Origin: Halorussus salilacus
Lineage (GTDB): Archaea; Halobacteriota; Halobacteria; Halobacteriales; Haladaptataceae
Direction: 5' to 3'
Length of the DNA stretch: 64,000 bases
NCBI RefSeq assembly: GCF_024138125.1
Contig: NZ_CP099993.1
Coordinates: forward strand, 186,001-250,000
The position numbers were made by a program, and so were the translations under genes. Below are positions 1-64,000 of this stretch, piece after piece (the first letter of the stretch is position 1; every line of letters begins with the position of its first letter). A model generated the notes under the pieces. The model was given only the letters and a program-made list of their open reading frames with translations. It was not told the DNA's origin and searched no databases.

Positions 1-45
1 GACCCCGACGACCGCCATCAGGGCGCGGATTCCGACCCGGCGCAT
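1..45 (-). CDS. N-terminus of an unidentified protein (runs off window)
   Basis: An ATG on the minus strand at 45 opens a frame reading MRRVGIRALMAVVGV to the window edge. The basic start followed by hydrophobic residues would suit a signal peptide or first membrane segment. Only 15 codons are visible, so the product cannot be named. Confidence 0.35.
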   Translation of the reverse strand, partial: MRRVGIRALMAVVGV

Positions 46-144
46 GGTCGGCTGTTGGTGCGGGTCGGGCAAGGGAATGTCGGTGGTGGAGTCGCGAGTG
101 AGGTCGGCCCGGGTCGAACCCTCCCGCGTGACGATTCGAGCGAA

Positions 145-177
145 GCTAGCTACTCCCGGTCCCTGTGAAACCGCACC
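145..177. repeat. 33-bp dispersed repeat, copy 1
   Basis: The sequence starting GCTAGCTACTCCCGGT matches 59048-59080 at 31 of 33 positions. Both copies lie in gene-free DNA and not next to related genes. Function unknown. Confidence 0.6.
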
Positions 178-704
178 GCGACCGCAGGCCACTCACCTCC
201 CCAACCGACTGCGCTTCTCGGTCGTCACTCCGTTCCTCCCTGCGATGCTCGCCCCTCGCACGCTCTGGTTCGGGCCAAACCACGGCCCTCACCAGCGCGC
301 GCCGGGAGACGAACGACGTCTTCCGCGCCTGCTGTCGCTTCACCCCGGCAGACGCCGGGTGGACTGTCCCACCGGCCGATTCTCCATCGGACAGTCGACC
401 GAACGACGACCGGCGAAACATCCTACCGGGCGGGACTGAAAGGGGCCGCCCGCTCGCGCTTGCATGGTCGTCTGTGCGGGCAACTATTCGCGGCTCGGGC
501 TGTGCGGAGAGAGCCGCGAATATCCCGCACAGCGACCGCGAGCGGGCGGGGGCTTTCTGGCTGTTCACGGCAATCACTGTGGAAGCGGTCACGGTTCCAA
601 TCGAACCGCGAATGCAATCCACACCGAACGGGCCTCCACTAATCCAGATCCATTTCACACCTAGCGGGCGAACCTTCTTTACGACTCACCGATAGTTCGA
701 CCTC
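178..704. other. Non-coding region upstream of the MoxR gene
   Basis: No frame here looks coding: the open frames are arginine/serine-rich and overlap on both strands. It holds an inverted repeat GACTGTCC/GGACAGTC around 361-391 and the structured hairpin at 432-557. A weak TATA-like TTTACG near 675 is correctly spaced for a leaderless MoxR transcript. Confidence 0.5.
432..557 (+). ncRNA. Structured hairpin element, copy A (candidate RNA)
   Basis: The element begins GGGACTGAAAGG and ends GGGGGCTTTC. GAAAG (438-442) pairs with CTTTC (553-557), then a conserved GGG/GGG internal loop, then a 13-bp stem (446-458 with 537-549). An inner stem follows (472-480 with 524-532, and 485-496 with 511-522). 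Copy B at 22037-22157 has the same architecture with compensatory changes in the inner stem; copy C at 19415-19474 keeps only the outer part. Pairing is certain at DNA level; whether it is transcribed is inference. It could also be a palindromic mobile element. Confidence 0.55.
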
Positions 705-1664
705 ATGGACCAACCGACGGCGACCCAGCGGTGCGAGCGCGTCCTCGACGCGGTCGGGAGCGCGGTCATCGCCGACCGCGAGTTCCTCGAGACCGTCCTG
801 ACGGGAGTCCTCGCGCGGGGCCACGTCCTGCTGGAGGACGTGCCCGGCACGGGAAAGACCCTCACAGCCCGGAGCTTCGCCGACGCGCTCGGCCTCTCCT
901 TCTCGCGCATCCAGTTCACGCCCGACCTCCTGCCCGCCGACATCACGGGGTCGAACGTCTACGACGAGGGGACCGGCGACTTCGAGTTCTCGCCCGGCCC
1001 CGTCTTCGCCAACGTGGTGCTGGCCGACGAGATAAATCGCGCCCCGCCCAAGACGCAGGCCGCCCTGCTCGAAGCGATGGGCGAGGGGCAGGTCACCGTG
1101 GACGGGACGACCCACGACCTCCCCGACCCCTTCTTCGTGCTCGCCACGCAGAACCCGGTCGAACAGGAGGGCACCTTCGGCCTGCCGGAGGCCCAGCGCG
1201 ACCGCTTCATCGTCAAGACCCAGATGGGCTACCCCGACGAGGCGGGCGAGCGCGAACTTCTCGACCGCCGGGCCGACCGGACCGCGAAGGCCCCGAGCGT
1301 CGACCCGGTCGTGCAGGGCCGGGAGGTCGCCCAGATACAGCGCGTCCTCGAATCGGTGCGCGTGGACGCCAAGTTGCGGGACTACGTGGTCGCGCTCGGT
1401 CGGGCGACCCGCGAGGACGACCGCGTCGCGGTCGGGGTCTCGCCCCGCGGCGTCCAGCGCCTGTTCGAGGCCAGCAGGGCGGTCGCGGTCGTCGCCGGTC
1501 GCGACTACGTCGCGCCCGACGACGTGAAGCGAACCGTCGAACCGACCTTCACCCACCGGCTCGTCCCGACCGACGAGGCGAGCGTGCGCGGGGTCGACCG
1601 GCGCGAAATCGTCGCCGACGTGCTCGACCGGGTCGAGGTCCCGGCCGTGACGCCGACCCAGTGA
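705..1664 (+). CDS. MoxR-family AAA+ ATPase
   Basis: A 319-residue MoxR/RavA-type AAA+ ATPase, probably a chaperone that matures or activates a partner, commonly a DUF58/von Willebrand-type protein. Walker A is VPGTGKT (46-52), Walker B VVLADEIN (104-111), sensor 1 ATQNP (147-151), and PEAQRDRF (161-168) carries the arginine finger. The C-terminal third is the usual lid domain. It converges on the transglutaminase/DUF58 operon instead of leading it, as MoxR genes usually do. The ATG at 705 has no better in-frame alternative. Confidence 0.9.
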   Translation: MDQPTATQRCERVLDAVGSAVIADREFLETVLTGVLARGHVLLEDVPGTGKTLTARSFADALGLSFSRIQFTPDLLPADITGSNVYDEGTGDFEFSPGPVFANVVLADEINRAPPKTQAALLEAMGEGQVTVDGTTHDLPDPFFVLATQNPVEQEGTFGLPEAQRDRFIVKTQMGYPDEAGERELLDRRADRTAKAPSVDPVVQGREVAQIQRVLESVRVDAKLRDYVVALGRATREDDRVAVGVSPRGVQRLFEASRAVAVVAGRDYVAPDDVKRTVEPTFTHRLVPTDEASVRGVDRREIVADVLDRVEVPAVTPTQ

Positions 1665-1727
1665 GCGTCGGGTCGAGGTGCCTGCGAGCATCGAGTCGCG
1701 CCGACCCTCCCGCCCGCTGCGACGCTC

Positions 1728-3409
1728 TCACCGCAACGCAGCCACCAGCAACACGACCGCCGCGACCGCGCCCACCAGCGCGATTCCGGCCTCGCCGACG
1801 CCTCCGGCGACGCCCCCGGCGCTCGCGTCGGTCGAGAGCGCGCCCGCGAGTCCGCCCGCCGCGACGACCGCGAGCGCGCCCACGCCGACCGACCGGACCG
1901 CGTGGAGGAGCTCCGCCTGCCGGGTGGTCGCGGCCCGGCCGACCTCCGCGCCGAGGGTCGCCCCGAACTCGCCCGCGTCCCAGACCGCCAGCGCGACCGC
2001 GAGACAGCCGAGGACCAGCCAGAGCGGCGCGTCGAGCGTCCCCGCGAACGCCGCCGCGAGGAAGAGGCCGCCGCCCGCCAGCGACGGTCCGGCCGCGCGG
2101 TCGGGGACGAACCCGAGCAGGTACCCGAGCGCCAGCGCGAACAGCCCGGTCGCCGCGAGGAACGCCACGACCGCTGTGAGGCCGAGAACCACGGTCTCGG
2201 AGCCGTAGAACTCCACGACGCCGCCCGAGAGCCGACGGAACTGCTCGGCGAGGGGCGCGTCGAGCCGTCCCGCGACGAAATCGAGGAGGGCGTCGAGAAC
2301 CGGCCCGTGGACCGCGCCGACGCCAGCGACCACCGCGAGTCCGGCGAGGTAGGGCGCGTAGCCCACCAGCAGGTCGGCGGTCCCGGTCCGGGCCGACCGC
2401 CGGACGAGCGCGGCAGCTCCCGCGAGGCCGACCGCGACGACCGCGGTCCGGACGAGGAGGCGACGGAGACCCGACGACCCCGTCGCGTCGGCGAGGAGGC
2501 CGTAGGCCGCCGGGGGGAGGGCGTCCCGGAGCGCCTCCGCGGGGACGCCGACCCCGCGAGCAGGGCGATGGGAAGCCCCGCGAGCGCAGCGAACGCGAGC
2601 CGGACCGACCAGCGCTCGGCCCGGTCGGCGAGCGCCGCGAGTTCCACGCCGCCGACCGCGGCGTCGCCCGCGAGTTCGCGGGTCGGGAGCGCGCGGAGCG
2701 CCCGGTGGGTCGCGACGGCCGCCGCGGTGAACACCACCCAGAACGAGAACAGCCGGGGCTCCGGTTCGGGGCTCCCCGGTCCCGCGAACACCAGACGGGC
2801 GGCGGTCGAGACCGCTTCGTCGACGAACCCGTCGACCGGAACAGCGTCGAAGTTCGCCGCGAGCGCGCGGCCCGCGAGCGCGACCGCGAACCCGACCGGG
2901 AGGACCGCGGTCCGGACCGCGAGGCCGAGACACCGCGCGAGCGTCTCCCTCGTCGCGACGCTCCGGACCGACGCGGCCGCGCCGAAGACCGCGAGCGTAC
3001 AGCCCCAGATGACCGCTCCCGCGCCGACGACCCGGAGGGCGTTCGCGCTCACTTGGCCCGGGGTGGGCGCGGGGAACAGCGCCGCGAACCGGACGAGGAC
3101 CTCGTAGCCCACCCCGGCCGCGACCGCGCCCCCGGCCGGAACCACCAGCAGGCTCGCCCCGACGGTCGCGGGGACGCGCCACTCCTCGACCGCCAGTAGC
3201 CAGAGCGCGAGCGCCAGCCCCGCCGCGCCCGCCGCGGCGACGAGGACGCCCGTCTCGACGCCGACCGCCCGCGAGAGCGCCGCGACTCCCCCGGCGGTGC
3301 CCGCCAGCGCGACCGCGGTGCTCGCCCGCGTCGGCGACCAGTTCGACTCCGGGACGACCGGGTCGGCGTCGGGGTCCTCACCGGTGTCTTCGACTCCGTC
3401 GAACGTCAC
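1728..3409 (-). pseudogene. Polytopic membrane protein of the DUF58 cluster (DUF7519-like), apparent frameshift
   Basis: The frame opens with GTG at 3409, overlapping the DUF58 stop as GTGA, reads through alternating hydrophobic segments, and loses frame at the CCCC run 2552-2555 (plus strand). One extra base there joins it to the downstream frame that ends at 1728, giving about 560 residues with around ten or more membrane helices. No other stops occur, so this is a very recent lesion or a homopolymer sequencing error. Last gene of the operon. I recall DUF7519 as the family in this position, but could not check; function unknown. Confidence 0.7.
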
Positions 3410-4842
3410 GACAGGACCCTCCGCAGCGAGCGTTCGAGCGCGACGCCGAGCGGTTCGGCCACGTCCCAGTCCACCACGCCCGCGCCGGTCGCCCGGAGGT
3501 CCCGGACCCGGACGGTCCGGCGGGTCGCGGCGACCGCCCGGCCCGGCGACTCCCCGCCGGTCACGTCGGGGCTGAGGACGGTGCAGTCGTGGCCCCGGAC
3601 CGCGAGCGCCCGGGCCAGCGACCCGGGCCACTCGTCGAGGACGGGCGAGACGACCACCACCTGCGAGTCGACGGGCAGGCGCGCCAGCAGGCGTCGTATC
3701 GTCGCGCCCTCGCGGCCGCCGTCGGGGGCGGCCCGGGAGGATTTCACGCCCGCCGAGGGTCCGGCGGCGGACGCCGCCGGACCCTCGGCGGAGAACGGTG
3801 TTGCCGAAATCTCGCCGTCGGTCGGCACCTCGCTCGGGGCGTCGCGGTCGGCCGCGTTCGCGGCCGCCGCGAACACGAGGCGCGCGCTCGCGGCTTCGTC
3901 GTCGGAGTCGGCCCACGGCAGGCCGTCCGGCGGGAGTTCGCCGTCGAGGTCGGCGTCCCGCACCCCGAGCGCGGTCACGCTCGTCGCGACGTTCGCGTCG
4001 GTCAGCGCGTCGTAGAGTCGCTCGCCCGCGTAGGTCGCGAGTTCGGCCCCGTTCGGGTAGCCCGCCCGCGGGGTCGCGCGAGCGACCCCGCGGGCGTCGA
4101 CGACCACCACGGTCCGGGACGCGCGCTCCTCGCGGAACCGGACCGTGGTGAGGTCGCCCGTCTTGGCCAACCGCCGCCAGTCGATTCGGCTCAGCGAGTC
4201 GCCGGGCCGGTACTCGCGAGTCGAGTGGAATTCGAGTCCCTCCCCGCCCGAGTCGATGGTGTGGGTCCCGACGCGTCTGGGGGTCGCCCGGGCGAGCGGC
4301 GCGTCGGCGACCCCGAGCGAACACGAGAGGGTGGACTCGCCCCCGGCCGCCACCGCGGTCGTGACCCGGTCGGTCGCGCTCGCGGTCCGGACCCGGACCG
4401 CGGGGTCGCCGAACTCGTGGTCGCCGCGCGTGGCGACCACCTCGTAGGTGACGGTCGCCTCCTCGCCCGGCCGGAGCGAGAGCGCCGCCCGGGGCGACCC
4501 CGAGACCACCCGGAGTTCGTCGGGCACGCCGTCGACGATTCGCACGTCGGCCAGCGCCGACTCGCCCTCGTTGCGCACCCGGAGCGCGACCCCGACCCGC
4601 GCGCCCGGCGGCGGGCTCGCGGGGTCGAACGACCGCTCGATTCGCGGGGCCGACGCGCCCGACAGCGACGAGAGCGCGCCGACCGCCACGTACGCCAGCG
4701 GGACCACGGCGGCCGCGAACAGTCGCGGTTCGGCGTACAGCAGGCCCAGCGTCACCAGCAGGAGCGTCCCCGCGAGCGCGCCCCGCCAGCGCGGGACGCG
4801 CTCGCGCGCTCGGTCGACCGAGTCCTCGCGGTCGTCGCTCAC
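3406..4842 (-). CDS. DUF58 domain protein
   Basis: A 478-residue protein with two N-terminal membrane helices, an Ig-like segment, then the DUF58 signature REYRPGDSLSRIDW near residues 205-225 and a von Willebrand-like C-terminal fold. DUF58 proteins are usual partners of MoxR ATPases; the exact role is unknown. The GTG start overlaps the preceding stop (GTGA), indicating translational coupling. A low-complexity linker around residues 350-365 is encoded by a perfect 19-bp-arm palindrome (3751-3790). Alone of the four operon genes it has no frameshift. Confidence 0.85.
   Translation of the reverse strand: MSDDREDSVDRARERVPRWRGALAGTLLLVTLGLLYAEPRLFAAAVVPLAYVAVGALSSLSGASAPRIERSFDPASPPPGARVGVALRVRNEGESALADVRIVDGVPDELRVVSGSPRAALSLRPGEEATVTYEVVATRGDHEFGDPAVRVRTASATDRVTTAVAAGGESTLSCSLGVADAPLARATPRRVGTHTIDSGGEGLEFHSTREYRPGDSLSRIDWRRLAKTGDLTTVRFREERASRTVVVVDARGVARATPRAGYPNGAELATYAGERLYDALTDANVATSVTALGVRDADLDGELPPDGLPWADSDDEAASARLVFAAAANAADRDAPSEVPTDGEISATPFSAEGPAASAAGPSAGVKSSRAAPDGGREGATIRRLLARLPVDSQVVVVSPVLDEWPGSLARALAVRGHDCTVLSPDVTGGESPGRAVAATRRTVRVRDLRATGAGVVDWDVAEPLGVALERSLRRVLS
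3751..3790. repeat. Perfect palindrome inside the DUF58 gene
   Basis: Arms 3751-3769 and 3772-3790 are exact inverse complements with a 2-bp centre. The encoded peptide is Ala/Gly/Pro/Ser-rich and looks like an in-frame insertion in a linker. Confidence 0.75.
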
Positions 4843-5464
4843 GGCGACTCGCCCTCCGTTTCGTCGAGCGCCGACTCGACCGCCGAGACGGTGCGCTCGA
4901 CCCGCCGCCGTCGCTCGGCCGCCGGGTCGAGCCACTCCCGGAGGCGCGCGGAGAGCGGGAATTCCGGGCCGTCCTCGCCCGCGAGGAACGCGGCGGCGGT
5001 CGGGTCGTCGGTCCACGCGCCGGTCTCGACTGCCTTTCGGGCCTCCTCGGAGGACAGACCGCCACCTCGGGCGTGGACCCCGGCGGCGGTCTCGGCCAGC
5101 GTCGAACGGACCGCTTCCATCGAAGCCGCACGGCCGTCGGCCCCGGTAGCGACCCGCCGGTCGAACGACCGGCCGGTCCGAGCGCGGTCGGCGGCGCTCG
5201 CGGTCTCGGGCGGGTCCCCGACGCGCGCGAACCGGGCGGCGGGGCCGTCGGTCGGGGGCGGGCGTCGGCCCCGGACCGCGCGGCCCACGCCGAGTACAGG
5301 CCGACTGCGACACCGAGCGCGAGCACGAGCCGCCCAGTGTCGGTCGATTCGAGGCGGTCGGCGACCGCCGAGAGCTGAGTCGCGAACAGGTCGGGCGCGA
5401 ACACCGCCGCGGCGGTCGCGGCGGTCAGGAGCGCGCCGAGGCCGCCCAGAAGTTTGGCCCGCAT
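4839..5464 (-). pseudogene. Small membrane protein of the DUF58 cluster (DUF7269-like), apparent frameshift
   Basis: It starts at ATG 5464 (MRAKLLGGLGALLTAATAAA), overlapping the upstream stop as TGATG. Two hydrophobic segments are followed by a soluble acidic domain ending VESALDETEGESP at 4839. The two halves lie in different frames and are joined by adding one base to the GGGGG run at 5254-5258 (plus strand), giving 208 residues. Function unknown; conserved haloarchaeal position between transglutaminase and DUF58 genes. Sequencing error or recent mutation are both possible. Confidence 0.65.
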
Positions 5465-8400
5465 CAGTCGTCACCTCCCGCGGGGTCGGAGGCGGCCGCC
5501 TCCGACCCCGCCTCATCCGGTTCGTCGACCGAGGTCTCGCCCCGTTCGTCGGCCGACCCCTCGCCCGATTCGGGCGGGCGCGCCGCCGCCTCGACCGCCG
5601 CGAGCGCCTCCTCGACGCGGGGGAGTCGCTCGGCGGGCGAGCGCGCGCCGTACTCCACGTCGCGGAAGGCGTCCCGGAGGGTCGCGACCGCCTCGGGCGG
5701 CAGGTCGTCCTCGCGGACCGCGTGGTCTGCGAGTTCGCCCGGCGTCATCGCGGCGGGCCGCCGGACCGAGACCACCCGGAGGAAGTCGGCCCACGCCTCC
5801 CGGAGCGTCCGGTAGGAGTCGACCTCTTCGGGGTGGGGCGGCGCGTCGGACGCCGCGGAGGCGTCGGCGTCCCTGACCTCGGCTTCGCCCGCGAGTCGGC
5901 CCGCGAGCGCCTGCGCGGCGCGCAGGCGCTCGCGGAGCCACGCGCGGAGTCGCTCGACCAGTTCCGGCACCGTGGCCTCGCCCGCGAGCAGGTCGCGGAT
6001 GGCGTCGGCGACCGCCCGAATCCCGCGGTCGAGTCTGTCGGCGATGCCGAACAGCAGGGCGACCGCCAGCCGCGGTATCGCGGCCGCCGCCCGGGCGAGG
6101 AGCGCGGCGATTCGGCGGGGCGTCAGTCCCCGCCGACGGGCCCCGAGTGCGAGGCCGCCGACGACCGCCGCGGTCCCGACGAGGACACCGAGGAGATTGA
6201 CGAACAGGCCCGAGACGGTCGTCCGGCGGGTCTGACCGTCGGCGACGACGGTCACGGTCGCGCTCGGACCGAACGGGAGGGTCGCGGTCGCGCTGCCGTT
6301 CGGGCCGGTCCGGCGTTCCCCGCCGCCGACCCGAACGCTGGCGTTGGGGACCGGTTCGTCGCCGTAGGCCGCCGCGACCTCGACGCCGGTCCCGGGGAGG
6401 GCGACCGGCAGGACCGGGTCGGCCGAGACCGTCAGGTCCGGGAGCGAGACTGTGGTCTCGCCCGAGACCGGCCCGCGCTCGACCGCGAGGGTGGCGTTGC
6501 CCGGCGACTCGGGAAGCCGGACCCGGATTCTGCCCTGCCCGTCGGTCTCGCCGAGGCGCTCGCCGTCGAGTTCGACCGCGGCGTCCCGGACGGGCACGCC
6601 CGAGACGGTGGCGGTGACGACAACCTCCTCGCCGGTGGCGGCGTCGCCCGAGACCGCGAGTTCGGCGTCGGTGTCGAGGGAGTACGACCGGGACTCGTTC
6701 GTCTCGTTTCGCGCGAAGAGCGACTCCGGCGGCCCCCCGAGCGACCGCGGCGCGTCGGCGTCGTGGAGGGGTGGGACGCCGAGCGCGCCCGCGCGCTCGG
6801 CGTCCCCACGGTGACCGTGAGGTTCCGGGCGTAGGGGACCTCGCCGGTCACCGTCCCCGCCCGTCGGTCGTGCCGACGAGGTCGCCGTTGAACCGCACGG
6901 CGACGCCGACGGCGGGCGACCCCTCGCGCGTGACGGTCGCGGTCACGCTCTCGCCGGGAACCGGGTCGGGATCGAGTTCCACCTCGTAGCTGTCTCGGTC
7001 GTCGGACTCCTCCTCCGTCGTGGTCGTCTCGGGTTCTTCGGTGGTGGTTGTCTCGGACGATTCCGTCGTCGTCGCGGATTCTTCGGTCGTCGTGGATTCC
7101 TCGGTCGTGGTTCCAGACGTCTCGGAACCCTCGGTCGTCTCGGACTCAGACGTTTCCGGCGACGAGTCGGTGGTCGTCGGACTCCCCTCGGTCTCCGACT
7201 CGCGCGCGGTCTCGGTTCCTGACCTGCCCGTCGTCTCGGTCCCCGACTCGTCGGGGGTCGTGGCCGTCTCCTCGGCAGAGAACGTCTCGTTCGGGCTCCC
7301 CTCCTCGGTCGGGGCGTACTCGTCGCCGGACTCGCCGGTCCGGTTCTCGAAGGCGTCGCGTTCGGCATCCAGACGGTCGCTCCCGGGCGTGGGGTCGAAC
7401 CGGACCCACCCGACCTCGGGGAAGTAGACCTCGACCCACGCGTGGGCGTTCATCCCCCGGACCTGATAGGTGTTCGCGCCGACCTCCTGACCGGTCGAGT
7501 AGCCCACGACGTATCGGGCGGGCACGCCCTGCGACCGGAGCATCGCGGTCATCGAGGTGGCGAAGTACTCGCAGTAGCCCTCGTCCATCTCGAAGACGAA
7601 CTCCGAGGCGGCGTCCTCGCCGGGCGCGCTCGCGTTCAGCGAGTAGCTCTTGTTCTCCTCCAGCCACGACTCGACCCTGGTCGCGGTCTCGTAGGGGTCG
7701 TCGGCGTCCTCGGTCAGGTTCGCGGTGAACTCCCCGAGACGCCGGTCGGTGTCGGCGGGGAGCGCGGTGTACCGCTCCTCGATATCGGTCGGGTAGTCCT
7801 CGCCCGCGGCCCGCAGGACCGCGGGGTCGCGGGGGGGCTTGTGACTCACTCCCTCGTAACTGGTTCCCTCGCCGAGCGCGTCGTCGGTCTCGAACGCGCC
7901 CGCGTCGGTGACGTACACCGAGTCGGTCCCGGAGACCGAAGCGGGCCGCCAGACGGTCGGGAGCGCGGTTCCCTGCCGGGCGAGCGTCACCTCGTACTCG
8001 ACGCGCTCGCCGCGAATCCCGTCGCGTTCGAGGCTGCCGTCGGAGGGTCGGCGCTCGCCCGACTGCTCCCACCCACCCCCGGTGTAGGTGTCGTACGCGC
8101 CGGTCCGCCAGTAGCTCGCGGTCGAACTCTCCACCGTGAAGTGGACCTCGGCGTTCTGCGACCGGAAGGCGTTGGTCTCGCCCTCGTCGGCTAGCGACCC
8201 GCCGACCGAGGTGGTGTCGCCCGGGTTCAGCGCGCCGAGACCGCCCGCGCCGTCGAGCGCGGCCGCGCCGCCGCCACCGCCGTCCGGCCCCTCGTCGAAG
8301 GGGTCGACCCCCGGCTGGGGAATCGCCGACCCGAGCGGCGACCCGCCGGGTCCGGCCCCGGTGAGCGCCGGGAGGACGAGCGCCGCGAGCGCGACCGCGA

Positions 8401-8485
8401 CGACGCAACAGACCGCGAGCAGGACCCGGAGGCGGTCGCGGGCCTCCTCGTCGTCGGGCACCAGCGGGGGCGACGTGTCGGTCAT
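5464..8485 (-). pseudogene. Transglutaminase-like / DUF4129 membrane protein, two apparent frameshifts
   Basis: After restoring two single bases this encodes about 1007 residues. In order: an N-terminal membrane helix (20-42); a transglutaminase-like core with Cys305 (GYCEYF), His348 (NAHAW) and Asp364 (RFDPTPG); a Ser/Thr/Glu-rich linker; Ig-like domains; a membrane helix; and a C-terminal DUF4129 domain. The lesions are in CCCC runs at 6855-6858 and 6804-6807 (plus strand). The core probably acts outside the membrane as a peptidase or crosslinking fold. First gene of the operon. A 28-bp palindrome (5482-5509) encodes part of the C-terminal tail. Confidence 0.75.
5482..5509. repeat. Perfect 28-bp palindrome in the 3' end of the transglutaminase gene
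   Basis: Two 14-bp arms with no spacer encode a low-complexity Glu/Ala tail just before the stop codon. Confidence 0.7.
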
Positions 8486-8683
8486 GGAGTGGGGCGGTGT
8501 GTTGGCGTCGGACGTGTTCGCGTCGGGTGGGTTCGCGTCGGGTGCGTGGGTTCGCGTCGGGTGCGTGCGTTCGCGTCGGGTGGGTTCCCGACGGCCGTGC
8601 CGCGGGCCGCGCGGCGCGCGCCGCGCGGCCCGCCGAGAGTGTGGATGACAACTGCGGCGACAAACATAAAAAAATTGCCGAAT
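8486..8683. other. Leader region of the transglutaminase operon
   Basis: Four degenerate copies of GTTCGCGTCGGGTG lie at about 8517-8582 and a GC palindrome at about 8597-8633. On the minus strand TTTTTTTATG (about 8666-8677) could be a TATA box for the operon, or the T-tract of a terminator following the hairpin 8684-8720. No gene seen. Confidence 0.4.
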
Positions 8684-8720
8684 ATTCGGGCGGGCGTCGC
8701 ACGGCGACGCCCGCCCGAAT
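8684..8720 (-). terminator. Hairpin followed by T-tract on the minus strand
   Basis: Perfect inverted repeat: arms 8684-8700 and 8704-8720, 3-nt loop. Read on the minus strand it is followed within about ten bases by seven Ts, as expected for termination after the acyl-CoA ligase gene. It could instead belong to a short transcript starting from the promoter-like element at 8722-8760. Confidence 0.5.
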
Positions 8721-8721
8721 C

Positions 8722-8760
8722 GCTTTAAGTGGTTCTGGCGACAAGGGATAGATACGAGGG
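8722..8760 (-). promoter_or_regulatory. Promoter-like conserved element, copy 1
   Basis: Read on the minus strand it contains TCGTATCTATCC, then GTCGCCAGAACCACTTAAA. It is almost identical (one mismatch in 37) to 12078-12114, which lies upstream of the thiamine-diphosphate enzyme. CTTAAA would be the TATA box. Here it points at a hairpin and the transglutaminase operon. Confidence 0.5.
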
Positions 8761-8850
8761 GCGTGCGCCCGGGTTCTGCGGTGACTCCGACCGGCAGTTA
8801 CGACGCTTTCCGAGCGTCGCGACGCTCTCTCGGACCGCGACGGCGGGGGG

Positions 8851-10488
8851 TCACTCCGCCGCGGTCTCGGCCCCCGTCTCGCGCTCGCGGAGTTCGAACT
8901 TCTGGACCTTCCCCGTGGTCGTCCGCGGGAGTTCGTCGACGAACTCGACCTCGCGGGGGTGTTTGTACTCCGCGAGGTTGTCGAGACAGTACTGCTGTAT
9001 CTCGTCGGGCGTCACGTCGGCGTCCGGGACCGGCACGACGAACGCTTTGACGGTCTCTCCCCGGCGGTCGTCGGGAATCCCGACCACTGCGGCGTCGGCG
9101 ACCGACTCATGTTCGAACAGGAGTTCCTCGACCTCCCGCGGGTAGACGTTGTACCCCGCGGTGTTGATGACGTGCTTCTTGCGGTCCACGACGTAGAAGT
9201 AGCCGTCCTCGTCGCGGTAGCCGATGTCGCCGGTGTGGAACCACCGGGTTCCGGAGGGGCCCTGCTCCTCCGAGGTCCCGCTCGCTTCGCTTGCGGGACT
9301 TCCGTCGATTTCGGTGAACGCCTCCTCGTTGGCCTCCGCCAATCGGTAGTAGCCCTTCATCACGTTCGGCCCGGAGACCACGAGTTCGCCCGTGATTCCG
9401 TCCAGATCGGCTTCATCTTCGTCCACTGGCCCCTCCTCGACGGGGTCGCGCTCCTCGAAGTCGTCGCCGACGATCATCGCCTGAACGCCGGGAAGCGTCT
9501 TGCCGATGCTCCCCACGCGGCGACCCCGCTCGGGGGAGTTGAAGTGGGTCACGGGGCTGGTCTCCGTGAGGCCGTACCCCTCGTAGATGGTCGCGTCGTA
9601 CAGCTCCTCGAACCGCCGGAGGACCTCGATGGGGATGCCCGCGCCGCCGACGCCCGCGAGCCGGAGCGACGAGAGGACGAACTCCTCGGCGTTGGGCTGA
9701 TTGATGACGTCGTTGTACATCGCCGGGACGCCGTGCATCAGCGTGAGCCGCTCGTCCTCGACGAGCGAGAGGGCCTCCTGGGCGTCCCACTCGGGGAGCG
9801 GGTAGTAGGCCCCGCCGTTGAACAGCGTCGCGTTCATCACCACGGTCATCCCGTAGATGTGGAACAGCGGGAGGACGCCGAGTTGCCTGTCGTCCGGACC
9901 GATGCCGCCGGGCACGAGGTCGGCGGCCATCGTGGCGTTCGACCCGAGATTCCGGTGGGTCAACTGGACGCCCTTGGGCTGGCCGGTCGTCCCGCTGGTG
10001 TAGGGCAGGACCGCCACGTCGTCGTCGTCGCGGTCCACGACCGCGAACTCGTGGTCGTCGCCGAGGAACGCCTCGAAATCGGTCCCGGCGTCGGCTCCCT
10101 CTCCCACCGTGACGACGTGCTCGACGTCGGTGTCGTCCCGTACTTCCTCGACGAAGGGGACGAGGTCGCTCAGCGTGACCACGACCTCGGCCTCGCTGTC
10201 GGCCAGCAGGTGGCGTATCTCGCGGGCCTTGTACTGGGGGTTCATCGGAACGACGACGCCGCCCGCCCGGAGCGTGCCGTGGAACGCGGTCACGAACTGG
10301 GGAAGGTTCGGCAGGTACACCGCGACCCGGTCGCCCGCGCCCACGCCTCGGTCGGCCAGTCCGGCCGCGAACTGCCCGGTCCGCGCCCAGAACTCGGCGT
10401 ACGTCGCGTCTCGACCCCGGAAGGAGACCGCGAGTTCGTCGGGATGCTCCGACGCGACCTCCCGAACATTCGTGACAAGATTTACCAT
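8851..10488 (-). CDS. AMP-forming acyl-CoA ligase
   Basis: A 545-residue ANL-superfamily ligase that activates a carboxylic acid to an acyl-adenylate and then a CoA thioester. Visible motifs are YTSGTTGQPKG (phosphate loop), YGLTETSP, YRDEDGYFYVVDRKKH and PRTTTGKVQKFEL with the catalytic lysine. An acid-rich insertion around 375-410 is partly encoded by a short palindrome (9277-9301). I chose the ATG at 10488 (MVNLVTN): a TATA-like TTTTATAG at about 10513-10520 would start a leaderless message there. Substrate unknown; medium- or long-chain or aromatic acids are possible. Confidence 0.85.
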   Translation of the reverse strand: MVNLVTNVREVASEHPDELAVSFRGRDATYAEFWARTGQFAAGLADRGVGAGDRVAVYLPNLPQFVTAFHGTLRAGGVVVPMNPQYKAREIRHLLADSEAEVVVTLSDLVPFVEEVRDDTDVEHVVTVGEGADAGTDFEAFLGDDHEFAVVDRDDDDVAVLPYTSGTTGQPKGVQLTHRNLGSNATMAADLVPGGIGPDDRQLGVLPLFHIYGMTVVMNATLFNGGAYYPLPEWDAQEALSLVEDERLTLMHGVPAMYNDVINQPNAEEFVLSSLRLAGVGGAGIPIEVLRRFEELYDATIYEGYGLTETSPVTHFNSPERGRRVGSIGKTLPGVQAMIVGDDFEERDPVEEGPVDEDEADLDGITGELVVSGPNVMKGYYRLAEANEEAFTEIDGSPASEASGTSEEQGPSGTRWFHTGDIGYRDEDGYFYVVDRKKHVINTAGYNVYPREVEELLFEHESVADAAVVGIPDDRRGETVKAFVVPVPDADVTPDEIQQYCLDNLAEYKHPREVEFVDELPRTTTGKVQKFELRERETGAETAAE

Positions 10489-10648
10489 AGCGGTTAGATA
10501 ACACACTTCGGTCTATAAAACGTTACTCCGTTCGACTTCGGGACACCGCGGCCTCGCCCCCGCCACGCTTCCCTTCGGCACACCCCTTCGGCACACCCCT
10601 TCGACACAGGTCTCTCCTCACCGGTCGGGGTCGGAATCAGGGACGGGG

Positions 10649-11185
10649 TCACTCCCCGCCGTCAGTCGATTCGAGGATTACGTCGGCCGCGGTCCGGTTC
10701 GCCGGACCGACGGCGTCGGTCCGGGCGAACCGCGCGATGCGCTGTTTGGCTTCGGCGACCGACGTTTCGCCCGCCGAGACGCCCGACAGGAGGTCCTCGT
10801 AGAGTTCCAGTTCGGCGGTCAGCCCGCCCAGAAGCTCCGCGCGGGCGTCCCCGTAGGAGTCGGCCGCGTCGAGGTACGCGAACAGCTTGGTTCCGGACTC
10901 CCCGAGGCGCTCTTTCGTCGCCTCCGAGACCGCCGGGTGGTCGAGCAGTTCCTCGGCGGGAACGTCCTCGACGGACTCGTCGGTCTCGCGTCGAATCTCG
11001 TCCCTCGCGTGGGACTTGACCGCCTCGTATTCCGCGAGGAGGTCCTCGTGGGTCGCCCGGCTCTCGCGTATCCACGCTTCGAGCGCGTCGACGGCCTCGC
11101 CGACGGTCTCGACCCTGTCGGACAGCCGCCGACTGAACTCCGGGACGCTCTCGACCGACTGGATAGCTTCGACGAACGTGGGCAC
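10649..11185 (-). CDS. Uncharacterised haloarchaeal coiled-coil protein
   Basis: A 178-residue acidic, mostly helical protein (PTFVEAIQSVESVPEF at the start), with heptad-like stretches and no recognised catalytic motif. The GTG at 11185 is supported by AAATATTT at about 11211-11218, which would give a leaderless transcript. It follows the RNA polymerase epsilon gene after 47 bp on the same strand but has its own promoter. Function not recognised. Confidence 0.65.
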   Translation of the reverse strand: MPTFVEAIQSVESVPEFSRRLSDRVETVGEAVDALEAWIRESRATHEDLLAEYEAVKSHARDEIRRETDESVEDVPAEELLDHPAVSEATKERLGESGTKLFAYLDAADSYGDARAELLGGLTAELELYEDLLSGVSAGETSVAEAKQRIARFARTDAVGPANRTAADVILESTDGGE

Positions 11186-11232
11186 GGTCGCCCTTCGGTG
11201 CCCAGACGCCAAATATTTCTGGTTTGGTCTCG

Positions 11233-11967
11233 CTACTCGTCGGGTCGGCGCGCCTCGACGCTCGGCAGGTTCGGGTCCCGGTGGGGGTTGCGGCCGTAGA
11301 CCGCGTCCTCCAGCTCGCGGGCCTCCAGCTGGTCGGTGAGAACGCGCCGGAGGCGGTTCAGGCTCGTGATGTCGAGGCCGTGCTCGGCCGCGAGGGCCGA
11401 GAACTCGGGGTCGTCGGTGATGGAGTCGAACTGGTCGTAGAGGGCTTCGAGTCGCTCGGGCGGCAGGTCCCGAATCCACTCGGTGTCGTGCAGGCCCAGA
11501 TACCGCTCGCGCTCGCGGTCCACGACGTGGCGGATGACGACGAGCGCGACCGTCGGAATCGCGCGCTGGCTCCCGAACGCGGTCAGGTCGAGGTCGGCCA
11601 TCACCCCGACGACCCGGTCGCGCTGCCACGGCGTCAGCGACAGGTCGTTGGCGAGCGCGTGGGCGATACGGAGCTTGTCGAGGCGGGCCATTCGCTCGCC
11701 GTGCCCCGCGGTCGCGGAGTGACGTTCCTCGTGGAGTCGCCGGACGCTCTCTTTGAGGTCGGCCTCGGGCGACTCGGCCCGCCCGATCTGGGTCGCGGCC
11801 GGGGTCACCGGACCCCACCGCCGGACGGTCGCGTCGCGCTGGAGGTCGGCGCGCGCGACCGACCCGTCGCCGGGGCGCTGACTCAGCGGTCGCTCGGCGT
11901 CGCGTTCGCCGTCGGAGGGCCGATACTGCCACGTCGCGGTCTGCGGGTGGGTCCCGCTTCCCGTCAT
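11233..11967 (-). CDS. Haloarchaeal DNA-directed RNA polymerase subunit epsilon
   Basis: A 244-residue protein beginning MTGSGTHPQTATWQYRPSDG, with a basic middle part (GHGERMARLDKLRIAHAL, LTPWQRDRVVGVMADLD) and a C-terminal NPHRDPNLPS. I recognise this as the haloarchaea-specific RNAP-associated epsilon subunit from its conserved start and middle; this rests on memory of the family and its precise role is not established. A strong TATA (TTTTTAAA, about 11995-12002) lies roughly 30 bp before the ATG, suiting a housekeeping gene. Confidence 0.65.
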   Translation of the reverse strand: MTGSGTHPQTATWQYRPSDGERDAERPLSQRPGDGSVARADLQRDATVRRWGPVTPAATQIGRAESPEADLKESVRRLHEERHSATAGHGERMARLDKLRIAHALANDLSLTPWQRDRVVGVMADLDLTAFGSQRAIPTVALVVIRHVVDRERERYLGLHDTEWIRDLPPERLEALYDQFDSITDDPEFSALAAEHGLDITSLNRLRRVLTDQLEARELEDAVYGRNPHRDPNLPSVEARRPDE

Positions 11968-12077
11968 TGGACGCTTCTATGGGCCCGGGGTGATTTAAAA
12001 ATACGCTTCCGGGTCGGGGTCGGCGGTCGGAGCGGTCGCTCGAAGTCTAGCGAGTCCGGCGAGAACGCGACCGCCCG

Positions 12078-12114
12078 CCCTCGTATCTATCCATTGTCGC
12101 CAGAACCACTTAAA
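12078..12114 (+). promoter_or_regulatory. Promoter-like conserved element, copy 2
   Basis: TCGTATCTATCCATTGTCGC followed by CAGAACCACTTAAA. CTTAAA ends about 65 bp before the ATG at 12178, which predicts a short 5' leader for the thiamine-diphosphate enzyme. Nearly the same sequence occurs at 8722-8760, and its core again at 14051-14074. Confidence 0.55.
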
Positions 12115-12177
12115 CGCAGGCGCGGTCTCCCTACCGCGACGCGTATCGTTATGTCGCCCGCTCCCCATCGTCGAACC

Positions 12178-13872
12178 ATGCCAGACGACGCCTACACCGG
12201 AGCCGACCTGTTCGTCGACGCCCTCGAACGCTACGGGGTCTCGCACGTATTCGGCAACCCCGGGACGACCGAGTTGCCCGTGATGTCGGCGCTGGCCGAC
12301 TCGGACCTCGACTACGTCCTCGGCCTCCACGAGGACGTTGCGGTCGGGATGGCCGCCGGATACGCCCAGACCCGCCGGTACCACGCCCACCACGACGACG
12401 CGGTGACGCCCGTCGGCGTCGTGAACCTCCACGTCGCGCCCGGCCTCGCCCACGGCCTCGGCAACCTCTACGGCGCGAGCGTGACCGGCGCGCCGCTGGT
12501 GGTCACCGCGGGCAACCACAGCACCGACTTCCGCCACGAGGATCCCATCCTGTCGGGCGACCTCGTCGAGATGGCCGACCAGTTCACCAAGTGGAGCGCC
12601 GAGGTGGGGGACGTGCGCGCCCTGCCGACCATGCTCCGGCGGGCGTTCCGGGTCGCGCTCACGCCCCCGACCGGCCCCGTGTTCCTCGCGCTCCCGCTGG
12701 ACGTGATGATGGACGAGACCGACGCGTCCCCCGAGCGACTCGGCGCGATTCCCGACGCGGGGCGGGGCGACCCCGACCAGATCGAGTCGGCCGCGCGACT
12801 CCTCGCGGAGGGCGCAGACGACGTGGCGCTCGTGGTCGGCGACGGGGTCGCGCGCTCGGGCGAGGACGCAGTCGAGGCCGCGGTCGAGTTCGCGGAGGCC
12901 GCGGGCGCGAGAGTCCACGGCGAGATTCTCGCCTGCGAGGTCGACTTCCCGACCGACCACGACCAGTGGGTGTCGTTCGTCCCGCCCGACGAGGACCTCG
13001 CCCGGACCCTGCTGGGGACCGACGTGCTGGTGCTCGCGGGGTGTTCGACCAACACCACGCTGACCCGCCACGAGGGTCCGCTCGTCTCCGAGGACACGAC
13101 CTGCATCCACGTCAGCGACGACGCGTGGCAGGTCGGCAAGAACCAGCCAGCCGACGCCGCCGTACTCGGCGACCCCGGCCGAGTACTCTCCGACCTCGCA
13201 GACAGGGTGGCCTCGCGCGTCTCCGCGGAGACGCGCGAGGCCCGCCTCGAACGCGTGGCCGCGGTCGGCGAGATGGTCGAGGCCCGGACGGCCGAGATGG
13301 GGGCCGACGCAACCGACGACCCCCGCGCCTCGAAGGCCGAACTCGTCGACGCGATGCGCGAGGTCGCGGAGGACGCCTTCGTCGTCGACGAGGGCGTCAC
13401 CTCGAAGTACGCGATGCTGTCGCGGTGGTCGTTCTCGCCGGAGCAGTACGTTTCGAACAAGGGCGGCGGCCTCGGCTACGGCCTCCCGGCGTCGGTCGGC
13501 GCGGGAATCGCCCAAGCGCAGGCCGACGACCCCCGCGACGTGGTCGGGTTCGTCGGCGACGGGTCGTACCTCTACTATCCCCACTCGCTGTACTCGGCCG
13601 CGAGGCACGACGTGGACCTCACCGTGGTGGTCTCGGACAACCGCAACTACCGCATCCTCAAGGACAACACCCTGAAGCTGTTCGGCGGCGAGGACGACGA
13701 CCACGAGTTCGTCGGGATGGACTTCGAACCGCCGGTGGACATCCCCGCGAACGCCGAGAGCCACGGCGCTCGCGGACAGTTAGTCGAGGACCCCGACGAG
13801 ATTTCGGCGGCGCTGGCCGAGGCGATGCAGCGCGACGGGCCGGACGTGCTCGACGTGCTGGTCCACGACTGA
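12178..13872 (+). CDS. Thiamine-diphosphate-dependent enzyme (benzoylformate decarboxylase / acetolactate synthase-like)
   Basis: A 564-residue TPP enzyme with all three domains: the N-terminal pyrimidine-binding domain with the catalytic glutamate (LHEDVAVGMAAGYA, about 52), a central domain, and a C-terminal TPP-binding domain with GDGSYLYY (about 460) and the N-N motif DNRNYRIL (about 487). It most resembles benzoylformate decarboxylase-type 2-oxoacid decarboxylases, but substrate is not readable. An in-frame ATG also exists at 12151; 12178 fits the family start. A 34-bp palindrome (13209-13242) lies in the linker before the TPP domain. Confidence 0.8.
   Translation: MPDDAYTGADLFVDALERYGVSHVFGNPGTTELPVMSALADSDLDYVLGLHEDVAVGMAAGYAQTRRYHAHHDDAVTPVGVVNLHVAPGLAHGLGNLYGASVTGAPLVVTAGNHSTDFRHEDPILSGDLVEMADQFTKWSAEVGDVRALPTMLRRAFRVALTPPTGPVFLALPLDVMMDETDASPERLGAIPDAGRGDPDQIESAARLLAEGADDVALVVGDGVARSGEDAVEAAVEFAEAAGARVHGEILACEVDFPTDHDQWVSFVPPDEDLARTLLGTDVLVLAGCSTNTTLTRHEGPLVSEDTTCIHVSDDAWQVGKNQPADAAVLGDPGRVLSDLADRVASRVSAETREARLERVAAVGEMVEARTAEMGADATDDPRASKAELVDAMREVAEDAFVVDEGVTSKYAMLSRWSFSPEQYVSNKGGGLGYGLPASVGAGIAQAQADDPRDVVGFVGDGSYLYYPHSLYSAARHDVDLTVVVSDNRNYRILKDNTLKLFGGEDDDHEFVGMDFEPPVDIPANAESHGARGQLVEDPDEISAALAEAMQRDGPDVLDVLVHD
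13209..13242. repeat. Perfect 34-bp palindrome inside the TPP enzyme gene
   Basis: Arms 13209-13225 and 13226-13242 are exact inverse complements with no spacer. The encoded stretch ASRVSAETREAR is probably a surface linker or helix. Confidence 0.75.
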
Positions 13873-14050
13873 CTCGCGGCCGACCGGGCCGGGTCCGCGA
13901 GGGGGTCGGCCGGGGCCGGGTCCGGGACCCGTGGGTCCCGGACCCGGCCCGCTCCCCGAGCGGTCACCGACCGGTCCCGAAACGAAAGAGGCGGAGAATC
14001 TCGGAACGAAGGAAGGGTGAACGCGGAGACGAACTGCCACTCGTAGCTAC

Positions 14051-14074
14051 TCCTCGTCGCCAGAAGCACTTATA
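14051..14074 (+). promoter_or_regulatory. Promoter-like element, partial copy 3
   Basis: TCCTCGTCGCCAGAAGCACT followed by TATA. It shares GTCGCCAGAA-CACTTA with the copies at 8722-8760 and 12078-12114. No plus-strand gene follows for over 2 kb; instead a 40-bp palindrome lies 28 bp downstream. Confidence 0.4.
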
Positions 14075-14101
14075 CGACCGGTGAACGCGACCCGCCGCGC
14101 C

Positions 14102-14141
14102 CCGCTCACGGCCCGCGACGGCCGTCGCGGGCCGTGAGCGG
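14102..14141. terminator. Perfect 40-bp palindrome
   Basis: Arms 14102-14121 and 14122-14141 form a strong GC hairpin between convergent genes, a plausible bidirectional terminator or palindromic repeat. No T-tract follows. Confidence 0.4.
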
Positions 14142-14195
14142 CGTTCGAGGCGGGCCGTGAGCGACGTTCGTGGCGGGCCGCCCCGGAGCAGGCCG

Positions 14196-14762
14196 TCAGT
14201 CCGACGGGTCGTAGAACTCCGCCCGGAGGTCCTCGTCGTCGAGGCCGGTCGCGGTGTCCGACAACTGTGCGCGGAGGTCGGCGAGCTCCTCCCGGAGCGA
14301 CTCGTACTCCTCGCTGGCTTTGAGTTCTTCGGGGCTCTTTTTGGTCTCCAGCGCCGCCTTCTTGGTCGCCAGCGAGAGGAACTGTTGCATCTGAGAGTCG
14401 TAGGTCGTGCGCTGGAGGAGGGTCTCGACCGTTTCGAGGAGTTCGTCTGCGTCCGAGACGGGCTTTTCGAGGTAGGCGTCGAACCCGAGTTCGAGGATGT
14501 CGAAGTCGGGTTCGACCGCCGAGACCAGCGCGACCCGGCAGGTCAGCCCCTGCTCGTGGATTCTGTCGAGCACGTCCTCGCCCGAGAGGTCGGGCATCCG
14601 CCGGTCGAGCAGGACGACATCGACCGCGTCGTCGAGCTTTTCGAGCGCCTCGGACCCGCTGTAGGCCGTGCGGACCTGATAGTCGTCCTCCAACCACCGC
14701 GCGTAGGCGTCGGTGATCGGCTTCTCGTCGTCGACTATCAGGACGGTCGCTTGGTCGGGCAT
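14196..14762 (-). CDS. Response regulator with HalX domain
   Basis: A 188-residue cytoplasmic response regulator. The receiver domain has acidic pocket Asp11-Asp12, phospho-acceptor Asp53 (VVLLDRRMP) and Lys100 (YLEKP); a C-terminal helical HalX domain (about 120-185) follows. No DNA-binding domain is visible, so output is probably through protein contacts. An ATG at 14801 (MSESTRTP) is in frame, but a TTAAG box at about 14812-14817 puts transcription start after it, favouring 14762. The partner kinase is not adjacent. Confidence 0.85.
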   Translation of the reverse strand: MPDQATVLIVDDEKPITDAYARWLEDDYQVRTAYSGSEALEKLDDAVDVVLLDRRMPDLSGEDVLDRIHEQGLTCRVALVSAVEPDFDILELGFDAYLEKPVSDADELLETVETLLQRTTYDSQMQQFLSLATKKAALETKKSPEELKASEEYESLREELADLRAQLSDTATGLDDEDLRAEFYDPSD

Positions 14763-14894
14763 GGGTCCGGTATCACATGGGGTCCGTGTTGATTCACTCA
14801 TACTGTGAGAACTTAAGCGTCCTTGCACGCGCGCCGACCGGTCGGTCGCGCGACCGGACGAGCGGTCTCGCTCGCGGGCGGTTCGCGCTCATGG

Positions 14895-15983
14895 TCAGCT
14901 CGACTCCCCCTCGAACGGCGACTTGGTGGTCTCGGGTTCGTAGCCGCTCAGGAACACGAGGTTCCCGCGACCGACCTGAACTCGCGTGATGAGCCCCTTC
15001 TCCTCCATCTTCGACAGCTTGCGGCTGACGGTCGACTTCGACCAGTCGGTCTCTTCGGTCACGTCGGCCTGCTTCATCCGGCCGCCGTACCGGGTGAGCA
15101 GTTCTCGGATGCGGTCTTCGTCGGTGAGCATCGCCTCGTCGGGCAGGTCGCCGACGCTGGTGGACCCGCCGGAGCGGTCGGGTTCGGGGGTCGGCGAATC
15201 GTTCCCCGCACGCTCGGGAGAGCCGACGGCGGTCGGTGCGCCGTCCCCCGCGTCGCCGCCGGAGAACAGTCCCGAGAGCGAGTTCCGCAGCGAAGTGAAC
15301 AGCCCCTCCTCGGAGTCGGGAACCGACACGTCGGTGTCGTGGGTCTGGGCGTGGTCGCTCGTCGCGGTCCGGTCGCCGTAGGTCTCCGAGACCGACCACT
15401 CCTCGCCGTCGGCCGAGACCTCGACCACCGCGTCGAACAGCGATTTGAGGGTGTTGACGGTCTCCTCGTCGTGGATGTCGGGGTCCATGTGATAGAACCC
15501 GATGGCACCCGCTGCCTGCACCCGGTGGGTGAGGATGTGGAGGTACCGGAACGCGGTGTCGAAGTCGACGTATTCGAGCAGGACGCTCAGCGTCTGGACC
15601 GAGACCACCGTCTCGTTGCCGTTGCCCTCCCAGCGCGTGAGCTGTTCGCTCAGCGGCGCGATGATGTCCATCGGCTGGTTGGGGTCGACGCGGGCGACGC
15701 TCACGCCCTCCGGGAGCGATTCCTCCTCGGAGGCGGTCTGAATCTTGTTGGCGTGGATGAACGCGAGTTCGGCCGGTAACGTCTCGACGCGCGTTCGCCA
15801 GTCGGCGATCCACGTCTCGGGCGGCGGCGTGTACGTGATGGCGGCCACGTTCGCCTGCTCGGGCGGTGTCGTCGACGCGAGTAGTTCGAGACAGGCGCGA
15901 TTGCCCGTCGGCGTCAGTGGGGCCAGCAGGAGGACGTTCGAGGACTGTTCGAGTCGCCTCCTGTCGGATGTATCGATGTTCAT
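14895..15983 (-). CDS. DUF7504-type protein with C-terminal winged helix (regulator)
   Basis: A 362-residue protein. Residues 1-200 form a RecA/KaiC-like degenerate ATPase domain of the haloarchaeal DUF7504 type (NVLLLAPLTPTGNRACLELL). A Gly/Ser/Pro-rich linker follows, and residues 285-350 are a winged helix (MKQADVTEETDWSKSTVSRK). No intact Walker A is seen. Probably a transcriptional regulator; ligand and targets unknown. A related single-domain protein is encoded at 33782-34312. Confidence 0.7.
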   Translation of the reverse strand: MNIDTSDRRRLEQSSNVLLLAPLTPTGNRACLELLASTTPPEQANVAAITYTPPPETWIADWRTRVETLPAELAFIHANKIQTASEEESLPEGVSVARVDPNQPMDIIAPLSEQLTRWEGNGNETVVSVQTLSVLLEYVDFDTAFRYLHILTHRVQAAGAIGFYHMDPDIHDEETVNTLKSLFDAVVEVSADGEEWSVSETYGDRTATSDHAQTHDTDVSVPDSEEGLFTSLRNSLSGLFSGGDAGDGAPTAVGSPERAGNDSPTPEPDRSGGSTSVGDLPDEAMLTDEDRIRELLTRYGGRMKQADVTEETDWSKSTVSRKLSKMEEKGLITRVQVGRGNLVFLSGYEPETTKSPFEGESS

Positions 15984-16406
15984 TCGTAGTGGCTCGTGTT
16001 CATCGGTCGGTTCTCACTCGATGGGACAGATAGCTTCGCGAGTAACGTATGCTATCGGTATCACGGCTATTAATCTATTACCCTTCGGAAACGCGGTTCG
16101 GTTCGTCGTCGATGCTCGCCGAAACGAGGCTCCGGCCGACATTTCTTTTCCACGCACCGAAGGTCGGTCGTTACGGGAATCGGTTACGCTTGCGGCGGCC
16201 GAGACCGAAACGACTCCCGAGTTTCCATCGGAACGAAGTTACCAGAACCGTAAAAGAGCGCGGCAGAAGTATGCAAGGAGTTCAAGTCGGAGCCTCGGCC
16301 GACCCGAATCGGGGTCGGCATCCGCCGCATTCGGCGGCGGCGGTCGGTCCGACCGCCGCCGCCGAACCACGTACCGATAAGAGCGACGAGGACGAAGAAC
16401 TCGCGC
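15984..16406. other. Divergent promoter region, no gene seen
   Basis: An AT-rich segment around 16060-16080 (TTAATCTATTA) probably carries the minus-strand promoter of the DUF7504 gene. A perfect palindrome lies at about 16331-16367 (18-bp arms, 1-bp centre). CCGATAAGAG (16374-16383) is the likely TATA region for the NDP-sugar synthase gene. Open frames here are short and not convincing. Confidence 0.4.
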
Positions 16407-17588
16407 ATGCACGCAGTGATTCTCGCGGCGGGCGAAGGCACCCGTATCCGGCCGCTGTCGGCGTCGGTCCCGAAACCGATGTTACCGGTGGCCGACCGGC
16501 CGTTGGCGGCCCACGCCGCCACGGCCGCGGTCGACGCTGGCGCAGACGAACTCGTGTTCGTGGTGGGCTACGAGGCCGACGCGGTCCGGGAGTACTTCGG
16601 CGAGGAGTACGCCGGAGTCCCGGTCGCGTACGCCGTTCAATCCGAGCAAGCGGGCACCGCCGACGCGGTCCGGGCCGCCCGACACCACCTCGACGGGGAG
16701 TTCGCCGTGCTCAACGGCGACAATCTCTACGACCCCGCCGCCATCGCCGACCTATTCGATGCGGGTCCGGCGGTCGGCGCCTACCGAGTCACCGACCCCT
16801 CGAACTACGGCGTGCTCTCGGCCGACGGGGCGACGGTCACCGACATCGTCGAGAAGCCCGACCACCCGCCCACCGACCTCGCCAACACCGGCGCGTACCA
16901 CTTTCCCGCACAAGCCCGCGAGTGGCTGGACGTGACCGAGAGCGAGCGCGGCGAACGCGAGATTACAGACGTGCTCGCGCGCGTCGTCGACGAGTACGAC
17001 GTGACCGCGGTCGAGATGGACCGATGGCTCGACGTGGGCCGCCCGTGGGAACTCCTCGAAGCCAACGAGTGGAAACTGGGCGAACTCGACCGCGCGATTC
17101 GCGGTGATGTCCACGAGTCGGCCGACCTCCGCGGTGACGTGGTGGTCGAAGACGGCGCGACGGTAGACGCGGGCGTCGTCATCGAGGGGCCCGCACTCGT
17201 GCGTTCGGGCGCGCACGTCGGCCCCAACGCCTACATTCGCGGTGCTACCCTCCTCGGCGAGGACGCAAAGGTCGGCCACGCCGTCGAAGTCAAAAACAGC
17301 GTGCTCGGGCGCGGAACTCACGTCGCCCACCTCAGCTACGTCGGCGACAGCGTTCTGGGCCGGAACGTCAACTTCGGCGCCGGAACGAACGTCGCCAACC
17401 TCCGCCACGACGGCGAGGACGTGAAGCTGACGGTGAAGGGCCAGCGCGTCTCGACCGGCCGCCGCAAGTTCGGCGTCGTCGTCGGCGATGGTGCGAAAAC
17501 CGGCATCAACACCAGTCTGAATCCCGGCGTGACGCTCTCGCCGGGCGCGGCGACCGCGCCCGGCGAGGCGGTGACGCGCGACCGCTGA
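16407..17588 (+). CDS. glmU: Bifunctional NDP-sugar synthase (GlmU-type nucleotidyltransferase/acyltransferase)
   Basis: A 393-residue protein: N-terminal nucleotidyltransferase domain with the signature LAAGEGTRIRPLSASVPKPM (6-25), then a left-handed beta-helix of hexapeptide repeats (about 245-385, such as GATVDAGVVIEGPALV). It would couple sugar-1-phosphate to a nucleotide and possibly acetylate the amino sugar, feeding UDP-GlcNAc-type precursors to glycosylation. Haloarchaea carry several such paralogues, so the precise sugar is uncertain and the symbol is by similarity only. Confidence 0.75.
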   Translation: MHAVILAAGEGTRIRPLSASVPKPMLPVADRPLAAHAATAAVDAGADELVFVVGYEADAVREYFGEEYAGVPVAYAVQSEQAGTADAVRAARHHLDGEFAVLNGDNLYDPAAIADLFDAGPAVGAYRVTDPSNYGVLSADGATVTDIVEKPDHPPTDLANTGAYHFPAQAREWLDVTESERGEREITDVLARVVDEYDVTAVEMDRWLDVGRPWELLEANEWKLGELDRAIRGDVHESADLRGDVVVEDGATVDAGVVIEGPALVRSGAHVGPNAYIRGATLLGEDAKVGHAVEVKNSVLGRGTHVAHLSYVGDSVLGRNVNFGAGTNVANLRHDGEDVKLTVKGQRVSTGRRKFGVVVGDGAKTGINTSLNPGVTLSPGAATAPGEAVTRDR

Positions 17589-17627
17589 ACGCCCGCGGCG
17601 CTCGCGACGGTCGGTCGATAGCGACCG

Positions 17628-18053
17628 CTATCGGCCGACCGTCGCGGTGTGACTCGCCTCGGCCGCGAGGTCGGCGAACGCGTCCCGGGCCGGGTCGGAC
17701 ATCGAGAACGCGCCGTGGTACGGGTCGGGGTCGCCCTCCGCCCGCGTCACGGTCCGGACCGCGTCGGCCAGCGACTCGTAGTTGTCGCCGACGATATCAC
17801 CGATGAGCACGGGCATCCCGGCGCGCTCGCAGAGCTCGCGGGCCGCCTCCCGGCCGACGTACACCCGTTCCTCGCGCGAATCCGCGAAGAAGAGCGCGAA
17901 GGGGGCCTCGCCGAACTGGGCGTCGAGGAAGGCCTGGGCGGCGTCCTCGCCCCACGCGATGGCTCCGACGCCCTCCAGTTGCCGGAGCGCCGTTGCCGCG
18001 GCCGAGCAGAACGGACACTCGCCGTCGTAGACCAGCACGGCGTGGTAGTCCAT
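17628..18053 (-). CDS. DCC-family thiol-disulfide oxidoreductase-like protein (DUF393)
   Basis: A 141-residue protein with the DCC-family motif YDGECPFC at the start (Cys13 and Cys16), the thioredoxin-like CxxC of this family. Possible role: thiol/disulfide chemistry. The ATG at 18053 places the motif correctly; an upstream ATG at 18080 would add nine residues. It may be cotranscribed with the ferredoxin gene 91 bp upstream. Confidence 0.75.
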   Translation of the reverse strand: MDYHAVLVYDGECPFCSAAATALRQLEGVGAIAWGEDAAQAFLDAQFGEAPFALFFADSREERVYVGREAARELCERAGMPVLIGDIVGDNYESLADAVRTVTRAEGDPDPYHGAFSMSDPARDAFADLAAEASHTATVGR

Positions 18054-18144
18054 GGACGGGATATCGGCCGCCGTCGGCAAAAAGGCGGTCGCTCGCGGGA
18101 CGCGAGCGACCGCCGCGCGAGGCGCGAGCGACTGCCCCCGATTC

Positions 18145-18507
18145 CTACCGCTTCGACCGGCCGGGGGGCCTGTCGTGTTCGGCGCGGTGGTCGAGCATCT
18201 CCTCCTCCTGACAGGCTCGAATGCGGAGGTCCGACCGGGGCTTGGCGACGCAGGTCAGGACGAGGTTCGCCTCGCGGTCGGCGTCGTAGTAGCGGCGGGC
18301 CGCCGACTGGTCGACCTCGCCTTCGAGGAGTCTCGCGGCGCAGGTGGTACACCACCCCTGCTGACAATCCGCGGGGAGCCAGACCCCGGCCTCGCGGGCC
18401 GCCGCGAGGACGAACGCCGACTCGTGGACCTCGATCTCGACCGTCTCCCCTGCCTGCTCGATGTCGCAGTCGTCCGGCACCTCGATGGCGACCGTGTAGC
18501 TACTCAC
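18145..18507 (-). CDS. Plant-type [2Fe-2S] ferredoxin
   Basis: A 120-residue electron carrier. Cluster ligands are Cys48, Cys53, Cys56 (CQQGWCTTC) and Cys86 (LTC), the C-x4-C-x2-C-xn-C pattern. It lacks the long acidic insertion of the main halophilic ferredoxin, so it is a secondary one. The C-terminus is His/Arg-rich. Confidence 0.85.
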   Translation of the reverse strand: MSSYTVAIEVPDDCDIEQAGETVEIEVHESAFVLAAAREAGVWLPADCQQGWCTTCAARLLEGEVDQSAARRYYDADREANLVLTCVAKPRSDLRIRACQEEEMLDHRAEHDRPPGRSKR

Positions 18508-18549
18508 GGGGACGAGTACCGGCCAAATAGGGTTGAACGTGTCGGCCCC

Positions 18550-18580
18550 GGCGAGTCGGTCCCGCGGGGACCGACTCGCC
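18550..18580. repeat. GC palindrome between ferritin-like and ferredoxin genes
   Basis: 14-bp arms with a 3-bp centre (GGCGAGTCGGTCCC ... GGGACCGACTCGCC). Possibly a terminator after the ferritin-like gene. Confidence 0.5.
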
Positions 18581-18604
18581 GAACTCGGGGCGATTCGTCG
18601 GCTC

Positions 18605-19264
18605 TCAGGCCGAGTCGTTGATGCGGCGGTTGGTCGAGTAGGGCGCCTCGCCGGGTTCGCCCCGGACGAAGTGGCCCGCGGGGTTGATCTCGCCGTCGCG
18701 CTCCATGCTGAGGAGCTCGACGAACCACGCCTCGTGTTCGATCTCCTCCTGCAGGATGCGACTCGCCATGTCGTAGGTCCGGGGGTCCTTGCCGTGGGTC
18801 ATGTCGCAGACCTCGGCCCACGTCCGGATGGCACACCGCTCGGCCTCCAGCAACACTTCGAGGATGCTCTCGGCGTCGAGGTTCGCGGGGTCGGGCGAAT
18901 CGCCCGCCATCGGAACCGGCAGTTCCGCGTGCGGACACGACGCCCGGTCCATGAAGTCGCCGATGTCGGTCGGCAGACTCCCGCCGAGTTCGTACACCCG
19001 CGGCGCGACCAGTTCGAAGTGGGCGCGGTCTTCGAGGCGGGCGTCCTCGGTTATCTCCTTGTAGTCCTCGTGGCCCGCGAGATGCATCCGGAGGTTGGTG
19101 TAGTAGTAGTACGTGCTGAACTCCGCGCCGATGGCGTCGATGAGCCGTTCGCGGAGCTCCTCCGGGTCGAGACCGCGCTCTTCGAGCGCCTTCATCCCCA
19201 CGCGCTGGTCGGTGCTCCCCGGTTCGACGCTCCCTGATCCGTGTCGTCGTTCGTCGTCTGCCAT
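18605..19264 (-). CDS. Dps-like ferritin (DPSL/thioferritin type)
   Basis: A 219-residue four-helix ferritin-like protein with metal-ligand motifs [15 protein letters not shown] and EEIEHEAWF. Conserved cysteines (RASCPHAE and ERCAIRTW) are typical of the DPSL class that uses peroxide to oxidise iron and protects DNA. ATG 19264 (MADDERR) is preceded by a TATA-like GATTAAGG at about 19303-19310. Its neighbours, a ferredoxin and a thiol protein, suggest an oxidative or iron theme. Confidence 0.75.
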
Positions 19265-19414
19265 TGGTTCTCCCCCGAAGCCGAACACCACTCGCGCACC
19301 CTTAATCGTTCTTCCCGAGATTGGATCGACTGCTTTGGCTCGGACGAGCGCGACCCGGTCCCCGGTCCCGTTCGGCCGTCGACGCACCCCGAGAGTCGAC
19401 GACCCATTCCGGGC

Positions 19415-19474
19415 AGGACCGAAAGGGGCCGTCCGGTCGCGGGCCTGGGCCCGCGACCGGACGGGGGCTTTCGG
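19415..19474 (+). ncRNA. Structured hairpin element, copy C (short form)
   Basis: GAAAG (19421-19425) pairs with CTTTC (19468-19472) around the same GGG/GGG internal loop as copies A and B. A 17-bp stem (19429-19445 with 19448-19464) follows, closed by a 2-nt loop. The stem sequence differs from A and B but pairing is kept. It lies 116 bp upstream of the helicase gene. Confidence 0.5.
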
Positions 19475-19589
19475 GGAAGTCGTCCCCTGAGTTACGAAAC
19501 GAAGCGGCCGAATTCAGTCGACTACGTCCCGCACTTCACTTCCGGTCCACGGCGAAAGCCGTTAGGGACCCCGACCCTACCCCTGGGAC

Positions 19590-21917
19590 GTGGACGAGAC
19601 GATAGACTGGCTCCGGGGCAGACCCTACTACGACGGGCAGGTCGAGGCCCACCGCGTCCTCCCCGGCAGGGACGGCGACGTTCGGGAGGTGGACCTCGAA
19701 TCTCGACTGGAGAGCGCGCTCGAAAAGCGCAGCATCTCGGGACTCTACCGCCATCAGGCCGAGGCGGTCGAGGCGGTCCGGGACGGCGAGAACGTCGTGG
19801 TCGCCACGCCGACCGCGAGCGGCAAGAGCCTCGCGTACACCGTCCCCGCCTTCGAGCGCGCGATGGACCGCGGCGGCCGGACGCTCTATATCGCGCCGCA
19901 GGTCGCGCTCATCAACGATCAGGAGGAGACCCTCTCGGAACTCGCCCGCGATTTGGGATTCGGGAGTCGGGTCTCGGTCGCCCAGTACACCGGCCGACTC
20001 GACAAATCGGAGAAGCAGGCCGTCCGGGACCGCCGTCCGACGGTCCTGCTCGTGACGCCCGACATGCTCCACTACGCGCTGTTGCCCCACGCCTATCGGC
20101 TCTGGGACTGGTTCGTCAAAGGACTGGAGACCGTGGTGCTCGACGAGGTCCACGAGTACCGCGGCGTGTTCGGGAGCCACGTCTCGCTCGTCATGCGCCG
20201 CCTCCGGCGGGTCTGTGCGCGCTACGACTCGGACCCCGACTTCGTCTGCTGTTCGGCGACCATCGGCAACCCCGTCGAACACGCGGCGGCGGTCACGGGC
20301 GAGGCCGAGTCGTCGTTCCGCCTCGTGGACGACGACGCGAGCGAGACCGGCCCGACCCACTGGGTGCTGTGGAACCCGCCCGAATACGAGAACCCCGAGG
20401 CGGGAACCGCGGGCCGCCGGAAGTCCAACCACGCCGAGACCAAGCGACTCTTCGCCGACCTGATCTCGAAGGACTACCAGACGCTGGCGTTCACCCGCGC
20501 TCGACAGGCCGCCGAGCGCTACGCGATGGAGAGCGCCGACGCTCTCCGCGAGCGCGGGCGGGGCGACCTCGCCGGAAGCGTCACGGCGTATCAGGCCGCG
20601 CTGGGCCGCGAGCGCCGGAGCGAAATAGAGGAGGGGCTCCACGACGGCGGGGTCCGGGGGGTCTGGAGCACCAACGCGCTCGAACTCGGGGTGGACATCG
20701 GCGGCCTCGACGCGGTCCTGCTCGACGGCTACCCCGGCACCCGGATGGCCGCCTTCCAGCAGGCCGGGCGAGCGGGCCGGGGCGACGACCCCGCGCTGGT
20801 CGGCCTCGTCGCTGGCGAGGACCAGCTCGACCAGTACCTCCTGAGCAATCCGGACGACCTCTTCGAGGGCGACCCCGAGCGCGCGGTCGTGAATCCCGAG
20901 AACGACCAGCTGATGCCCGATCACGTCCGGTCGGCCGCCCGAGAGACGTGGCTGAAACCCGGCGACGACCGCTTCTTCGGCGAGTCGTTCCCGGACCTCG
21001 TGGCCGACCTCGAAGCCCGGGGCGAACTGGAGCGCCGCGACACCCCGAAGGGCGTGCGCTGGACGTACGACGGCCCCGGGAGCCCCCAGCACGAGATGAG
21101 CCTCCGGAGCATCGACGACCGCGAGATCAATCTCATCGACCGCAGGAACGACGACACCATCGCCACCCTGCCCTTCGGCGACGCGCTCACGGACGCCCAC
21201 CCCGGAGCCATCTACCACCATCAGGGCCAGAGCTACGAGGTCGTGGACCTCGACCTCGGCAGAGAGGTCGCGGAACTCTCGCCGACGTGGGCCGACTACT
21301 ACACCAAGACCCTCCACGAGAAGACCATCACGGTCGAGGAGGACCGCCGCGAGAAGCGCCTCTCGTCCCGCGAGGACGTGCCCGTTCGGTTCGCCGAGGT
21401 GACGATGCGCAAGCAGATCACGGGGTTCGAGCGCCGGGACCGCTCGACCGGCGACGCCCTCGCCAGCGAGTCGCTCGACCTGCCGGAACTCTCCCTGCGC
21501 ACCAAGGCCCTGTACTTCACGGTCCCCGAGGACGTAGAACAGGAGATTCGCGAGGGCGGGGACTTCCCGGGGGCAATCCACGCCGCCGAACACGGGATGA
21601 TATCGCTCTTTCCGCTCGAACTCCTCTGTGACCGCGGCGACATCGGCGGCCTCTCGACGCCGCTTCACCCTCACACGGGCCAAAGCACCATCTTCATCTA
21701 CGACGGCTACCCGGGCGGCGTGGGCCTCACCCGCGAGGGCTACGAGACCGTCGAGGACCTGATGGCGAACACCGCCGAGATGATAGGAAACTGCGAGTGC
21801 GACGCCGCTGGCGGGTGTCCGGCCTGCGTCCAGTCGCCCCACTGCGGGAACGCGAACGACCCGCTGGACAAGGAACTGGCGCGATTCCTGCTGGAGGAAC
21901 TGACGGGAGCCGAGTAG
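19590..21917 (+). CDS. DEAD/DEAH-box helicase of the Hrq1/YprA (MrfA) family
   Basis: A 775-residue SF2 helicase. Motif I is ATPTASGKS (72-80), motif II DEVH near 184, helicase C-terminal motifs STNALELGVDIGG and FQQAGRAGRG, and a C-terminal DUF1998-type domain with four cysteines (CECDAAGGCPACVQSPHC, about 734-750) that probably bind zinc. Relatives act in repair of DNA crosslinks or bulky lesions. GTG is the only suitable start. It lies between copies C and B of the structured element. Confidence 0.85.
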   Translation: MDETIDWLRGRPYYDGQVEAHRVLPGRDGDVREVDLESRLESALEKRSISGLYRHQAEAVEAVRDGENVVVATPTASGKSLAYTVPAFERAMDRGGRTLYIAPQVALINDQEETLSELARDLGFGSRVSVAQYTGRLDKSEKQAVRDRRPTVLLVTPDMLHYALLPHAYRLWDWFVKGLETVVLDEVHEYRGVFGSHVSLVMRRLRRVCARYDSDPDFVCCSATIGNPVEHAAAVTGEAESSFRLVDDDASETGPTHWVLWNPPEYENPEAGTAGRRKSNHAETKRLFADLISKDYQTLAFTRARQAAERYAMESADALRERGRGDLAGSVTAYQAALGRERRSEIEEGLHDGGVRGVWSTNALELGVDIGGLDAVLLDGYPGTRMAAFQQAGRAGRGDDPALVGLVAGEDQLDQYLLSNPDDLFEGDPERAVVNPENDQLMPDHVRSAARETWLKPGDDRFFGESFPDLVADLEARGELERRDTPKGVRWTYDGPGSPQHEMSLRSIDDREINLIDRRNDDTIATLPFGDALTDAHPGAIYHHQGQSYEVVDLDLGREVAELSPTWADYYTKTLHEKTITVEEDRREKRLSSREDVPVRFAEVTMRKQITGFERRDRSTGDALASESLDLPELSLRTKALYFTVPEDVEQEIREGGDFPGAIHAAEHGMISLFPLELLCDRGDIGGLSTPLHPHTGQSTIFIYDGYPGGVGLTREGYETVEDLMANTAEMIGNCECDAAGGCPACVQSPHCGNANDPLDKELARFLLEELTGAE

Positions 21918-21930
21918 TTCTGGAACGTAT

Positions 21931-22032
21931 CGCCCGGTGACACCAACTACCCTGAATCGCCCGGTGACACCAACCACCCCGAATCGCCCGGTGACACCAA
22001 CCACCCCGAATCGCCCGGTGACACCAACCACC
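21931..22032. repeat. 27-bp tandem repeat, 3.8 copies
   Basis: Units begin CGCCCGGTGACACCAAC at 21931, 21958, 21985 and 22012; the last is cut short where the structured element starts. The first copy has two substitutions, the others are identical. Confidence 0.85.
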
Positions 22033-22036
22033 GGGC

Positions 22037-22157
22037 GGGACTGAAAGGGGCCGCCCGCTCGCGTTCACTTCAGTCGTCTCTGCAGGCAACTATTCGCGCG
22101 GGCGGTGCGGAGAGCGCGAATATCCTGCAGAGCGACCGCGAGCGGGCGGGGGCTTTC
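22037..22157 (+). ncRNA. Structured hairpin element, copy B
   Basis: Outer stem GAAAG (22043-22047)/CTTTC (22153-22157), GGG/GGG loop, 13-bp stem (22051-22063 with 22137-22149). Inner stem CTCTGCAGG (22078-22086) with CCTGCAGAG (22124-22132), and TATTCGCGC (22091-22099) with GCGCGAATA (22114-22122). Relative to copy A the inner stem differs at two base pairs, both sides changing together, which supports selection on structure. Confidence 0.6.
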
Positions 22158-22372
22158 GAGGCGTTCTCGTTCACGGACTCTGGTTTTCGTAGCGAGCGGG
22201 CGGGGCTTTCGAGGCGTTCTGGTTCACGGACTCTGGTTTTCGTAGCGAGCGGGCGGGGCTTTCGAGGCGTTCTGGTTCACGGACTCTGGTTTTCGTAGCG
22301 AGCGGGCGGGGCTTTCGAGGCGTTCTCGTTCACTGACTCTGTTTTTCGTAGCGAGCGGGCGGGGGCTTTCCG
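22158..22372. repeat. 53-bp tandem repeat built from the 3' arm of element B
   Basis: GCGAGCGGGCGG-GGCTTTC recurs with CTTTC at 22153, 22206, 22259, 22312 and 22366, separated by CGAGGCGTTCTGGTTCACGG and related bases. Only the 3' half of the hairpin is multiplied, so these copies cannot fold like the parent. Confidence 0.85.
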
Positions 22373-22434
22373 GTCCTACCCCCGTCGTAGTCGAGGCCGT
22401 AAAATTAAGTCCCAGTACCCGCAATCGTCCGGCA

Positions 22435-22836
22435 ATGAGCGACGGCGACGACGACCTCTCGACCGTCAGAGAGCGAAAGAAGCGCGCGCTGATGGCCGAC
22501 CACGGCCTCGGCGCGCCGCCCTCGCCGGTGTACGTCGACGGGTCGCGCAACTTCGAGAAGACGGTCGCGGCCCACGACGTGGTGGTGGTCCACTACTACG
22601 CCTCGGGGGGCGCGGGCCAGCGCCTCCACCCCATCGTGGAGTCGGTCGCGCGCGAGACGTTCGCCGCGGTGGCGAAGGTCAACGTGGTCCACCACCAGAA
22701 GCTCGCGCTCGAACGGAACGTCGAGGGCACCCCGACCTTCGACGTGTTCGTCGACGGCGAGCGCGAGGAGCGCATCGAGGGCGCGGTCGAGAAGGAGGAA
22801 CTGGTGGAACTGGTCGAGGAGTACGCCGACGTCTGA
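22435..22836 (+). CDS. Thioredoxin-fold protein lacking the CxxC active site
   Basis: A 133-residue protein with a charged 35-residue N-terminus and a thioredoxin fold: the cis-proline loop GTPTFDVFVDG (98-108) is present. Where thioredoxins have WCGPC it has SGGAG (57-61), so both redox cysteines are missing and it cannot do dithiol exchange. It may act in binding or scaffolding. AAAATTAA at about 22400-22407 predicts a leaderless start at the ATG. Confidence 0.75.
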   Translation: MSDGDDDLSTVRERKKRALMADHGLGAPPSPVYVDGSRNFEKTVAAHDVVVVHYYASGGAGQRLHPIVESVARETFAAVAKVNVVHHQKLALERNVEGTPTFDVFVDGEREERIEGAVEKEELVELVEEYADV

Positions 22837-22923
22837 GTTCTCCGGGGGGTTTCTGAGTTCTCCGGGGCGTTCGGTTCCCGCCGGGTCCGATTCCCTCCAG
22901 CGTCGGCCGCATCCGCAACCTAT

Positions 22924-22959
22924 TTTAGGCCGTCCTAAACTAGTTTAGGGTAGCCTAAA
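22924..22959 (+). promoter_or_regulatory. Double TTTAGG-N4-CCTAAA operator (DtxR-type, iron-responsive)
   Basis: Two palindromes, TTTAGGCCGTCCTAAA (22924-22939) and TTTAGGGTAGCCTAAA (22944-22959), are spaced 20 bp centre to centre and end two bases before the next ATG. The form matches sites known for haloarchaeal DtxR-family (Idr/SirR) metal regulators. A TATA-like TATTTTAG overlaps the first site, so binding should block transcription. Confidence 0.7.
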
Positions 22960-22961
22960 TC

Positions 22962-23408
22962 ATGGCCGACGCCCTCGACAGACTCCGGCGACGAATCGAC
23001 GGCCTCGCGACCCCCGACGGGGACTTCTACGTCGCGTGCGCCGAGACCGACCGCCGCCCCGCCCCCCTCGCCGACCGACGGTTTCCCACGGCCGCGGCGG
23101 CCTGCGAGGCCGCCGCGGCCGCTCGCGAGTACCGCGAGGCGCTGCGCGAGTCCGACCCCGGGCTCCCCGAGTACCGACTCGCCGCCTACCAGGCCCGCGC
23201 CGACGCCCCGACGCTCGTCTCGACCCGCGAACCCGCGGCGGGGCGGCGCGAGAACGGCCTCCCGCGGTCTTCGCGGTCGGTCACGCTCTCGGGCGACGGC
23301 GAGCGCGAGTGGCTACGGATGGACAACGCGCCGCTGGTCCACGTCAGCCACGACGGCGAACCGCTCGACGACGACGCGGTCGCCCGCCAACTCGACGCCA
23401 AACTATGA
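22962..23408 (+). CDS. Uncharacterised haloarchaeal protein behind an iron-type operator
   Basis: A 148-residue acidic soluble protein (MADALDRLRRRIDGLATPDG), Ala-rich in the middle, with no motif I recognise. It overlaps the next gene by 4 bp (ATGA), so the two form an operon. The double operator directly before the start suggests iron or manganese control, hence a role in metal homeostasis by inference only. Confidence 0.65.
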   Translation: MADALDRLRRRIDGLATPDGDFYVACAETDRRPAPLADRRFPTAAAACEAAAAAREYREALRESDPGLPEYRLAAYQARADAPTLVSTREPAAGRRENGLPRSSRSVTLSGDGEREWLRMDNAPLVHVSHDGEPLDDDAVARQLDAKL

Positions 23409-24259
23409 CCGGGAAGCTCCGGACCCACGCTGCCGTCGAGCGCGCGGAGGCCGAGCGCGAGCGCGCCGAGCGAAAGCGGGCGGCCTTCGAGGCGTTCGGT
23501 CGGCGCGTTCGGTCCCTTTCGGCCGACTGCGGCGGGGGGCCGACGAACCCGTCGGCGTCGGTCGGGGCGTCTCCGGGCGGCGCGTCGTCCGGTAGCCCGT
23601 CGCCGGGCGGCCTCCGCTCGGGAAGCCCCGCGCTCGGCGGCGCGCTCGCGGCCGGAGGGGCGGCCGCGAGCGCCGCGTCGGCGAGCGCGGAGTCGGTCCG
23701 CGAGGCGTTCGGCGAGACGGTCCTTCCGCTGGCCGACCCCGACTCCCTGCACGAGGCGGTGGCCGACGAGCTGTCGCCCGACATCGCGGCGGCGCTCTCG
23801 CCCGCCAGCGGCGGATTCTCGCCGGAGTCGAAGGCCCAGCTGGTCGCGCGGGCCGACGAGCGCGTCGCGGAGTGTCGACTCCTCGCCGACGCGCTCGCGA
23901 CCGAGCGCGACGCGCTCGGGGCGGTCGGCGACAAACTCGACCGAATCACGGAGTGGGTGTCGGAGGCCGACGAGACGCCGCTCCTCCAGCTCGGGTTCGA
24001 GCAGTTGCGCGAGCGCCACGACCGCCTCGAAGCGTTCCGCGAGACGTGCGACGAACTCGCCCGCGAGCGCCAGTCGTCGCTGCGCGAGACGGTCCACGAC
24101 GACGCGAGCCCCACCGGCATCCGGATGCGCGAGGTCCGACGACTGCTGTACGCCGACTTCTCCGACGACCACCCCGTGCTGGCCGACCTCGCGCGACTCG
24201 ACTCGGTCCTCGCGGAGTGTCAGCGGTCGGTGCGCCGCCACCTCTGCGCGCGGGTCTGA
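23405..24259 (+). CDS. Uncharacterised haloarchaeal coiled-coil protein (DUF7260-like)
   Basis: A 284-residue protein: charged helix at 8-40 (AVERAEAERERAERKRAAFE), a Gly/Ala/Ser-rich linker (45-95) partly encoded by an inverted repeat (23642-23673), then a helical acidic domain. I associate it with DUF7260 from memory; function unknown. Second gene of the metal-operator operon. Confidence 0.6.
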   Translation: MTGKLRTHAAVERAEAERERAERKRAAFEAFGRRVRSLSADCGGGPTNPSASVGASPGGASSGSPSPGGLRSGSPALGGALAAGGAAASAASASAESVREAFGETVLPLADPDSLHEAVADELSPDIAAALSPASGGFSPESKAQLVARADERVAECRLLADALATERDALGAVGDKLDRITEWVSEADETPLLQLGFEQLRERHDRLEAFRETCDELARERQSSLRETVHDDASPTGIRMREVRRLLYADFSDDHPVLADLARLDSVLAECQRSVRRHLCARV

Positions 24260-24298
24260 GGCCGCCCCGAGCGATTCCACGCCGCGCGAAGGTCCGAC

Positions 24299-25315
24299 CT
24301 ACGCCTCGCGCAACTCCCGGCGGAGCTCCGGAATCAGGTCGAACTCCCGGTTCGTGTCGCCGAGCACGAGCAGGGCGTGGTACCGGACGAACGTCTGGAC
24401 GGGCACGAGGACGAGCGCGAGCGCGACCAGCACGGCCAACAGGTAGCCGACCAGAAGCGCCACCCCCGCCGCCAGCGCGGCCGGGTTCGAGACGACCCCC
24501 GCCGGACCGCCCAGCGCCGGGAACGCCACCACCCCGGCAATCGCGAGCGGGACGAACAGTATCGCGCCGACAACGCTCCCGACCACCGACGACACCAGCC
24601 CCGCCGCGAACGCGAGGACGAGCCGGACGAGGGCGTAGACGCCGTACTGTTGCCACTCGCGGGTCAGCGTGGGCCAGAACCGCCGCCACGCCGCGAGCAC
24701 GCCGAGGTTCCGACCGATCATCACCGGGACGACGAAGTGGGTCGTGAACACGTCTACCGCGGCGACGAGGATTCCGAACAGCGCGAGCAGGGGCACGAAC
24801 ACCGCGAGGAGGCCGAGCGAGACCCGCGGTTCGCCCGTCGCGGCCGACAGCACCGCCAGCACCACCCCGCCCGCGGGGACGACGACCAGCAGGCCGAGGA
24901 CCAGCCGGAACCCGAACAGTCTGAGCGCGCGTGCGAGGTGCTGGTCGGCGTAGCGTCGAATCCGGGCGCGGCGTCTGCGCAGCGATTCGACGAACACGAA
25001 CTCCATGACCGACCCGACCAGCGCGTACAGCAGTCCCAGCGTCAGCCCGACGACGACCACCGCGAGGCCGACCGACAGCACCTCCTCCGGGGAGAGCGGC
25101 AGGCGGAGTTCGCCGCCGGGACCGCCCGGGCCGCCGGGCGCGGCGGTCGGGCCACCGGTAGAACTCCCCGCGGTCGCCGATGGGCCGCCGCCGGTGCCGC
25201 TGAGGAAGAAGACCACGAGCGCGAGTCGGAGCCACTGGCGGGGGTCGACCGGGGTGAGAAGCGTCCTCGTCGCGTCGAGGGCGTCGTCGAGGTCCTCGAC
25301 CGCGTACCACGTCAT
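24299..25315 (-). CDS. Polytopic membrane protein (DUF7544-like)
   Basis: A 338-residue protein beginning MTWYAVEDLDDALDATRTLL, with a Gly/Pro-rich linker (45-68) and about six hydrophobic segments spread over 80-310. This haloarchaeal membrane family has no known function. It converges on the metal-operator operon; no operon partner on its strand. Confidence 0.7.
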   Translation of the reverse strand: MTWYAVEDLDDALDATRTLLTPVDPRQWLRLALVVFFLSGTGGGPSATAGSSTGGPTAAPGGPGGPGGELRLPLSPEEVLSVGLAVVVVGLTLGLLYALVGSVMEFVFVESLRRRRARIRRYADQHLARALRLFGFRLVLGLLVVVPAGGVVLAVLSAATGEPRVSLGLLAVFVPLLALFGILVAAVDVFTTHFVVPVMIGRNLGVLAAWRRFWPTLTREWQQYGVYALVRLVLAFAAGLVSSVVGSVVGAILFVPLAIAGVVAFPALGGPAGVVSNPAALAAGVALLVGYLLAVLVALALVLVPVQTFVRYHALLVLGDTNREFDLIPELRRELREA

Positions 25316-25345
25316 GGCTCGACCTACGCGAGCGACCGAGAAAAC

Positions 25346-25405
25346 TGTCGGGGATTAGAGGTCGGGAACACTGTCCGGGTTAGAGGGAACACTGTCGGGG
25401 ATTGA
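25346..25405. repeat. Degenerate short tandem repeat in a divergent promoter
   Basis: Two to three imperfect copies of a unit containing GGGAACACTGTC and GGGTTAGAGG/GGGATTAGAGG lie between the divergent membrane-protein genes and may bind a regulator. Confidence 0.4.
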
Positions 25406-25430
25406 ATACGCCCGAGTGAGAGGTGCGGAT

Positions 25431-25751
25431 ATGACCTCTGGAGCAGACGAGCGCGCGGGCGAGACCGGAATCGCCTCGACCGTCGGCGCAATAGCGAACA
25501 CGCGCCTGTTCGCGTCGCTGTTCGCTGGGTTGCTCGTCGGCAGCGGGTTCTCGCTACTCGGCACGAGCGCGGTCGCGGTCCCGGCCGTCGGGTCGGTGTC
25601 CGGGACGCCGGTCGGCGTCGCCGGTATCGTCGTCGGCGTCCTCGTCTACCTCCGGGCGGGCCGATGCGAGAACTGCAACGGGACGTTCGGCCTCGGCCGG
25701 GGTTGCGACTGCGACGGCGACTGCGGGGACGGCCGTTCGGTCGACCCCTGA
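25431..25751 (+). CDS. Small membrane protein with a cysteine-rich tail
   Basis: A 106-residue protein with two hydrophobic segments (about 25-47 and 55-75), then a tail with CENC and CDCDGDC, four to five cysteines that could bind metal. An in-frame GTG at 25416 would add five residues. Not recognised as a known family. Confidence 0.55.
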   Translation: MTSGADERAGETGIASTVGAIANTRLFASLFAGLLVGSGFSLLGTSAVAVPAVGSVSGTPVGVAGIVVGVLVYLRAGRCENCNGTFGLGRGCDCDGDCGDGRSVDP

Positions 25752-25799
25752 GCGGGACCCCAAAAGACGGGACCCGACAGCGCTCGCACTCCCCCGCGG

Positions 25800-26708
25800 T
25801 CAGACCGACACGGCCTCTCCGAGACCGCCGTCGATGAGTTGGATGAGGACCGTCGCGATGCCGGTTCTGGACGACCAGATGGCGGTCTCGTCGCCGAGTT
25901 CGGGGTCGTCGCCCGCCGTCCGGACGCTCAGCAGGATTGTCTCGCCGTCGACCACCACCACCCGACCCACCGGGTCGTCGGCGTGGGGGTGGTCGACCGG
26001 GAGGTCCCGGAACGCCACGGGGTCGTCGGCGAACCGCTCGCGGAGTTCGGCATCGGCGTTCACGACCAGCACCTCGACGCCGGACTCGGCGCACTCGCGA
26101 AGGGCGTCGGCGACCGACTCGGCGAGCGGGTCGGCGTCCTCGCCGAGCGCGAAGACGACCCGGCGCTCGGCCTCCGCCAGCAGTTGCTCGACCCGGCCGT
26201 CGATGCTGGTCCGGCCGTGGACCGTCCAGATGTCCTCTCGTCGCTCGTCGGCGTCGCCGCGCTGTTTGCGGGCGGCTTCGAGGTAGTCGAACGCTTTCTC
26301 CTGTGTTCGCTCGAACTCCCCGCGGAGGTGCGACCGCGCGGAGTCGAGGCTGACGGGCCGATACTGGATGGGTTTGGACTGCTGGACCTCGACGAGACCG
26401 CGCTCCTGGAGCGACTCGGCCGCGCCGTACACCTGCGACCGCGGCACGTCGGTCGCGCGATGCACGTCGCGGGCGGTGCCGGTGCCGAGTCGCTGGAGCG
26501 CCGCGAACACCTTCGCCTCGTAGTTCGACAGCCCCATGTCTTCGAGGGCCTCGATGGCGTCATCGGACTGGGTCCGATTGCTCGTCGGGCTTCGCTCGGC
26601 GGTGTCATCGGACTGCGTCCGGTCGTTCGTCGGGCTTCGCTCGGCGGTGTCATCGGACTGCGTCCGATTGCTCGTCGAGCTTCGCTCGACGGTGTCGTCT
26701 TCGTCCAT
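25800..26708 (-). CDS. TrmB-family transcriptional regulator
   Basis: A 302-residue regulator. Residues 1-48 are a triplicated Ser/Thr/Asp unit (TQSDDTAERSPT) from direct DNA repeats at 26560-26700. Residues 50-120 form a TrmB winged helix (MGLSNYEAKVFAALQRLGTG, DVPRSQVYGAAESLQERG), followed by a PLD-like TrmB C-terminal domain. The start overlaps the stop of the RND exporter gene by one base, so it is the second gene of that operon and probably its repressor. Confidence 0.85.
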   Translation of the reverse strand: MDEDDTVERSSTSNRTQSDDTAERSPTNDRTQSDDTAERSPTSNRTQSDDAIEALEDMGLSNYEAKVFAALQRLGTGTARDVHRATDVPRSQVYGAAESLQERGLVEVQQSKPIQYRPVSLDSARSHLRGEFERTQEKAFDYLEAARKQRGDADERREDIWTVHGRTSIDGRVEQLLAEAERRVVFALGEDADPLAESVADALRECAESGVEVLVVNADAELRERFADDPVAFRDLPVDHPHADDPVGRVVVVDGETILLSVRTAGDDPELGDETAIWSSRTGIATVLIQLIDGGLGEAVSV

Positions 26709-29700
26709 CAGTCGTCCTCCCGGCGGTCGGCCGCGGAGTCGTCGACCTGAGTTCCGAACTCCCAGTCGGACTCGGCGTCCGACGACGCTCCGGTCGCCTC
26801 GCTCACGGACCCGCCGTCGGACCCCGGGTCCGACGAGGCGTCGCTCGTTTCACTCGCGACGCCACCGTTGGCGACCGCGGGACTCGGGTCGGCCGACTCA
26901 CTGACCTCGGGTCCGAGGTAGCGCATCCACAGCACCAGCAGGCTCGGCAAGACGAGGACGCTGGCGAGGAACGCGTAGACGATGGTCAGCCCCGTGATGA
27001 TGCCGAACTGCTGGAGCGCGGGCAGGATGGCGACGGAGAGGACCCCGAACCCGCCGACCGTGGTCGCCGCGCTCCCGAGCAGCGCGCCGCCGGTCCCGGT
27101 GACGCTCTTGTCGAGGGCGGCCCACACCGACCCCCGACGGTCGAGTTCGACGTTGAACCGCTCGCTGAGGTGGATGCTGTAGGCGACGCCCAGCCCGACC
27201 GTCAGGCTGGTGATCATCCCCGTCAGGACGTTGAACGGCATCCCGAGCAGGTACATCGTCCCGAGAATCCACGAGACGCTGAACGCGACCGGGAGCAGGG
27301 TGACCGCCCCGAGCGTGGCGCTCCCGTGGACCAGCCGGTAGGCGACCATCAGGAACGCGAACACCGCGACGAGCGTGATGAGCAGGCTCTGGATGACGGT
27401 GTCGAGCAGCTGCTGTTGGACGATTTCGAACACGATGGGCTGACCGGTCGCGGTGGCGACGAGACCGTCGCCCTCGACGACTCCCGCCACGTCGCGCATC
27501 TGCTCGGTCACGTCGGCCGACGAGGCCCCGCCGTCGACCGAGACGATCATCCGGACCGCCCGGTACTCGCCGTCCTCGCGGTAGACGACGTTGCCCGCCC
27601 GGTCGGGCGCGACCTCGAACAGTTCGTCGTACACCGCCTCGACGTTCTGGTCGGGGACGCCGTCGCCGTCGGTGTCGGCGGCGGTAAACGTCTCGTTGAA
27701 CGACTCGTTCTCGTCGGCGACCGACTCCATCACCGACAGCGGGCTCTGAATCTGGGGGTCGCCGTTCGAGAGGACGACCACCGCGTCCTTCTCGACCGCG
27801 CGGTCCTCGGCTCGCTGGAGGCTATCGAGCGCCGCCGCGCTGGCAACGTCGCCCTCGACGAGTATCTGGGCCTGCGAGTCCTCGCGCACGAAGTTGTCGT
27901 TGACGAACTCGAGGTTGGCCTTCGCGGAGTACTCGCCGGGCCGGAACGGTTCGGGCAGGTCGTCGGTCCACCCCGGCGGGTCCTCGGCGAGGAAGTCCTC
28001 CTGCTGGAAGCTGGTGTCGACCTGCGTCGCGCCGTACGCGCCGCCAGCCGAGACGACCAGCGTGAGCGCGAGGACCGCGACCGGGGCCTTTCGCGCCGCG
28101 ACCGAGCCGAGCTTGAGCGCCGACCCGAGCGCGCCGCCGCCTGTCCCGAACGCGCGCTTGCTCCGGTCGAAGCCCCACGATTCGAGCAGGGAGTCGAGTT
28201 CGACCTTCAGCGCCGGGACGAGGCCGCCGAACACCAGCAGGGCCGCGAGGATGCCGATTGAGCTCACGATGCCGAAGTCCTGAATCGGCGGCACCGGGCT
28301 GATGAGGTTCGACAGGAAGCCGATGACCGTGGTCGCGGTCACCCACGTCAGCGCGACGCCGACGCTGGCGAGCGCGACGCGCATCCCGTCTCTGACGCTC
28401 TCTCCGGCGTGTTCTTGGCGCTCCTCGCGGTGGCGCATGAATACGTGGATGGCGTAGTCGATGGAGAGTCCGATGAGCAGGACCGGCACCGCGATGAATA
28501 TCTGGTTGAAGGTGATGCCGAGCCACCCCATCGCGCCGAACGTCCAGATCAGCACCGCGAAGATGCCGAGGACCCCCAGCAGGATGTCGAGCAGGTCCCG
28601 GTAGGCGACGAGCAGGGTCAGGACCACGAACAGCAGTGCGAGCGGTCCGACGATGGCGATGCTGTCGGACATCGACCGGTCGGTCTCCTCGCTGATGATT
28701 CCCGCGCCGAACACCATCACCTCGCGGTCGCTCGTCTCCTGTGCGACCCGCTGGATGGCCTGCTGGGACTCCTCGATGTCCGTGGACGCCTGGCCCTCCA
28801 TGGAGGTCTCGCCCTCCTGAGACTGGAAGACGACGATCATCGTCGCGTTCGCCTCGGTGCTTCCGGGGTCGTAGGAGGTCGGCATGAACGAGAACGCTTG
28901 GGACGACGGCCCGTCGCCGTCGTCGCTCAGCACCGTCGTGACCACGTCCTCGACCTCCGAGTCGTTCATCGACCGCAACTGTTCGACCTGCTCGTCGAGG
29001 GTCGGCTGGGAGCCGTTCTGCAGGTCCTCCTGGCGCTCCTGCAACCGGTCGCCCCGCTCGCGGAGGTCGGCGAACTCCCCGCGGAGGACGCCGGGCGCGC
29101 CCTCGCGGTACACCTCCTCGAATCCGGACTGGACCTCACCGGCCCGCTCGCGGTACGTCGTCTGGTTGATCTCGCCCCGCTCGTAGGAGGCGTTCAGGCC
29201 GCCCATCTGCTGTTGGAGCGTCCGGGTCTGGCCGACCAACCGCTCGAACCGGGCGTCCTGCTCGTCGGTCAGGCTGCGGTCGGCCTCCGAGCGAATCGAA
29301 TCGAAGCGCGATTCGAGTTCGCTCGAACGCTGTCGATACGTCGAGTCGTTGACCTCGCCAGCCTCGTACGACCGGTTGAGTCCGTCGTACTCGCGCTGGA
29401 CCTCGCGGGTCTCGTCGAGCATGACCGTGAGGTTCTCGACGGTGGCGTTGAGACGCGCCCGGTCGCGTTCGAGTTCCGCGCCGTCCTCGCGGAGTTCGTC
29501 GGCGCGCTCCTGCTGGATTGCGGCGGTCGCGACGACGTTCGAGATGCCCGACGACTGGGTGTCGTCGGCCAGCGTCCGGTTTACGGTTGCGTTGTCCCGG
29601 AGCGACCGCTGGATTTCGAGCGACTCCACCAGCGCGTCCTTCGAGAGGACGTTGTCCCCCCGGAGTATGAGTTGGACGGTCGTGGTGTTGTCGTCGCCCG

Positions 29701-29887
29701 ACGAGAAGTTCTCCTCGGCGTAATCGAGTTTGTCGGCGGCCGTGCTGTCGCTCTGGAACTGATCGAGCGACGACGACTGCTCGATCATCGGCGCGCCCGC
29801 CCCGACCGCGAGGGTCAGGACGAGCAGGACCGCGATGACCACGCGACTGTGCTCGGTGACGACCGCGAAGAGGTCGCTGGCTCTCAC
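26708..29887 (-). CDS. RND-superfamily (MMPL/SSD) membrane exporter
   Basis: A 1059-residue transporter with the RND layout in duplicate: membrane helix near 15-34, a long external domain with coiled-coil stretches (100-330, Glu/Arg/Gln-rich), helices 2-6 at about 410-580, a second helix near 620, a second external domain, and helices at about 830-1000. Likely exports lipids or hydrophobic compounds using the proton or sodium gradient. GTG at 29887 is the in-frame start; a 12-codon frame (29922-29884) overlaps it and may be a leader peptide. Confidence 0.85.
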   Translation of the reverse strand: MRASDLFAVVTEHSRVVIAVLLVLTLAVGAGAPMIEQSSSLDQFQSDSTAADKLDYAEENFSSGDDNTTTVQLILRGDNVLSKDALVESLEIQRSLRDNATVNRTLADDTQSSGISNVVATAAIQQERADELREDGAELERDRARLNATVENLTVMLDETREVQREYDGLNRSYEAGEVNDSTYRQRSSELESRFDSIRSEADRSLTDEQDARFERLVGQTRTLQQQMGGLNASYERGEINQTTYRERAGEVQSGFEEVYREGAPGVLRGEFADLRERGDRLQERQEDLQNGSQPTLDEQVEQLRSMNDSEVEDVVTTVLSDDGDGPSSQAFSFMPTSYDPGSTEANATMIVVFQSQEGETSMEGQASTDIEESQQAIQRVAQETSDREVMVFGAGIISEETDRSMSDSIAIVGPLALLFVVLTLLVAYRDLLDILLGVLGIFAVLIWTFGAMGWLGITFNQIFIAVPVLLIGLSIDYAIHVFMRHREERQEHAGESVRDGMRVALASVGVALTWVTATTVIGFLSNLISPVPPIQDFGIVSSIGILAALLVFGGLVPALKVELDSLLESWGFDRSKRAFGTGGGALGSALKLGSVAARKAPVAVLALTLVVSAGGAYGATQVDTSFQQEDFLAEDPPGWTDDLPEPFRPGEYSAKANLEFVNDNFVREDSQAQILVEGDVASAAALDSLQRAEDRAVEKDAVVVLSNGDPQIQSPLSVMESVADENESFNETFTAADTDGDGVPDQNVEAVYDELFEVAPDRAGNVVYREDGEYRAVRMIVSVDGGASSADVTEQMRDVAGVVEGDGLVATATGQPIVFEIVQQQLLDTVIQSLLITLVAVFAFLMVAYRLVHGSATLGAVTLLPVAFSVSWILGTMYLLGMPFNVLTGMITSLTVGLGVAYSIHLSERFNVELDRRGSVWAALDKSVTGTGGALLGSAATTVGGFGVLSVAILPALQQFGIITGLTIVYAFLASVLVLPSLLVLWMRYLGPEVSESADPSPAVANGGVASETSDASSDPGSDGGSVSEATGASSDAESDWEFGTQVDDSAADRREDD

Positions 29888-29932
29888 CGCGCGACCCTCC
29901 GCGTGGGTGTGTCCCTTGACATGCTATCGAGT

Positions 29933-29959
29933 CTGTTGTTAGAAGACTACTAACAGCAG
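29933..29959. promoter_or_regulatory. Palindromic operator of the RND-TrmB operon
   Basis: CTGTTGTTAG (29933-29942) and CTAACAGCAG (29950-29959) are inverted with one mismatch around a 7-bp spacer. On the minus strand TTTATG (29963-29968) is the TATA box, so the palindrome covers the expected start of transcription. The TrmB protein of the same operon is the obvious candidate ligand. Confidence 0.6.
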
Positions 29960-29996
29960 GCGCATAAAGAATCCGGATTCCGACCGGCGGGCCGTC

Positions 29997-30142
29997 GGGG
30001 CGCGTTCGACGCCGTTCGGCGTCGAACGCGCCCCGGTCGATACTCGCGGTCGGTCGCTTCTCGTGACCAGACTGCTTCGCGCGACCGCGCCACGTCTCGC
30101 GACCGGGCCGGGACACTCGCGCCGCGCGGCGCGAGTGTCCCG
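29997..30142. repeat. Two long GC palindromes in an intergenic region
   Basis: The first spans 29997-30034 (17-bp arms, 4-bp loop); the second 30109-30142 (17-bp arms, no loop). They lie downstream of the protease gene and upstream of the RND gene, with nothing coding between. Terminators or dispersed palindromic repeats. Confidence 0.6.
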
Positions 30143-30256
30143 GGACCGACCCATCCGGGCCCCTCGGCTCGGAGGACCCACCACCGAGAGACTCACGACT
30201 GGCGGGCGTCGGTCGGCGAAGAAAAATCGGGTAGCTAACGGGCGTCGGTCGGCGAC

Positions 30257-31594
30257 TTACTCCAGCGCGTCGACCGGGTTCAGGAAGCCAGCGCCGTAGT
30301 AGGTCTTGTCGAACTCCTCGACGGTGTCGGCGCTGTTCTTGAGGGCCTGACGCACCTGATTCGCGTTGTACTTGGGGTTCTGTGCCGCGACCAGTGCGGC
30401 GGCGCCCGCGACCTGCGGCGCGGCCATCGAGGTCCCGGCGAGCCAGCCGTAGGAGTACGCCGCGCCCAGATACGAACCGTCGTCGTCGAAGACGGGTTCG
30501 GCGAGGGTGTTGTACACCAAGTCGTAGTAGTAGCCGGGGACGCCGTCCTCTGCGGCTTCGGGGTCGTAGTTGCCGCCGGGCGCGGCCACGTCGATTTCGT
30601 TGGTCCCGTAGTTGGTGTAGACCGAGGGCGTGTACTCGGGGCTTTCGAGGCCCTCGTCGCCCCAGTTGAATCCGATGGGGCCGGTCGCGCTGACCGACAG
30701 CACGTTCGCGGCCTCGTTGGGCAGGCTGATGACGTCGCTGTCGTGCTGGAGGTCGGCGGCGTCGTTCCCGGCCGACGCGACTAGCAGGGTGCCCTGACTG
30801 TTGGCGTAGGTCGTCGCGCGGTTGAGTACCTTGCCGTAGAAGCTCCCCTGACCCTGTCGGGCCACGGGGTACGCCCCGAGGCTCATGTTCGCGGCGTCAC
30901 AGCCGATGGACGCGCTGTAGACGATGGCGGCCACGATGTCGGCGAACGACGCCCCTCCGGTCGGGGAGAAAACCCGGCAGTCGACGATCTCGGTGGCGGG
31001 CGCGGTCCCGACGACGCCCTCGTCGTTGCGGTCGTCGGCCGCGACGATGCCCGCGACGTGGGTGCCGTGGTAGCCGCCGTACGGACCGCCCGCGCCGTAA
31101 CCGTCGCCCGTGAAGTCCCGCGAGAGGTCGGTGTTGACCGCGTGTTCGAGGTCGGGGTGGCCCGCCGCGACGCCGGAGTCGACAATCGCCACGCGCGTGT
31201 CCTCGCCGCGGGTGACCTCGTGGGCCTCCGGGACGTTCTGGACCTGCTTGTCCCACTGGATTCCGTACCCGGGCTCGTCGGTCGCGTCCTCCTCGGCCGT
31301 GACGGGCGCGTCCTCGCCGACCGGCAGGTCGAGCGAGTAGACGCTGTCGGCGGCGTACGCCGAGCCGAGCGACTCGACGTCGGATTCTTCCCCGCTGACG
31401 ACCAGCAGGTCGATCTCGCTCACGTCGTGGACGACTTCGAGTCCCGCCGACTCGGCCTCGGACGCCGAGACCTTCTTCGCGTCCACGAGGAACCGCTCGC
31501 TGGACGCCGCGGCAGTGACCGTACTGCCGAGCGCGATTCCGCCGAGTGCTGTGCCGCTCACCTTCAGAAACGACCGTCGTGAATAACCGGCCAT
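30257..31594 (-). CDS. Secreted subtilisin-like serine protease (halolysin-type, S8)
   Basis: A 445-residue protease: Tat signal with RRSFLKV (6-12), an I9-like propeptide (about 33-100), and the S8 catalytic domain with Asp139 (VDSG), His176 (HGTHVAG) and Ser389 (GTSMAAP). It ends soon after the catalytic domain, so the C-terminal extension of classical halolysins is absent. Folded export through Tat fits haloarchaeal secretion. A minus-strand ATTATAA at about 31617-31623 is the likely TATA box, next to the palindrome ATACCTTTGGTAT. Confidence 0.9.
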   Translation of the reverse strand: MAGYSRRSFLKVSGTALGGIALGSTVTAAASSERFLVDAKKVSASEAESAGLEVVHDVSEIDLLVVSGEESDVESLGSAYAADSVYSLDLPVGEDAPVTAEEDATDEPGYGIQWDKQVQNVPEAHEVTRGEDTRVAIVDSGVAAGHPDLEHAVNTDLSRDFTGDGYGAGGPYGGYHGTHVAGIVAADDRNDEGVVGTAPATEIVDCRVFSPTGGASFADIVAAIVYSASIGCDAANMSLGAYPVARQGQGSFYGKVLNRATTYANSQGTLLVASAGNDAADLQHDSDVISLPNEAANVLSVSATGPIGFNWGDEGLESPEYTPSVYTNYGTNEIDVAAPGGNYDPEAAEDGVPGYYYDLVYNTLAEPVFDDDGSYLGAAYSYGWLAGTSMAAPQVAGAAALVAAQNPKYNANQVRQALKNSADTVEEFDKTYYGAGFLNPVDALE

Positions 31595-31620
31595 AAGAAA
31601 TTTACACTACTTCTTCGGTT

Positions 31621-31637
31621 ATAATACCTTTGGTATA
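31621..31637. promoter_or_regulatory. Short palindrome beside the protease TATA box
   Basis: ATACC-TTT-GGTAT sits directly upstream of the protease promoter on the minus strand and could be an activator or repressor site. Confidence 0.35.
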
Positions 31638-31791
31638 GGTTTACATTACCAAGAACTCGGGGGAACCTACCGGGAGTTTCCGGCACCGACCGAACGTCGC
31701 GAGAGCCGACGGCTCCGGTACCCGCGAGTCGTTCGTAGCGATTCCGGGGTACCCACCACTCATTTGTATCGGGTCTGAGTATAGTCAGGTG

Positions 31792-32868
31792 ATGAACTCG
31801 CTCGAAGTCCTCGCCCGTATAGTCGCGGGTGTGTTCCTGATACTGGCGAACGGCTTTTTCGTCGCCATCGAGTTCGCGTTGACCCGGGCCCGACAGTACA
31901 CCGAGGAGGAGTTCGTCGGCGACAACCCCGGGCTCCAGCGCGCGTGGGAGATGACCCAGAACCTCGAGATATACCTCACCACCTGTCAGGTCGGCATCAC
32001 GGCGTCGAGCATCGCGGTCGGTATCGTCGCCGAACCCGCGCTGGCGGCCGTCTTCGAACCCCTGTTCGCGAACACCGCGCTGGCCGGTATCGGGACGGGC
32101 GCGGTCATCGCGTTTCTCATCATCAACCTCGTCCACCTGACCCACGGCGAGCAGACCCCGACGTACCTCGGGGTCGAGCGCTCCCGGATGGTGTGTCGGT
32201 ACGGCGCGACCCCGCTGTACTGGTTCAACTGGCTCATCTCGCCGCTCATCACGCTCGGCGACGGCGTCGCGAAGTGGACGCTCAGGCTGTTCGGCATCGA
32301 GATGACCGGGGCGTGGCTCGAAACCGAGGAGGACGTCATCGAGTCGCGGGCCGACCTCCGCACCGAACTCGGGTCGGTGCTCGAACGCGGCGACCTGCCC
32401 GAGGACCGCCGCGACGAGGTGATGAACGCGTTCCGAATCGGCGACCAGTCGGTGCGCGAGACGATGGTCCCGCCCGACGAGATCGTCGCGCTCTCGACCG
32501 AGGTCGACTCCGAGGAGAACTTCCGGCGGATGGAAGAGCGCCCCCAGACCCGGTATCCGCTGGTGGGCGAGGAACTGACCGACTTCCGGGGTATCGTCTA
32601 CGTTCCCGTCTTCATGCGCCATCGCGAGGAACTGGCGTCCGGCGACATCGACTTCGCGGAACTCGCCGCGCCGCCGATGACGCTCTCGCCCGACACCGAC
32701 GTGAGCGACGCGATAGACCAGTTCCAGACCGAAAATCAGGAACTCGCGCTCGTGGTCGAGGACGGCGCGGTCGTGGGGCTGGTGACCGTGACCGACCTGC
32801 TGGAGTCGGTCACGGGCGAGATCGAGGACCCGCTCGACAGGGAACAGGCCGCCGCGTCCGAGGACTGA
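31792..32868 (+). CDS. CNNM/CorC-type membrane protein (DUF21 with CBS domains)
   Basis: A 358-residue protein: DUF21 membrane domain (about 5-165) with ANGFFVAIEFALTRAR and LTTCQVGITASSIAVG, then a CBS pair (about 205-350: RETMVPPDEIVALS, LALVVEDGAVVGLVTVTDLL). The family transports or senses divalent cations such as Mg2+. The transporter-associated C-terminal domain of larger members is missing. A GTG at 31789 precedes the ATG by one codon. Confidence 0.85.
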   Translation: MNSLEVLARIVAGVFLILANGFFVAIEFALTRARQYTEEEFVGDNPGLQRAWEMTQNLEIYLTTCQVGITASSIAVGIVAEPALAAVFEPLFANTALAGIGTGAVIAFLIINLVHLTHGEQTPTYLGVERSRMVCRYGATPLYWFNWLISPLITLGDGVAKWTLRLFGIEMTGAWLETEEDVIESRADLRTELGSVLERGDLPEDRRDEVMNAFRIGDQSVRETMVPPDEIVALSTEVDSEENFRRMEERPQTRYPLVGEELTDFRGIVYVPVFMRHREELASGDIDFAELAAPPMTLSPDTDVSDAIDQFQTENQELALVVEDGAVVGLVTVTDLLESVTGEIEDPLDREQAAASED

Positions 32869-32907
32869 ACCCGGTCGCTCGTCTGCTACCCTTGCGCGAC
32901 GACCGAG

Positions 32908-33690
32908 CTATCCCCGAACGGTTCCGACCGACAGGTCCGCGAGCGTCCCCTCGACCGAGTAGGCGGGCGTCTCGACCTCGACCGTGGAGTCGGGACCCAC
33001 GTCGTGGAACGTGAGGTGGAGTTCGTAGGTGCCGTCGTCGGTGATGCCGGTGGCCTCGGTCTGGCCCGTCGGGTCGTGGTAGGCCCAGGCGTCGTCGCGG
33101 GCGTAGTTCGGGTCGGTCTCGCCGCGGATGACCCAGCTCTCGGGTCGCTCGTCGATGTCCTCGCCCTGCATCGGGTAGTCCCGGTCGTGCCACTCCCAGA
33201 AGCCCTCGTCGATGATGTACACCTCCTCGTAGCCAGCGTCGATGAGCCTCGCCGCGCGGATGCCCGAGAGGTGGTGGGGACACCCGCAGTAGGCGACGAT
33301 GCGGTCGTCCTTCGGCCAGTCCGTCACGGCGTCGGCGTCGTCGGACAGCGCCGACTCTTCGGCGGGACTCAGTACCGCGCCGTCGACTCGCGACGCCTTG
33401 TACTGCTTCTCGCCGCGGGCGTCGGCGAACCGCGCCTCCCGCCGCGCGTGCCAGTACTTGGCGACGTCCACCGGGACCAACGGTACCTCGACGCCCTTCT
33501 GCGTGGTGGTGCTGAACGAAGAGGTGTCGACGTCCCGCTCGTCCGGCACGTCGTCGTACTCCGGCGGGTAACCGTCGAGGTCCCCGTCCGAGGGGGTGAC
33601 GGGTAGCTCGTCTCCTCCGCCACCGCCGAGGCAACCGGCGACCGCGGTGAGAGAAGCCGCTCCGGTCGCCAAGAACGTTCGTCGTTTCAT
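32908..33690 (-). CDS. Exported rhodanese-domain lipoprotein
   Basis: A 260-residue protein with an RR-type signal and lipobox (MKRRTFLATG..., LTAVAGC with Cys20), so anchored outside the membrane. A rhodanese domain (about 75-185) carries the active-site loop YCGCPHHLSG, Cys135 and Cys137; the C-terminal part is a small beta domain. It would handle sulfane sulfur or thiol redox chemistry at the cell surface. Confidence 0.8.
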   Translation of the reverse strand: MKRRTFLATGAASLTAVAGCLGGGGGDELPVTPSDGDLDGYPPEYDDVPDERDVDTSSFSTTTQKGVEVPLVPVDVAKYWHARREARFADARGEKQYKASRVDGAVLSPAEESALSDDADAVTDWPKDDRIVAYCGCPHHLSGIRAARLIDAGYEEVYIIDEGFWEWHDRDYPMQGEDIDERPESWVIRGETDPNYARDDAWAYHDPTGQTEATGITDDGTYELHLTFHDVGPDSTVEVETPAYSVEGTLADLSVGTVRG

Positions 33691-33781
33691 GTGCGTGGCC
33701 TTAGCGCCCGACGAGCTATTAATTTTATTATCCTGTAATCTGTAGACAGAACTGGAAAATCAGCACCACAACGTCCTGAAA

Positions 33782-34312
33782 TTATTCGACGGAGACCGCG
33801 ACGTCGCAACGGTCCCGGAACCGCGAGTAGGTCTCGTCGGTGACCGCCTCGCGCACGACGCAGTACGCGCCGCAGGCGTCCTTGGCCCGCACGTTCGAGA
33901 CCACGGAGTCGACGAGTCGGTAGACCCGGTCCTCGCGACCGTACATCAGGAGGACGTTGAGGCTGTCGAAGACGACCCAGCCGCCGCGCATGACGTACCG
34001 CAACGCCGTCGAGAGTCGGATGCTGATGCCGGTCAGGTCGCTGGGGTCGACCGAGTCGGCGGTCCACAGCGGTCCGTCGTACTCGACCTGCGAGCCCGTG
34101 ACCGGAATCACGCCGACCTTCTCGGGGTCGCCGCCGCGGCGCTCGACCAGCGACTCGACCTTGGCGGGCGACGCCTTCGCCGACACCACCAGCAGGTTCT
34201 CGAACGCCTCGTCGGGCAGGTGTGCCAGCGGCGACCCCATCGACGGCACCGAGACCAGCGCCTGCTCGCCGGGCGACAGCGAGAAGTCTGAGGCGTCAGT
34301 CGTCCCCGGCAC
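33782..34312 (-). CDS. DUF7504-type protein (single domain)
   Basis: A 176-residue RecA/KaiC-like fold protein without intact Walker motifs (ENLLVVSAKASPAKVESLVE, RGGWVVFDSLNVLLMYGRED). It resembles the N-terminal domain of the regulator at 14895-15983. Last gene of a three-gene operon with two small membrane proteins; its start lies 16 bp inside the previous gene. Possible sensor or regulatory partner. Confidence 0.65.
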   Translation of the reverse strand: MPGTTDASDFSLSPGEQALVSVPSMGSPLAHLPDEAFENLLVVSAKASPAKVESLVERRGGDPEKVGVIPVTGSQVEYDGPLWTADSVDPSDLTGISIRLSTALRYVMRGGWVVFDSLNVLLMYGREDRVYRLVDSVVSNVRAKDACGAYCVVREAVTDETYSRFRDRCDVAVSVE

Positions 34313-34637
34313 TCTCGAACCCTCCGGACGCGCGTTCGACCGTCTCGGTGTCGAGTTCCGGGTCCTCGAACCGGACGAACGGGCGGGCGAACTGCCAGAT
34401 TCCGGCCGCCGCCAGCAGTGCCGAGGCGAGGTCGAACGCCGCGGAGGCGACCGACAGCTCCAACACGATTCCCGCGACGTACGACACGGTTATCGCCAGC
34501 AACGCCCCCGAGAGAAACAGGAGCCCGCGCGTGTGTGCGACGTTGTGTGCGTAGGCGACGACCGGGTAGACGAGCAGTGCGCTGGCGATGACGAGCGTGG
34601 CGGTCTGGGCGATGAACGCGAAGGTCACGAGGTCCAT
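34296..34637 (-). CDS. Small membrane protein (DUF7521-like)
   Basis: A 113-residue protein with three hydrophobic segments (VTFAFIAQTATLVIASALLV and two more) and an acidic tail. It starts at ATG 34637, overlapping the preceding stop as TGATG. Function unknown. Confidence 0.65.
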   Translation of the reverse strand: MDLVTFAFIAQTATLVIASALLVYPVVAYAHNVAHTRGLLFLSGALLAITVSYVAGIVLELSVASAAFDLASALLAAAGIWQFARPFVRFEDPELDTETVERASGGFESAGDD

Positions 34638-34921
34638 CAGAGTTTCCTCCGTTCGGTGAGCAGGACGAGGACGTGGGCGGCCGAGACGAGGACGGCCCCG
34701 GTCGCCACCGTCGAGGTGACGATCTGGTACGCGGGCGGAACCGAGACGTCGAGCGCCCACGCCGAGTTCAGCGCGATGTACGCCACGAGCACCACCGGGA
34801 GCGGGCGCAGAACCGCACCGAAGGGAGCGCCGCGGAATCCGCGGATGGCGACGAGCGAGAGCGGGAGCGTCGCCGCGAGGACGAGGACGGTCGCGAGCGA
34901 CAGTATCCGTTCGACCACCAT
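34637..34921 (-). CDS. Small membrane protein, first gene of operon
   Basis: A 94-residue protein with three hydrophobic segments (VERILSLATVLVLAATLPLS onward). A TATA-like TATAAAT at about 34946-34953 favours ATG 34921 as a near-leaderless start over the in-frame GTG at 34942. It resembles the next gene in size and layout, possibly by duplication. Confidence 0.6.
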   Translation of the reverse strand: MVVERILSLATVLVLAATLPLSLVAIRGFRGAPFGAVLRPLPVVLVAYIALNSAWALDVSVPPAYQIVTSTVATGAVLVSAAHVLVLLTERRKL

Positions 34922-35044
34922 TTCCTCGGCGTTTCCGCTCACGGGATTTATACTCTGGCGAACGGGCAATCGAAGCGAGGCAAACCGGGAGTCGGCCCGC
35001 GGGAGCCGGTACTCCCCCGCAGGGCCGGGAGAGCGCCCCGACGC

Positions 35045-35575
35045 TCAGCCGTCCCACTCGTCGGCCAGCACGCCGTAGTAGCACACGTCGACGTACTCGC
35101 CGCCGGTGAACGCCTCGTCGCGGTGGACGCCCTCGCGCTCGAAGCCGATTTTCTCCAAGATGCGCCGTGACGCGTCGTTGTGCGCGAAGACCCGGGCACC
35201 CACCCGATGCATCCGGAGTTCGTCGAAGGCGTAGCCGGTCAGGAGCCGCGACGCCTCGGTTCCGTACCCCCTGCCGTGGTGGTCGGGCGCGACCCAGAGA
35301 CCGATCTCGCAGTTGCCCGCCCGCTGGTCGATGGGACTCAGACTGACGTTGCCGACCGTCTCGCCGTCCGAACAGATCATCAGGCTCACGGTCTCGTCGC
35401 TCGAAATCCGCTCCTCGAAGTACTCCCGCTCCTGGTGGCGGTTGAGCGGCCTGTTGGTCATCAGCCGCGCTCGGACCTCGGGGTCGTTGAGCGTGTCGCG
35501 GAGGAACTCCACGTCTGATTCCTCGACGGTTCGGAGCGTCACGCCGTCGCCCCGAAGGAAGACTGCACCGGGCAT
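35045..35575 (-). CDS. GNAT acetyltransferase (RimJ/RimL type)
   Basis: A 176-residue acetyltransferase with the acetyl-CoA motif HHGRGYGTEASRLLTGYAF (about 104-122) and NDASRRILEKIGFEREG. The family acetylates protein N-termini or small amines. It is paralogous to the protein encoded at 59849-60409 (same FLRGDGVTLR/FLEGETVSLR start). Confidence 0.85.
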   Translation of the reverse strand: MPGAVFLRGDGVTLRTVEESDVEFLRDTLNDPEVRARLMTNRPLNRHQEREYFEERISSDETVSLMICSDGETVGNVSLSPIDQRAGNCEIGLWVAPDHHGRGYGTEASRLLTGYAFDELRMHRVGARVFAHNDASRRILEKIGFEREGVHRDEAFTGGEYVDVCYYGVLADEWDG

Positions 35576-35640
35576 ACGCCACCGGTCTCTCCCGACCGAA
35601 TTAATTCTTTCCCCGGTTCCGGACCGAGTCGCACACCGGA

Positions 35641-35700
35641 GGCCGACCGTCGAGTGCACTCGACGGTCGGCCCGGACGCTCGCGCCGCGAGCGTCCGGGC
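35641..35700. repeat. Two overlapping perfect palindromes
   Basis: A 32-bp palindrome (35641-35672) runs into a second with 15-bp arms (35670-35684 and 35686-35700). Two copies of a 24-bp unit (GAGACGCGGGTGGCGACTC...) at about 35710-35757 run into the sulfatase-gene stop codon. No gene in 35576-35753. Confidence 0.7.
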
Positions 35701-35753
35701 CTATCGAGGACCGAGACGCGGGTGGCGACTCACACCGAGACGCGGGTGGCGAC

Positions 35754-37025
35754 TCACACCGACTCGTCGGCGGCGACCCGCTGGGCCGCCGAGGTGACCC
35801 GTCGGAACTCCCGTTCTTCGGCCTCCCACTGCTCGACCAGTCGGCGACCGAGTTCGCGGAACTCCGCCATCGGGCGCTCGTCGTGCTCGCCGACGGTCAG
35901 GTCGTAGGCCTCCTCGCCGTCCTCGGTCGAGACGTACTTGTACCGCTGGCCCCGGAGCGCCTTCCGCTCGGAGTTCTTCGTGCGGACGAGCGGCTTCGTG
36001 AACTCGGCGAGGTCCACGTCGTCCTCGGTCGCCAGTCGGGGCAGGAGTTCGGGAAGCGACCGCAGGGAGAACGGCTCCTCGACGGTTCCGGAGGGGCCGT
36101 TACCGACGACGAGGGGGACGTGGACGTGCTCGTCGTACACGTCGCCGTGGCTGTACATGGTGTGCTCGCCGAACTCCTCGCCGTGGTCGGCGGTGACCAC
36201 GAACAGCGGGTCGTCCTCCGCGAGGTCCGACCGCAGTCGGTCGAGGAACGCGTCGGTCGACCGGATGGCGTCGTCGTACGCCCGGAGCAAGCGGTCGCGG
36301 AGGAAGTCCGGGAACGCGTCGTTCTTGAGGTAGAGCCAGAGGTTCGCGGGGAACATCGCGTACTTCGACTGGGTCCGGTACTCCTCGGTCGGGAGGTACG
36401 GCATGTGAACGTCGACGAGGAAGATCCACAGGAAGTACGGTTCGTCGCCCCGCGCCCGCTCGACGATGTCGTCGTAGAAGGAGGTCCACGACTGGAACAT
36501 GTTCTGCTCCTGAACCCAGTTCAAGGTGTGTCGGACCGCGTTCGCCGTGAGCGAGTCGCCCTCGGTGACCTTCTGCTCGATGAGACCGCTCGACCGGTCC
36601 TCGTCCATGAAGTCCTCGAAGCGGTCGAAGCCGTCGTCGAACGCGGTGTACCGCGAGGTCCACGGGTTCGCGGTGAACCCGACGGTCCGGTAGCCCCGCT
36701 CGGAGAAGCGCTCGGCGACGTTCCGGCGCGCCCGCATGTGCCTGCGCATCTTCTCGTAGGAGACCGCGGTGGACGACGACCGGATGTCGCGCTCGGCGGG
36801 GAACTGGCCGGTGAAGATGGCGGGCATCGCGTCGAGCGTGCTCGGGCCGGGCGTGACCGCGTTCTCGAACACCAGTCCGTCCTCGGCCATCCGGTCGAGC
36901 GTCGGAGTGGTGTCCTCCTCGTACCCCATGAACCCGCAGTGGTCGGCCCGGAGGCTGTCGACGGTCACCATCACGACGTTACGATTCTCGGAGTCGGGGT
37001 TCTCGGGGGCGCTGTCACCGCTCAT
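35754..37025 (-). CDS. Sulfatase/alkaline-phosphatase-superfamily hydrolase
   Basis: A 423-residue protein with the metal-binding start VMVTVDSLRADHCGFMGY (Asp23), a nucleophile candidate in PGPSTLDAMPAIF (Ser62/Thr63), and FVVTADHGEEFGEHTMYSHG with further metal ligands. It lacks the Cys/Ser-x-Pro-x-Arg sulfatase maturation signature, so it may be a phosphatase or phosphotransferase of this fold. ATG 37025 is preferred; 37040 adds five residues. Confidence 0.8.
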   Translation of the reverse strand: MSGDSAPENPDSENRNVVMVTVDSLRADHCGFMGYEEDTTPTLDRMAEDGLVFENAVTPGPSTLDAMPAIFTGQFPAERDIRSSSTAVSYEKMRRHMRARRNVAERFSERGYRTVGFTANPWTSRYTAFDDGFDRFEDFMDEDRSSGLIEQKVTEGDSLTANAVRHTLNWVQEQNMFQSWTSFYDDIVERARGDEPYFLWIFLVDVHMPYLPTEEYRTQSKYAMFPANLWLYLKNDAFPDFLRDRLLRAYDDAIRSTDAFLDRLRSDLAEDDPLFVVTADHGEEFGEHTMYSHGDVYDEHVHVPLVVGNGPSGTVEEPFSLRSLPELLPRLATEDDVDLAEFTKPLVRTKNSERKALRGQRYKYVSTEDGEEAYDLTVGEHDERPMAEFRELGRRLVEQWEAEEREFRRVTSAAQRVAADESV

Positions 37026-37137
37026 CGCATCACCTCGCATGCGCGCGAGCGCCGACGGAACGGCGGTCGATTCGACGAGGCCCGGACTCGGTTTCGGTGA
37101 TAAGGTGTCACGGTTGGCGGCGCTACTCCGCCGTCGT

Positions 37138-37378
37138 CCTTTGTTATGGACGCTCTGTCGGCGCGTACGGGGCGTCTACGCCGTCATCCGAGTCCGACTT
37201 CGCCCCGCCGACCTCGTGCCGCCGAATCCGACTCCGCGCGCGGAGTCGGATTCCGCCCGCGACGCCCGAACCGCGGGCCCAAGCGCGTTCAAACCGCGGG
37301 CCCAAGCGCGCTCGAACCGCGGAGCGACGCGACCGCGAAGGCCGGTCGTACTCGCGGTCAGGCCGCGTATAACAAAGG
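37138..37378. repeat. Inverted-repeat-bounded region with internal palindrome and tandem repeat
   Basis: CCTTTGTTAT (37138-37147) is mirrored by ATAACAAAGG (37369-37378), and similarity extends inward for about 20 more bases. Between them lie a perfect palindrome (37224-37253) and two 23-bp tandem units (37269-37314). It may be two divergent promoters sharing a regulator site, or a small non-autonomous element. The right end is well placed as promoter for the gene at 37402. Confidence 0.5.
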
Positions 37379-37401
37379 CCGTCGTGGGGCAACTGGGGAC
37401 C

Positions 37402-37650
37402 ATGAGCGGGACCGAAGAAGCGACCGCCGTCCGCCAGACCAGCGACGTAACCCTCCCCGACCACCTCGTCTCGCGAGTCGCCGACCGACTCCCGTACACC
37501 GAGTTCGACTCCCCCGACGAGTACGTGGCGTTCGTCCTTGAGGAGGTGCTCTACCACGTCGAGGAGGACACCGACGAGGAGGCGTTCGACACCGACGAGC
37601 AGGCCGAGGTCGAGGAGCGCCTCGAATCGCTCGGCTACCTCGGCGAGTGA
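37402..37650 (+). CDS. Small acidic conserved protein
   Basis: An 82-residue protein (TSDVTLPDHLVSRVADRLPY, then EYVAFVLEEVLYHVEEDTDE) with a possible ribbon-helix-helix-like layout and a very acidic C-terminus ending RLESLGYLGE. It may be a small regulator. GTATAAC at about 37367-37373 would give a near-leaderless transcript. Confidence 0.6.
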   Translation: MSGTEEATAVRQTSDVTLPDHLVSRVADRLPYTEFDSPDEYVAFVLEEVLYHVEEDTDEEAFDTDEQAEVEERLESLGYLGE

Positions 37651-37701
37651 GCGCGCGAAGTCGGGGCGCAGGGGCCGGTCGTCGCGGGTCGAGTCGACTC
37701 C

Positions 37702-37740
37702 TCGCGGGTCGGGTCGGTCGGCGACCGACCCGACCCGCGA
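37702..37740. repeat. Perfect palindrome, probable bidirectional terminator
   Basis: 19-bp arms (37702-37720 and 37722-37740) with one central base, between convergent genes. Confidence 0.55.
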
Positions 37741-37776
37741 CGAACTATTCTTCCGAGACAGGTCCGAGCAGTCAGG

Positions 37777-38304
37777 TCAGAACTGTAGATACGAGAACTG
37801 GGCGTACGAACTCGGTTCGGTCGTCCGGTCGCCACACGCCTCGCACTCGAAGGTCTCTTCGAGGTACACCTCGTCGGGGCCTTGGCCGTCCGACTCGCGG
37901 CGAATCTGCCGGGCGCGGGTTCGTCGCCGGGCGAAGGCGGTCTCGCACGACGAGCACGACGAGCGCGCGCGAACGACGAAGTAGCCCCCGCCGAACGCGA
38001 GCAGGAAGAGTCCGATTGCGAGCGTCCGAACCGACCCGCCGAGCGGGCCGAGCGAACCACCGGTGCGAGCGAAATGGCCGAGAAGGAGAACCGCGCCGCC
38101 GAGGAGTCCGGTTCCGCCGAACGCCGCGGTTCGATACCCGGTCGGCGTCAGCCCGTGAAGGCGACCGTAGAACGAGACCGAGATGGCCTGTGTCGATACC
38201 TCGTCTGGGCGCGCGAAACCGCCTCCTCGCCGCACGTCTGTCGAGTAACGGGACCCCGACGCACGTTCGGCCCCTACCTGTCTCCTCCCGGACCTGTCTG
38301 ACAT
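37777..38304 (-). CDS. Membrane protein with a split zinc ribbon
   Basis: A 175-residue protein with two hydrophobic segments (about 60-110) and two cysteine pairs, CSSC and CEAC, that would form one zinc ribbon. A minus-strand TATA (AAATATAA, about 38333-38340) gives a near-leaderless start at ATG 38304. Diverges from the cas locus; not a known cas accessory gene. Confidence 0.65.
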   Translation of the reverse strand: MSDRSGRRQVGAERASGSRYSTDVRRGGGFARPDEVSTQAISVSFYGRLHGLTPTGYRTAAFGGTGLLGGAVLLLGHFARTGGSLGPLGGSVRTLAIGLFLLAFGGGYFVVRARSSCSSCETAFARRRTRARQIRRESDGQGPDEVYLEETFECEACGDRTTEPSSYAQFSYLQF

Positions 38305-38391
38305 TAGCAACCGTTTACCACACTACTGACTTATATTTTTCCAGAGCATTTCCAGCGCATCTCATGTCGCAGGGCGAGCGACCAGAATCCC

Positions 38392-38456
38392 GCTTCGCTC
38401 CCACGAGGTGTTGCTGAAACCATGCCCGACTTCGGGGCTCACCCCACCGTACCCAC
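38392..38456 (-). CRISPR. Degenerate solitary CRISPR repeat with leader end (CreA-like or array remnant)
   Basis: Read on the minus strand, 38456-38421 matches the last 37 bp of the array leader (48107-48143) at 34 positions. The 29 bases 38420-38392 match the 30-bp repeat at 24 positions: GTTTCAGCA, a missing base, CGTGGGA, GAAGC. The 8-nt crRNA handle ATTGAAGC is changed to AGCGAAGC. A spacer-like stretch follows at 38391-38357 with no second repeat. CATTTATC at 38509-38516 offers a minus-strand TATA box. Either the remnant of a second array or a crRNA-like regulatory RNA. Confidence 0.7.
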
Positions 38457-38539
38457 CGGTCGCATCGTCACGTCGGGCTCGATTCGCCGAACCTCCATCT
38501 TCCCGTACATTTATCAGAGTGGGTTCGAAAGTGACAGCT

Positions 38540-38581
38540 ATGCCACACGGACAATCGGCGGTTCGGAGGGTACAAACCTGA
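38540..38581 (+). CDS. 13-codon leader ORF before cas6
   Basis: ATG at 38540 opens MPHGQSAVRRVQT, with its stop codon ending one base before the cas6 ATG. The TATA-like CATTTATC at 38509-38516 would start transcription at about 38538-38541, making this a leaderless mini-ORF. GGAGG (about 38565-38569) inside it is a Shine-Dalgarno candidate for cas6. Its tandem arginine codons CGG-AGG recall tRNA-dependent mini-ORFs, but expression is unproven. Confidence 0.3.
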   Translation: MPHGQSAVRRVQT

Positions 38582-39355
38582 ATGCGGCTTCTCGTACGAC
38601 TTTCCGCGCGTGCAAACGCGGTGTACGACGAAGCGTACCACCACAAGCTTCGCGGACGGCTCTGGAACGCGCTAGAGGGGACCGAATTCGGCGAGTCCCA
38701 CGACGCGAACGTCCCCTCGGAGTTCTGCTACTCCAACCCGTTTCCACCGAGAGACATGGACGAGGGCGACAGACGGACGCTCCTCGTCGCGTCGCCACAC
38801 GAGGAACTACTGAGCCACGTCGCCCGGGACCTCAAAGCCGACCGCGAGTTCAACGTCGGCGAGATGCCGTTCCGTGTCGAGGACCTGAGCGTCCTCGCGC
38901 CGGATGTCGGCGAACCCGGAACCTCGGGCGTTATCGAGACAGGGACCGGCGTCGTCGTTCGTATCCCCCAGCATCGATTCGAGGACTACGACATCGACCC
39001 CGACGGGAACGCCGCGGCGTTCTGGCGACCGGAGTACACGACCGAGCCGTTTCGCGTGCAGGTCCGGAACAACCTCGACCGCAAGCACGGCCGTTTCTAT
39101 CCCGAGCGACCCGGTCCGAGCGACCGCGAGGGGCCGCTGTTCGATTCGCGGGAACTCATCAAGACCTTCGCGCTACCGGTGACCGTGACCACGGGCGAGG
39201 TGATGACCTACGTCCTCAGCAAGTGGAGGTTCGAGTACACGGTCCGGAACGACCATCACCGACGCCACCTGAACCTCGCGCTCGACTGCGGTATCGGCGA
39301 GCGGAACGCGCTCGGCTTCGGGTTCCTCAACATCGTGGAGGACGAGGATGGTTGA
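38582..39355 (+). CDS. cas6: CRISPR-associated endoribonuclease Cas6
   Basis: A 257-residue Cas6 that cuts the precursor RNA within each repeat to leave an 8-nt 5' handle. Visible: an N-terminal RAMP ferredoxin-like fold, His20/His21 (AYHHKLRG) as catalytic candidates, and the C-terminal Gly-rich loop GIGERNALGFGFLN. First gene of the I-B operon; it overlaps cas8b by 8 bp. Confidence 0.92.
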   Translation: MRLLVRLSARANAVYDEAYHHKLRGRLWNALEGTEFGESHDANVPSEFCYSNPFPPRDMDEGDRRTLLVASPHEELLSHVARDLKADREFNVGEMPFRVEDLSVLAPDVGEPGTSGVIETGTGVVVRIPQHRFEDYDIDPDGNAAAFWRPEYTTEPFRVQVRNNLDRKHGRFYPERPGPSDREGPLFDSRELIKTFALPVTVTTGEVMTYVLSKWRFEYTVRNDHHRRHLNLALDCGIGERNALGFGFLNIVEDEDG

Positions 39356-41426
39356 ACCGACTGACCTCCGCGAGGTGTCACCGACGGACATCGAGGACGC
39401 GCTTCCCGACCGGCAGGTCACCTCGCTTCGAGACATCGAGGCCCTCTACGGCGAACTCTACACCCTCGCAACGGCGGGCGGCGGCGAGTACGCGAAGTAC
39501 CTCACGCCCGACGCCGCCGAGGACTTGCTGGGCAAACCGTCGGTCCTCGCGGTTCGCGTTGACCTCCGCGGGGAGACACCGACGCTCGACGCCGACCGGC
39601 CCGTGGTCTGCTGGCAGTACACCGAAGACCTGATTCCGAGGCTCTCCCACTCGAAGTACGCCTCGGCTCGCGGCGTCGACCACAGTCTCACCCACAAATC
39701 CGGCCGGGACAACGAACGAGAGAAACTGGCGGCTCACGCCCGAGACAGACTCACGCGCTGGCCGACCGAGGACGCGGTCCGTGAGGTCGCCGAAGACCAC
39801 GACGACGGCTGGCTCGTCGACGCGCTCGCCACCCTCGGAGAGAGCGAGTCGGTACGAGACGCCATCTCGGGCTCCGACCGGATTCCCGACGAGCGGACGA
39901 TGCTCGTCACCGTCGCGTTCCGACTCGACGCCGACGAGCGGAACGTCGCCCGAACGGCGGCGTACGACGGGAGCGAGAAGTGGCACCTTCCGGGCGAGTT
40001 CGAGGTCTTTCAGGAGGCGATGGCCGCCAGAAAGACCCGGAAGTTCAAGGCCAAAAACGAGGCCGACGACGCGGTCGGCCTCGGGACCTGCTTCGTGAAC
40101 GATACCGACGAGGCGGTCTACGGCGTCGTCGACGACCCCCTGAAGTCGTACCTCTCGAAGCAGGCCGAGAAGTTCCCGCGGTTCGACTCCGACGAGTCGT
40201 GGCGGACCCAACCGATGGGTCGAGACGCCGCAATCGCGGCTCAGAACGCCGAGACGTTCCTCGACGCCTGTCAGTACTCGGGCGCGAGAGGCGCGTCGGT
40301 GTACTACCTGCCGTATCTCCGCAAGACGCCAGACGCCGACGACGCGAAGCGGCTGTTTACGGTGCTGGCGAAACTCACCAACGTCGACGGGGACAGGAGC
40401 CGGACCCCGGTGGAACGGACCTACGAGAGTGCCGACGGAGTCCCCGACCATCTCCGGTACGCGGTCCTCGTCGTCCACAAGTACCAGAAGGACAGGTGGC
40501 GGCTCGTCGCCGGATCGACGAACGTCTCGGACGTCGAGACCTCCAAACTGGGCGCGGCCCACCGGGCGGTCCTCGAAGGCCCGTCGTTCGGCGACGGTGG
40601 GGCCTTCCAGACGAACGACGAGTGGGCGCTCACGAACCCGGACCGCCCCGAATCGGCGTTCACCGGAATGGTCTCGAAGCCGGGGTACTTCTTCCGGACC
40701 TGCGCCGAGACCGACGACGACGAACCGAGCGCCGACGACCTTCGGTTTCGAGCGACCGTCGCCGCCATCTCGGGCGGGACGATACGAATCGAGTCGTTGC
40801 TCGAATCGTACGTCGAGCGGCTCGCCGAGGAGTTCGACACCAGCGACGGGTGGTTCCCGCGTGACCTCGTCGCATCGCAGTACGCACAGTTCGCCGCGCT
40901 CGCCGAACGAGGAGTGGTCGAAGCCAGCGGCGAAACGACCCGGATCTTGGAGCAAGCACCAGACATGACTCCCGAAATGAGCGGGACGGAACCGTCCCGC
41001 ATCGAGAAGCTAGACGAGTTCATCGACCGACATCCCGCGTTGGAGATCAGAGACGACTACGAGAATTATGAGCGCCGCGGCGCGTTCGTTCTCGGTGCGC
41101 TCGTGGGTCGCGTCACCCAGTACCAGCGGTACGAGGACAAGAGCATGACCGCGGTCAAGCGCCACCCCATAGACAACCTCACCAAGCACAACGTCGCGCG
41201 AACCGCGACCGACGTAGTGGGCCTGAACGTGACCTACGGGAGCGAAGACGGCGGAAGCAGTCGCATCCGCGACGAACTGGCAGGTCGCGTCTGCGACGAC
41301 CTCCAGCACGCCGACCCGGAGGACTGGGACATCACGACCCAAGACCTCCGATTCCACTACGCGATGGGCATCGCTTACGGACTGAACGACACATCCGACT
41401 ACGAGGAGGAAGACAACGATGACTGA
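39348..41426 (+). CDS. cas8b: Type I-B Cascade large subunit Cas8b (Csh1)
   Basis: A 692-residue protein of the haloarchaeal Cas8b/Csh1 family, the large Cascade subunit that reads the PAM and helps recruit Cas3. The N-terminal part contains DLLGKPSVLAVRVDLRG; the C-terminal helical region (about 550-690) probably stands in for a separate small subunit, as no cas11 gene is present. Overlaps cas7 by 8 bp. Confidence 0.9.
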   Translation: MVEPTDLREVSPTDIEDALPDRQVTSLRDIEALYGELYTLATAGGGEYAKYLTPDAAEDLLGKPSVLAVRVDLRGETPTLDADRPVVCWQYTEDLIPRLSHSKYASARGVDHSLTHKSGRDNEREKLAAHARDRLTRWPTEDAVREVAEDHDDGWLVDALATLGESESVRDAISGSDRIPDERTMLVTVAFRLDADERNVARTAAYDGSEKWHLPGEFEVFQEAMAARKTRKFKAKNEADDAVGLGTCFVNDTDEAVYGVVDDPLKSYLSKQAEKFPRFDSDESWRTQPMGRDAAIAAQNAETFLDACQYSGARGASVYYLPYLRKTPDADDAKRLFTVLAKLTNVDGDRSRTPVERTYESADGVPDHLRYAVLVVHKYQKDRWRLVAGSTNVSDVETSKLGAAHRAVLEGPSFGDGGAFQTNDEWALTNPDRPESAFTGMVSKPGYFFRTCAETDDDEPSADDLRFRATVAAISGGTIRIESLLESYVERLAEEFDTSDGWFPRDLVASQYAQFAALAERGVVEASGETTRILEQAPDMTPEMSGTEPSRIEKLDEFIDRHPALEIRDDYENYERRGAFVLGALVGRVTQYQRYEDKSMTAVKRHPIDNLTKHNVARTATDVVGLNVTYGSEDGGSSRIRDELAGRVCDDLQHADPEDWDITTQDLRFHYAMGIAYGLNDTSDYEEEDNDD

Positions 41427-42498
41427 CTACACCCCCGTCGAGAACCGCTCGGAGATCGTGTTCCTGTACGACGCAGTCGACGCCAACCCCAACGGCAACC
41501 CCCTCAGCGGGGCGAACCGCCCGCGAATCGACCCCCACACCAAGCAGGCCATCGTCACGGACGTGCGCCTGAAGCGCTACCTCCGCGACCAGCTCGAAGC
41601 CGACGGCCACGGGGTCTACATCACGAGCTCGCGCGAGCGCGACGAGAACGCGAAACAACGCGAGCAGATGATAAAGGACGCGCTCGGCGTGACCGACGCC
41701 GACGACATCCCCGAGGACCCCTACGGCGAGTTCCTCGCCAACGCCGCCGACGTTCGGCTGTTCGGCGCGACGATGAGCATCGACACGAAGGACGACAACA
41801 TCATCGGAAAGATCGAGGCAGACCTCCCCGACCACCTCACCGGCCCGGTCCAGTTCTCGCCCGGAAAGACGCTCCACCCCGTCGAGATCAACGAGGAGTA
41901 CAACAGCCTCACGAGCGTCATCGCTACGGGCGACGACAAAGAGCAGGGCGGGTTCGACCTCGACGACCACCGAATCAAGTACGGACTCGTGGGGTTCCAC
42001 GGCCTCGTCGACGAACACGCCGCCGAGAACACCAACCTCGCCGAGGACGACGTGCGCCGACTCGACACCCTCTGCTGGCGCGCCATCAAGAACCAGACCA
42101 TCACGCGGAGCAAGGTCGGCCAAGAGCCCCGCCTTTACCTCCGGGTCGAGTACGACGAGGAGAGCTTCCACCTCGGCGGATTGACCCACCTCCTCGACGT
42201 GAGGGGCCGGGACGACGCCGACGAGGCAGGAAGCGACCGCAAGGACCCAAGCGAGTTCCGGACCGTCCACGACGTGGAAGTCGACGCGAGCGACCTCGTG
42301 GCGCGACTCGGCTCCCACGCCGACAAGGTCGAGACGGTCCACGTAGTCGAGAGCGACGTGCTCTCGGTGTCGGTCGGCGACGCGACCGGCGAGGAGTTCG
42401 AACCCGAGAGCCTCGTCGACGCGCTCGAATCCGCGCTCGGCGCGGATTCGGTCCGGTCGGTCGACGTGTACGACGAGTACGAAGCGACTCGCCCGTAA
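41419..42498 (+). CDS. cas7: Cascade backbone subunit Cas7 (Csh2)
   Basis: A 359-residue Cas7 of the Csh2 family with the characteristic start NRSEIVFLYDAVDANPNGNP and ANRPRIDPHTKQAIVTDVRL. It forms the helical backbone along the crRNA. Ends 3 bp before cas5. Confidence 0.93.
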   Translation: MTDYTPVENRSEIVFLYDAVDANPNGNPLSGANRPRIDPHTKQAIVTDVRLKRYLRDQLEADGHGVYITSSRERDENAKQREQMIKDALGVTDADDIPEDPYGEFLANAADVRLFGATMSIDTKDDNIIGKIEADLPDHLTGPVQFSPGKTLHPVEINEEYNSLTSVIATGDDKEQGGFDLDDHRIKYGLVGFHGLVDEHAAENTNLAEDDVRRLDTLCWRAIKNQTITRSKVGQEPRLYLRVEYDEESFHLGGLTHLLDVRGRDDADEAGSDRKDPSEFRTVHDVEVDASDLVARLGSHADKVETVHVVESDVLSVSVGDATGEEFEPESLVDALESALGADSVRSVDVYDEYEATRP

Positions 42499-42501
42499 CC
42501 C

Positions 42502-43368
42502 ATGCCCCAGACCCAACTGGGTTCGTACGACGAGGCCGACGACTCCCACGACTCCGACCGGTCGGCAGGCGACCGGTCGGCGAGAGGCACCGACGACTCG
42601 CCGAGTCGTCGGTGCCTCTCGCTGACCGTTTCCGGACCGTGGGGCCACTTCCGGCACGTAGACGGCAACACCATCAAGCGGACCTACCGAATCATGCCCC
42701 GGACGACCGTCGCGGGGATGCTCTCGGCGGTCGCGGGCTACGACCGCGACAGCTACTACGACCGCTTCGGCCCCGAGGTGTCTGGCATCGCGGTCGAACT
42801 CATCGGCGAGATTCGGACGATGAACCTCCCGGAGAACAGCCTGACGACCTCCAGCGAAGGGCTGAAGACGGTCAACAGTCGCGGGAAAGTCAGTATCACC
42901 TATCCCGACCCGAACGCCGACCGCCAGCGGGTCAACTACGAGGTGCTGGTCGACCCCGAGTACCGAATCGACGTGTGGCTCGACGACGACGAGGCCTACC
43001 ACCACCTGAAGTCGATGCTCTCGGAAGGGAAGTCCTACTACGCTCCCTCGCTCGGCCTCTCGGAGCATCTGGCCGAAATCGAGTACCACGGCGAGTACGA
43101 TGTCGAACCGATGGCCGTCGATTCCGAGGAAATCGTGACGGTCGAGTCGGCGGTCCCCGACGCCGACGGCGTGGTTCCCTCGCCCGAGACGACCTACGGC
43201 ACCGAGCGCTCGCCGGGCTACATGACGAAGACGACCGGCGAAGGGGAGTTCACGGGTCGAAAGACCACGGGCTTTCTGACCTACACCTACAGTCCGAGCG
43301 GAGCGCCCCTCGACGTGAAGGGCGTCGAACCGGTCGAGGTGGACGGCCGAACGGTGGTCTTCGTGTGA
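42502..43368 (+). CDS. cas5: Cascade subunit Cas5
   Basis: A 288-residue Cas5 that caps the crRNA 5' handle. The RAMP core starts at LSLTVSGPWGHFRHVDGN (about 39) and includes YRIMPRTTVAGMLSAVAG. Residues 1-38 are a Ser/Asp-rich extension encoded in part by a perfect 43-bp palindrome (42580-42622), which looks like an insertion. Overlaps cas3 as GTGA. Confidence 0.92.
   Translation: MPQTQLGSYDEADDSHDSDRSAGDRSARGTDDSPSRRCLSLTVSGPWGHFRHVDGNTIKRTYRIMPRTTVAGMLSAVAGYDRDSYYDRFGPEVSGIAVELIGEIRTMNLPENSLTTSSEGLKTVNSRGKVSITYPDPNADRQRVNYEVLVDPEYRIDVWLDDDEAYHHLKSMLSEGKSYYAPSLGLSEHLAEIEYHGEYDVEPMAVDSEEIVTVESAVPDADGVVPSPETTYGTERSPGYMTKTTGEGEFTGRKTTGFLTYTYSPSGAPLDVKGVEPVEVDGRTVVFV
42580..42622. repeat. Perfect palindrome inside cas5
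   Basis: 21-bp arms (42580-42600 and 42602-42622) around one base; with one mismatch the pairing extends about six more bases each side. It encodes ARGTDDSPSRRCLS at the junction of the low-complexity extension and the Cas5 core. Confidence 0.8.
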
Positions 43369-46115
43369 AGGTCCACCGACTCGACGACGACGGGACGAAC
43401 TTCGTATATCCCTGCTATCGGTGTGTGAGGTGCGTGACCCACCCGACTGTCCTGTCCCATCCCTCCGAGAACGACGACCCATCCGTCCCGCTGGAAACTC
43501 ACCTCTCTCAGGTCGGGACTCGCGCCCGCGAGGTCGTTCCCGACGGCGCGACGACCAGCGCGGGCGACGACCTCGCGGAAGTCGCCGAACTGCTCGGTCG
43601 ACTCCACGACTTCGGGAAGCTGACGACGTTCTTTCAGGCGCACGTCCGCGACGAGCCGACCGACAGGCCGACCCATCACGCTCGGCTCGGCGCGTTCGTC
43701 ACGTATCACGCGCTCTCACAGTGGGGCGTGAGCAAATCGACGCGGCTGGCGGGGACCGTCGCGGTCTGGCGACATCACGGCGACCTCCCGAACGTTGCGG
43801 TCGGCATCGCCGAGACCCTCGCGTCCGAGAACCTCTGCGACGCAGTTTCCGAGCAGGTCGGTGATATTTGCGACCACCGGAGTGACCTCGCCGGACGTAT
43901 CCTCGCCGACGTTCTCGATGACGGCGGTTCGTGGGACGCGTTCGTCGAGCGCGGCGTCGAAGATGTCAGAGCGACCATCGAGGACGAGGTGACGTACCTC
44001 GATGTCGTCGACGACGAGGACATCACCGCAGAGACCTACGCCGACATGCTCCAGCTGTCGAGCGCACTCGTCCTCGCCGACAAGACGCGTGCTGGCGGAC
44101 TCGACGACGACCGTCTCGAACCCGAGCCGCTCGATCTGGACGACCTCACCGACCACCTCGAAACCCTCGGTGGCGACGAACGAAACGACCACGAGAGAGC
44201 GCTCAACGGCCTCCGCGCCGAGGCCCAATCCGAGGTCGTCGAGAACGTCCCGCAGTTCCTCGACGCCGACGAATCGGTCGCAACCGTCACGCTTCCGACC
44301 GGTTACGGCAAGACGCTGGTCGGCCTCCGTGCGGCACTCGAAATCCAGCGACGGCGCGACACCGACGGTCGAATCGTCTACGCGCTCCCGTTCACCTCGA
44401 TAATCGACCAGACGGCCGAGACGCTTCGGGAGGTGTTCGACGCCGACCCGCTGGGCCGAACGCTCACCGTCCACCACCACCTCTCGGAGACCGCGACGCT
44501 CCCCGAGCGCGGCGGAGACGACGAGGACCGAGCCGACCCGGACGAGCCGACCGACCAGCACGCCCGCGAGGACGTGCTGGTCGGCGAGAGCTGGCGGTCG
44601 GGAGCGACGCTGACGACGTTCGTCCAGCTGTTCGAGAGCCTCGCCGGACCCGAGAACGCCCAGAGCATGAAGCTCCCCGCACTCTACGGGAGCGTCGTCA
44701 TCGTGGACGAGCCGCAGGCGCTACCGCTGTACTGGTGGCCGCTGGTCGAGCGCCTCGTGGGACTGTTGACCGAGGTGTACGACGCGCAGGTCGTCCTGAT
44801 GACCGCGACCCAGCCAGAACTGGTGGACGAGCCGTTCGCGCTGATTCGGGAGCGAGAGCGCTACTTCGACGGGGAGCTTCCCGACCGGGTCGAGTACGAG
44901 TTCGACGCGAGCGCGACGGCCCGAGACGACGAGACCGTGGTGGGCCACGAGGAAGCCGCCGTCCGACTCGTCGACGAGGCGGCTGGCGGGACCGACTCGA
45001 CGCTCGCGGTCTGCAACACCATCGACAGCGCGCGCGAGCTTTCGGAGGCCCTCGAAGACCACGTCGGCGACGACCTGCTCGACGTCAGCGACCTGTACCG
45101 ACGGGCCCTGCGAGGCTCGTTCGGTGGCATTCCGACGACCGAACCGCGCGGTAGCGAGACCGTCGCGACTCGGGAGCGAGCGCGGTTCGTCAGGCGCGTC
45201 GCCGACGCGGATGCCGACCTCGCTCTGGTCCATCTCACGACCCGGATTCGGCCGTGCGACCGCAGGGCGCTTCTCGACATCGCGTCGGACCTCACCGGGG
45301 AGGACGTGCCACTCGTCGTGGTCTCGACCCAGCTGATCGAGGCTGGCGTGGACATCAGCTTCGACCGGGTGTACCGGGACCTCGCCCCGCTCGATAGCAT
45401 CGTGCAGGCCGCCGGGCGGTGCAACCGGTCCTACGAGCGCCGCGACCGCGGGACCGTGACGGTCTGGCGACTCGGACCACCCGGCGACCGCGAGAAACCG
45501 CCGTCCGCGGCAGTGTACGCGCGTGTCGAGAAATCCACCGAACAGAACCTGATCAACGCGACTCGGGAGGCACTCGAATCGGCGGTCGAACCACGAATCC
45601 CGGGAGACCTCGACGGGGCGACGGTTCCCGAGTCGGTTCTCACCACCCACGCAGTCGAGGCGTATCACCGACTGGTCGGAGAGGGCGTCGAACCCGACGG
45701 CAACGACCCCGTGAACTACTACGAGAGCGCCGAAGCCGCATCGCTCCGGAAGGAATCGCTTATCGATCAGGTCCTCTCGTTCGAGGTGTACGTCTGTCGG
45801 ACCGACGCCGAACACCGACTCGTCTCGGACCTCCGGGAAGCCCGCCGCGAGCGGCGATTCGACGAGATCGACCGGCTTCGATCCGACCTCACCGAACTGC
45901 GCGTATCTGTCCCCGTCTATCGGCGCGATTCGGAGGCCGCGAGAGTGCTCGCCAACATCGACCCGCTGTTCTCGCTCGACCGCGGGACGAACTGGGGCGA
46001 CGAGACCGAGCGCGTACTCGACCGCTCGGCGTCCGACACCGAGTTCGGGAAGTACTTCCACCCCCGAGACGGAGTCCACTTGCCCGAGAGTAACGTGGAG
46101 GCGCGATTCTTCTGA
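43365..46115 (+). CDS. cas3: CRISPR-associated nuclease-helicase Cas3
   Basis: A 916-residue Cas3 with an N-terminal HD nuclease (ETHLSQVG His46, LHDFGK His81-Asp82, RPTHHARLG, VWRHHG) and SF2 helicase: Walker A TLPTGYGKT (about 310), DExx as VDEPQALP (about 447), motif VI QAAGRCNR. It degrades DNA recognised by Cascade. GTG 43365 overlaps the cas5 stop. The first 25 residues contain CYRCVRC, unusual for the family, so the true start could be later. Confidence 0.92.
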   Translation: MKVHRLDDDGTNFVYPCYRCVRCVTHPTVLSHPSENDDPSVPLETHLSQVGTRAREVVPDGATTSAGDDLAEVAELLGRLHDFGKLTTFFQAHVRDEPTDRPTHHARLGAFVTYHALSQWGVSKSTRLAGTVAVWRHHGDLPNVAVGIAETLASENLCDAVSEQVGDICDHRSDLAGRILADVLDDGGSWDAFVERGVEDVRATIEDEVTYLDVVDDEDITAETYADMLQLSSALVLADKTRAGGLDDDRLEPEPLDLDDLTDHLETLGGDERNDHERALNGLRAEAQSEVVENVPQFLDADESVATVTLPTGYGKTLVGLRAALEIQRRRDTDGRIVYALPFTSIIDQTAETLREVFDADPLGRTLTVHHHLSETATLPERGGDDEDRADPDEPTDQHAREDVLVGESWRSGATLTTFVQLFESLAGPENAQSMKLPALYGSVVIVDEPQALPLYWWPLVERLVGLLTEVYDAQVVLMTATQPELVDEPFALIRERERYFDGELPDRVEYEFDASATARDDETVVGHEEAAVRLVDEAAGGTDSTLAVCNTIDSARELSEALEDHVGDDLLDVSDLYRRALRGSFGGIPTTEPRGSETVATRERARFVRRVADADADLALVHLTTRIRPCDRRALLDIASDLTGEDVPLVVVSTQLIEAGVDISFDRVYRDLAPLDSIVQAAGRCNRSYERRDRGTVTVWRLGPPGDREKPPSAAVYARVEKSTEQNLINATREALESAVEPRIPGDLDGATVPESVLTTHAVEAYHRLVGEGVEPDGNDPVNYYESAEAASLRKESLIDQVLSFEVYVCRTDAEHRLVSDLREARRERRFDEIDRLRSDLTELRVSVPVYRRDSEAARVLANIDPLFSLDRGTNWGDETERVLDRSASDTEFGKYFHPRDGVHLPESNVEARFF

Positions 46116-46723
46116 CCGACGACGGTATCGGAGGCGACCCGACCGAGGACTACCCGACCGAAAAGCGGCCGCCCGAGGACGACCCGGTCGAACGCCTCCT
46201 CCGAACGGCTCGCGACGAGGCCGTCACCGACGAGTTCCGCGTGACGGGCGTGATGATGCAGTACTACGAGGTGTGCGAGCGCGAACTCTGGTTCCTGAGC
46301 CGTGACGTCGAGATCGACCGCGCGAATCCGGCGGTCGTCCGTGGTACCCACGTCGACGAGAGTGCCTACGACGAGAAGCGCCGCAACTTCAGCATCGACG
46401 GTACCATCGCGCTCGACGTACTCGACAGCGGGCAGGTCGTGGAAGTCAAGCCGTCGTCGTCGCTGGTCGAACCCGCGAAGCTCCAGTTGCTGTACTACCT
46501 CTGGTACCTCGACCGCGTGGTCGGCGTCGAGAAATCCGGGGTTCTGGCTCATCCGACCGAGCGCCAGCGCGAGACCGTCGAACTCACCGATGAGAACGCG
46601 ACTCGGGTCGAGGACGCGATTCGAGGCGTCCACGCGGTCGTCACGAGCGACTCGCCGCCGCCAGCCGAGGAGAAACCGTTCTGCGAATCGTGCGCGTACT
46701 ACGACTTCTGCTGGAGTTGCTAA
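46112..46723 (+). CDS. cas4: CRISPR adaptation nuclease Cas4
   Basis: A RecB-like exonuclease that trims prespacers and selects PAMs with Cas1-Cas2. Visible: Cys in YYEVCERELWF, nuclease residues in IDGTIALDVL and VVEVKPSS, and the C-terminal iron-sulfur cysteines CESCAYYDFCWSC. No ATG/GTG/TTG occurs between the upstream in-frame stop (46091) and GTG 46241, though homologous sequence clearly continues upstream (DPVERLLRTARDEAV). I mark CTG 46112, overlapping the cas3 stop as CTGA, as the likely start; GTG 46241 is the conservative alternative. Confidence 0.8.
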   Translation: MTDDGIGGDPTEDYPTEKRPPEDDPVERLLRTARDEAVTDEFRVTGVMMQYYEVCERELWFLSRDVEIDRANPAVVRGTHVDESAYDEKRRNFSIDGTIALDVLDSGQVVEVKPSSSLVEPAKLQLLYYLWYLDRVVGVEKSGVLAHPTERQRETVELTDENATRVEDAIRGVHAVVTSDSPPPAEEKPFCESCAYYDFCWSC

Positions 46724-46724
46724 C

Positions 46725-47717
46725 ATGGACAGGAACTACCACGTCTTTTCCGACGGCCGCATCGAGCGAAACGACGACACCGTCCGCCTCGTGACCGAAG
46801 ACGGCGAGAAGAAGTACCTCCCCGTCGAGAACGCCGAGGCGCTGTTCCTCCACGGGCAGATCGACTACAACACGAGACTCGTCTCGTTCCTGAACGACCA
46901 CGGGGTCGCCATGCATGTGTTCGGCTGGAACGACTACTACGCTGGGTCGATAGTGCCCAAACGGGGCCAGACCTCGGGACAGACGCTGGTCGAACAGGTC
47001 CGCGCCTACGACGACCCCGAGAGACGTCGCGACCTCGCCGCGAAGTTCGTGGCGGGGAGCATCCACAACATGCAGACGAACGTACAGTACTACGACAACC
47101 GCGGGCACGACTTCGGCCCGATACGCGACCGGCTCGACGCGTGTCGGTCGGCCCTCGACGACGCCGAGAGCGTCGAGGAAGCGATGGGCGTCGAAGCCAC
47201 TGCCCGCCGGGCGTACTACTCGACGTTCGACGAAATCCTCCCCGAGGAGTTCGTCTTCGGCGGTCGGAAGTACAACCCCCCGAACAACGAGGTGAACAGC
47301 CTCATCTCGTTCGGCAACTCCCTCGTCTACGCCAACGTCGTCTCTGCGATTCGCGCGACCGCACTCGACCCCGCGATAAGCTACCTCCACGAACCGGGCG
47401 AACGGCGCTACTCGCTCGCGCTCGACATCGCCGACCTGTTCAAACCCCTCCTCACCGACCGGGTCGTGTTCCGACTCGTCAACCGAAACCAACTGACCAC
47501 CGACAGCTTCGAATCCGAACTCAATTCGTGTCTCCTGACCGACGCCGGGCGCAAGACGTTCTCGAAGGCGTTCGAGGAGACCCTCGAACGCACCGTCGAA
47601 CACCCGCGACTCGACCGCAAGGTGAGCTACCAGTACCTCCTCCGGATGGAGGCGTACAAGCTCAAAAAGCACCTCCTGACCGGCGAGGAGTACGTCCCCT
47701 TCGAGCGGTGGTGGTGA
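46725..47717 (+). CDS. cas1: CRISPR integrase Cas1
   Basis: A 330-residue Cas1, the metal-dependent integrase for new spacers. Metal ligands are likely Glu157 (GVEATARRAYY), His222 (SYLHEPG) and Asp237 (LDIADLFKP). The ATG follows the cas4 stop by one base, and the gene ends 3 bp before cas2. Confidence 0.94.
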   Translation: MDRNYHVFSDGRIERNDDTVRLVTEDGEKKYLPVENAEALFLHGQIDYNTRLVSFLNDHGVAMHVFGWNDYYAGSIVPKRGQTSGQTLVEQVRAYDDPERRRDLAAKFVAGSIHNMQTNVQYYDNRGHDFGPIRDRLDACRSALDDAESVEEAMGVEATARRAYYSTFDEILPEEFVFGGRKYNPPNNEVNSLISFGNSLVYANVVSAIRATALDPAISYLHEPGERRYSLALDIADLFKPLLTDRVVFRLVNRNQLTTDSFESELNSCLLTDAGRKTFSKAFEETLERTVEHPRLDRKVSYQYLLRMEAYKLKKHLLTGEEYVPFERWW

Positions 47718-47720
47718 GCG

Positions 47721-47984
47721 GTGGTCTACGTCATCGTCGTCTACGACATGCAGGCCGACCGCACGCACCTCCTGCTCAAATTCCTCAGGCGCTACCTGAC
47801 GCACGTCCAAAACTCCGTGTTCGAAGGGGAGGTGACCGAAGGCGACCTCGAAACCATCGAAACTCGAATCGACTCGATTCTGGAACCGGACGAATCGACC
47901 ATCATCTACGAGGTCTCGTCCGAGAAACTCCTCCAACGAGAGGTCTTCGGCGACGACCCGACCGAAGACCAGCGTTTCCTGTAG
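47721..47984 (+). CDS. cas2: CRISPR adaptation protein Cas2
   Basis: An 87-residue Cas2 with the ferredoxin fold and conserved Asp9 (VIVVYDMQ), ending DQRFL. It bridges Cas1 dimers. GTG start. Last cas gene; the leader follows at once. Confidence 0.93.
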   Translation: MVYVIVVYDMQADRTHLLLKFLRRYLTHVQNSVFEGEVTEGDLETIETRIDSILEPDESTIIYEVSSEKLLQREVFGDDPTEDQRFL

Positions 47985-48143
47985 CTGTCCGGCGCTTCCG
48001 TCGGAGGTGCGTACTCCGGAGCCCAAGCGATAGTCGATACCCCGTCGTCGACCCCCCGGGGGTTGGGAGGGTATTGGCGGTCGACGGAAATGTTGATGTA
48101 CGAGCAGTGGGTACGGTGGGGTGAGGCCCCGAAATGGGGCATG
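47985..48143 (+). promoter_or_regulatory. CRISPR leader
   Basis: 159 bp between the cas2 stop and the first repeat. Its last 37 bp (GTGGGTACGGTGGGGTGAG then a CCCC...GGGG hairpin ending CATG) recur in inverted orientation before cas6. Leader-proximal conservation is expected for integration anchoring. A GC palindrome (CCCCCCGGGGG region, about 48050-48062) lies in the middle. Confidence 0.8.
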
Positions 48144-50697
48144 GTTTCAGCAGAACCCTTGTGGGATTGAAGCACCCCGCAAATCGGGCATGGGACGTTG
48201 CTCATAGGGTTTCAGCAGAACCCTTGTGGGATTGAAGCGTCCTCGGTCTGCCCGAGTCCTACGGCGAGCCGGAGGTTTCAGCAGAACCCTTGTGGGATTG
48301 AAGCCGCACCTGCCGCCGCTTCGACCTGTTCGGCGAGGTCGTTTCAGCAGAACCCTTGTGGGATTGAAGCCGTCTCGCCCGAGCTGGTGATGTCTTGGCG
48401 GGTTTCCGTTTCAGCAGAACCCTTGTGGGATTGAAGCCACGACCTCCGCCGGACGTGGGCCACGTCGCTCCGGGTTTCAGCAGAACCCTTGTGGGATTGA
48501 AGCGTCGAGGACGGTGGTAGCTCATGAACGCACCCGGAGTTTCAGCAGAACCCTTGTGGGATTGAAGCCCTCCTCCGGAACTTTACCGTATTGCTCGCGG
48601 AATTGGTTTCAGCAGAACCCTTGTGGGATTGAAGCATCCTGGCGGTCCTGCTCGACGCGGTCGTCGGTTGGGGTTTCAGCAGAACCCTTGTGGGATTGAA
48701 GCTAGGTCCCATCCGGTACTCTCGATATTATACGTGGGTTTCAGCAGAACCCTTGTGGGATTGAAGCAGGTCATCGAGGGCATCGACTCGTTCGGCGGTC
48801 TCTTGTTTCAGCAGAACCCTTGTGGGATTGAAGCAGATGTAACATCTACTTTTTCAGAATCACCGCCACCTGTTTCAGCAGAACCCTTGTGGGATTGAAG
48901 CATCTGGTATGATAAGGCTATCTGTATCACAATATAGTTTCAGCAGAAACCTTGTGGGATTGAAGCAAAAGTTAAAGCTATTTCAAGAGATGATGGGTCT
49001 TAGTTTCAGCAGAACCCTTGTGGGATTGAAGCGAACAAGCTTCTCGAAATCTGGCAGAACAATCAGGTTTCAGCAGAACCCTTGTGGGATTGAAGCGTGC
49101 GGTCGGAGCAGAAGTATGGTGAGACGGTTTTCGTTTCAGCAGAACCCTTGTGGGATTGAAGCAGCTGGTTCGTCCGGGTCGCCTCGGTCGTCGCTGTCTC
49201 GGGGTTTCAGCAGAACCCTTGTGGGATTGAAGCATGGGTTGAAACGGCCACGAACGTCGAGAAAACAGCCGTTTCAGCAGAACCCTTGTGGGATTGAAGC
49301 GTCGTTCATGGTGTTAGTTCGCTATGGAGTACGTGGTTTCAGCAGAACCCTTGTGGGATTGAAGCCTGGGCGAGCCGGTCCTTGATGAGGCCGGGGACTT
49401 CGTTTCAGCAGAACCCTTGTGGGATTGAAGCGTCGACAAGACCGGGCTGAAATCCGCGTCGTTCTACGCGTTTCAGCAGAACCCTTGTGGGATTGAAGCC
49501 CCTAATCCCCGGTAAGACGCGCTTAAACCCGATTAGTTTCAGCAGAACCCTTGTGGGATTGAAGCCTCATCCCAATTTAGAGTTATCTGCGATGGGGTAC
49601 CGTTTCAGCAGAACCCTTGTGGGATTGAAGCTTGAATAAACATATAATGTATCATTATATATAGCAGGTTTCAGCAGAACCCTTGTGGGATTGAAGCGCG
49701 GTATCAACCACGGGGTCCACGTCAAATACGGCGTTTCAGCAGAACCCTTGTGGGATTGAAGCTTGTACGCGGTTTCGTAGGAGCACCCGACGTAGTCGGC
49801 GTTTCAGCAGAACCCTTGTGGGATTGAAGCATCAGCACCATCCCATGACGCCGTAGTCGTCGTGAACGTTTCAGCAGAACCCTTGTGGGATTGAAGCCGG
49901 GGCGGTTCGTCGATGGAAGTAGTCAATATCACCGGGTTTCAGCAGAACCCTTGTGGGATTGAAGCGATCCAGCCGCCCGTGATGCTCGACAGCTGGCGGA
50001 GTTTCAGCAGAACCCTTGTGGGATTGAAGCCGTACGTCGGGCCGACCGCGGGCGACATTGCGAAGTTTCAGCAGAACCCTTGTGGGATTGAAGCTCCTCG
50101 TACCCCATCTACTCGTCACCTCCGACGAACGGTTTCAGCAGAACCCTTGTGGGATTGAAGCCGCGACTGGATACACCTGATGCTCACCGCGCTCACCGGT
50201 TTCAGCAGAACCCTTGTGGGATTGAAGCGTCGTGAGGGGTCTCGTCAGTCATCGGCGGTGGTCCAGTTTCAGCAGAACCCTTGTGGGATTGAAGCAAGGG
50301 CGCTGAGGTAGCGGTTATCGATACGTGGCAATTGTTTCAGCAGAACCCTTGTGGGATTGAAGCTGGCCACTCAACGTCTCCAAGCGGGTCGTCCAACCAT
50401 GTTTCAGCAGAACCCTTGTGGGATTGAAGCAGGAAGTGGGCCACGGTATCAGCGTAATCCGCGCCCTGTTTCAGCAGAACCCTTGTGGGATTGAAGCGAG
50501 ATAGCGGTCGACGTGGTGCAGGGGTGGCGACGAGTTTCAGCAGAACCCTTGTGGGATTGAAGCACCGTCGACTGCGCGAACGAAGCCGTCGCCCACCGCG
50601 TTTCAGCAGAACCCTTGTGGGATTGAAGCTCGTCGAGTCCGTCGACGGACGCCGTCACATCTTCAGCGTTTCAGCAGAACCCTTGTGGGATCGAGTA
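48144..50697 (+). CRISPR. CRISPR array, 39 repeats and 38 spacers (type I-B)
   Basis: The 30-bp repeat (GTTTCAGCAG, then AACCCTTGTG, then GGATTGAAGC) starts at 48144, 48209, 48275 and so on to 50668; spacers are about 34-40 bp. Repeat 13 (48937) has one C-to-A change. The last repeat (50668) keeps 24 bases and then diverges, marking the leader-distal end and confirming orientation away from cas2. The final GATTGAAGC supplies the 5' handle of crRNAs. Spacers 9, 11-14 and 22-23 are noticeably AT-rich. Confidence 0.97.
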
Positions 50698-50746
50698 TCA
50701 AGCAAGAATCGCAAAACTCACCGCGGAAATCCCGCCTCCGGCCGAC

Positions 50747-51823
50747 CTACTCTTCGCCGCCCGCCTCACCGCCCACGATGGCCGCCACGTCGGCGTGGTC
50801 GTGGAGCAGGTCGCGCATGCGCGCTACCGTCTCGGCGTCGCGGGTCCGGCCGCTCCGGACCACGTCCTCGGCGCGCTCGATGGTGGTGAGGGTGTCCGAC
50901 TGGACGAGCAGGACGGGGACGCCCCGTTCCTCTGCCGCGCCGACGATGGCCCCCGGCGGGCGGAAGCCCCCCGTGAGGATGAGACACTTCACGCCCGGCG
51001 CTTCGAGCGCGACCCGCTGGAGGTCGGGGCGGTCGCCGCCGGTGATGAGCGCGGCGTCCTTGGTCCGACGGAGGTGCCGGAGCGCGGAGTCCCCGGACAT
51101 CGCGCCGACGAGGAACCGCTCGACGAAGGCGTCGGCGGGCGCGTCGGTGAGCTGTTCGGCCGACAGCTCGTCGGCCAGCTCCGCGACCGTGACGCCCGCC
51201 AGCGCCTGCTCGCGCGGGACCACTCCGAGGACGGGCACGCCGCGGCCTTCGAGAAACGGCGTGACCTCGGTTTCGAGGTCGTCGAAGCTCCCGTCCGGGA
51301 CCGCATTGAACAGCACGCCGAGCAGGCGGTCGCCGATGTCGTCGGCCGCCGCGAGCACCTCGTCCACGTCGCCGCCCCGCTCGTAGCGCGAGAGGAGCAG
51401 GACCTCGGCGTCGAGCAGTTCGGCCACGTCGGCGTCGGTGAGGTCGACGATGCCGCCCGTGGTGAGTTCGCCCCCGCCCTCGATCACCATCAGGTCCTTG
51501 CCCTCGGCGAGGGTCTCGAAACTCTCGCGGACCCCCTCGCGGAGGTCGTCGGGGTCCTCGCGGCCGCGGATGGCCTGCTCGACGAACGTCGGCGAGTAGA
51601 CCACGGGTTCGAGGTCGTGCATCTCGGCGTCGAGGCCGAGCAGTTCGCGCGCGAGCATCGGGTCCTCGTCGAGCGTCTTGCCGACGTTGCTCTGGAGCCG
51701 GGTGCCCTTCGGTTTCATGTAGCCGACCGAGAGGCCGCGCTCGGCCGCGAGCTTCGCGAGCGCGAGCGCGACCGCGGTCTTTCCTGTGCTCTCTGCGGTC
51801 GAAGTGACGAGTACTGTCTTCAT
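50747..51823 (-). CDS. Phosphotransacetylase-like P-loop protein with DRTGG domain
   Basis: A 358-residue protein: N-terminal P-loop domain of the BioD/CobB type with TSTAESTGKTAVALALAK (7-24) and MVIEGGGELTTGG (about 112), and a C-terminal DRTGG-type domain (about 215-330). It corresponds to the N-terminal regulatory part of bacterial Pta without the catalytic domain. It starts 10 bp after the ADP-forming acyl-CoA synthetase gene and probably modulates acyl-CoA metabolism. Confidence 0.75.
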   Translation of the reverse strand: MKTVLVTSTAESTGKTAVALALAKLAAERGLSVGYMKPKGTRLQSNVGKTLDEDPMLARELLGLDAEMHDLEPVVYSPTFVEQAIRGREDPDDLREGVRESFETLAEGKDLMVIEGGGELTTGGIVDLTDADVAELLDAEVLLLSRYERGGDVDEVLAAADDIGDRLLGVLFNAVPDGSFDDLETEVTPFLEGRGVPVLGVVPREQALAGVTVAELADELSAEQLTDAPADAFVERFLVGAMSGDSALRHLRRTKDAALITGGDRPDLQRVALEAPGVKCLILTGGFRPPGAIVGAAEERGVPVLLVQSDTLTTIERAEDVVRSGRTRDAETVARMRDLLHDHADVAAIVGGEAGGEE

Positions 51824-51833
51824 GCGTTGGTCC

Positions 51834-53951
51834 TCATAGTTCGTCTGTGTCCACGGTGAGTCGCACGTCCACGGCGGCCACGCCGTCGGGCCCGGCCACC
51901 AGCGGGTTCACGTCGAGTTCGAGTATCGCGGGGAAGTCGGTCACGAGCTGGGAGAGCCGCTGGAGGCTCTCGACCACGGCCTCGCGGTCGGCGGGCTCGC
52001 GCCCGCGAGCCCCCCGGAGCAGGGGAGCCGACCGGATACCCTCGACCATTTCGGTGGCCTCGCGCTCGCTGACGGGCGCGACGCGGGTCTCGGTGTCCTC
52101 CAGCACCTCCACGAAGATTCCCCCGAGGCCGAACAGCAGGAGCGGCCCGAACTGGGGGTCGCGGTTCATCCCGATGATGGTCTCGGTGCCCGAATCGAGG
52201 TCCACCATCTCCTGTACTTGGACGCCCAGAATCGTGGCGTCCGGCTGGTAGTTCCGGGCGCGGGTCACGAGGTCCTCGAAGGCGTCGTACACCTCCTCGT
52301 CGGGGACGCCGACCCGGACGCCGCCGATGTCGGACTTGTGGAGGATGTCGGGGCTGACGATCTTCATCACCACGTCGCCCTCGATGCCCTCGGCCGCCGA
52401 GACGGCGTCCTCGGGCGTCTCCGCGATTGTCCCCTCGGGCGTCGGGATGCCGTAGGCGTCGAGCAGGCCCATCGCCTCGACGCCGAGGCGGTTGTCGCCG
52501 CGGTCCTCGGCGCGTTCGAGAATCTCGCGGGCGCGCTCGCGGTCCACGTCGAACTCCGTGGGGTCCTCGTAGTCGCGCTCGCGGATGTCGCGGTACCTGA
52601 CGAGCGCGTCGAGGCTCCGGACCGCGCGCGCGGGGTCGAAGTAGTTGGGGATGCCCCGCTCGCGCAGGACGGCCTTCGCCGACTCGGTCCGGTCGCCGCC
52701 CATCAGCACCGCGGCGATGGGCTTGCCGTGGTCGGCCTGCAACTCGGTGATGGCTTCGGCGAGGTCGTCGAAGTCGATGACCGCGGTCGGGGCCGACAGC
52801 ACGACGGCCGCGCCGACGTTCTCGTCGCCCAGCGCGAGGTCGAGCGCCCGCTCGAACCGGTCGATGTCGGCGTCGCCGATGGCGTCGATGGGATTGTAGA
52901 TGTTGGCCTCCTCGGGCATCGACGCCGAGAGGGCTTCGAGGGTCTCCTCGGAGAAGGAGGCAAGCGAGAGGTTCGAGTCGCCCACCGCGTCGGTGGTCAT
53001 CACGCCCGGGCCGCCAGCGTTGGTCACGATGGCCACGTCGTCGGATTCGGGCAGGGGCTGGCCCGCCAGAATCTGGGCGAAGTCGAACAGCTCCTGGACG
53101 TTCTCGACCCGGAGGACACCGGCCTGTTCCAGTCCGGCCTCGTAGGCCTGCTCGCTCCCGGCGAGGGTGCCGGTGTGCGAGGAGACCGCCTGCGCCCCGG
53201 CCTCCGTGCGGCCGGATTTGACCATCACGACCGGCGTCTCGGCGGTCGCCTCGCGAGCGGATTGGATGAACGACTGGCCGTTTTCGACGCCCTCCAGATA
53301 CCCCAGAATCACGTCGGTGTCGGGGTCGTCGGCCCACGCCTCGACGAAGTCGGTCTCGTCCATCACGGCCTTGTTGCCAAGCGAGACCACGTCCTTGAAG
53401 CCGATGCCCTCGTCGTTGGCCCAGTCGAGCACCGCGGTGATGAACGCCCCCGACTGGCTCATGAACGATATCGAGCCGGGCAGGGCGTTGTCGGGACCGA
53501 ACGTGGCGTTCATCCCCGAGGGCGTGCTCATCACTCCCAGACTGTTCGGGCCGACCAGATTCAGGCCGTACTCCTCGGCGACCGCGGTGAGTTCGCGCTC
53601 GCGGCTCGCGCCCTCGCTTCCGGTCTCGCCGAACCCGGCCGTGATGACGACCACGTTCCGGATTCCGGCCTCGCCGCACTCGGCGACCGCCTCGACCGCG
53701 ATTCCGGGCGGCACCACCACGACCGCCAGTTGCACCTCGCCGGGTATCGACCCCACGTCCGGGTAACAGTCCAGCCCGAACACGTCGTCGTAGTTGGGGT
53801 TCACCGGGACCGTCTCGCCAGCGAAGTCCGCCCGAAGGTTCTCGACGATGGCGCGGCCGATGGACCCCTCGCTCTCGGTCGCACCGACCACCGCGACCCT
53901 CTCGGGTGCGAACAGTCCGGCTACCCCTTCTGATCCGGTGTTCTCGTCCAC
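51834..53951 (-). CDS. acd: Acetate/acyl-CoA ligase (ADP-forming), fused alpha-beta
   Basis: A 705-residue fused enzyme converting acyl-CoA + ADP + Pi to acid + ATP + CoA. Alpha part: CoA-binding (VAVVGATESEGSIGRAIVEN) and the phospho-histidine loop SHTGTLAGSEQAYEAG (about 259). Beta part: ATP-grasp (DAYGIPTPEGTIAETPEDAV, MKIVSPDILHKSDIGGVRVG). This fusion is usual in haloarchaea. First gene of an operon with the Pta-like gene. Confidence 0.88.
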   Translation of the reverse strand: MDENTGSEGVAGLFAPERVAVVGATESEGSIGRAIVENLRADFAGETVPVNPNYDDVFGLDCYPDVGSIPGEVQLAVVVVPPGIAVEAVAECGEAGIRNVVVITAGFGETGSEGASRERELTAVAEEYGLNLVGPNSLGVMSTPSGMNATFGPDNALPGSISFMSQSGAFITAVLDWANDEGIGFKDVVSLGNKAVMDETDFVEAWADDPDTDVILGYLEGVENGQSFIQSAREATAETPVVMVKSGRTEAGAQAVSSHTGTLAGSEQAYEAGLEQAGVLRVENVQELFDFAQILAGQPLPESDDVAIVTNAGGPGVMTTDAVGDSNLSLASFSEETLEALSASMPEEANIYNPIDAIGDADIDRFERALDLALGDENVGAAVVLSAPTAVIDFDDLAEAITELQADHGKPIAAVLMGGDRTESAKAVLRERGIPNYFDPARAVRSLDALVRYRDIRERDYEDPTEFDVDRERAREILERAEDRGDNRLGVEAMGLLDAYGIPTPEGTIAETPEDAVSAAEGIEGDVVMKIVSPDILHKSDIGGVRVGVPDEEVYDAFEDLVTRARNYQPDATILGVQVQEMVDLDSGTETIIGMNRDPQFGPLLLFGLGGIFVEVLEDTETRVAPVSEREATEMVEGIRSAPLLRGARGREPADREAVVESLQRLSQLVTDFPAILELDVNPLVAGPDGVAAVDVRLTVDTDEL

Positions 53952-54305
53952 GAGTGTGAGTTCGCCGGGTTCTCGCTTAAAAGTGGCGTCCGGTTCCGAG
54001 CGACCGGGAATCGGCTCGCCGGACTTCCGCCCGAATCCCGGGAGCCTCGGCCGCGAACGGTCCCCGACCGACGGACCGTAAGCGGTTCCTGACCGGTTTC
54101 AGACCGGGTCATCGCACGCCGTCGCCCGTCGTCGCTCCTCTCGCCCGCCGTCGAACGCCGTCGCTCTTCTCGCCCGCCGTCGCACGCCGTCGCCCGTCGT
54201 AACGAGGACTATTTACTCGGAAGCGAAATCAAAATCTGTGTCCTCGACGGGGTGAGAGCGGTAAATGGTGCATAATTATACGTCCGCGTACGCTGTCTTC
54301 ACTCG
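53952..54305. other. Divergent promoter region with 29-bp tandem repeat
   Basis: It contains two 29-bp tandem units (54131-54188) plus partial flanking copies. An AT-rich segment with CATAATTATACG (about 54270-54281) is a good TATA box for the PEPCK gene, giving a near-leaderless start. No gene seen. Confidence 0.55.
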
Positions 54306-55817
54306 ATGTCAGAATCCGGGACCAGAACACTCCCGACGGCACTCCCCGACCCGGCCGACGCCGACAACGTCGCGTACGACCCGTCGCTCGACCGGCTGCG
54401 CGAGTTCTCGTCGAACCTCGAAACCACGACGGAGTTCGGCTCGCCGTCGTACGTGAGCGACGAGCGCTCGCGTAACGCCGACAAGACGAAGAACGCCGTC
54501 GACGACGACTTCGACGCGAGCGACTACGCCCGCATCGAGGACGCCGTCGAACACGCCAGCGAGGCCGAGATGGTCTGCGTCGACCGCCGGATGGGCCGCC
54601 ACCCCGACCACTCCTACGTCTGTCGCCTCTACGTCTCGAAGGAGTACGCCCGCATCGCGCTGGCGTGGGCGAAGCTGTTCGAGCCTGTCTCCGGCGACGC
54701 CGACCCCGACTTCGTGACGGTGCAGGTCCCCGAGTACGACGAGACCGCCATCCGCATCCTGCCAGAGGAGGGCGTGACCGCGGTGCTGGGAAGCGACTAC
54801 ACCGGCGAGGCCAAGAAGTCGTTCCTCCGGCTGTTCATGTACTACGCCAAGAAGCAGGGCGGCCTCGGCCTCCACGCCGGGAGCAAGCGCGTGACCCTCC
54901 AGCACGACGACGACGGCGACCTCGACGAGGTGGGCCAGCTGTTCCTCGGCCTCTCGGCCACCGGCAAGTCCACCCTGACCGCCCACGGCCTCTGGCTCGA
55001 CGACCCCGAGGAGGCCACCATGCTTCAGGACGACGTGTGCGCCCTACTCCCCGACGGGACCGTCGCCGGGAGCGAGGGCAACGGGCTGTACGTCAAGACC
55101 ATCGGGCTGGACGCCGACGAACAGCCCGCGATGTACGACGCCGTGACCGACGAGTCGGCGGTGCTGGAGAACGTCGACGTGGCCGACGACGGGACGGTCG
55201 ACTTCGACAGCGACCGCCACACCTCGAACGGCCGGGCGGTCATCTCCCGGGAGTGCCTCTCGTCGGCGGGCGAGGACATCGACCTCGACTCGGTCGACCA
55301 GGTGTTCTTCATCACGCGCAACCCCACGATGCCGCCGGTCGCGAAGCTCTCGCCCGAGGAGGCCGCCGCGGCGTTCATGCTCGGCGAGTCGATACAGACC
55401 AGCGCGGGCGACCCCTCGAAGGCTGGCGAGTCCATCCGCGTGGTCGGCACCAATCCCTTCATCCTCGGGTCGAAGGGCGAGGAGGGCAACCGCTTCCGGG
55501 ACCTCGTCGCCGACCTCGACGTGGACTGCTTCGTGATCAACACCGGCCACCTCGGCGAGCGGTCGACGGACGTGGGCGTCGCCGAGTCGGTGACCATCCT
55601 CCGCGAGATAGCGCGCGGGACCGTCGTGTGGCGCAACGACGAGACGCTGGGGCTCACGATTCCGGCCGAGGTGCCGGGGATGGACATCGAGGAGTTCTAC
55701 GTCCCCGACCACGTCGAGGACTTCGAGCGCGAACAGGAGCGGATGCGGACCGAGCGGCGCGCCCACCTCTCGACGTTCGAGGACCTCGACGACGAGATCG
55801 AAGACGCCGTGTACTGA
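54306..55817 (+). CDS. pckA: Phosphoenolpyruvate carboxykinase (ATP)
   Basis: A 503-residue ATP-type PEPCK converting oxaloacetate + ATP to PEP + CO2, the entry step of gluconeogenesis. P-loop GLSATGKST (about 216-224), metal-binding LQDDVCALLPDG, and ITRNPTMPPVAKLSPEEAAA are visible. Length suits the family. Located divergently from the ADP-forming acyl-CoA synthetase, which suits growth on acetate-type substrates. Confidence 0.88.
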   Translation: MSESGTRTLPTALPDPADADNVAYDPSLDRLREFSSNLETTTEFGSPSYVSDERSRNADKTKNAVDDDFDASDYARIEDAVEHASEAEMVCVDRRMGRHPDHSYVCRLYVSKEYARIALAWAKLFEPVSGDADPDFVTVQVPEYDETAIRILPEEGVTAVLGSDYTGEAKKSFLRLFMYYAKKQGGLGLHAGSKRVTLQHDDDGDLDEVGQLFLGLSATGKSTLTAHGLWLDDPEEATMLQDDVCALLPDGTVAGSEGNGLYVKTIGLDADEQPAMYDAVTDESAVLENVDVADDGTVDFDSDRHTSNGRAVISRECLSSAGEDIDLDSVDQVFFITRNPTMPPVAKLSPEEAAAAFMLGESIQTSAGDPSKAGESIRVVGTNPFILGSKGEEGNRFRDLVADLDVDCFVINTGHLGERSTDVGVAESVTILREIARGTVVWRNDETLGLTIPAEVPGMDIEEFYVPDHVEDFEREQERMRTERRAHLSTFEDLDDEIEDAVY

Positions 55818-55895
55818 GGCGGGCGGTCGCGGCGTACCGAGCCTCGACCGCGGCGCTCGTCTCGAACGGTTCGGGAGTGAGCGCCCGGAAAGCGG

Positions 55896-56219
55896 CTACA
55901 GTTCGGCCGCGAGCGTCAGGATTCGCTCGATCCGCTCGTCGGACTGGTATCGGACCGTGCCCGACCGCGGGTCGTGCTCGACCAGTCCGTGGCGCTCCAG
56001 CTTCGGCAGGTGGACGTGATGCAGTCTCGCCCGGACTACCCCGGTCGACGGTGACTCCGCTTCGCCGCCGTCGGCCACGACGCGGGTGAGGTGGCGGCTC
56101 AGCTCCTCGACCGTCGCCACCTCGGTTTCGGCGGAGACGAACCGGTCGAGTATCGCGCGTCGTTCCCGACTCGCGAGCAGGGCGAACTCCCGGTCGAGTC
56201 GGTCTGAGTCGTCGTGCAT
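55896..56219 (-). CDS. Winged-helix regulator (DUF7344-like)
   Basis: A 107-residue protein: helix-turn-helix (EFALLASRERRAILDRFVSA, VEELSRHLTRVV) and wing (HVHLPKLERHGLVEHDPRSG). This is the haloarchaeal DUF7344 type. ATG 56219 (MHDDSDRL) fits the fold better than 56243. Confidence 0.7.
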   Translation of the reverse strand: MHDDSDRLDREFALLASRERRAILDRFVSAETEVATVEELSRHLTRVVADGGEAESPSTGVVRARLHHVHLPKLERHGLVEHDPRSGTVRYQSDERIERILTLAAEL

Positions 56220-56243
56220 TGTGGAGATGAGTCCTCGATTCAT

Positions 56244-56833
56244 CGAGCTACGTTCCCGATGGACCTTCGCCAGCCTGTTTCGACCGTGAGGTCTTGCCAG
56301 TGGCGTTGTCCCGCCTCATCACGCTCTGTTCATATCACCGATACTTTCTCGACGAATCGCACCTGAGGCGTCGAGTCGTCGGGTCTGGACAGTCACCCGT
56401 TTCCTCACACGCCCGGGACCAAATCGAGCGCACGGCCGGACGGTCCGGTCGAGTCCGTCGTCGTCCCCGTCGACCATAGGCGTCGCTCGACGGTCGGTTC
56501 CAGCGACCCGCCCGGCGGTCTCCGTCGAGCGAGGTCGGTACTCTCGCAGGAACCTGCCGGGAAGGGCAGGTTCGGCGCACAGCAAGTCGTGGTTGGGACA
56601 CTGCCGACTGCGCGCCACCTGTCCGTTGGGTTCCCATCCGTATGTAGCTTGTGTGATTAACTGAGTAAACGAATTCGAATCGAGTACCCCTTCGGGGGAG
56701 AAAATCGACACTTCGGGTTCATGTTCGGGGCGCGTTTCCGGCCAGCGGCCCCTCGCCGCGCAACAGGACAACGACTAAACGGCGCGACACCGTATTTTCG
56801 GTAACTCCGGGACAGCCCGGTGGTTGGGACACT
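56244..56833. other. 590-bp intergenic region without a convincing gene
   Basis: It holds a hairpin (AACCTGCC/GGCAGGTT, 56551-56572) and two exact 14-bp copies GTGGTTGGGACACT at 56589-56602 and 56820-56833, the second abutting the TrmB start codon. TATTTTCG (about 56793-56800) is the likely TATA region. Open frames here are arginine-rich and unlikely to be real. Confidence 0.5.
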
Positions 56834-57631
56834 ATGGCGGAAATCGACACACAAGCGGAGGCCGCTGGATTGCTTCAGCAACTCGGCCTCAAAGAGTACG
56901 AAGCGAAGTGTTTCGTCGCCCTGACGCGGATGGACACGGCGACTGCGAAGGACATCAGCGAGATCACCGACGTGCCCCGGACCCGGGTCTACGACGCGAT
57001 TCGGGTTCTAGAGGCTCAGGGTCTCGTCGAGATTCAGCACACGAACCCCCGCCAGTACAGGGGGGTTCCGCTCGACGAGGCGGCTCGGACCCTCCGACGG
57101 CAGTACGAGTCCCGAATCGACGAGCTTCAGGAGGCGCTGACCGCCATCGAACCAGCCGAGACCAACGACGAGCAGGTGACCCACGAGGTGTGGTCGCTCT
57201 CGGGCACCGACGGCATCACGAGTCGCTCGCTACAGCTCCTCGACGAGGCCGACACCGAGGTGCTGTTCATCATCAGCGAGGACTCGCTCGTGACCGACGA
57301 GACAATCGAGACGCTCCAGACCGTCACCGCGCGGGGCGTCGACGTGCTCGTCGGAACGGTCACCACCGAGATGCGCGACCGACTGCGCGAGCGCGTCCCC
57401 GACGCGGAGGTGTTCCTGTCCGAACTGGAGTGGCTCCACGCCGCCGACGACCAGATAGCTATCGGGCGGATGCTCTTGGTCGACGAGAGCACCATCCTGC
57501 TGAGTTCCCTCGACGAGTCGAAGGGCACGGAGAAGGCCATCTTCGGGCGGGGCTTCCAGAACGGACTCGTCGTCATCACCCGGCGGCTCATGGCGACCGG
57601 ACTGCTCCCGACTCGCGACCCCGGGAAGTGA
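56834..57631 (+). CDS. TrmB-family transcriptional regulator
   Basis: A 265-residue regulator: TrmB winged helix (LGLKEYEAKCFVALTRMDTA, DVPRTRVYDAIRVLEAQG; about 15-85), coiled dimer helix, and C-terminal PLD-like domain. Similar to the RND-linked regulator at 25800-26708. The 14-bp repeat at its start suggests autoregulation. Confidence 0.85.
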   Translation: MAEIDTQAEAAGLLQQLGLKEYEAKCFVALTRMDTATAKDISEITDVPRTRVYDAIRVLEAQGLVEIQHTNPRQYRGVPLDEAARTLRRQYESRIDELQEALTAIEPAETNDEQVTHEVWSLSGTDGITSRSLQLLDEADTEVLFIISEDSLVTDETIETLQTVTARGVDVLVGTVTTEMRDRLRERVPDAEVFLSELEWLHAADDQIAIGRMLLVDESTILLSSLDESKGTEKAIFGRGFQNGLVVITRRLMATGLLPTRDPGK

Positions 57632-57750
57632 AGAAGCCGAGCGCCGAAAACGGGGGGAGCCGCCGATTCGGACCTCGGCAGTGACGACTCTTTCAATCGC
57701 GGTCGACGACGAATGCTCGAAAGGGTGGGTGGTCGCGCGCGAGGACGCGG

Positions 57751-57966
57751 TCAATCGCGCGAGCAAGTGTCGATTCCCAACAGCGCGTTCACCCCGCAGA
57801 ACCGCGTGGCGGCGTTGAACAGCAGGGCCGACCCCGCGAGCGCCGCGGCGATTGCGACGGTCGCGTACCCTTGGACGAACGCACCGACCGCCGCGACGGC
57901 TAGCGCACCGCCGAGGACCGCGCGGGCCGCGCGGTCGCGCCCGCCGACGTTCGGTTCGAGTGTCAT
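57751..57966 (-). CDS. Small membrane protein (DUF2892/YgaP-type)
   Basis: A 71-residue protein with two hydrophobic segments and the DUF2892 pattern: N-terminal NVGGRDRAARAVLGGALAVA and C-terminal FNAATRFCGVNALLGIDTC. Such domains often accompany rhodanese or sulfur proteins; none is adjacent here. Confidence 0.75.
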   Translation of the reverse strand: MTLEPNVGGRDRAARAVLGGALAVAAVGAFVQGYATVAIAAALAGSALLFNAATRFCGVNALLGIDTCSRD

Positions 57967-57997
57967 GGTCGAGTTGGAGGCCTCCGAACAGTTAACT

Positions 57998-58462
57998 CTA
58001 CTGTCGGCCGAGCGAGTCGGACCCACCACCCACCGATTCGCGCTCGTGTGCCCGCCGGACCGCCCGTTCCAGCGGGTCGCGCTCGCGAGCGTACCGGAGG
58101 TGCGAGTCACACTCGCAGTCCGAGGCCCCGAGACCCGCGACGGTCTCGGCGTCGAGGTCGCCGTCGGTGTCGAGGCGTCGACTCACGGCACACTCGGCGT
58201 CCACGCCCACCGACTTCACGACTCCGGCGACCCGGCTCGCGGGGTAGCCCAGCAGGTAATCGACGTGCCAGTGGCGGGCGTCGCGCTCGCCCGCGGCGAG
58301 TTCGCGGTGGCGCTCGATCCGCGCGAACCCGCCCGGTCCGAACGCGGTGCCGGTGTAGGCGTACCACCCCGCAGCGAGGTCGCGCTCGCCCGCCGCGCCG
58401 AACTCGACGGTCGCGGCCTCGTCGAGGGCGATCAGGAGGGTGTAGGTTCCCTTCCCGGTCAT
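57998..58462 (-). CDS. DUF123 (GIY-YIG-like) protein
   Basis: A 154-residue protein with the DUF123 layout: GTYTLLIALDEAATVEFGAA, GWYAYTGTAFGPGG (the GIY-YIG-like pair), HWHVDYLLGYP, and CDSHL near the C-terminus. It probably binds or cuts nucleic acid; activity unproven. Start overlaps the upstream stop (ATGA), coupling it to the DUF4149 gene. Confidence 0.8.
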   Translation of the reverse strand: MTGKGTYTLLIALDEAATVEFGAAGERDLAAGWYAYTGTAFGPGGFARIERHRELAAGERDARHWHVDYLLGYPASRVAGVVKSVGVDAECAVSRRLDTDGDLDAETVAGLGASDCECDSHLRYARERDPLERAVRRAHERESVGGGSDSLGRQ

Positions 58463-58881
58463 GATGGGAGGTGCGAGACGACGAGTGCCGCCGCGACCGC
58501 GAGCATGGTCACGGCGTTGAGCGCGACCGACTGCTTGTGGTACCTCGCGAAGGCGTCGTCGCCCGCGTCCTCCATCTTCGGGATGAGGACCTGCCGGGCG
58601 TAGAGGTCGAGCGCGACGCCCACAAGCGGGAGCGCGACGAGCGCGAGGCCGTCGTAGGGGCCGATTCGAACCGCGAGCGCGGCCCCGGACGCGACGACCC
58701 CCAGCGCCGCCCCGAACGAGTAGTACTTCGGGAAGATGGCGTTGACGACCCGTCCGGCGTCGTCGCCCAGCACGTCGAAGGTCGTCGGCGCGGCGACGAA
58801 CGAGAAGAAGACGATGCTCCCGAGCCAGACGCCGAGGCTGGCGTCCACGAGGGTTTCGAGTGCGGTCTGGAGGAGGCTCAT
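58459..58881 (-). CDS. DUF4149 / TMEM205-like membrane protein
   Basis: A 140-residue protein with four hydrophobic segments; start LQTALETLVDASLGVWLGSI and FFSFVAAPTTFDVLG, both typical of DUF4149. Function unknown. ATG 58881 is preferred to 58911. Confidence 0.75.
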   Translation of the reverse strand: MSLLQTALETLVDASLGVWLGSIVFFSFVAAPTTFDVLGDDAGRVVNAIFPKYYSFGAALGVVASGAALAVRIGPYDGLALVALPLVGVALDLYARQVLIPKMEDAGDDAFARYHKQSVALNAVTMLAVAAALVVSHLPS

Positions 58882-59274
58882 GTGCGGGAGTTCGGACGCG
58901 CGCGGAATCAACGGTTCGGATGCGGTGAGGAGTACGTCGCGTGCGAAACGGGTACGTCGCGTGCGGAAGAAGCGCCCGAAGTTGCGGGAGAGACCGCCCG
59001 AAGTTGCGGGAGAGACCGCCCGAAGTTGCGGGAGAGACCGCCGAGCCGCTAGCTACTCCCGGTACCTGTGAGACCGCACCCGCACCGCATCCGCACCGCA
59101 TCCGCACCGCATCCGCACCGCGCCCCCGTTCCTCCCCGCGTGCGTCTGCGCTCGCGGTGCGAGCGCAGACGCGGCGCGTCCTGTGGCCGGTGAAGATTCG
59201 CGTTTCCCGCGGTCGGTGAAGATTCGCGTTTTCGGTGGTGAGCGAAAATCCGTATCCCGGCGGAAACCGACGAC
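58882..59274. other. Repeat-rich intergenic region
   Basis: It contains three 22-bp tandem units (58973-59038: CGCCCGAAGTTGCGGGAGAG...), the 33-bp dispersed repeat (59048-59080), about four 11-bp units CCGCACCGCAT (59080-59121), a palindrome around 59143-59170, and two copies of CGGTGAAGATTCGCGTTT (59188, 59214). No gene seen. Confidence 0.65.
59048..59080. repeat. 33-bp dispersed repeat, copy 2
   Basis: Matches 145-177 at 31 of 33 positions in the same orientation. Confidence 0.6.
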
Positions 59275-59751
59275 TCACTCGGCCACGTCGGCCACCTCGC
59301 CGCCCGACAGCTCCCGGAGTCGGTCGGGGTCGATGGGGAAGACCGCCTCCGGGGTCCCCGCGGCGGCCCACACCGTCTCGAAGTCGGTCAGCGTCTCGTC
59401 GACGTACACCGGCACCTCGGTGTCGTGGCAGAACGGCGGGACGCCGCCGATGGACCACCCGAGGACCGCCTTGATCTCGCCAGCGTCGGCCAACTCGACC
59501 GCGTCCTCCGGAATTCCGCGCAGGTCGGCGACCTTGGCCTCGCTGACGCGGTTCGCGCCGCTGGTGACGACCACGACCAGCGCGTCGTCGGCACGCATCG
59601 CGATGCTACTGGCTATCTGGGCCACGTCGCATCCCACCGCAGCGGCGGCGTCTTCGGCGGTCTTGGTCCCCTCGGGGAACTCGTGGACGTCGACGTCGAA
59701 GTCGTACTCGCGGCTCGCGCGGTCGGCGAACTCCTCGGCTCGTTCGTGCAT
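59275..59751 (-). CDS. YbaK/ProX-type aminoacyl-tRNA deacylase
   Basis: A 158-residue YbaK/EbsC-fold protein with KTAEDAAAAVGCDVAQIASS, a conserved lysine region and GWSIGGVPPFCHDTEVPVYV. The family hydrolyses mischarged tRNA such as Cys- or Ala-tRNA(Pro). Start at ATG 59751 (MHERAEEF). Confidence 0.85.
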   Translation of the reverse strand: MHERAEEFADRASREYDFDVDVHEFPEGTKTAEDAAAAVGCDVAQIASSIAMRADDALVVVVTSGANRVSEAKVADLRGIPEDAVELADAGEIKAVLGWSIGGVPPFCHDTEVPVYVDETLTDFETVWAAAGTPEAVFPIDPDRLRELSGGEVADVAE

Positions 59752-59848
59752 GCCAGGGGTTGTGTGGCCGCGGGTCAAATAGTTCGGGGAACGGGAACCC
59801 GGCCCACACCTCCGGAAGGGATTTACCGCGGTCGTCTGAACTCCGACC

Positions 59849-60409
59849 ATGCCCGGACCCGTCTTCCTGGAGGGCGAGACCGTCTCCCTCCGACCGGTAG
59901 AGCGCGAGGACATCGAGTTCCTCCACCGCGTGATGAACGACCGCCGCGTCTGGCGGCCCGCGCTCGACATCGACCCGATGAACGCCGAGCAGGGCGAGGA
60001 GTTCTTCGAGACCGTCATCACGAACGGCGACGGCGTTCACTGTCTGGCCTGTGACGGCGAGGAGCCGCTGGGCGTCGTCACGCTCGCGTTCTCCCAGTAC
60101 GGCCCCGACGAGACCTCGCGGGCGCGGTCGGCCGAACTCGCCTACTGGTTCGCCCCCGAACACCACGGGCGGGGGTACGGCTCGGACGCCGCGGCCCGGA
60201 TGGTCCGGTACGCCTTTGAGGACCGGAACCTCCGGCGGCTGAGCGCCCGGCTCGGGAGCTTCAACGACGCCTCCCGCGGCCTGCTCGAATCGCTGGGCTT
60301 CGAGCGCGAGGGACGCCTTCGCGAGGCGGCGTGGTACCGCGGCGAGTACCACGACATGCTCGTGTACGGACTCCTGCGGAAGGACTGGGACGCGAGCGAG
60401 AGCGAGTAG
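59849..60409 (+). CDS. GNAT acetyltransferase (RimJ/RimL type)
   Basis: A 186-residue acetyltransferase with HHGRGYGSDAAARMVRYAF (about 108-126) and NDASRGLLESLGFEREG. Paralogue of 35045-35575. TATA-like ATTTACCG at about 59820 fits a near-leaderless start. Confidence 0.85.
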   Translation: MPGPVFLEGETVSLRPVEREDIEFLHRVMNDRRVWRPALDIDPMNAEQGEEFFETVITNGDGVHCLACDGEEPLGVVTLAFSQYGPDETSRARSAELAYWFAPEHHGRGYGSDAAARMVRYAFEDRNLRRLSARLGSFNDASRGLLESLGFEREGRLREAAWYRGEYHDMLVYGLLRKDWDASESE

Positions 60410-60428
60410 GTACTCGCTCGGCCGAGCC

Positions 60429-60737
60429 TCACTCCCCAGAGCCCGCCCCTCCCGTCTCGGCGAGTCGCTCCTCGTACTTCGCGAGCGCGGCGTCGAGCGC
60501 CGCGCTCGCGTCGGTATCGGTCGAGTCGGCGAGCGCGAGCAGTGCGAAGATGGCGTCGCCGAGTTCGTCCTCCGAGAGCGCGAGCGCGTCGGGGTCACCG
60601 CCGTAGTCGGTCGAGACGGTGGCGTCCTTGGCGAGTTCGCCGAGTTCCGAGACCAGATCGAGCAGGCGGAACGCGGGCGGTGCGTCGAGGTCGTGGTCGT
60701 CGACGAATTCGGCGACGCGGCGCTGTGCGTCCTCCAT
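60429..60737 (-). CDS. MazG-like nucleotide pyrophosphohydrolase
   Basis: A 102-residue protein with MazG metal motifs SELGELAKDA (about 30-39) and DELGDAIFALLALA (about 57-70). It probably hydrolyses (d)NTPs to monophosphates and cleans nucleotide pools. ATG 60737 keeps the usual short N-terminus; 60767 is possible. Confidence 0.8.
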   Translation of the reverse strand: MEDAQRRVAEFVDDHDLDAPPAFRLLDLVSELGELAKDATVSTDYGGDPDALALSEDELGDAIFALLALADSTDTDASAALDAALAKYEERLAETGGAGSGE

Positions 60738-60818
60738 GGTCGGGAGTGGGCGGGTCGCCCCGTTCAATCCTCCGAAATCGCGCTGGCCGACTCCGGACGC
60801 GCGAGCGGCCCGACCGCG

Positions 60819-63278
60819 TCAGTCGTCGGCCCGGGCCTCGGCGGGGTCGGATTCTATCTCGAACTCGTCGAGCAGGTCGAGCAGGTCATCGGCCCGCTGA
60901 GCGAGTCGGTCGGCGCTGTCGGAGACCTCCGCGACGGTCGCGGTCTGCTGTTCAGACGCCGCGGCGGCGTCCTCGGCCTTCCGGGCCGACCGCTCGCTGA
61001 TGTCGGTCGCCTCGTCCATCGTGGCGACGACCTCCTCGGTCGTGACCGCCTGCTCGTCGGTCGCGCGGCTGATCTCTTGGACGCCCTCGGTGGTCTCGTC
61101 GACGTTGTCGGCGATGGTTTCGAGCGCGTCGTGGGCCCGCGAGACGACGCGTTCGCCCTCGGCCACCTCCTCGCGCGTGTCGCTGATGTCCTCGACCGCG
61201 CGCTCGGTGCGCTCGCGGATGCGCTCGATGCGGGCCTCCACCTCGTCTGCGGCCTCCTTGGTCTCGGTGGCGAGCGACTTGACCTCCTCGGCGACGACCG
61301 CGAAGCCGTCGCCGGAGGCGTCGGCGCTCGCGGCCTCGATGCTCGCGTTGAGCGCGAGGACGTTGGTCTGGTCGGCGATGTCGCCGATCAGGTCCACGAT
61401 TTCGCCTATCTCGTCCATCTCCTCGGCGAGCGCGTGTATCTCCGAGACGGTCTCCTCGGCCTCCTCGCTGACTGCAGCCATCTTCTCGCGGGCCTCCTCG
61501 GCGGCCTCCCGGCCCGACTCGCTTCGCTCGTTGGTCCGCTGGGCGGTCCGGGCGACCTCCTCGGCGCTCGCGGCGACCTCCTGGATGCTGGCCGAGAGCT
61601 GGCTGAGCTCGTTCGTCGCCGCGGTCAGGCTCTCTTTCTGTTCGCCCGCGCCCTCCGAGAGGACCTGCGTCGCCTCGCTGACCTCTTCGCTGGCCGTCGA
61701 TATCTCGGCGGCGCTGTGGGTGACCTCGCGGCTCGCGGCGGTCACGGTGTCGGCGAACTCGTGGACCTCCGCGACGGTGTCGGCGAGGTCCTCCATCATG
61801 GCGTTGAACTCCCCGGCGATGTCGTTCATCGCGTCGCTCTCGCTGTCGGTGTCCATCCGCGCGGTGAGGTCGCCCTCGGCGGCGTGGCTCATCACGTCGC
61901 CGAACTCGGTCGCCTTGCGTTCGAGCGCGGCGGTGAGCGCCTCGGCGTCCTCGCGGGCGTCCTCGGCCTCGTCGCGGGCGGTCTCGATGTCCCGAATCAG
62001 GCTTTCGAGGTTGGTGTGCATCCGGTCGAACGCGGTTCCGAACGTCCCCGGAACGTCCTCGTCGAGCACGTCGGCGTCGAACTCCTCGTTCGCGAGCGCC
62101 TCGGCCTGATCGGCGGCCGTGTCGAGGTAGTCGCGCATCTCGCCGAACGCGCCGAACAGCCGACCGAGTTCGTCCTCCCGGCTGCTCTCGGGGACCTCCA
62201 CGTCGAGTCGGCCGTCGGCGATGGCGTCTGCCTTCCCGGCGAGAACGTCGAGGGAGTTCGCGGTCACTCGACCGATGGTGAGGCCGATGAACAGGAGCGC
62301 GACGACGGACGCGCCCGCGAGCAGCCAGATGTTCGTCGTGACCTGATTCTGGAGCGCGTAGGCCTCGCCCACCGGGACGTGGTAGGTCATGACCCAGTCG
62401 GTGCCCAAGATGGGACGGTAGGCGACCACGTAGTCGCCCTCGTCCATACCGACCCTAGCCGAGGACTCGCGGACGCCGCTGTCGCCGTCGAGGCCGCGCT
62501 CGACCACGGTCGAGGACCCGTCGTCCCCGCCGTACTGTTCGAGCAGGTCGGCGTTGCGGTTGTCGAGGACGACCGTCCCGTCGCTGTCGACGACCTTGAT
62601 GTCGCCGGTCGGAATCGGCGAGTGGAACTCCTTCGAGCGGTCCGGGAGCGACGCCGTCAGGACGAGGACGCCGTCGAGTCCCGCCACTCGCGTGGTGAAT
62701 CCGACGACGGGCACCGACCCGCCGACGGATTCGTGTGGGGCCGAGACCCCGACCGAATCGGTCGTGCTGGAGTTGAGGTCCTCCACCCACGGGGCCTCCT
62801 CGGAGGACAGTTCCTGACCGGTCAGGTCGTCGTTGGTGCTGGCGACCACGATGTTCGTGTCGGGATTGACGTAGTGGAGCCCCTGCACGTCCTGTGGCAG
62901 GTCGATGAGCGTGGCGTCGAGTCGCTCCTGGAAGCCACCGCCGGAGCCGTCGGTGGTCGCGATGGACTCGGCGACGAACGTCGTCGTCGAGCGCTTCGAG
63001 ACGACCCAGTCGTTGACCGACTTGGCCTCGACCTTCGCGATGCCCGAGACCTCCGATTCGGTCTGGGCGGTCACCTGCGACTGGGTGTCGAAGTGGATGT
63101 ACGCGCCGAACCCCGCGATGAGGACCATCACGACGAGCAACCCGAGCCAGAACTTCGCCGCGTAGCTCCGACGAATCCGCGCCGGGAGCAGCGATTCGAG
63201 CCGTCCGAGCAGTCCGTCGAGCTTCTCGCCCGATTTTCGCCGGTCGGACCCGTCGCCCGATTTTCGCCGGTCGGACAT
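60819..63278 (-). CDS. Methyl-accepting chemotaxis transducer (Htr)
   Basis: An 819-residue transducer. TM1 is at about 40-62, an extracellular Cache-like sensor at 65-305, TM2 at about 310-332, HAMP following, then a long coiled coil with the conserved signalling tip (IADQTNVLALNASIEAA, about 620-640). The N-terminus repeats SDRRKSG twice. It starts 3 bp after the binding-protein gene, suggesting that protein presents its ligand to this transducer, as known for BasB-BasT and CosB-CosT in Halobacterium. Confidence 0.9.
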   Translation of the reverse strand: MSDRRKSGDGSDRRKSGEKLDGLLGRLESLLPARIRRSYAAKFWLGLLVVMVLIAGFGAYIHFDTQSQVTAQTESEVSGIAKVEAKSVNDWVVSKRSTTTFVAESIATTDGSGGGFQERLDATLIDLPQDVQGLHYVNPDTNIVVASTNDDLTGQELSSEEAPWVEDLNSSTTDSVGVSAPHESVGGSVPVVGFTTRVAGLDGVLVLTASLPDRSKEFHSPIPTGDIKVVDSDGTVVLDNRNADLLEQYGGDDGSSTVVERGLDGDSGVRESSARVGMDEGDYVVAYRPILGTDWVMTYHVPVGEAYALQNQVTTNIWLLAGASVVALLFIGLTIGRVTANSLDVLAGKADAIADGRLDVEVPESSREDELGRLFGAFGEMRDYLDTAADQAEALANEEFDADVLDEDVPGTFGTAFDRMHTNLESLIRDIETARDEAEDAREDAEALTAALERKATEFGDVMSHAAEGDLTARMDTDSESDAMNDIAGEFNAMMEDLADTVAEVHEFADTVTAASREVTHSAAEISTASEEVSEATQVLSEGAGEQKESLTAATNELSQLSASIQEVAASAEEVARTAQRTNERSESGREAAEEAREKMAAVSEEAEETVSEIHALAEEMDEIGEIVDLIGDIADQTNVLALNASIEAASADASGDGFAVVAEEVKSLATETKEAADEVEARIERIRERTERAVEDISDTREEVAEGERVVSRAHDALETIADNVDETTEGVQEISRATDEQAVTTEEVVATMDEATDISERSARKAEDAAAASEQQTATVAEVSDSADRLAQRADDLLDLLDEFEIESDPAEARADD

Positions 63279-63281
63279 GGT

Positions 63282-64000
63282 TCACACCGCCCTCCCTTCG
63301 AAGTACGAGGAGTGGACGAGTTCGAGCGGGACCACGTTGCGTCCCTCGACCTGCTCGACCACGTACGGACTCAGCGGTTCGAGGCGCTCGTTGAGGCCGA
63401 CGCTCCCGGCCGCGCCCTGATAGGTGACCTCCCTGCCAGCGCGAAGCAGGGACTTCGCGCGGTCGAACTCCCCGACCGTGACGGTGTGGCCCGGCCCGGC
63501 GGAGACCGCCTCGATGTTCTCGGCGATGGCTTCGGGCGTGGCCTCGCCCGCCCGCTCGACCGCGAGCGCCTGCAGGAAGAGCGCGTCGTAGGCGTTCTCG
63601 GTGAACGGTGCCAGCGGCGCGACGTCCCGGAGTTGCTGGCGCAGCCGAAGCGCGCCGTCGGTCTCCTCGACCCTGATGGACGCGCTGTAGGCGTCCCGGA
63701 AGTAGCCCGCTGGCGAGTCCGAGAGCAACCCGGCGCTCAGCACCCACTCGGCGTCGTACTCGCTGTCGGCCCACTCGGTCATGAGTCCCTCCGTCGTCCC
63801 GGGAGTGGCGACGAGCGCGACCCCGTCCGGGTCGTCGGCGAACGCCTCGTCGAGAACCCCTCCGTACGCGTCGGCGTCGGGGTCGTACGGCACCGTCGCG
63901 GTGACCGTCCCGTCGAACAGCGACTCGATTCGGTCGGCGAGACCCGCCCCGAACGAGTCGTCGACGTGGAGGACCGCGGCCGCGTCGGCACCGACGTACT
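63282..64000 (-). CDS. ABC-type amino-acid-like substrate-binding protein (partial)
   Basis: The C-terminal 238 residues of a type I periplasmic-binding protein (Leu/Ile/Val family): VLHVDDSFGAGLADRIESLF, ALVATPGTTEGLMTEW, FTENAYDALFLQALAVERAG. The N-terminus and any signal peptide lie beyond the window. No permease or ATPase gene is seen on this side. Adjacent to the transducer in the same operon. Confidence 0.8.
   Translation of the reverse strand, partial: YVGADAAAVLHVDDSFGAGLADRIESLFDGTVTATVPYDPDADAYGGVLDEAFADDPDGVALVATPGTTEGLMTEWADSEYDAEWVLSAGLLSDSPAGYFRDAYSASIRVEETDGALRLRQQLRDVAPLAPFTENAYDALFLQALAVERAGEATPEAIAENIEAVSAGPGHTVTVGEFDRAKSLLRAGREVTYQGAAGSVGLNERLEPLSPYVVEQVEGRNVVPLELVHSSYFEGRAV

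Follow-up and report, generated by a model that had tools for sequence, protein, structure and literature searches.

A solitary leader-repeat unit upstream of cas6 in Halorussus salilacus is probably the remnant of a collapsed CRISPR array

CRISPR arrays have been described to collapse when the terminal repeat recombines with the leader-adjacent one, an event that can remove the array except for one repeat (PMC8047081). Other systems have been shown to undergo naive adaptation at a single repeat adjoining the leader (PMC8047081). In haloarchaeal CreTA modules, the guide pairs through its nucleotides 1-5 and 7-11 with the promoter of creT next to a TTC PAM, and Haloarcula hispanica has a creA with one repeat (PMC8501985). 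The first repeats of CreA conserve the eight-nucleotide handle that binds Cas5 (PMC9458426). The cas-regulating CreR RNAs are reported for type I-B systems and have partial complementarity to the promoter (as cited in PMC12737573 and PMC13131331). The Racr anti-CRISPRs, which are solitary repeat units, are encoded by viruses and plasmids, where they are often preceded by a predicted promoter and distant from cas genes (PMC10651486).

The window analysed here, a stretch of 64,000 nucleotides, is part of the 3.6 Mb genome of the haloarchaeon Halorussus salilacus and contains a type I-B operon with the genes cas6-cas8b-cas7-cas5-cas3-cas4-cas1 in one orientation, which is apparently intact (cas2 was not scored). 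The minus strand upstream of cas6 contains a single degenerate repeat that is joined to the end of a CRISPR leader (Table 1). Like the collapsed arrays (PMC8047081), this unit combines leader DNA with one repeat, has no spacers, has the polymorphism level of a terminal repeat, and occupies a slot for an array; unlike them, it has also lost the leader core, so that its replenishment is unlikely. It shares an ectopic degenerate repeat near a type I-B cas6 with haloarchaeal CreTA modules (PMC8501985, PMC9458426), and a position adjoining a cas promoter with CreRs. The single CRISPR-like repeat is also reminiscent of Racrs; however, the unit is joined to a leader end and lies beside a cas operon. 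We caution that a degenerate repeat with a leader end beside cas genes can mimic a gene for CreA or CreR. Comparison with relatives, together with a seed test that includes positive controls, can separate a relic from such genes.

Table 1 Features of the window in and around the solitary leader-repeat unit. Positions count from the first nucleotide of the window.
Feature	Position	Strand	Description
Neighbouring open reading frame, function unassigned	37777..38304	-	175 aa; apparent membrane segments, Cys pairs
Stretch after the repeat ("spacer" of the preliminary description)	38340..38391	-	Most likely trailer DNA or the intergenic region before the minus-strand gene; searches gave no target
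Single degenerate CRISPR repeat	38392..38420	-	29 nt, GTTTCAGCAACACCTCGTGGGAGCGAAGC; most likely a former terminal (trailer-end) repeat
Retained leader end	38421..38456 (about)	-	36 nt, GTGGGTACGGTGGGGTGAGCCCCGAAGTCGGGCATG; central pair of the inverted repeat mismatched
Expected site of the conserved leader core	38457..38508	-	Significant leader similarity gone
TTTATCA, probable TATA box of the cas6 promoter	38510..38516	+	-72 from the cas6 ATG
cas6	38582..39355	+	First gene of the type I-B cas operon
Main CRISPR array	48144..50703	+	39 repeats, with degeneration essentially confined to the terminal one; full leader ends at 48143

The main array, which follows the cas operon, and its leader served as the reference for comparison with the solitary unit. 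The leader end, GTGGGTACGGTGGGGTGAGCCCCGAAGTCGGGCATG, is identical to that of the main array, GTGGGTACGGTGGGGTGAGGCCCCGAAATGGGGCATG, at 34 of 37 positions, with one deletion. The repeat, GTTTCAGCAACACCTCGTGGGAGCGAAGC, matches GTTTCAGCAGAACCCTTGTGGGATTGAAGC in 25 of the 31 columns of the best gapped alignment. The alignments thus reproduce the leader-end match on the minus strand given in a preliminary description of the locus, which had reported the repeat match as the equivalent 24 of 30. When the whole genome was searched with the unit, the leader-repeat junctions of the three full arrays were found with E values of 8.8e-15, 1.6e-14, and 3.1e-14, and the next match had an E value of only 0.6. 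The resemblance of the unit to leader-repeat junctions is far beyond chance.

As already noted in the preliminary description, there is no second repeat beside the unit. The stretch after the repeat, which had been called spacer-like, is not definable as a spacer because it lacks a second flanking repeat. The first eight nucleotides of the repeat, which constitute its Cas6-binding part, and the GTGGG motif are intact, and the handle has changed from ATTGAAGC to AGCGAAGC, so that the earlier account of an altered handle and a preserved 5' part holds. The adaptation anchor1, AACCC, is interrupted and reads AACACC.

The three full arrays of the genome, two of which are outside the window and have leaders nearly the same as that of the main array, contain 103 repeats. 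Ninety-nine of these carry no change and one differs at a single position; only the three terminal repeats are more degenerate, each with four changes. The terminal repeats of the arrays of two relatives, G020 and G013, carry three to eight changes. The solitary repeat, with five or six changes, is at the terminal-repeat level of degeneration. Because degeneration in this genome essentially affects terminal repeats only, this number is expected of an old terminal repeat, perhaps after slight further decay. The exact positions of the changes are mostly not shared with terminal repeats. Among candidate substitutions common to the solitary repeat and the terminal repeat of G020, T17C alone is upheld by the best alignment; this change is also present in other haloarchaeal repeats.

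The DNA upstream of cas6 was compared at 108 loci from Halobacteria, including that of the window. In this set, in which a few start sites are unclean and some loci represent one genome from two collections, most loci have no repeat upstream of cas6, 14 have an array pointing towards cas6, and 16 have degenerate repeats on the plus strand, mostly of the CreA kind. Six loci have an array that points away from cas6, with its leader adjoining the gene (G020, G013, G218, G250, G160, and a Halobacteriales MAG). The solitary unit has the same place and orientation as these divergent arrays. The nearest relative compared, G020, in which Cas6 is 85% identical, carries an array of 22 repeats in the slot, divergent from cas6. 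The preliminary description had offered a relic second array as one reading of the unit, and the arrays of G020 and five other genomes, matching in slot and orientation, support it. The same description had regarded a normal multi-repeat array at this place in related genomes as evidence against a CreA-like gene, and relatives carry such an array.

The solitary repeat is 162 bp from the start codon of cas6, versus 235 bp in G020, 240 bp in G013, and 224 bp in G160. A deletion of about 60-75 bp could account for the shorter distance. The flank on the other side of the unit is not shared with G020: what follows the solitary repeat differs from the trailer of the G020 array. A search of G020 for the neighbouring minus-strand gene did not recover it. 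A DNA search of the neighbouring region across the family did not identify the same junction. The mismatch of the trailers and the missing neighbouring gene may count against a collapse of the array at this place.

Working leaders of this genus are most conserved at about -105 to -40 (GTCGACC...GGGGGT...GGTCGACGGAAAT..TTGATGTG), where their identity is 90-96% within the genome and 66-90% between species; the last 40 nucleotides of the leader are variable between species. In the solitary unit, the region from -105 to -40 has 46-55% identity to leaders, which is the chance level, and the last 40 nucleotides match the genome's own leaders at 83-85%. The possibility that a full leader has decayed upstream of the retained end was rejected, as the residual similarity in an alignment test was not significant (p = 0.15). 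The leader core is judged to be lost because of the chance-level identity upstream of the retained end and because the repeat is 60-75 bp closer to cas6. The leader end is 85% identical to leaders of its own genome and 65% identical to the one that precedes the G020 array in this slot. Because of this difference, direct descent from the array in the slot of G020 would require homogenisation of leaders within the genome; otherwise, the origin would be independent.

The very end of the leaders contains an inverted repeat (GCCCCGAAATGGGGC and variants), which is located at positions 48126-48143 of the window and also precedes other arrays (L024, L025, L021, and L022). It reads GCCCC/GGGGC in one array and GCCCG/CGGGC in another, so that the pairing is kept while the central pair switches from C-G to G-C between arrays, a hint that the inverted repeat may have a structural function or bind a protein where leader and repeat meet. 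In the solitary unit the central pair is mismatched, according to sequences read by eye.

It is probable, judging from these sequence comparisons, that the solitary unit is the remnant of a second, divergent CRISPR array, reduced by collapse to its terminal repeat and deprived of its leader core. A second array would once have run away from cas6 on the minus strand. All of its spacers would have been lost, most simply by recombination or slippage between the first repeat and the degenerate terminal repeat, and the product would have been a leader followed by the terminal repeat and the trailer. The leader core, containing the promoter and conserved motifs, would have been lost by deletion or decay, later or simultaneously, and a remnant without it would be expected neither to acquire spacers nor to produce its own transcript. 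Because a collapse leaves the terminal repeat, the DNA after it would be trailer or intergenic DNA, not a guide. This stretch is the upstream region of the neighbouring minus-strand open reading frame, whose ATG is preceded at about 30 bp by a separate TATA-like box (AAATATAA). The intact first eight nucleotides and GTGGG of the repeat, and the 85% versus 65% identity of the leader end, count against the collapse. The unit may be a natural archaeal example of array collapse, which the loss of the leader core would make irreversible.

The similarity of the leader end to the genome's own leaders (83-85%), greater than that to the same-slot leader of G020, would also be explained if the fragment had been copied here from one of the genome's arrays, rather than being what is left of a resident array. 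Spread of leader-array units has evidently occurred in this genome, which has them at three places. Nevertheless, a copied fragment is unlikely, since the unit occupies the place and orientation of the arrays of relatives, and a terminal-like degenerate repeat would not adjoin a copied leader end.

In the preliminary description, a TATA sequence at 38509-38516 was taken as a sign that the unit is transcribed. However, the sequence there is TTTATCA on the plus strand, at the position where the TATA box of cas6 is conserved in relatives. Exact TATA hexamers on the plus strand of the 102 other loci, counted by locus and 10-bp bin, gave 19 counts at -90 to -61, none at -60 to -1, and four at -200 to -91. 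TTTATCA is probably the TATA box of cas6 and provides no evidence for transcription of the unit. It is very unlikely that the unit still gives rise to a minus-strand RNA that is processed by Cas6 and incorporated into Cascade, where it would tune the cas operon either by serving as a decoy or by regulating with a target or pairing rule different from the known seed. If true, a collapsed array would have given rise to a regulator with one repeat.

Guide function was evaluated by a seed test of guide positions 1-5 and 7-11, with p values derived from shuffled guides, and CreTA-like modules were subjected to the same test as controls. A CreR-type RNA would guide Cascade to the promoter of cas6 and repress the cas operon. 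The unit is beside this promoter, and CreRs with partial promoter complementarity are reported for type I-B systems (PMC12737573, PMC13131331). Yet the unit has no significant complementarity to the cas6 promoter, in which the best seed match with any PAM was 7/10 (p = 0.68). With a TTC PAM, the score of the stretch against the cas6 promoter region was 5, no better than those of 100 ordinary array spacers (mostly 5-6), and a CreR is highly improbable. The array spacers of the genome were themselves considered as guides to the cas6 promoter and rejected, as the best score, 8/10 for one of 100, is unremarkable.

The preliminary description had also proposed a CreA-like RNA gene. Such a gene would produce a crRNA-like antitoxin RNA through which Cascade would silence a linked creT. 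The repeat is ectopic, degenerate, and adjoins cas6, its first eight nucleotides are intact, and the creA of Haloarcula hispanica provides a precedent for a single repeat (PMC8501985). In the seed test, six CreTA-like controls (L048, L071, L115, L116, L118, and L125) had TTC-flanked matches of 10/10 located 350-710 bp upstream, with p values of 0 to 0.005, and the nine remaining plus-strand degenerate units scored 7-10, some with another PAM. In contrast, the best TTC-flanked match of the solitary unit near cas6, within 400 bp, was 5/10 (p = 0.79), and the best match with any PAM over 1.4 kb upstream was 7/10 (p = 0.995). No creT candidate was found, and the earlier remark that neither a creT partner nor a seed match was convincing agrees with these results. 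The unit is on the strand opposite to all six control modules and contains leader-end DNA. Its handle is altered where CreA is most conserved (PMC9458426): 15 of 15 CreA-like first repeats, found partly by consensus similarity and therefore biased towards conservation, end in TTGAAG[C/T], whereas the solitary handle is AGCGAAGC. The search of the genome for a TTC-flanked match, which had been proposed earlier, did identify two exact seed matches, but both are inside coding frames, and a distant genomic target was rejected. With up to two mismatches, the seed pattern had 184 matches in the genome versus 57 for the reversed control, an excess attributed to codon composition. No protospacer for the stretch after the repeat was found beyond chance in viral, phage, and plasmid collections. 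A common origin of this stretch with an array spacer was rejected, as the best identity was 53%. With no seed target, an altered handle, no creT, the leader core missing, and a supposed promoter that is probably that of cas6, a CreA-like RNA gene is extremely improbable.

It is hardly credible that the leader end and single repeat are kept as a spacer-less but usable array, an acceptor for new spacers, for which the naive adaptation shown in other systems (PMC8047081) and the intact first three nucleotides and GTGGG of the repeat would speak, as the leader core is lost, anchor1 is interrupted, the central pair of the inverted repeat is mismatched, and no spacer is present versus about 100 across the three other arrays.

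The survey of the DNA upstream of cas6 also provided observations on other loci. The six modules used as controls (L048, L071, L115, L116, L118, and L125) are on the cas6 strand and have a degenerate first repeat with an intact handle. They are probable CreTA modules and may be undescribed members of the family. Weaker CreTA candidates are L114, L061, L070, L127, and L146. Weak single repeat-like sequences on the strand opposite cas6 are present in two other haloarchaea, in L145, at about -200 from cas6, and in L141, at about -161, and are possibly further relics of divergent arrays. The Halorussus aquaticus plasmid CP100402 carries two cas6 loci about 364 kb apart (L079 and L080) with equal identity to the query, which suggests a duplicated cas region.

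Two other features of the window are repetitive. The repeat search identified tandem repeats at positions 21926-22413, which have periods of 27 and 53 bp. A long palindrome (CGCGGGTCGGGTCGGTCGGCGACCGACCCGACCCGCG) is located at 37703-37739, downstream of the neighbouring minus-strand gene, and a similar sequence is present in several other genomes of the family (G011, G027, G023, G002, and G008).
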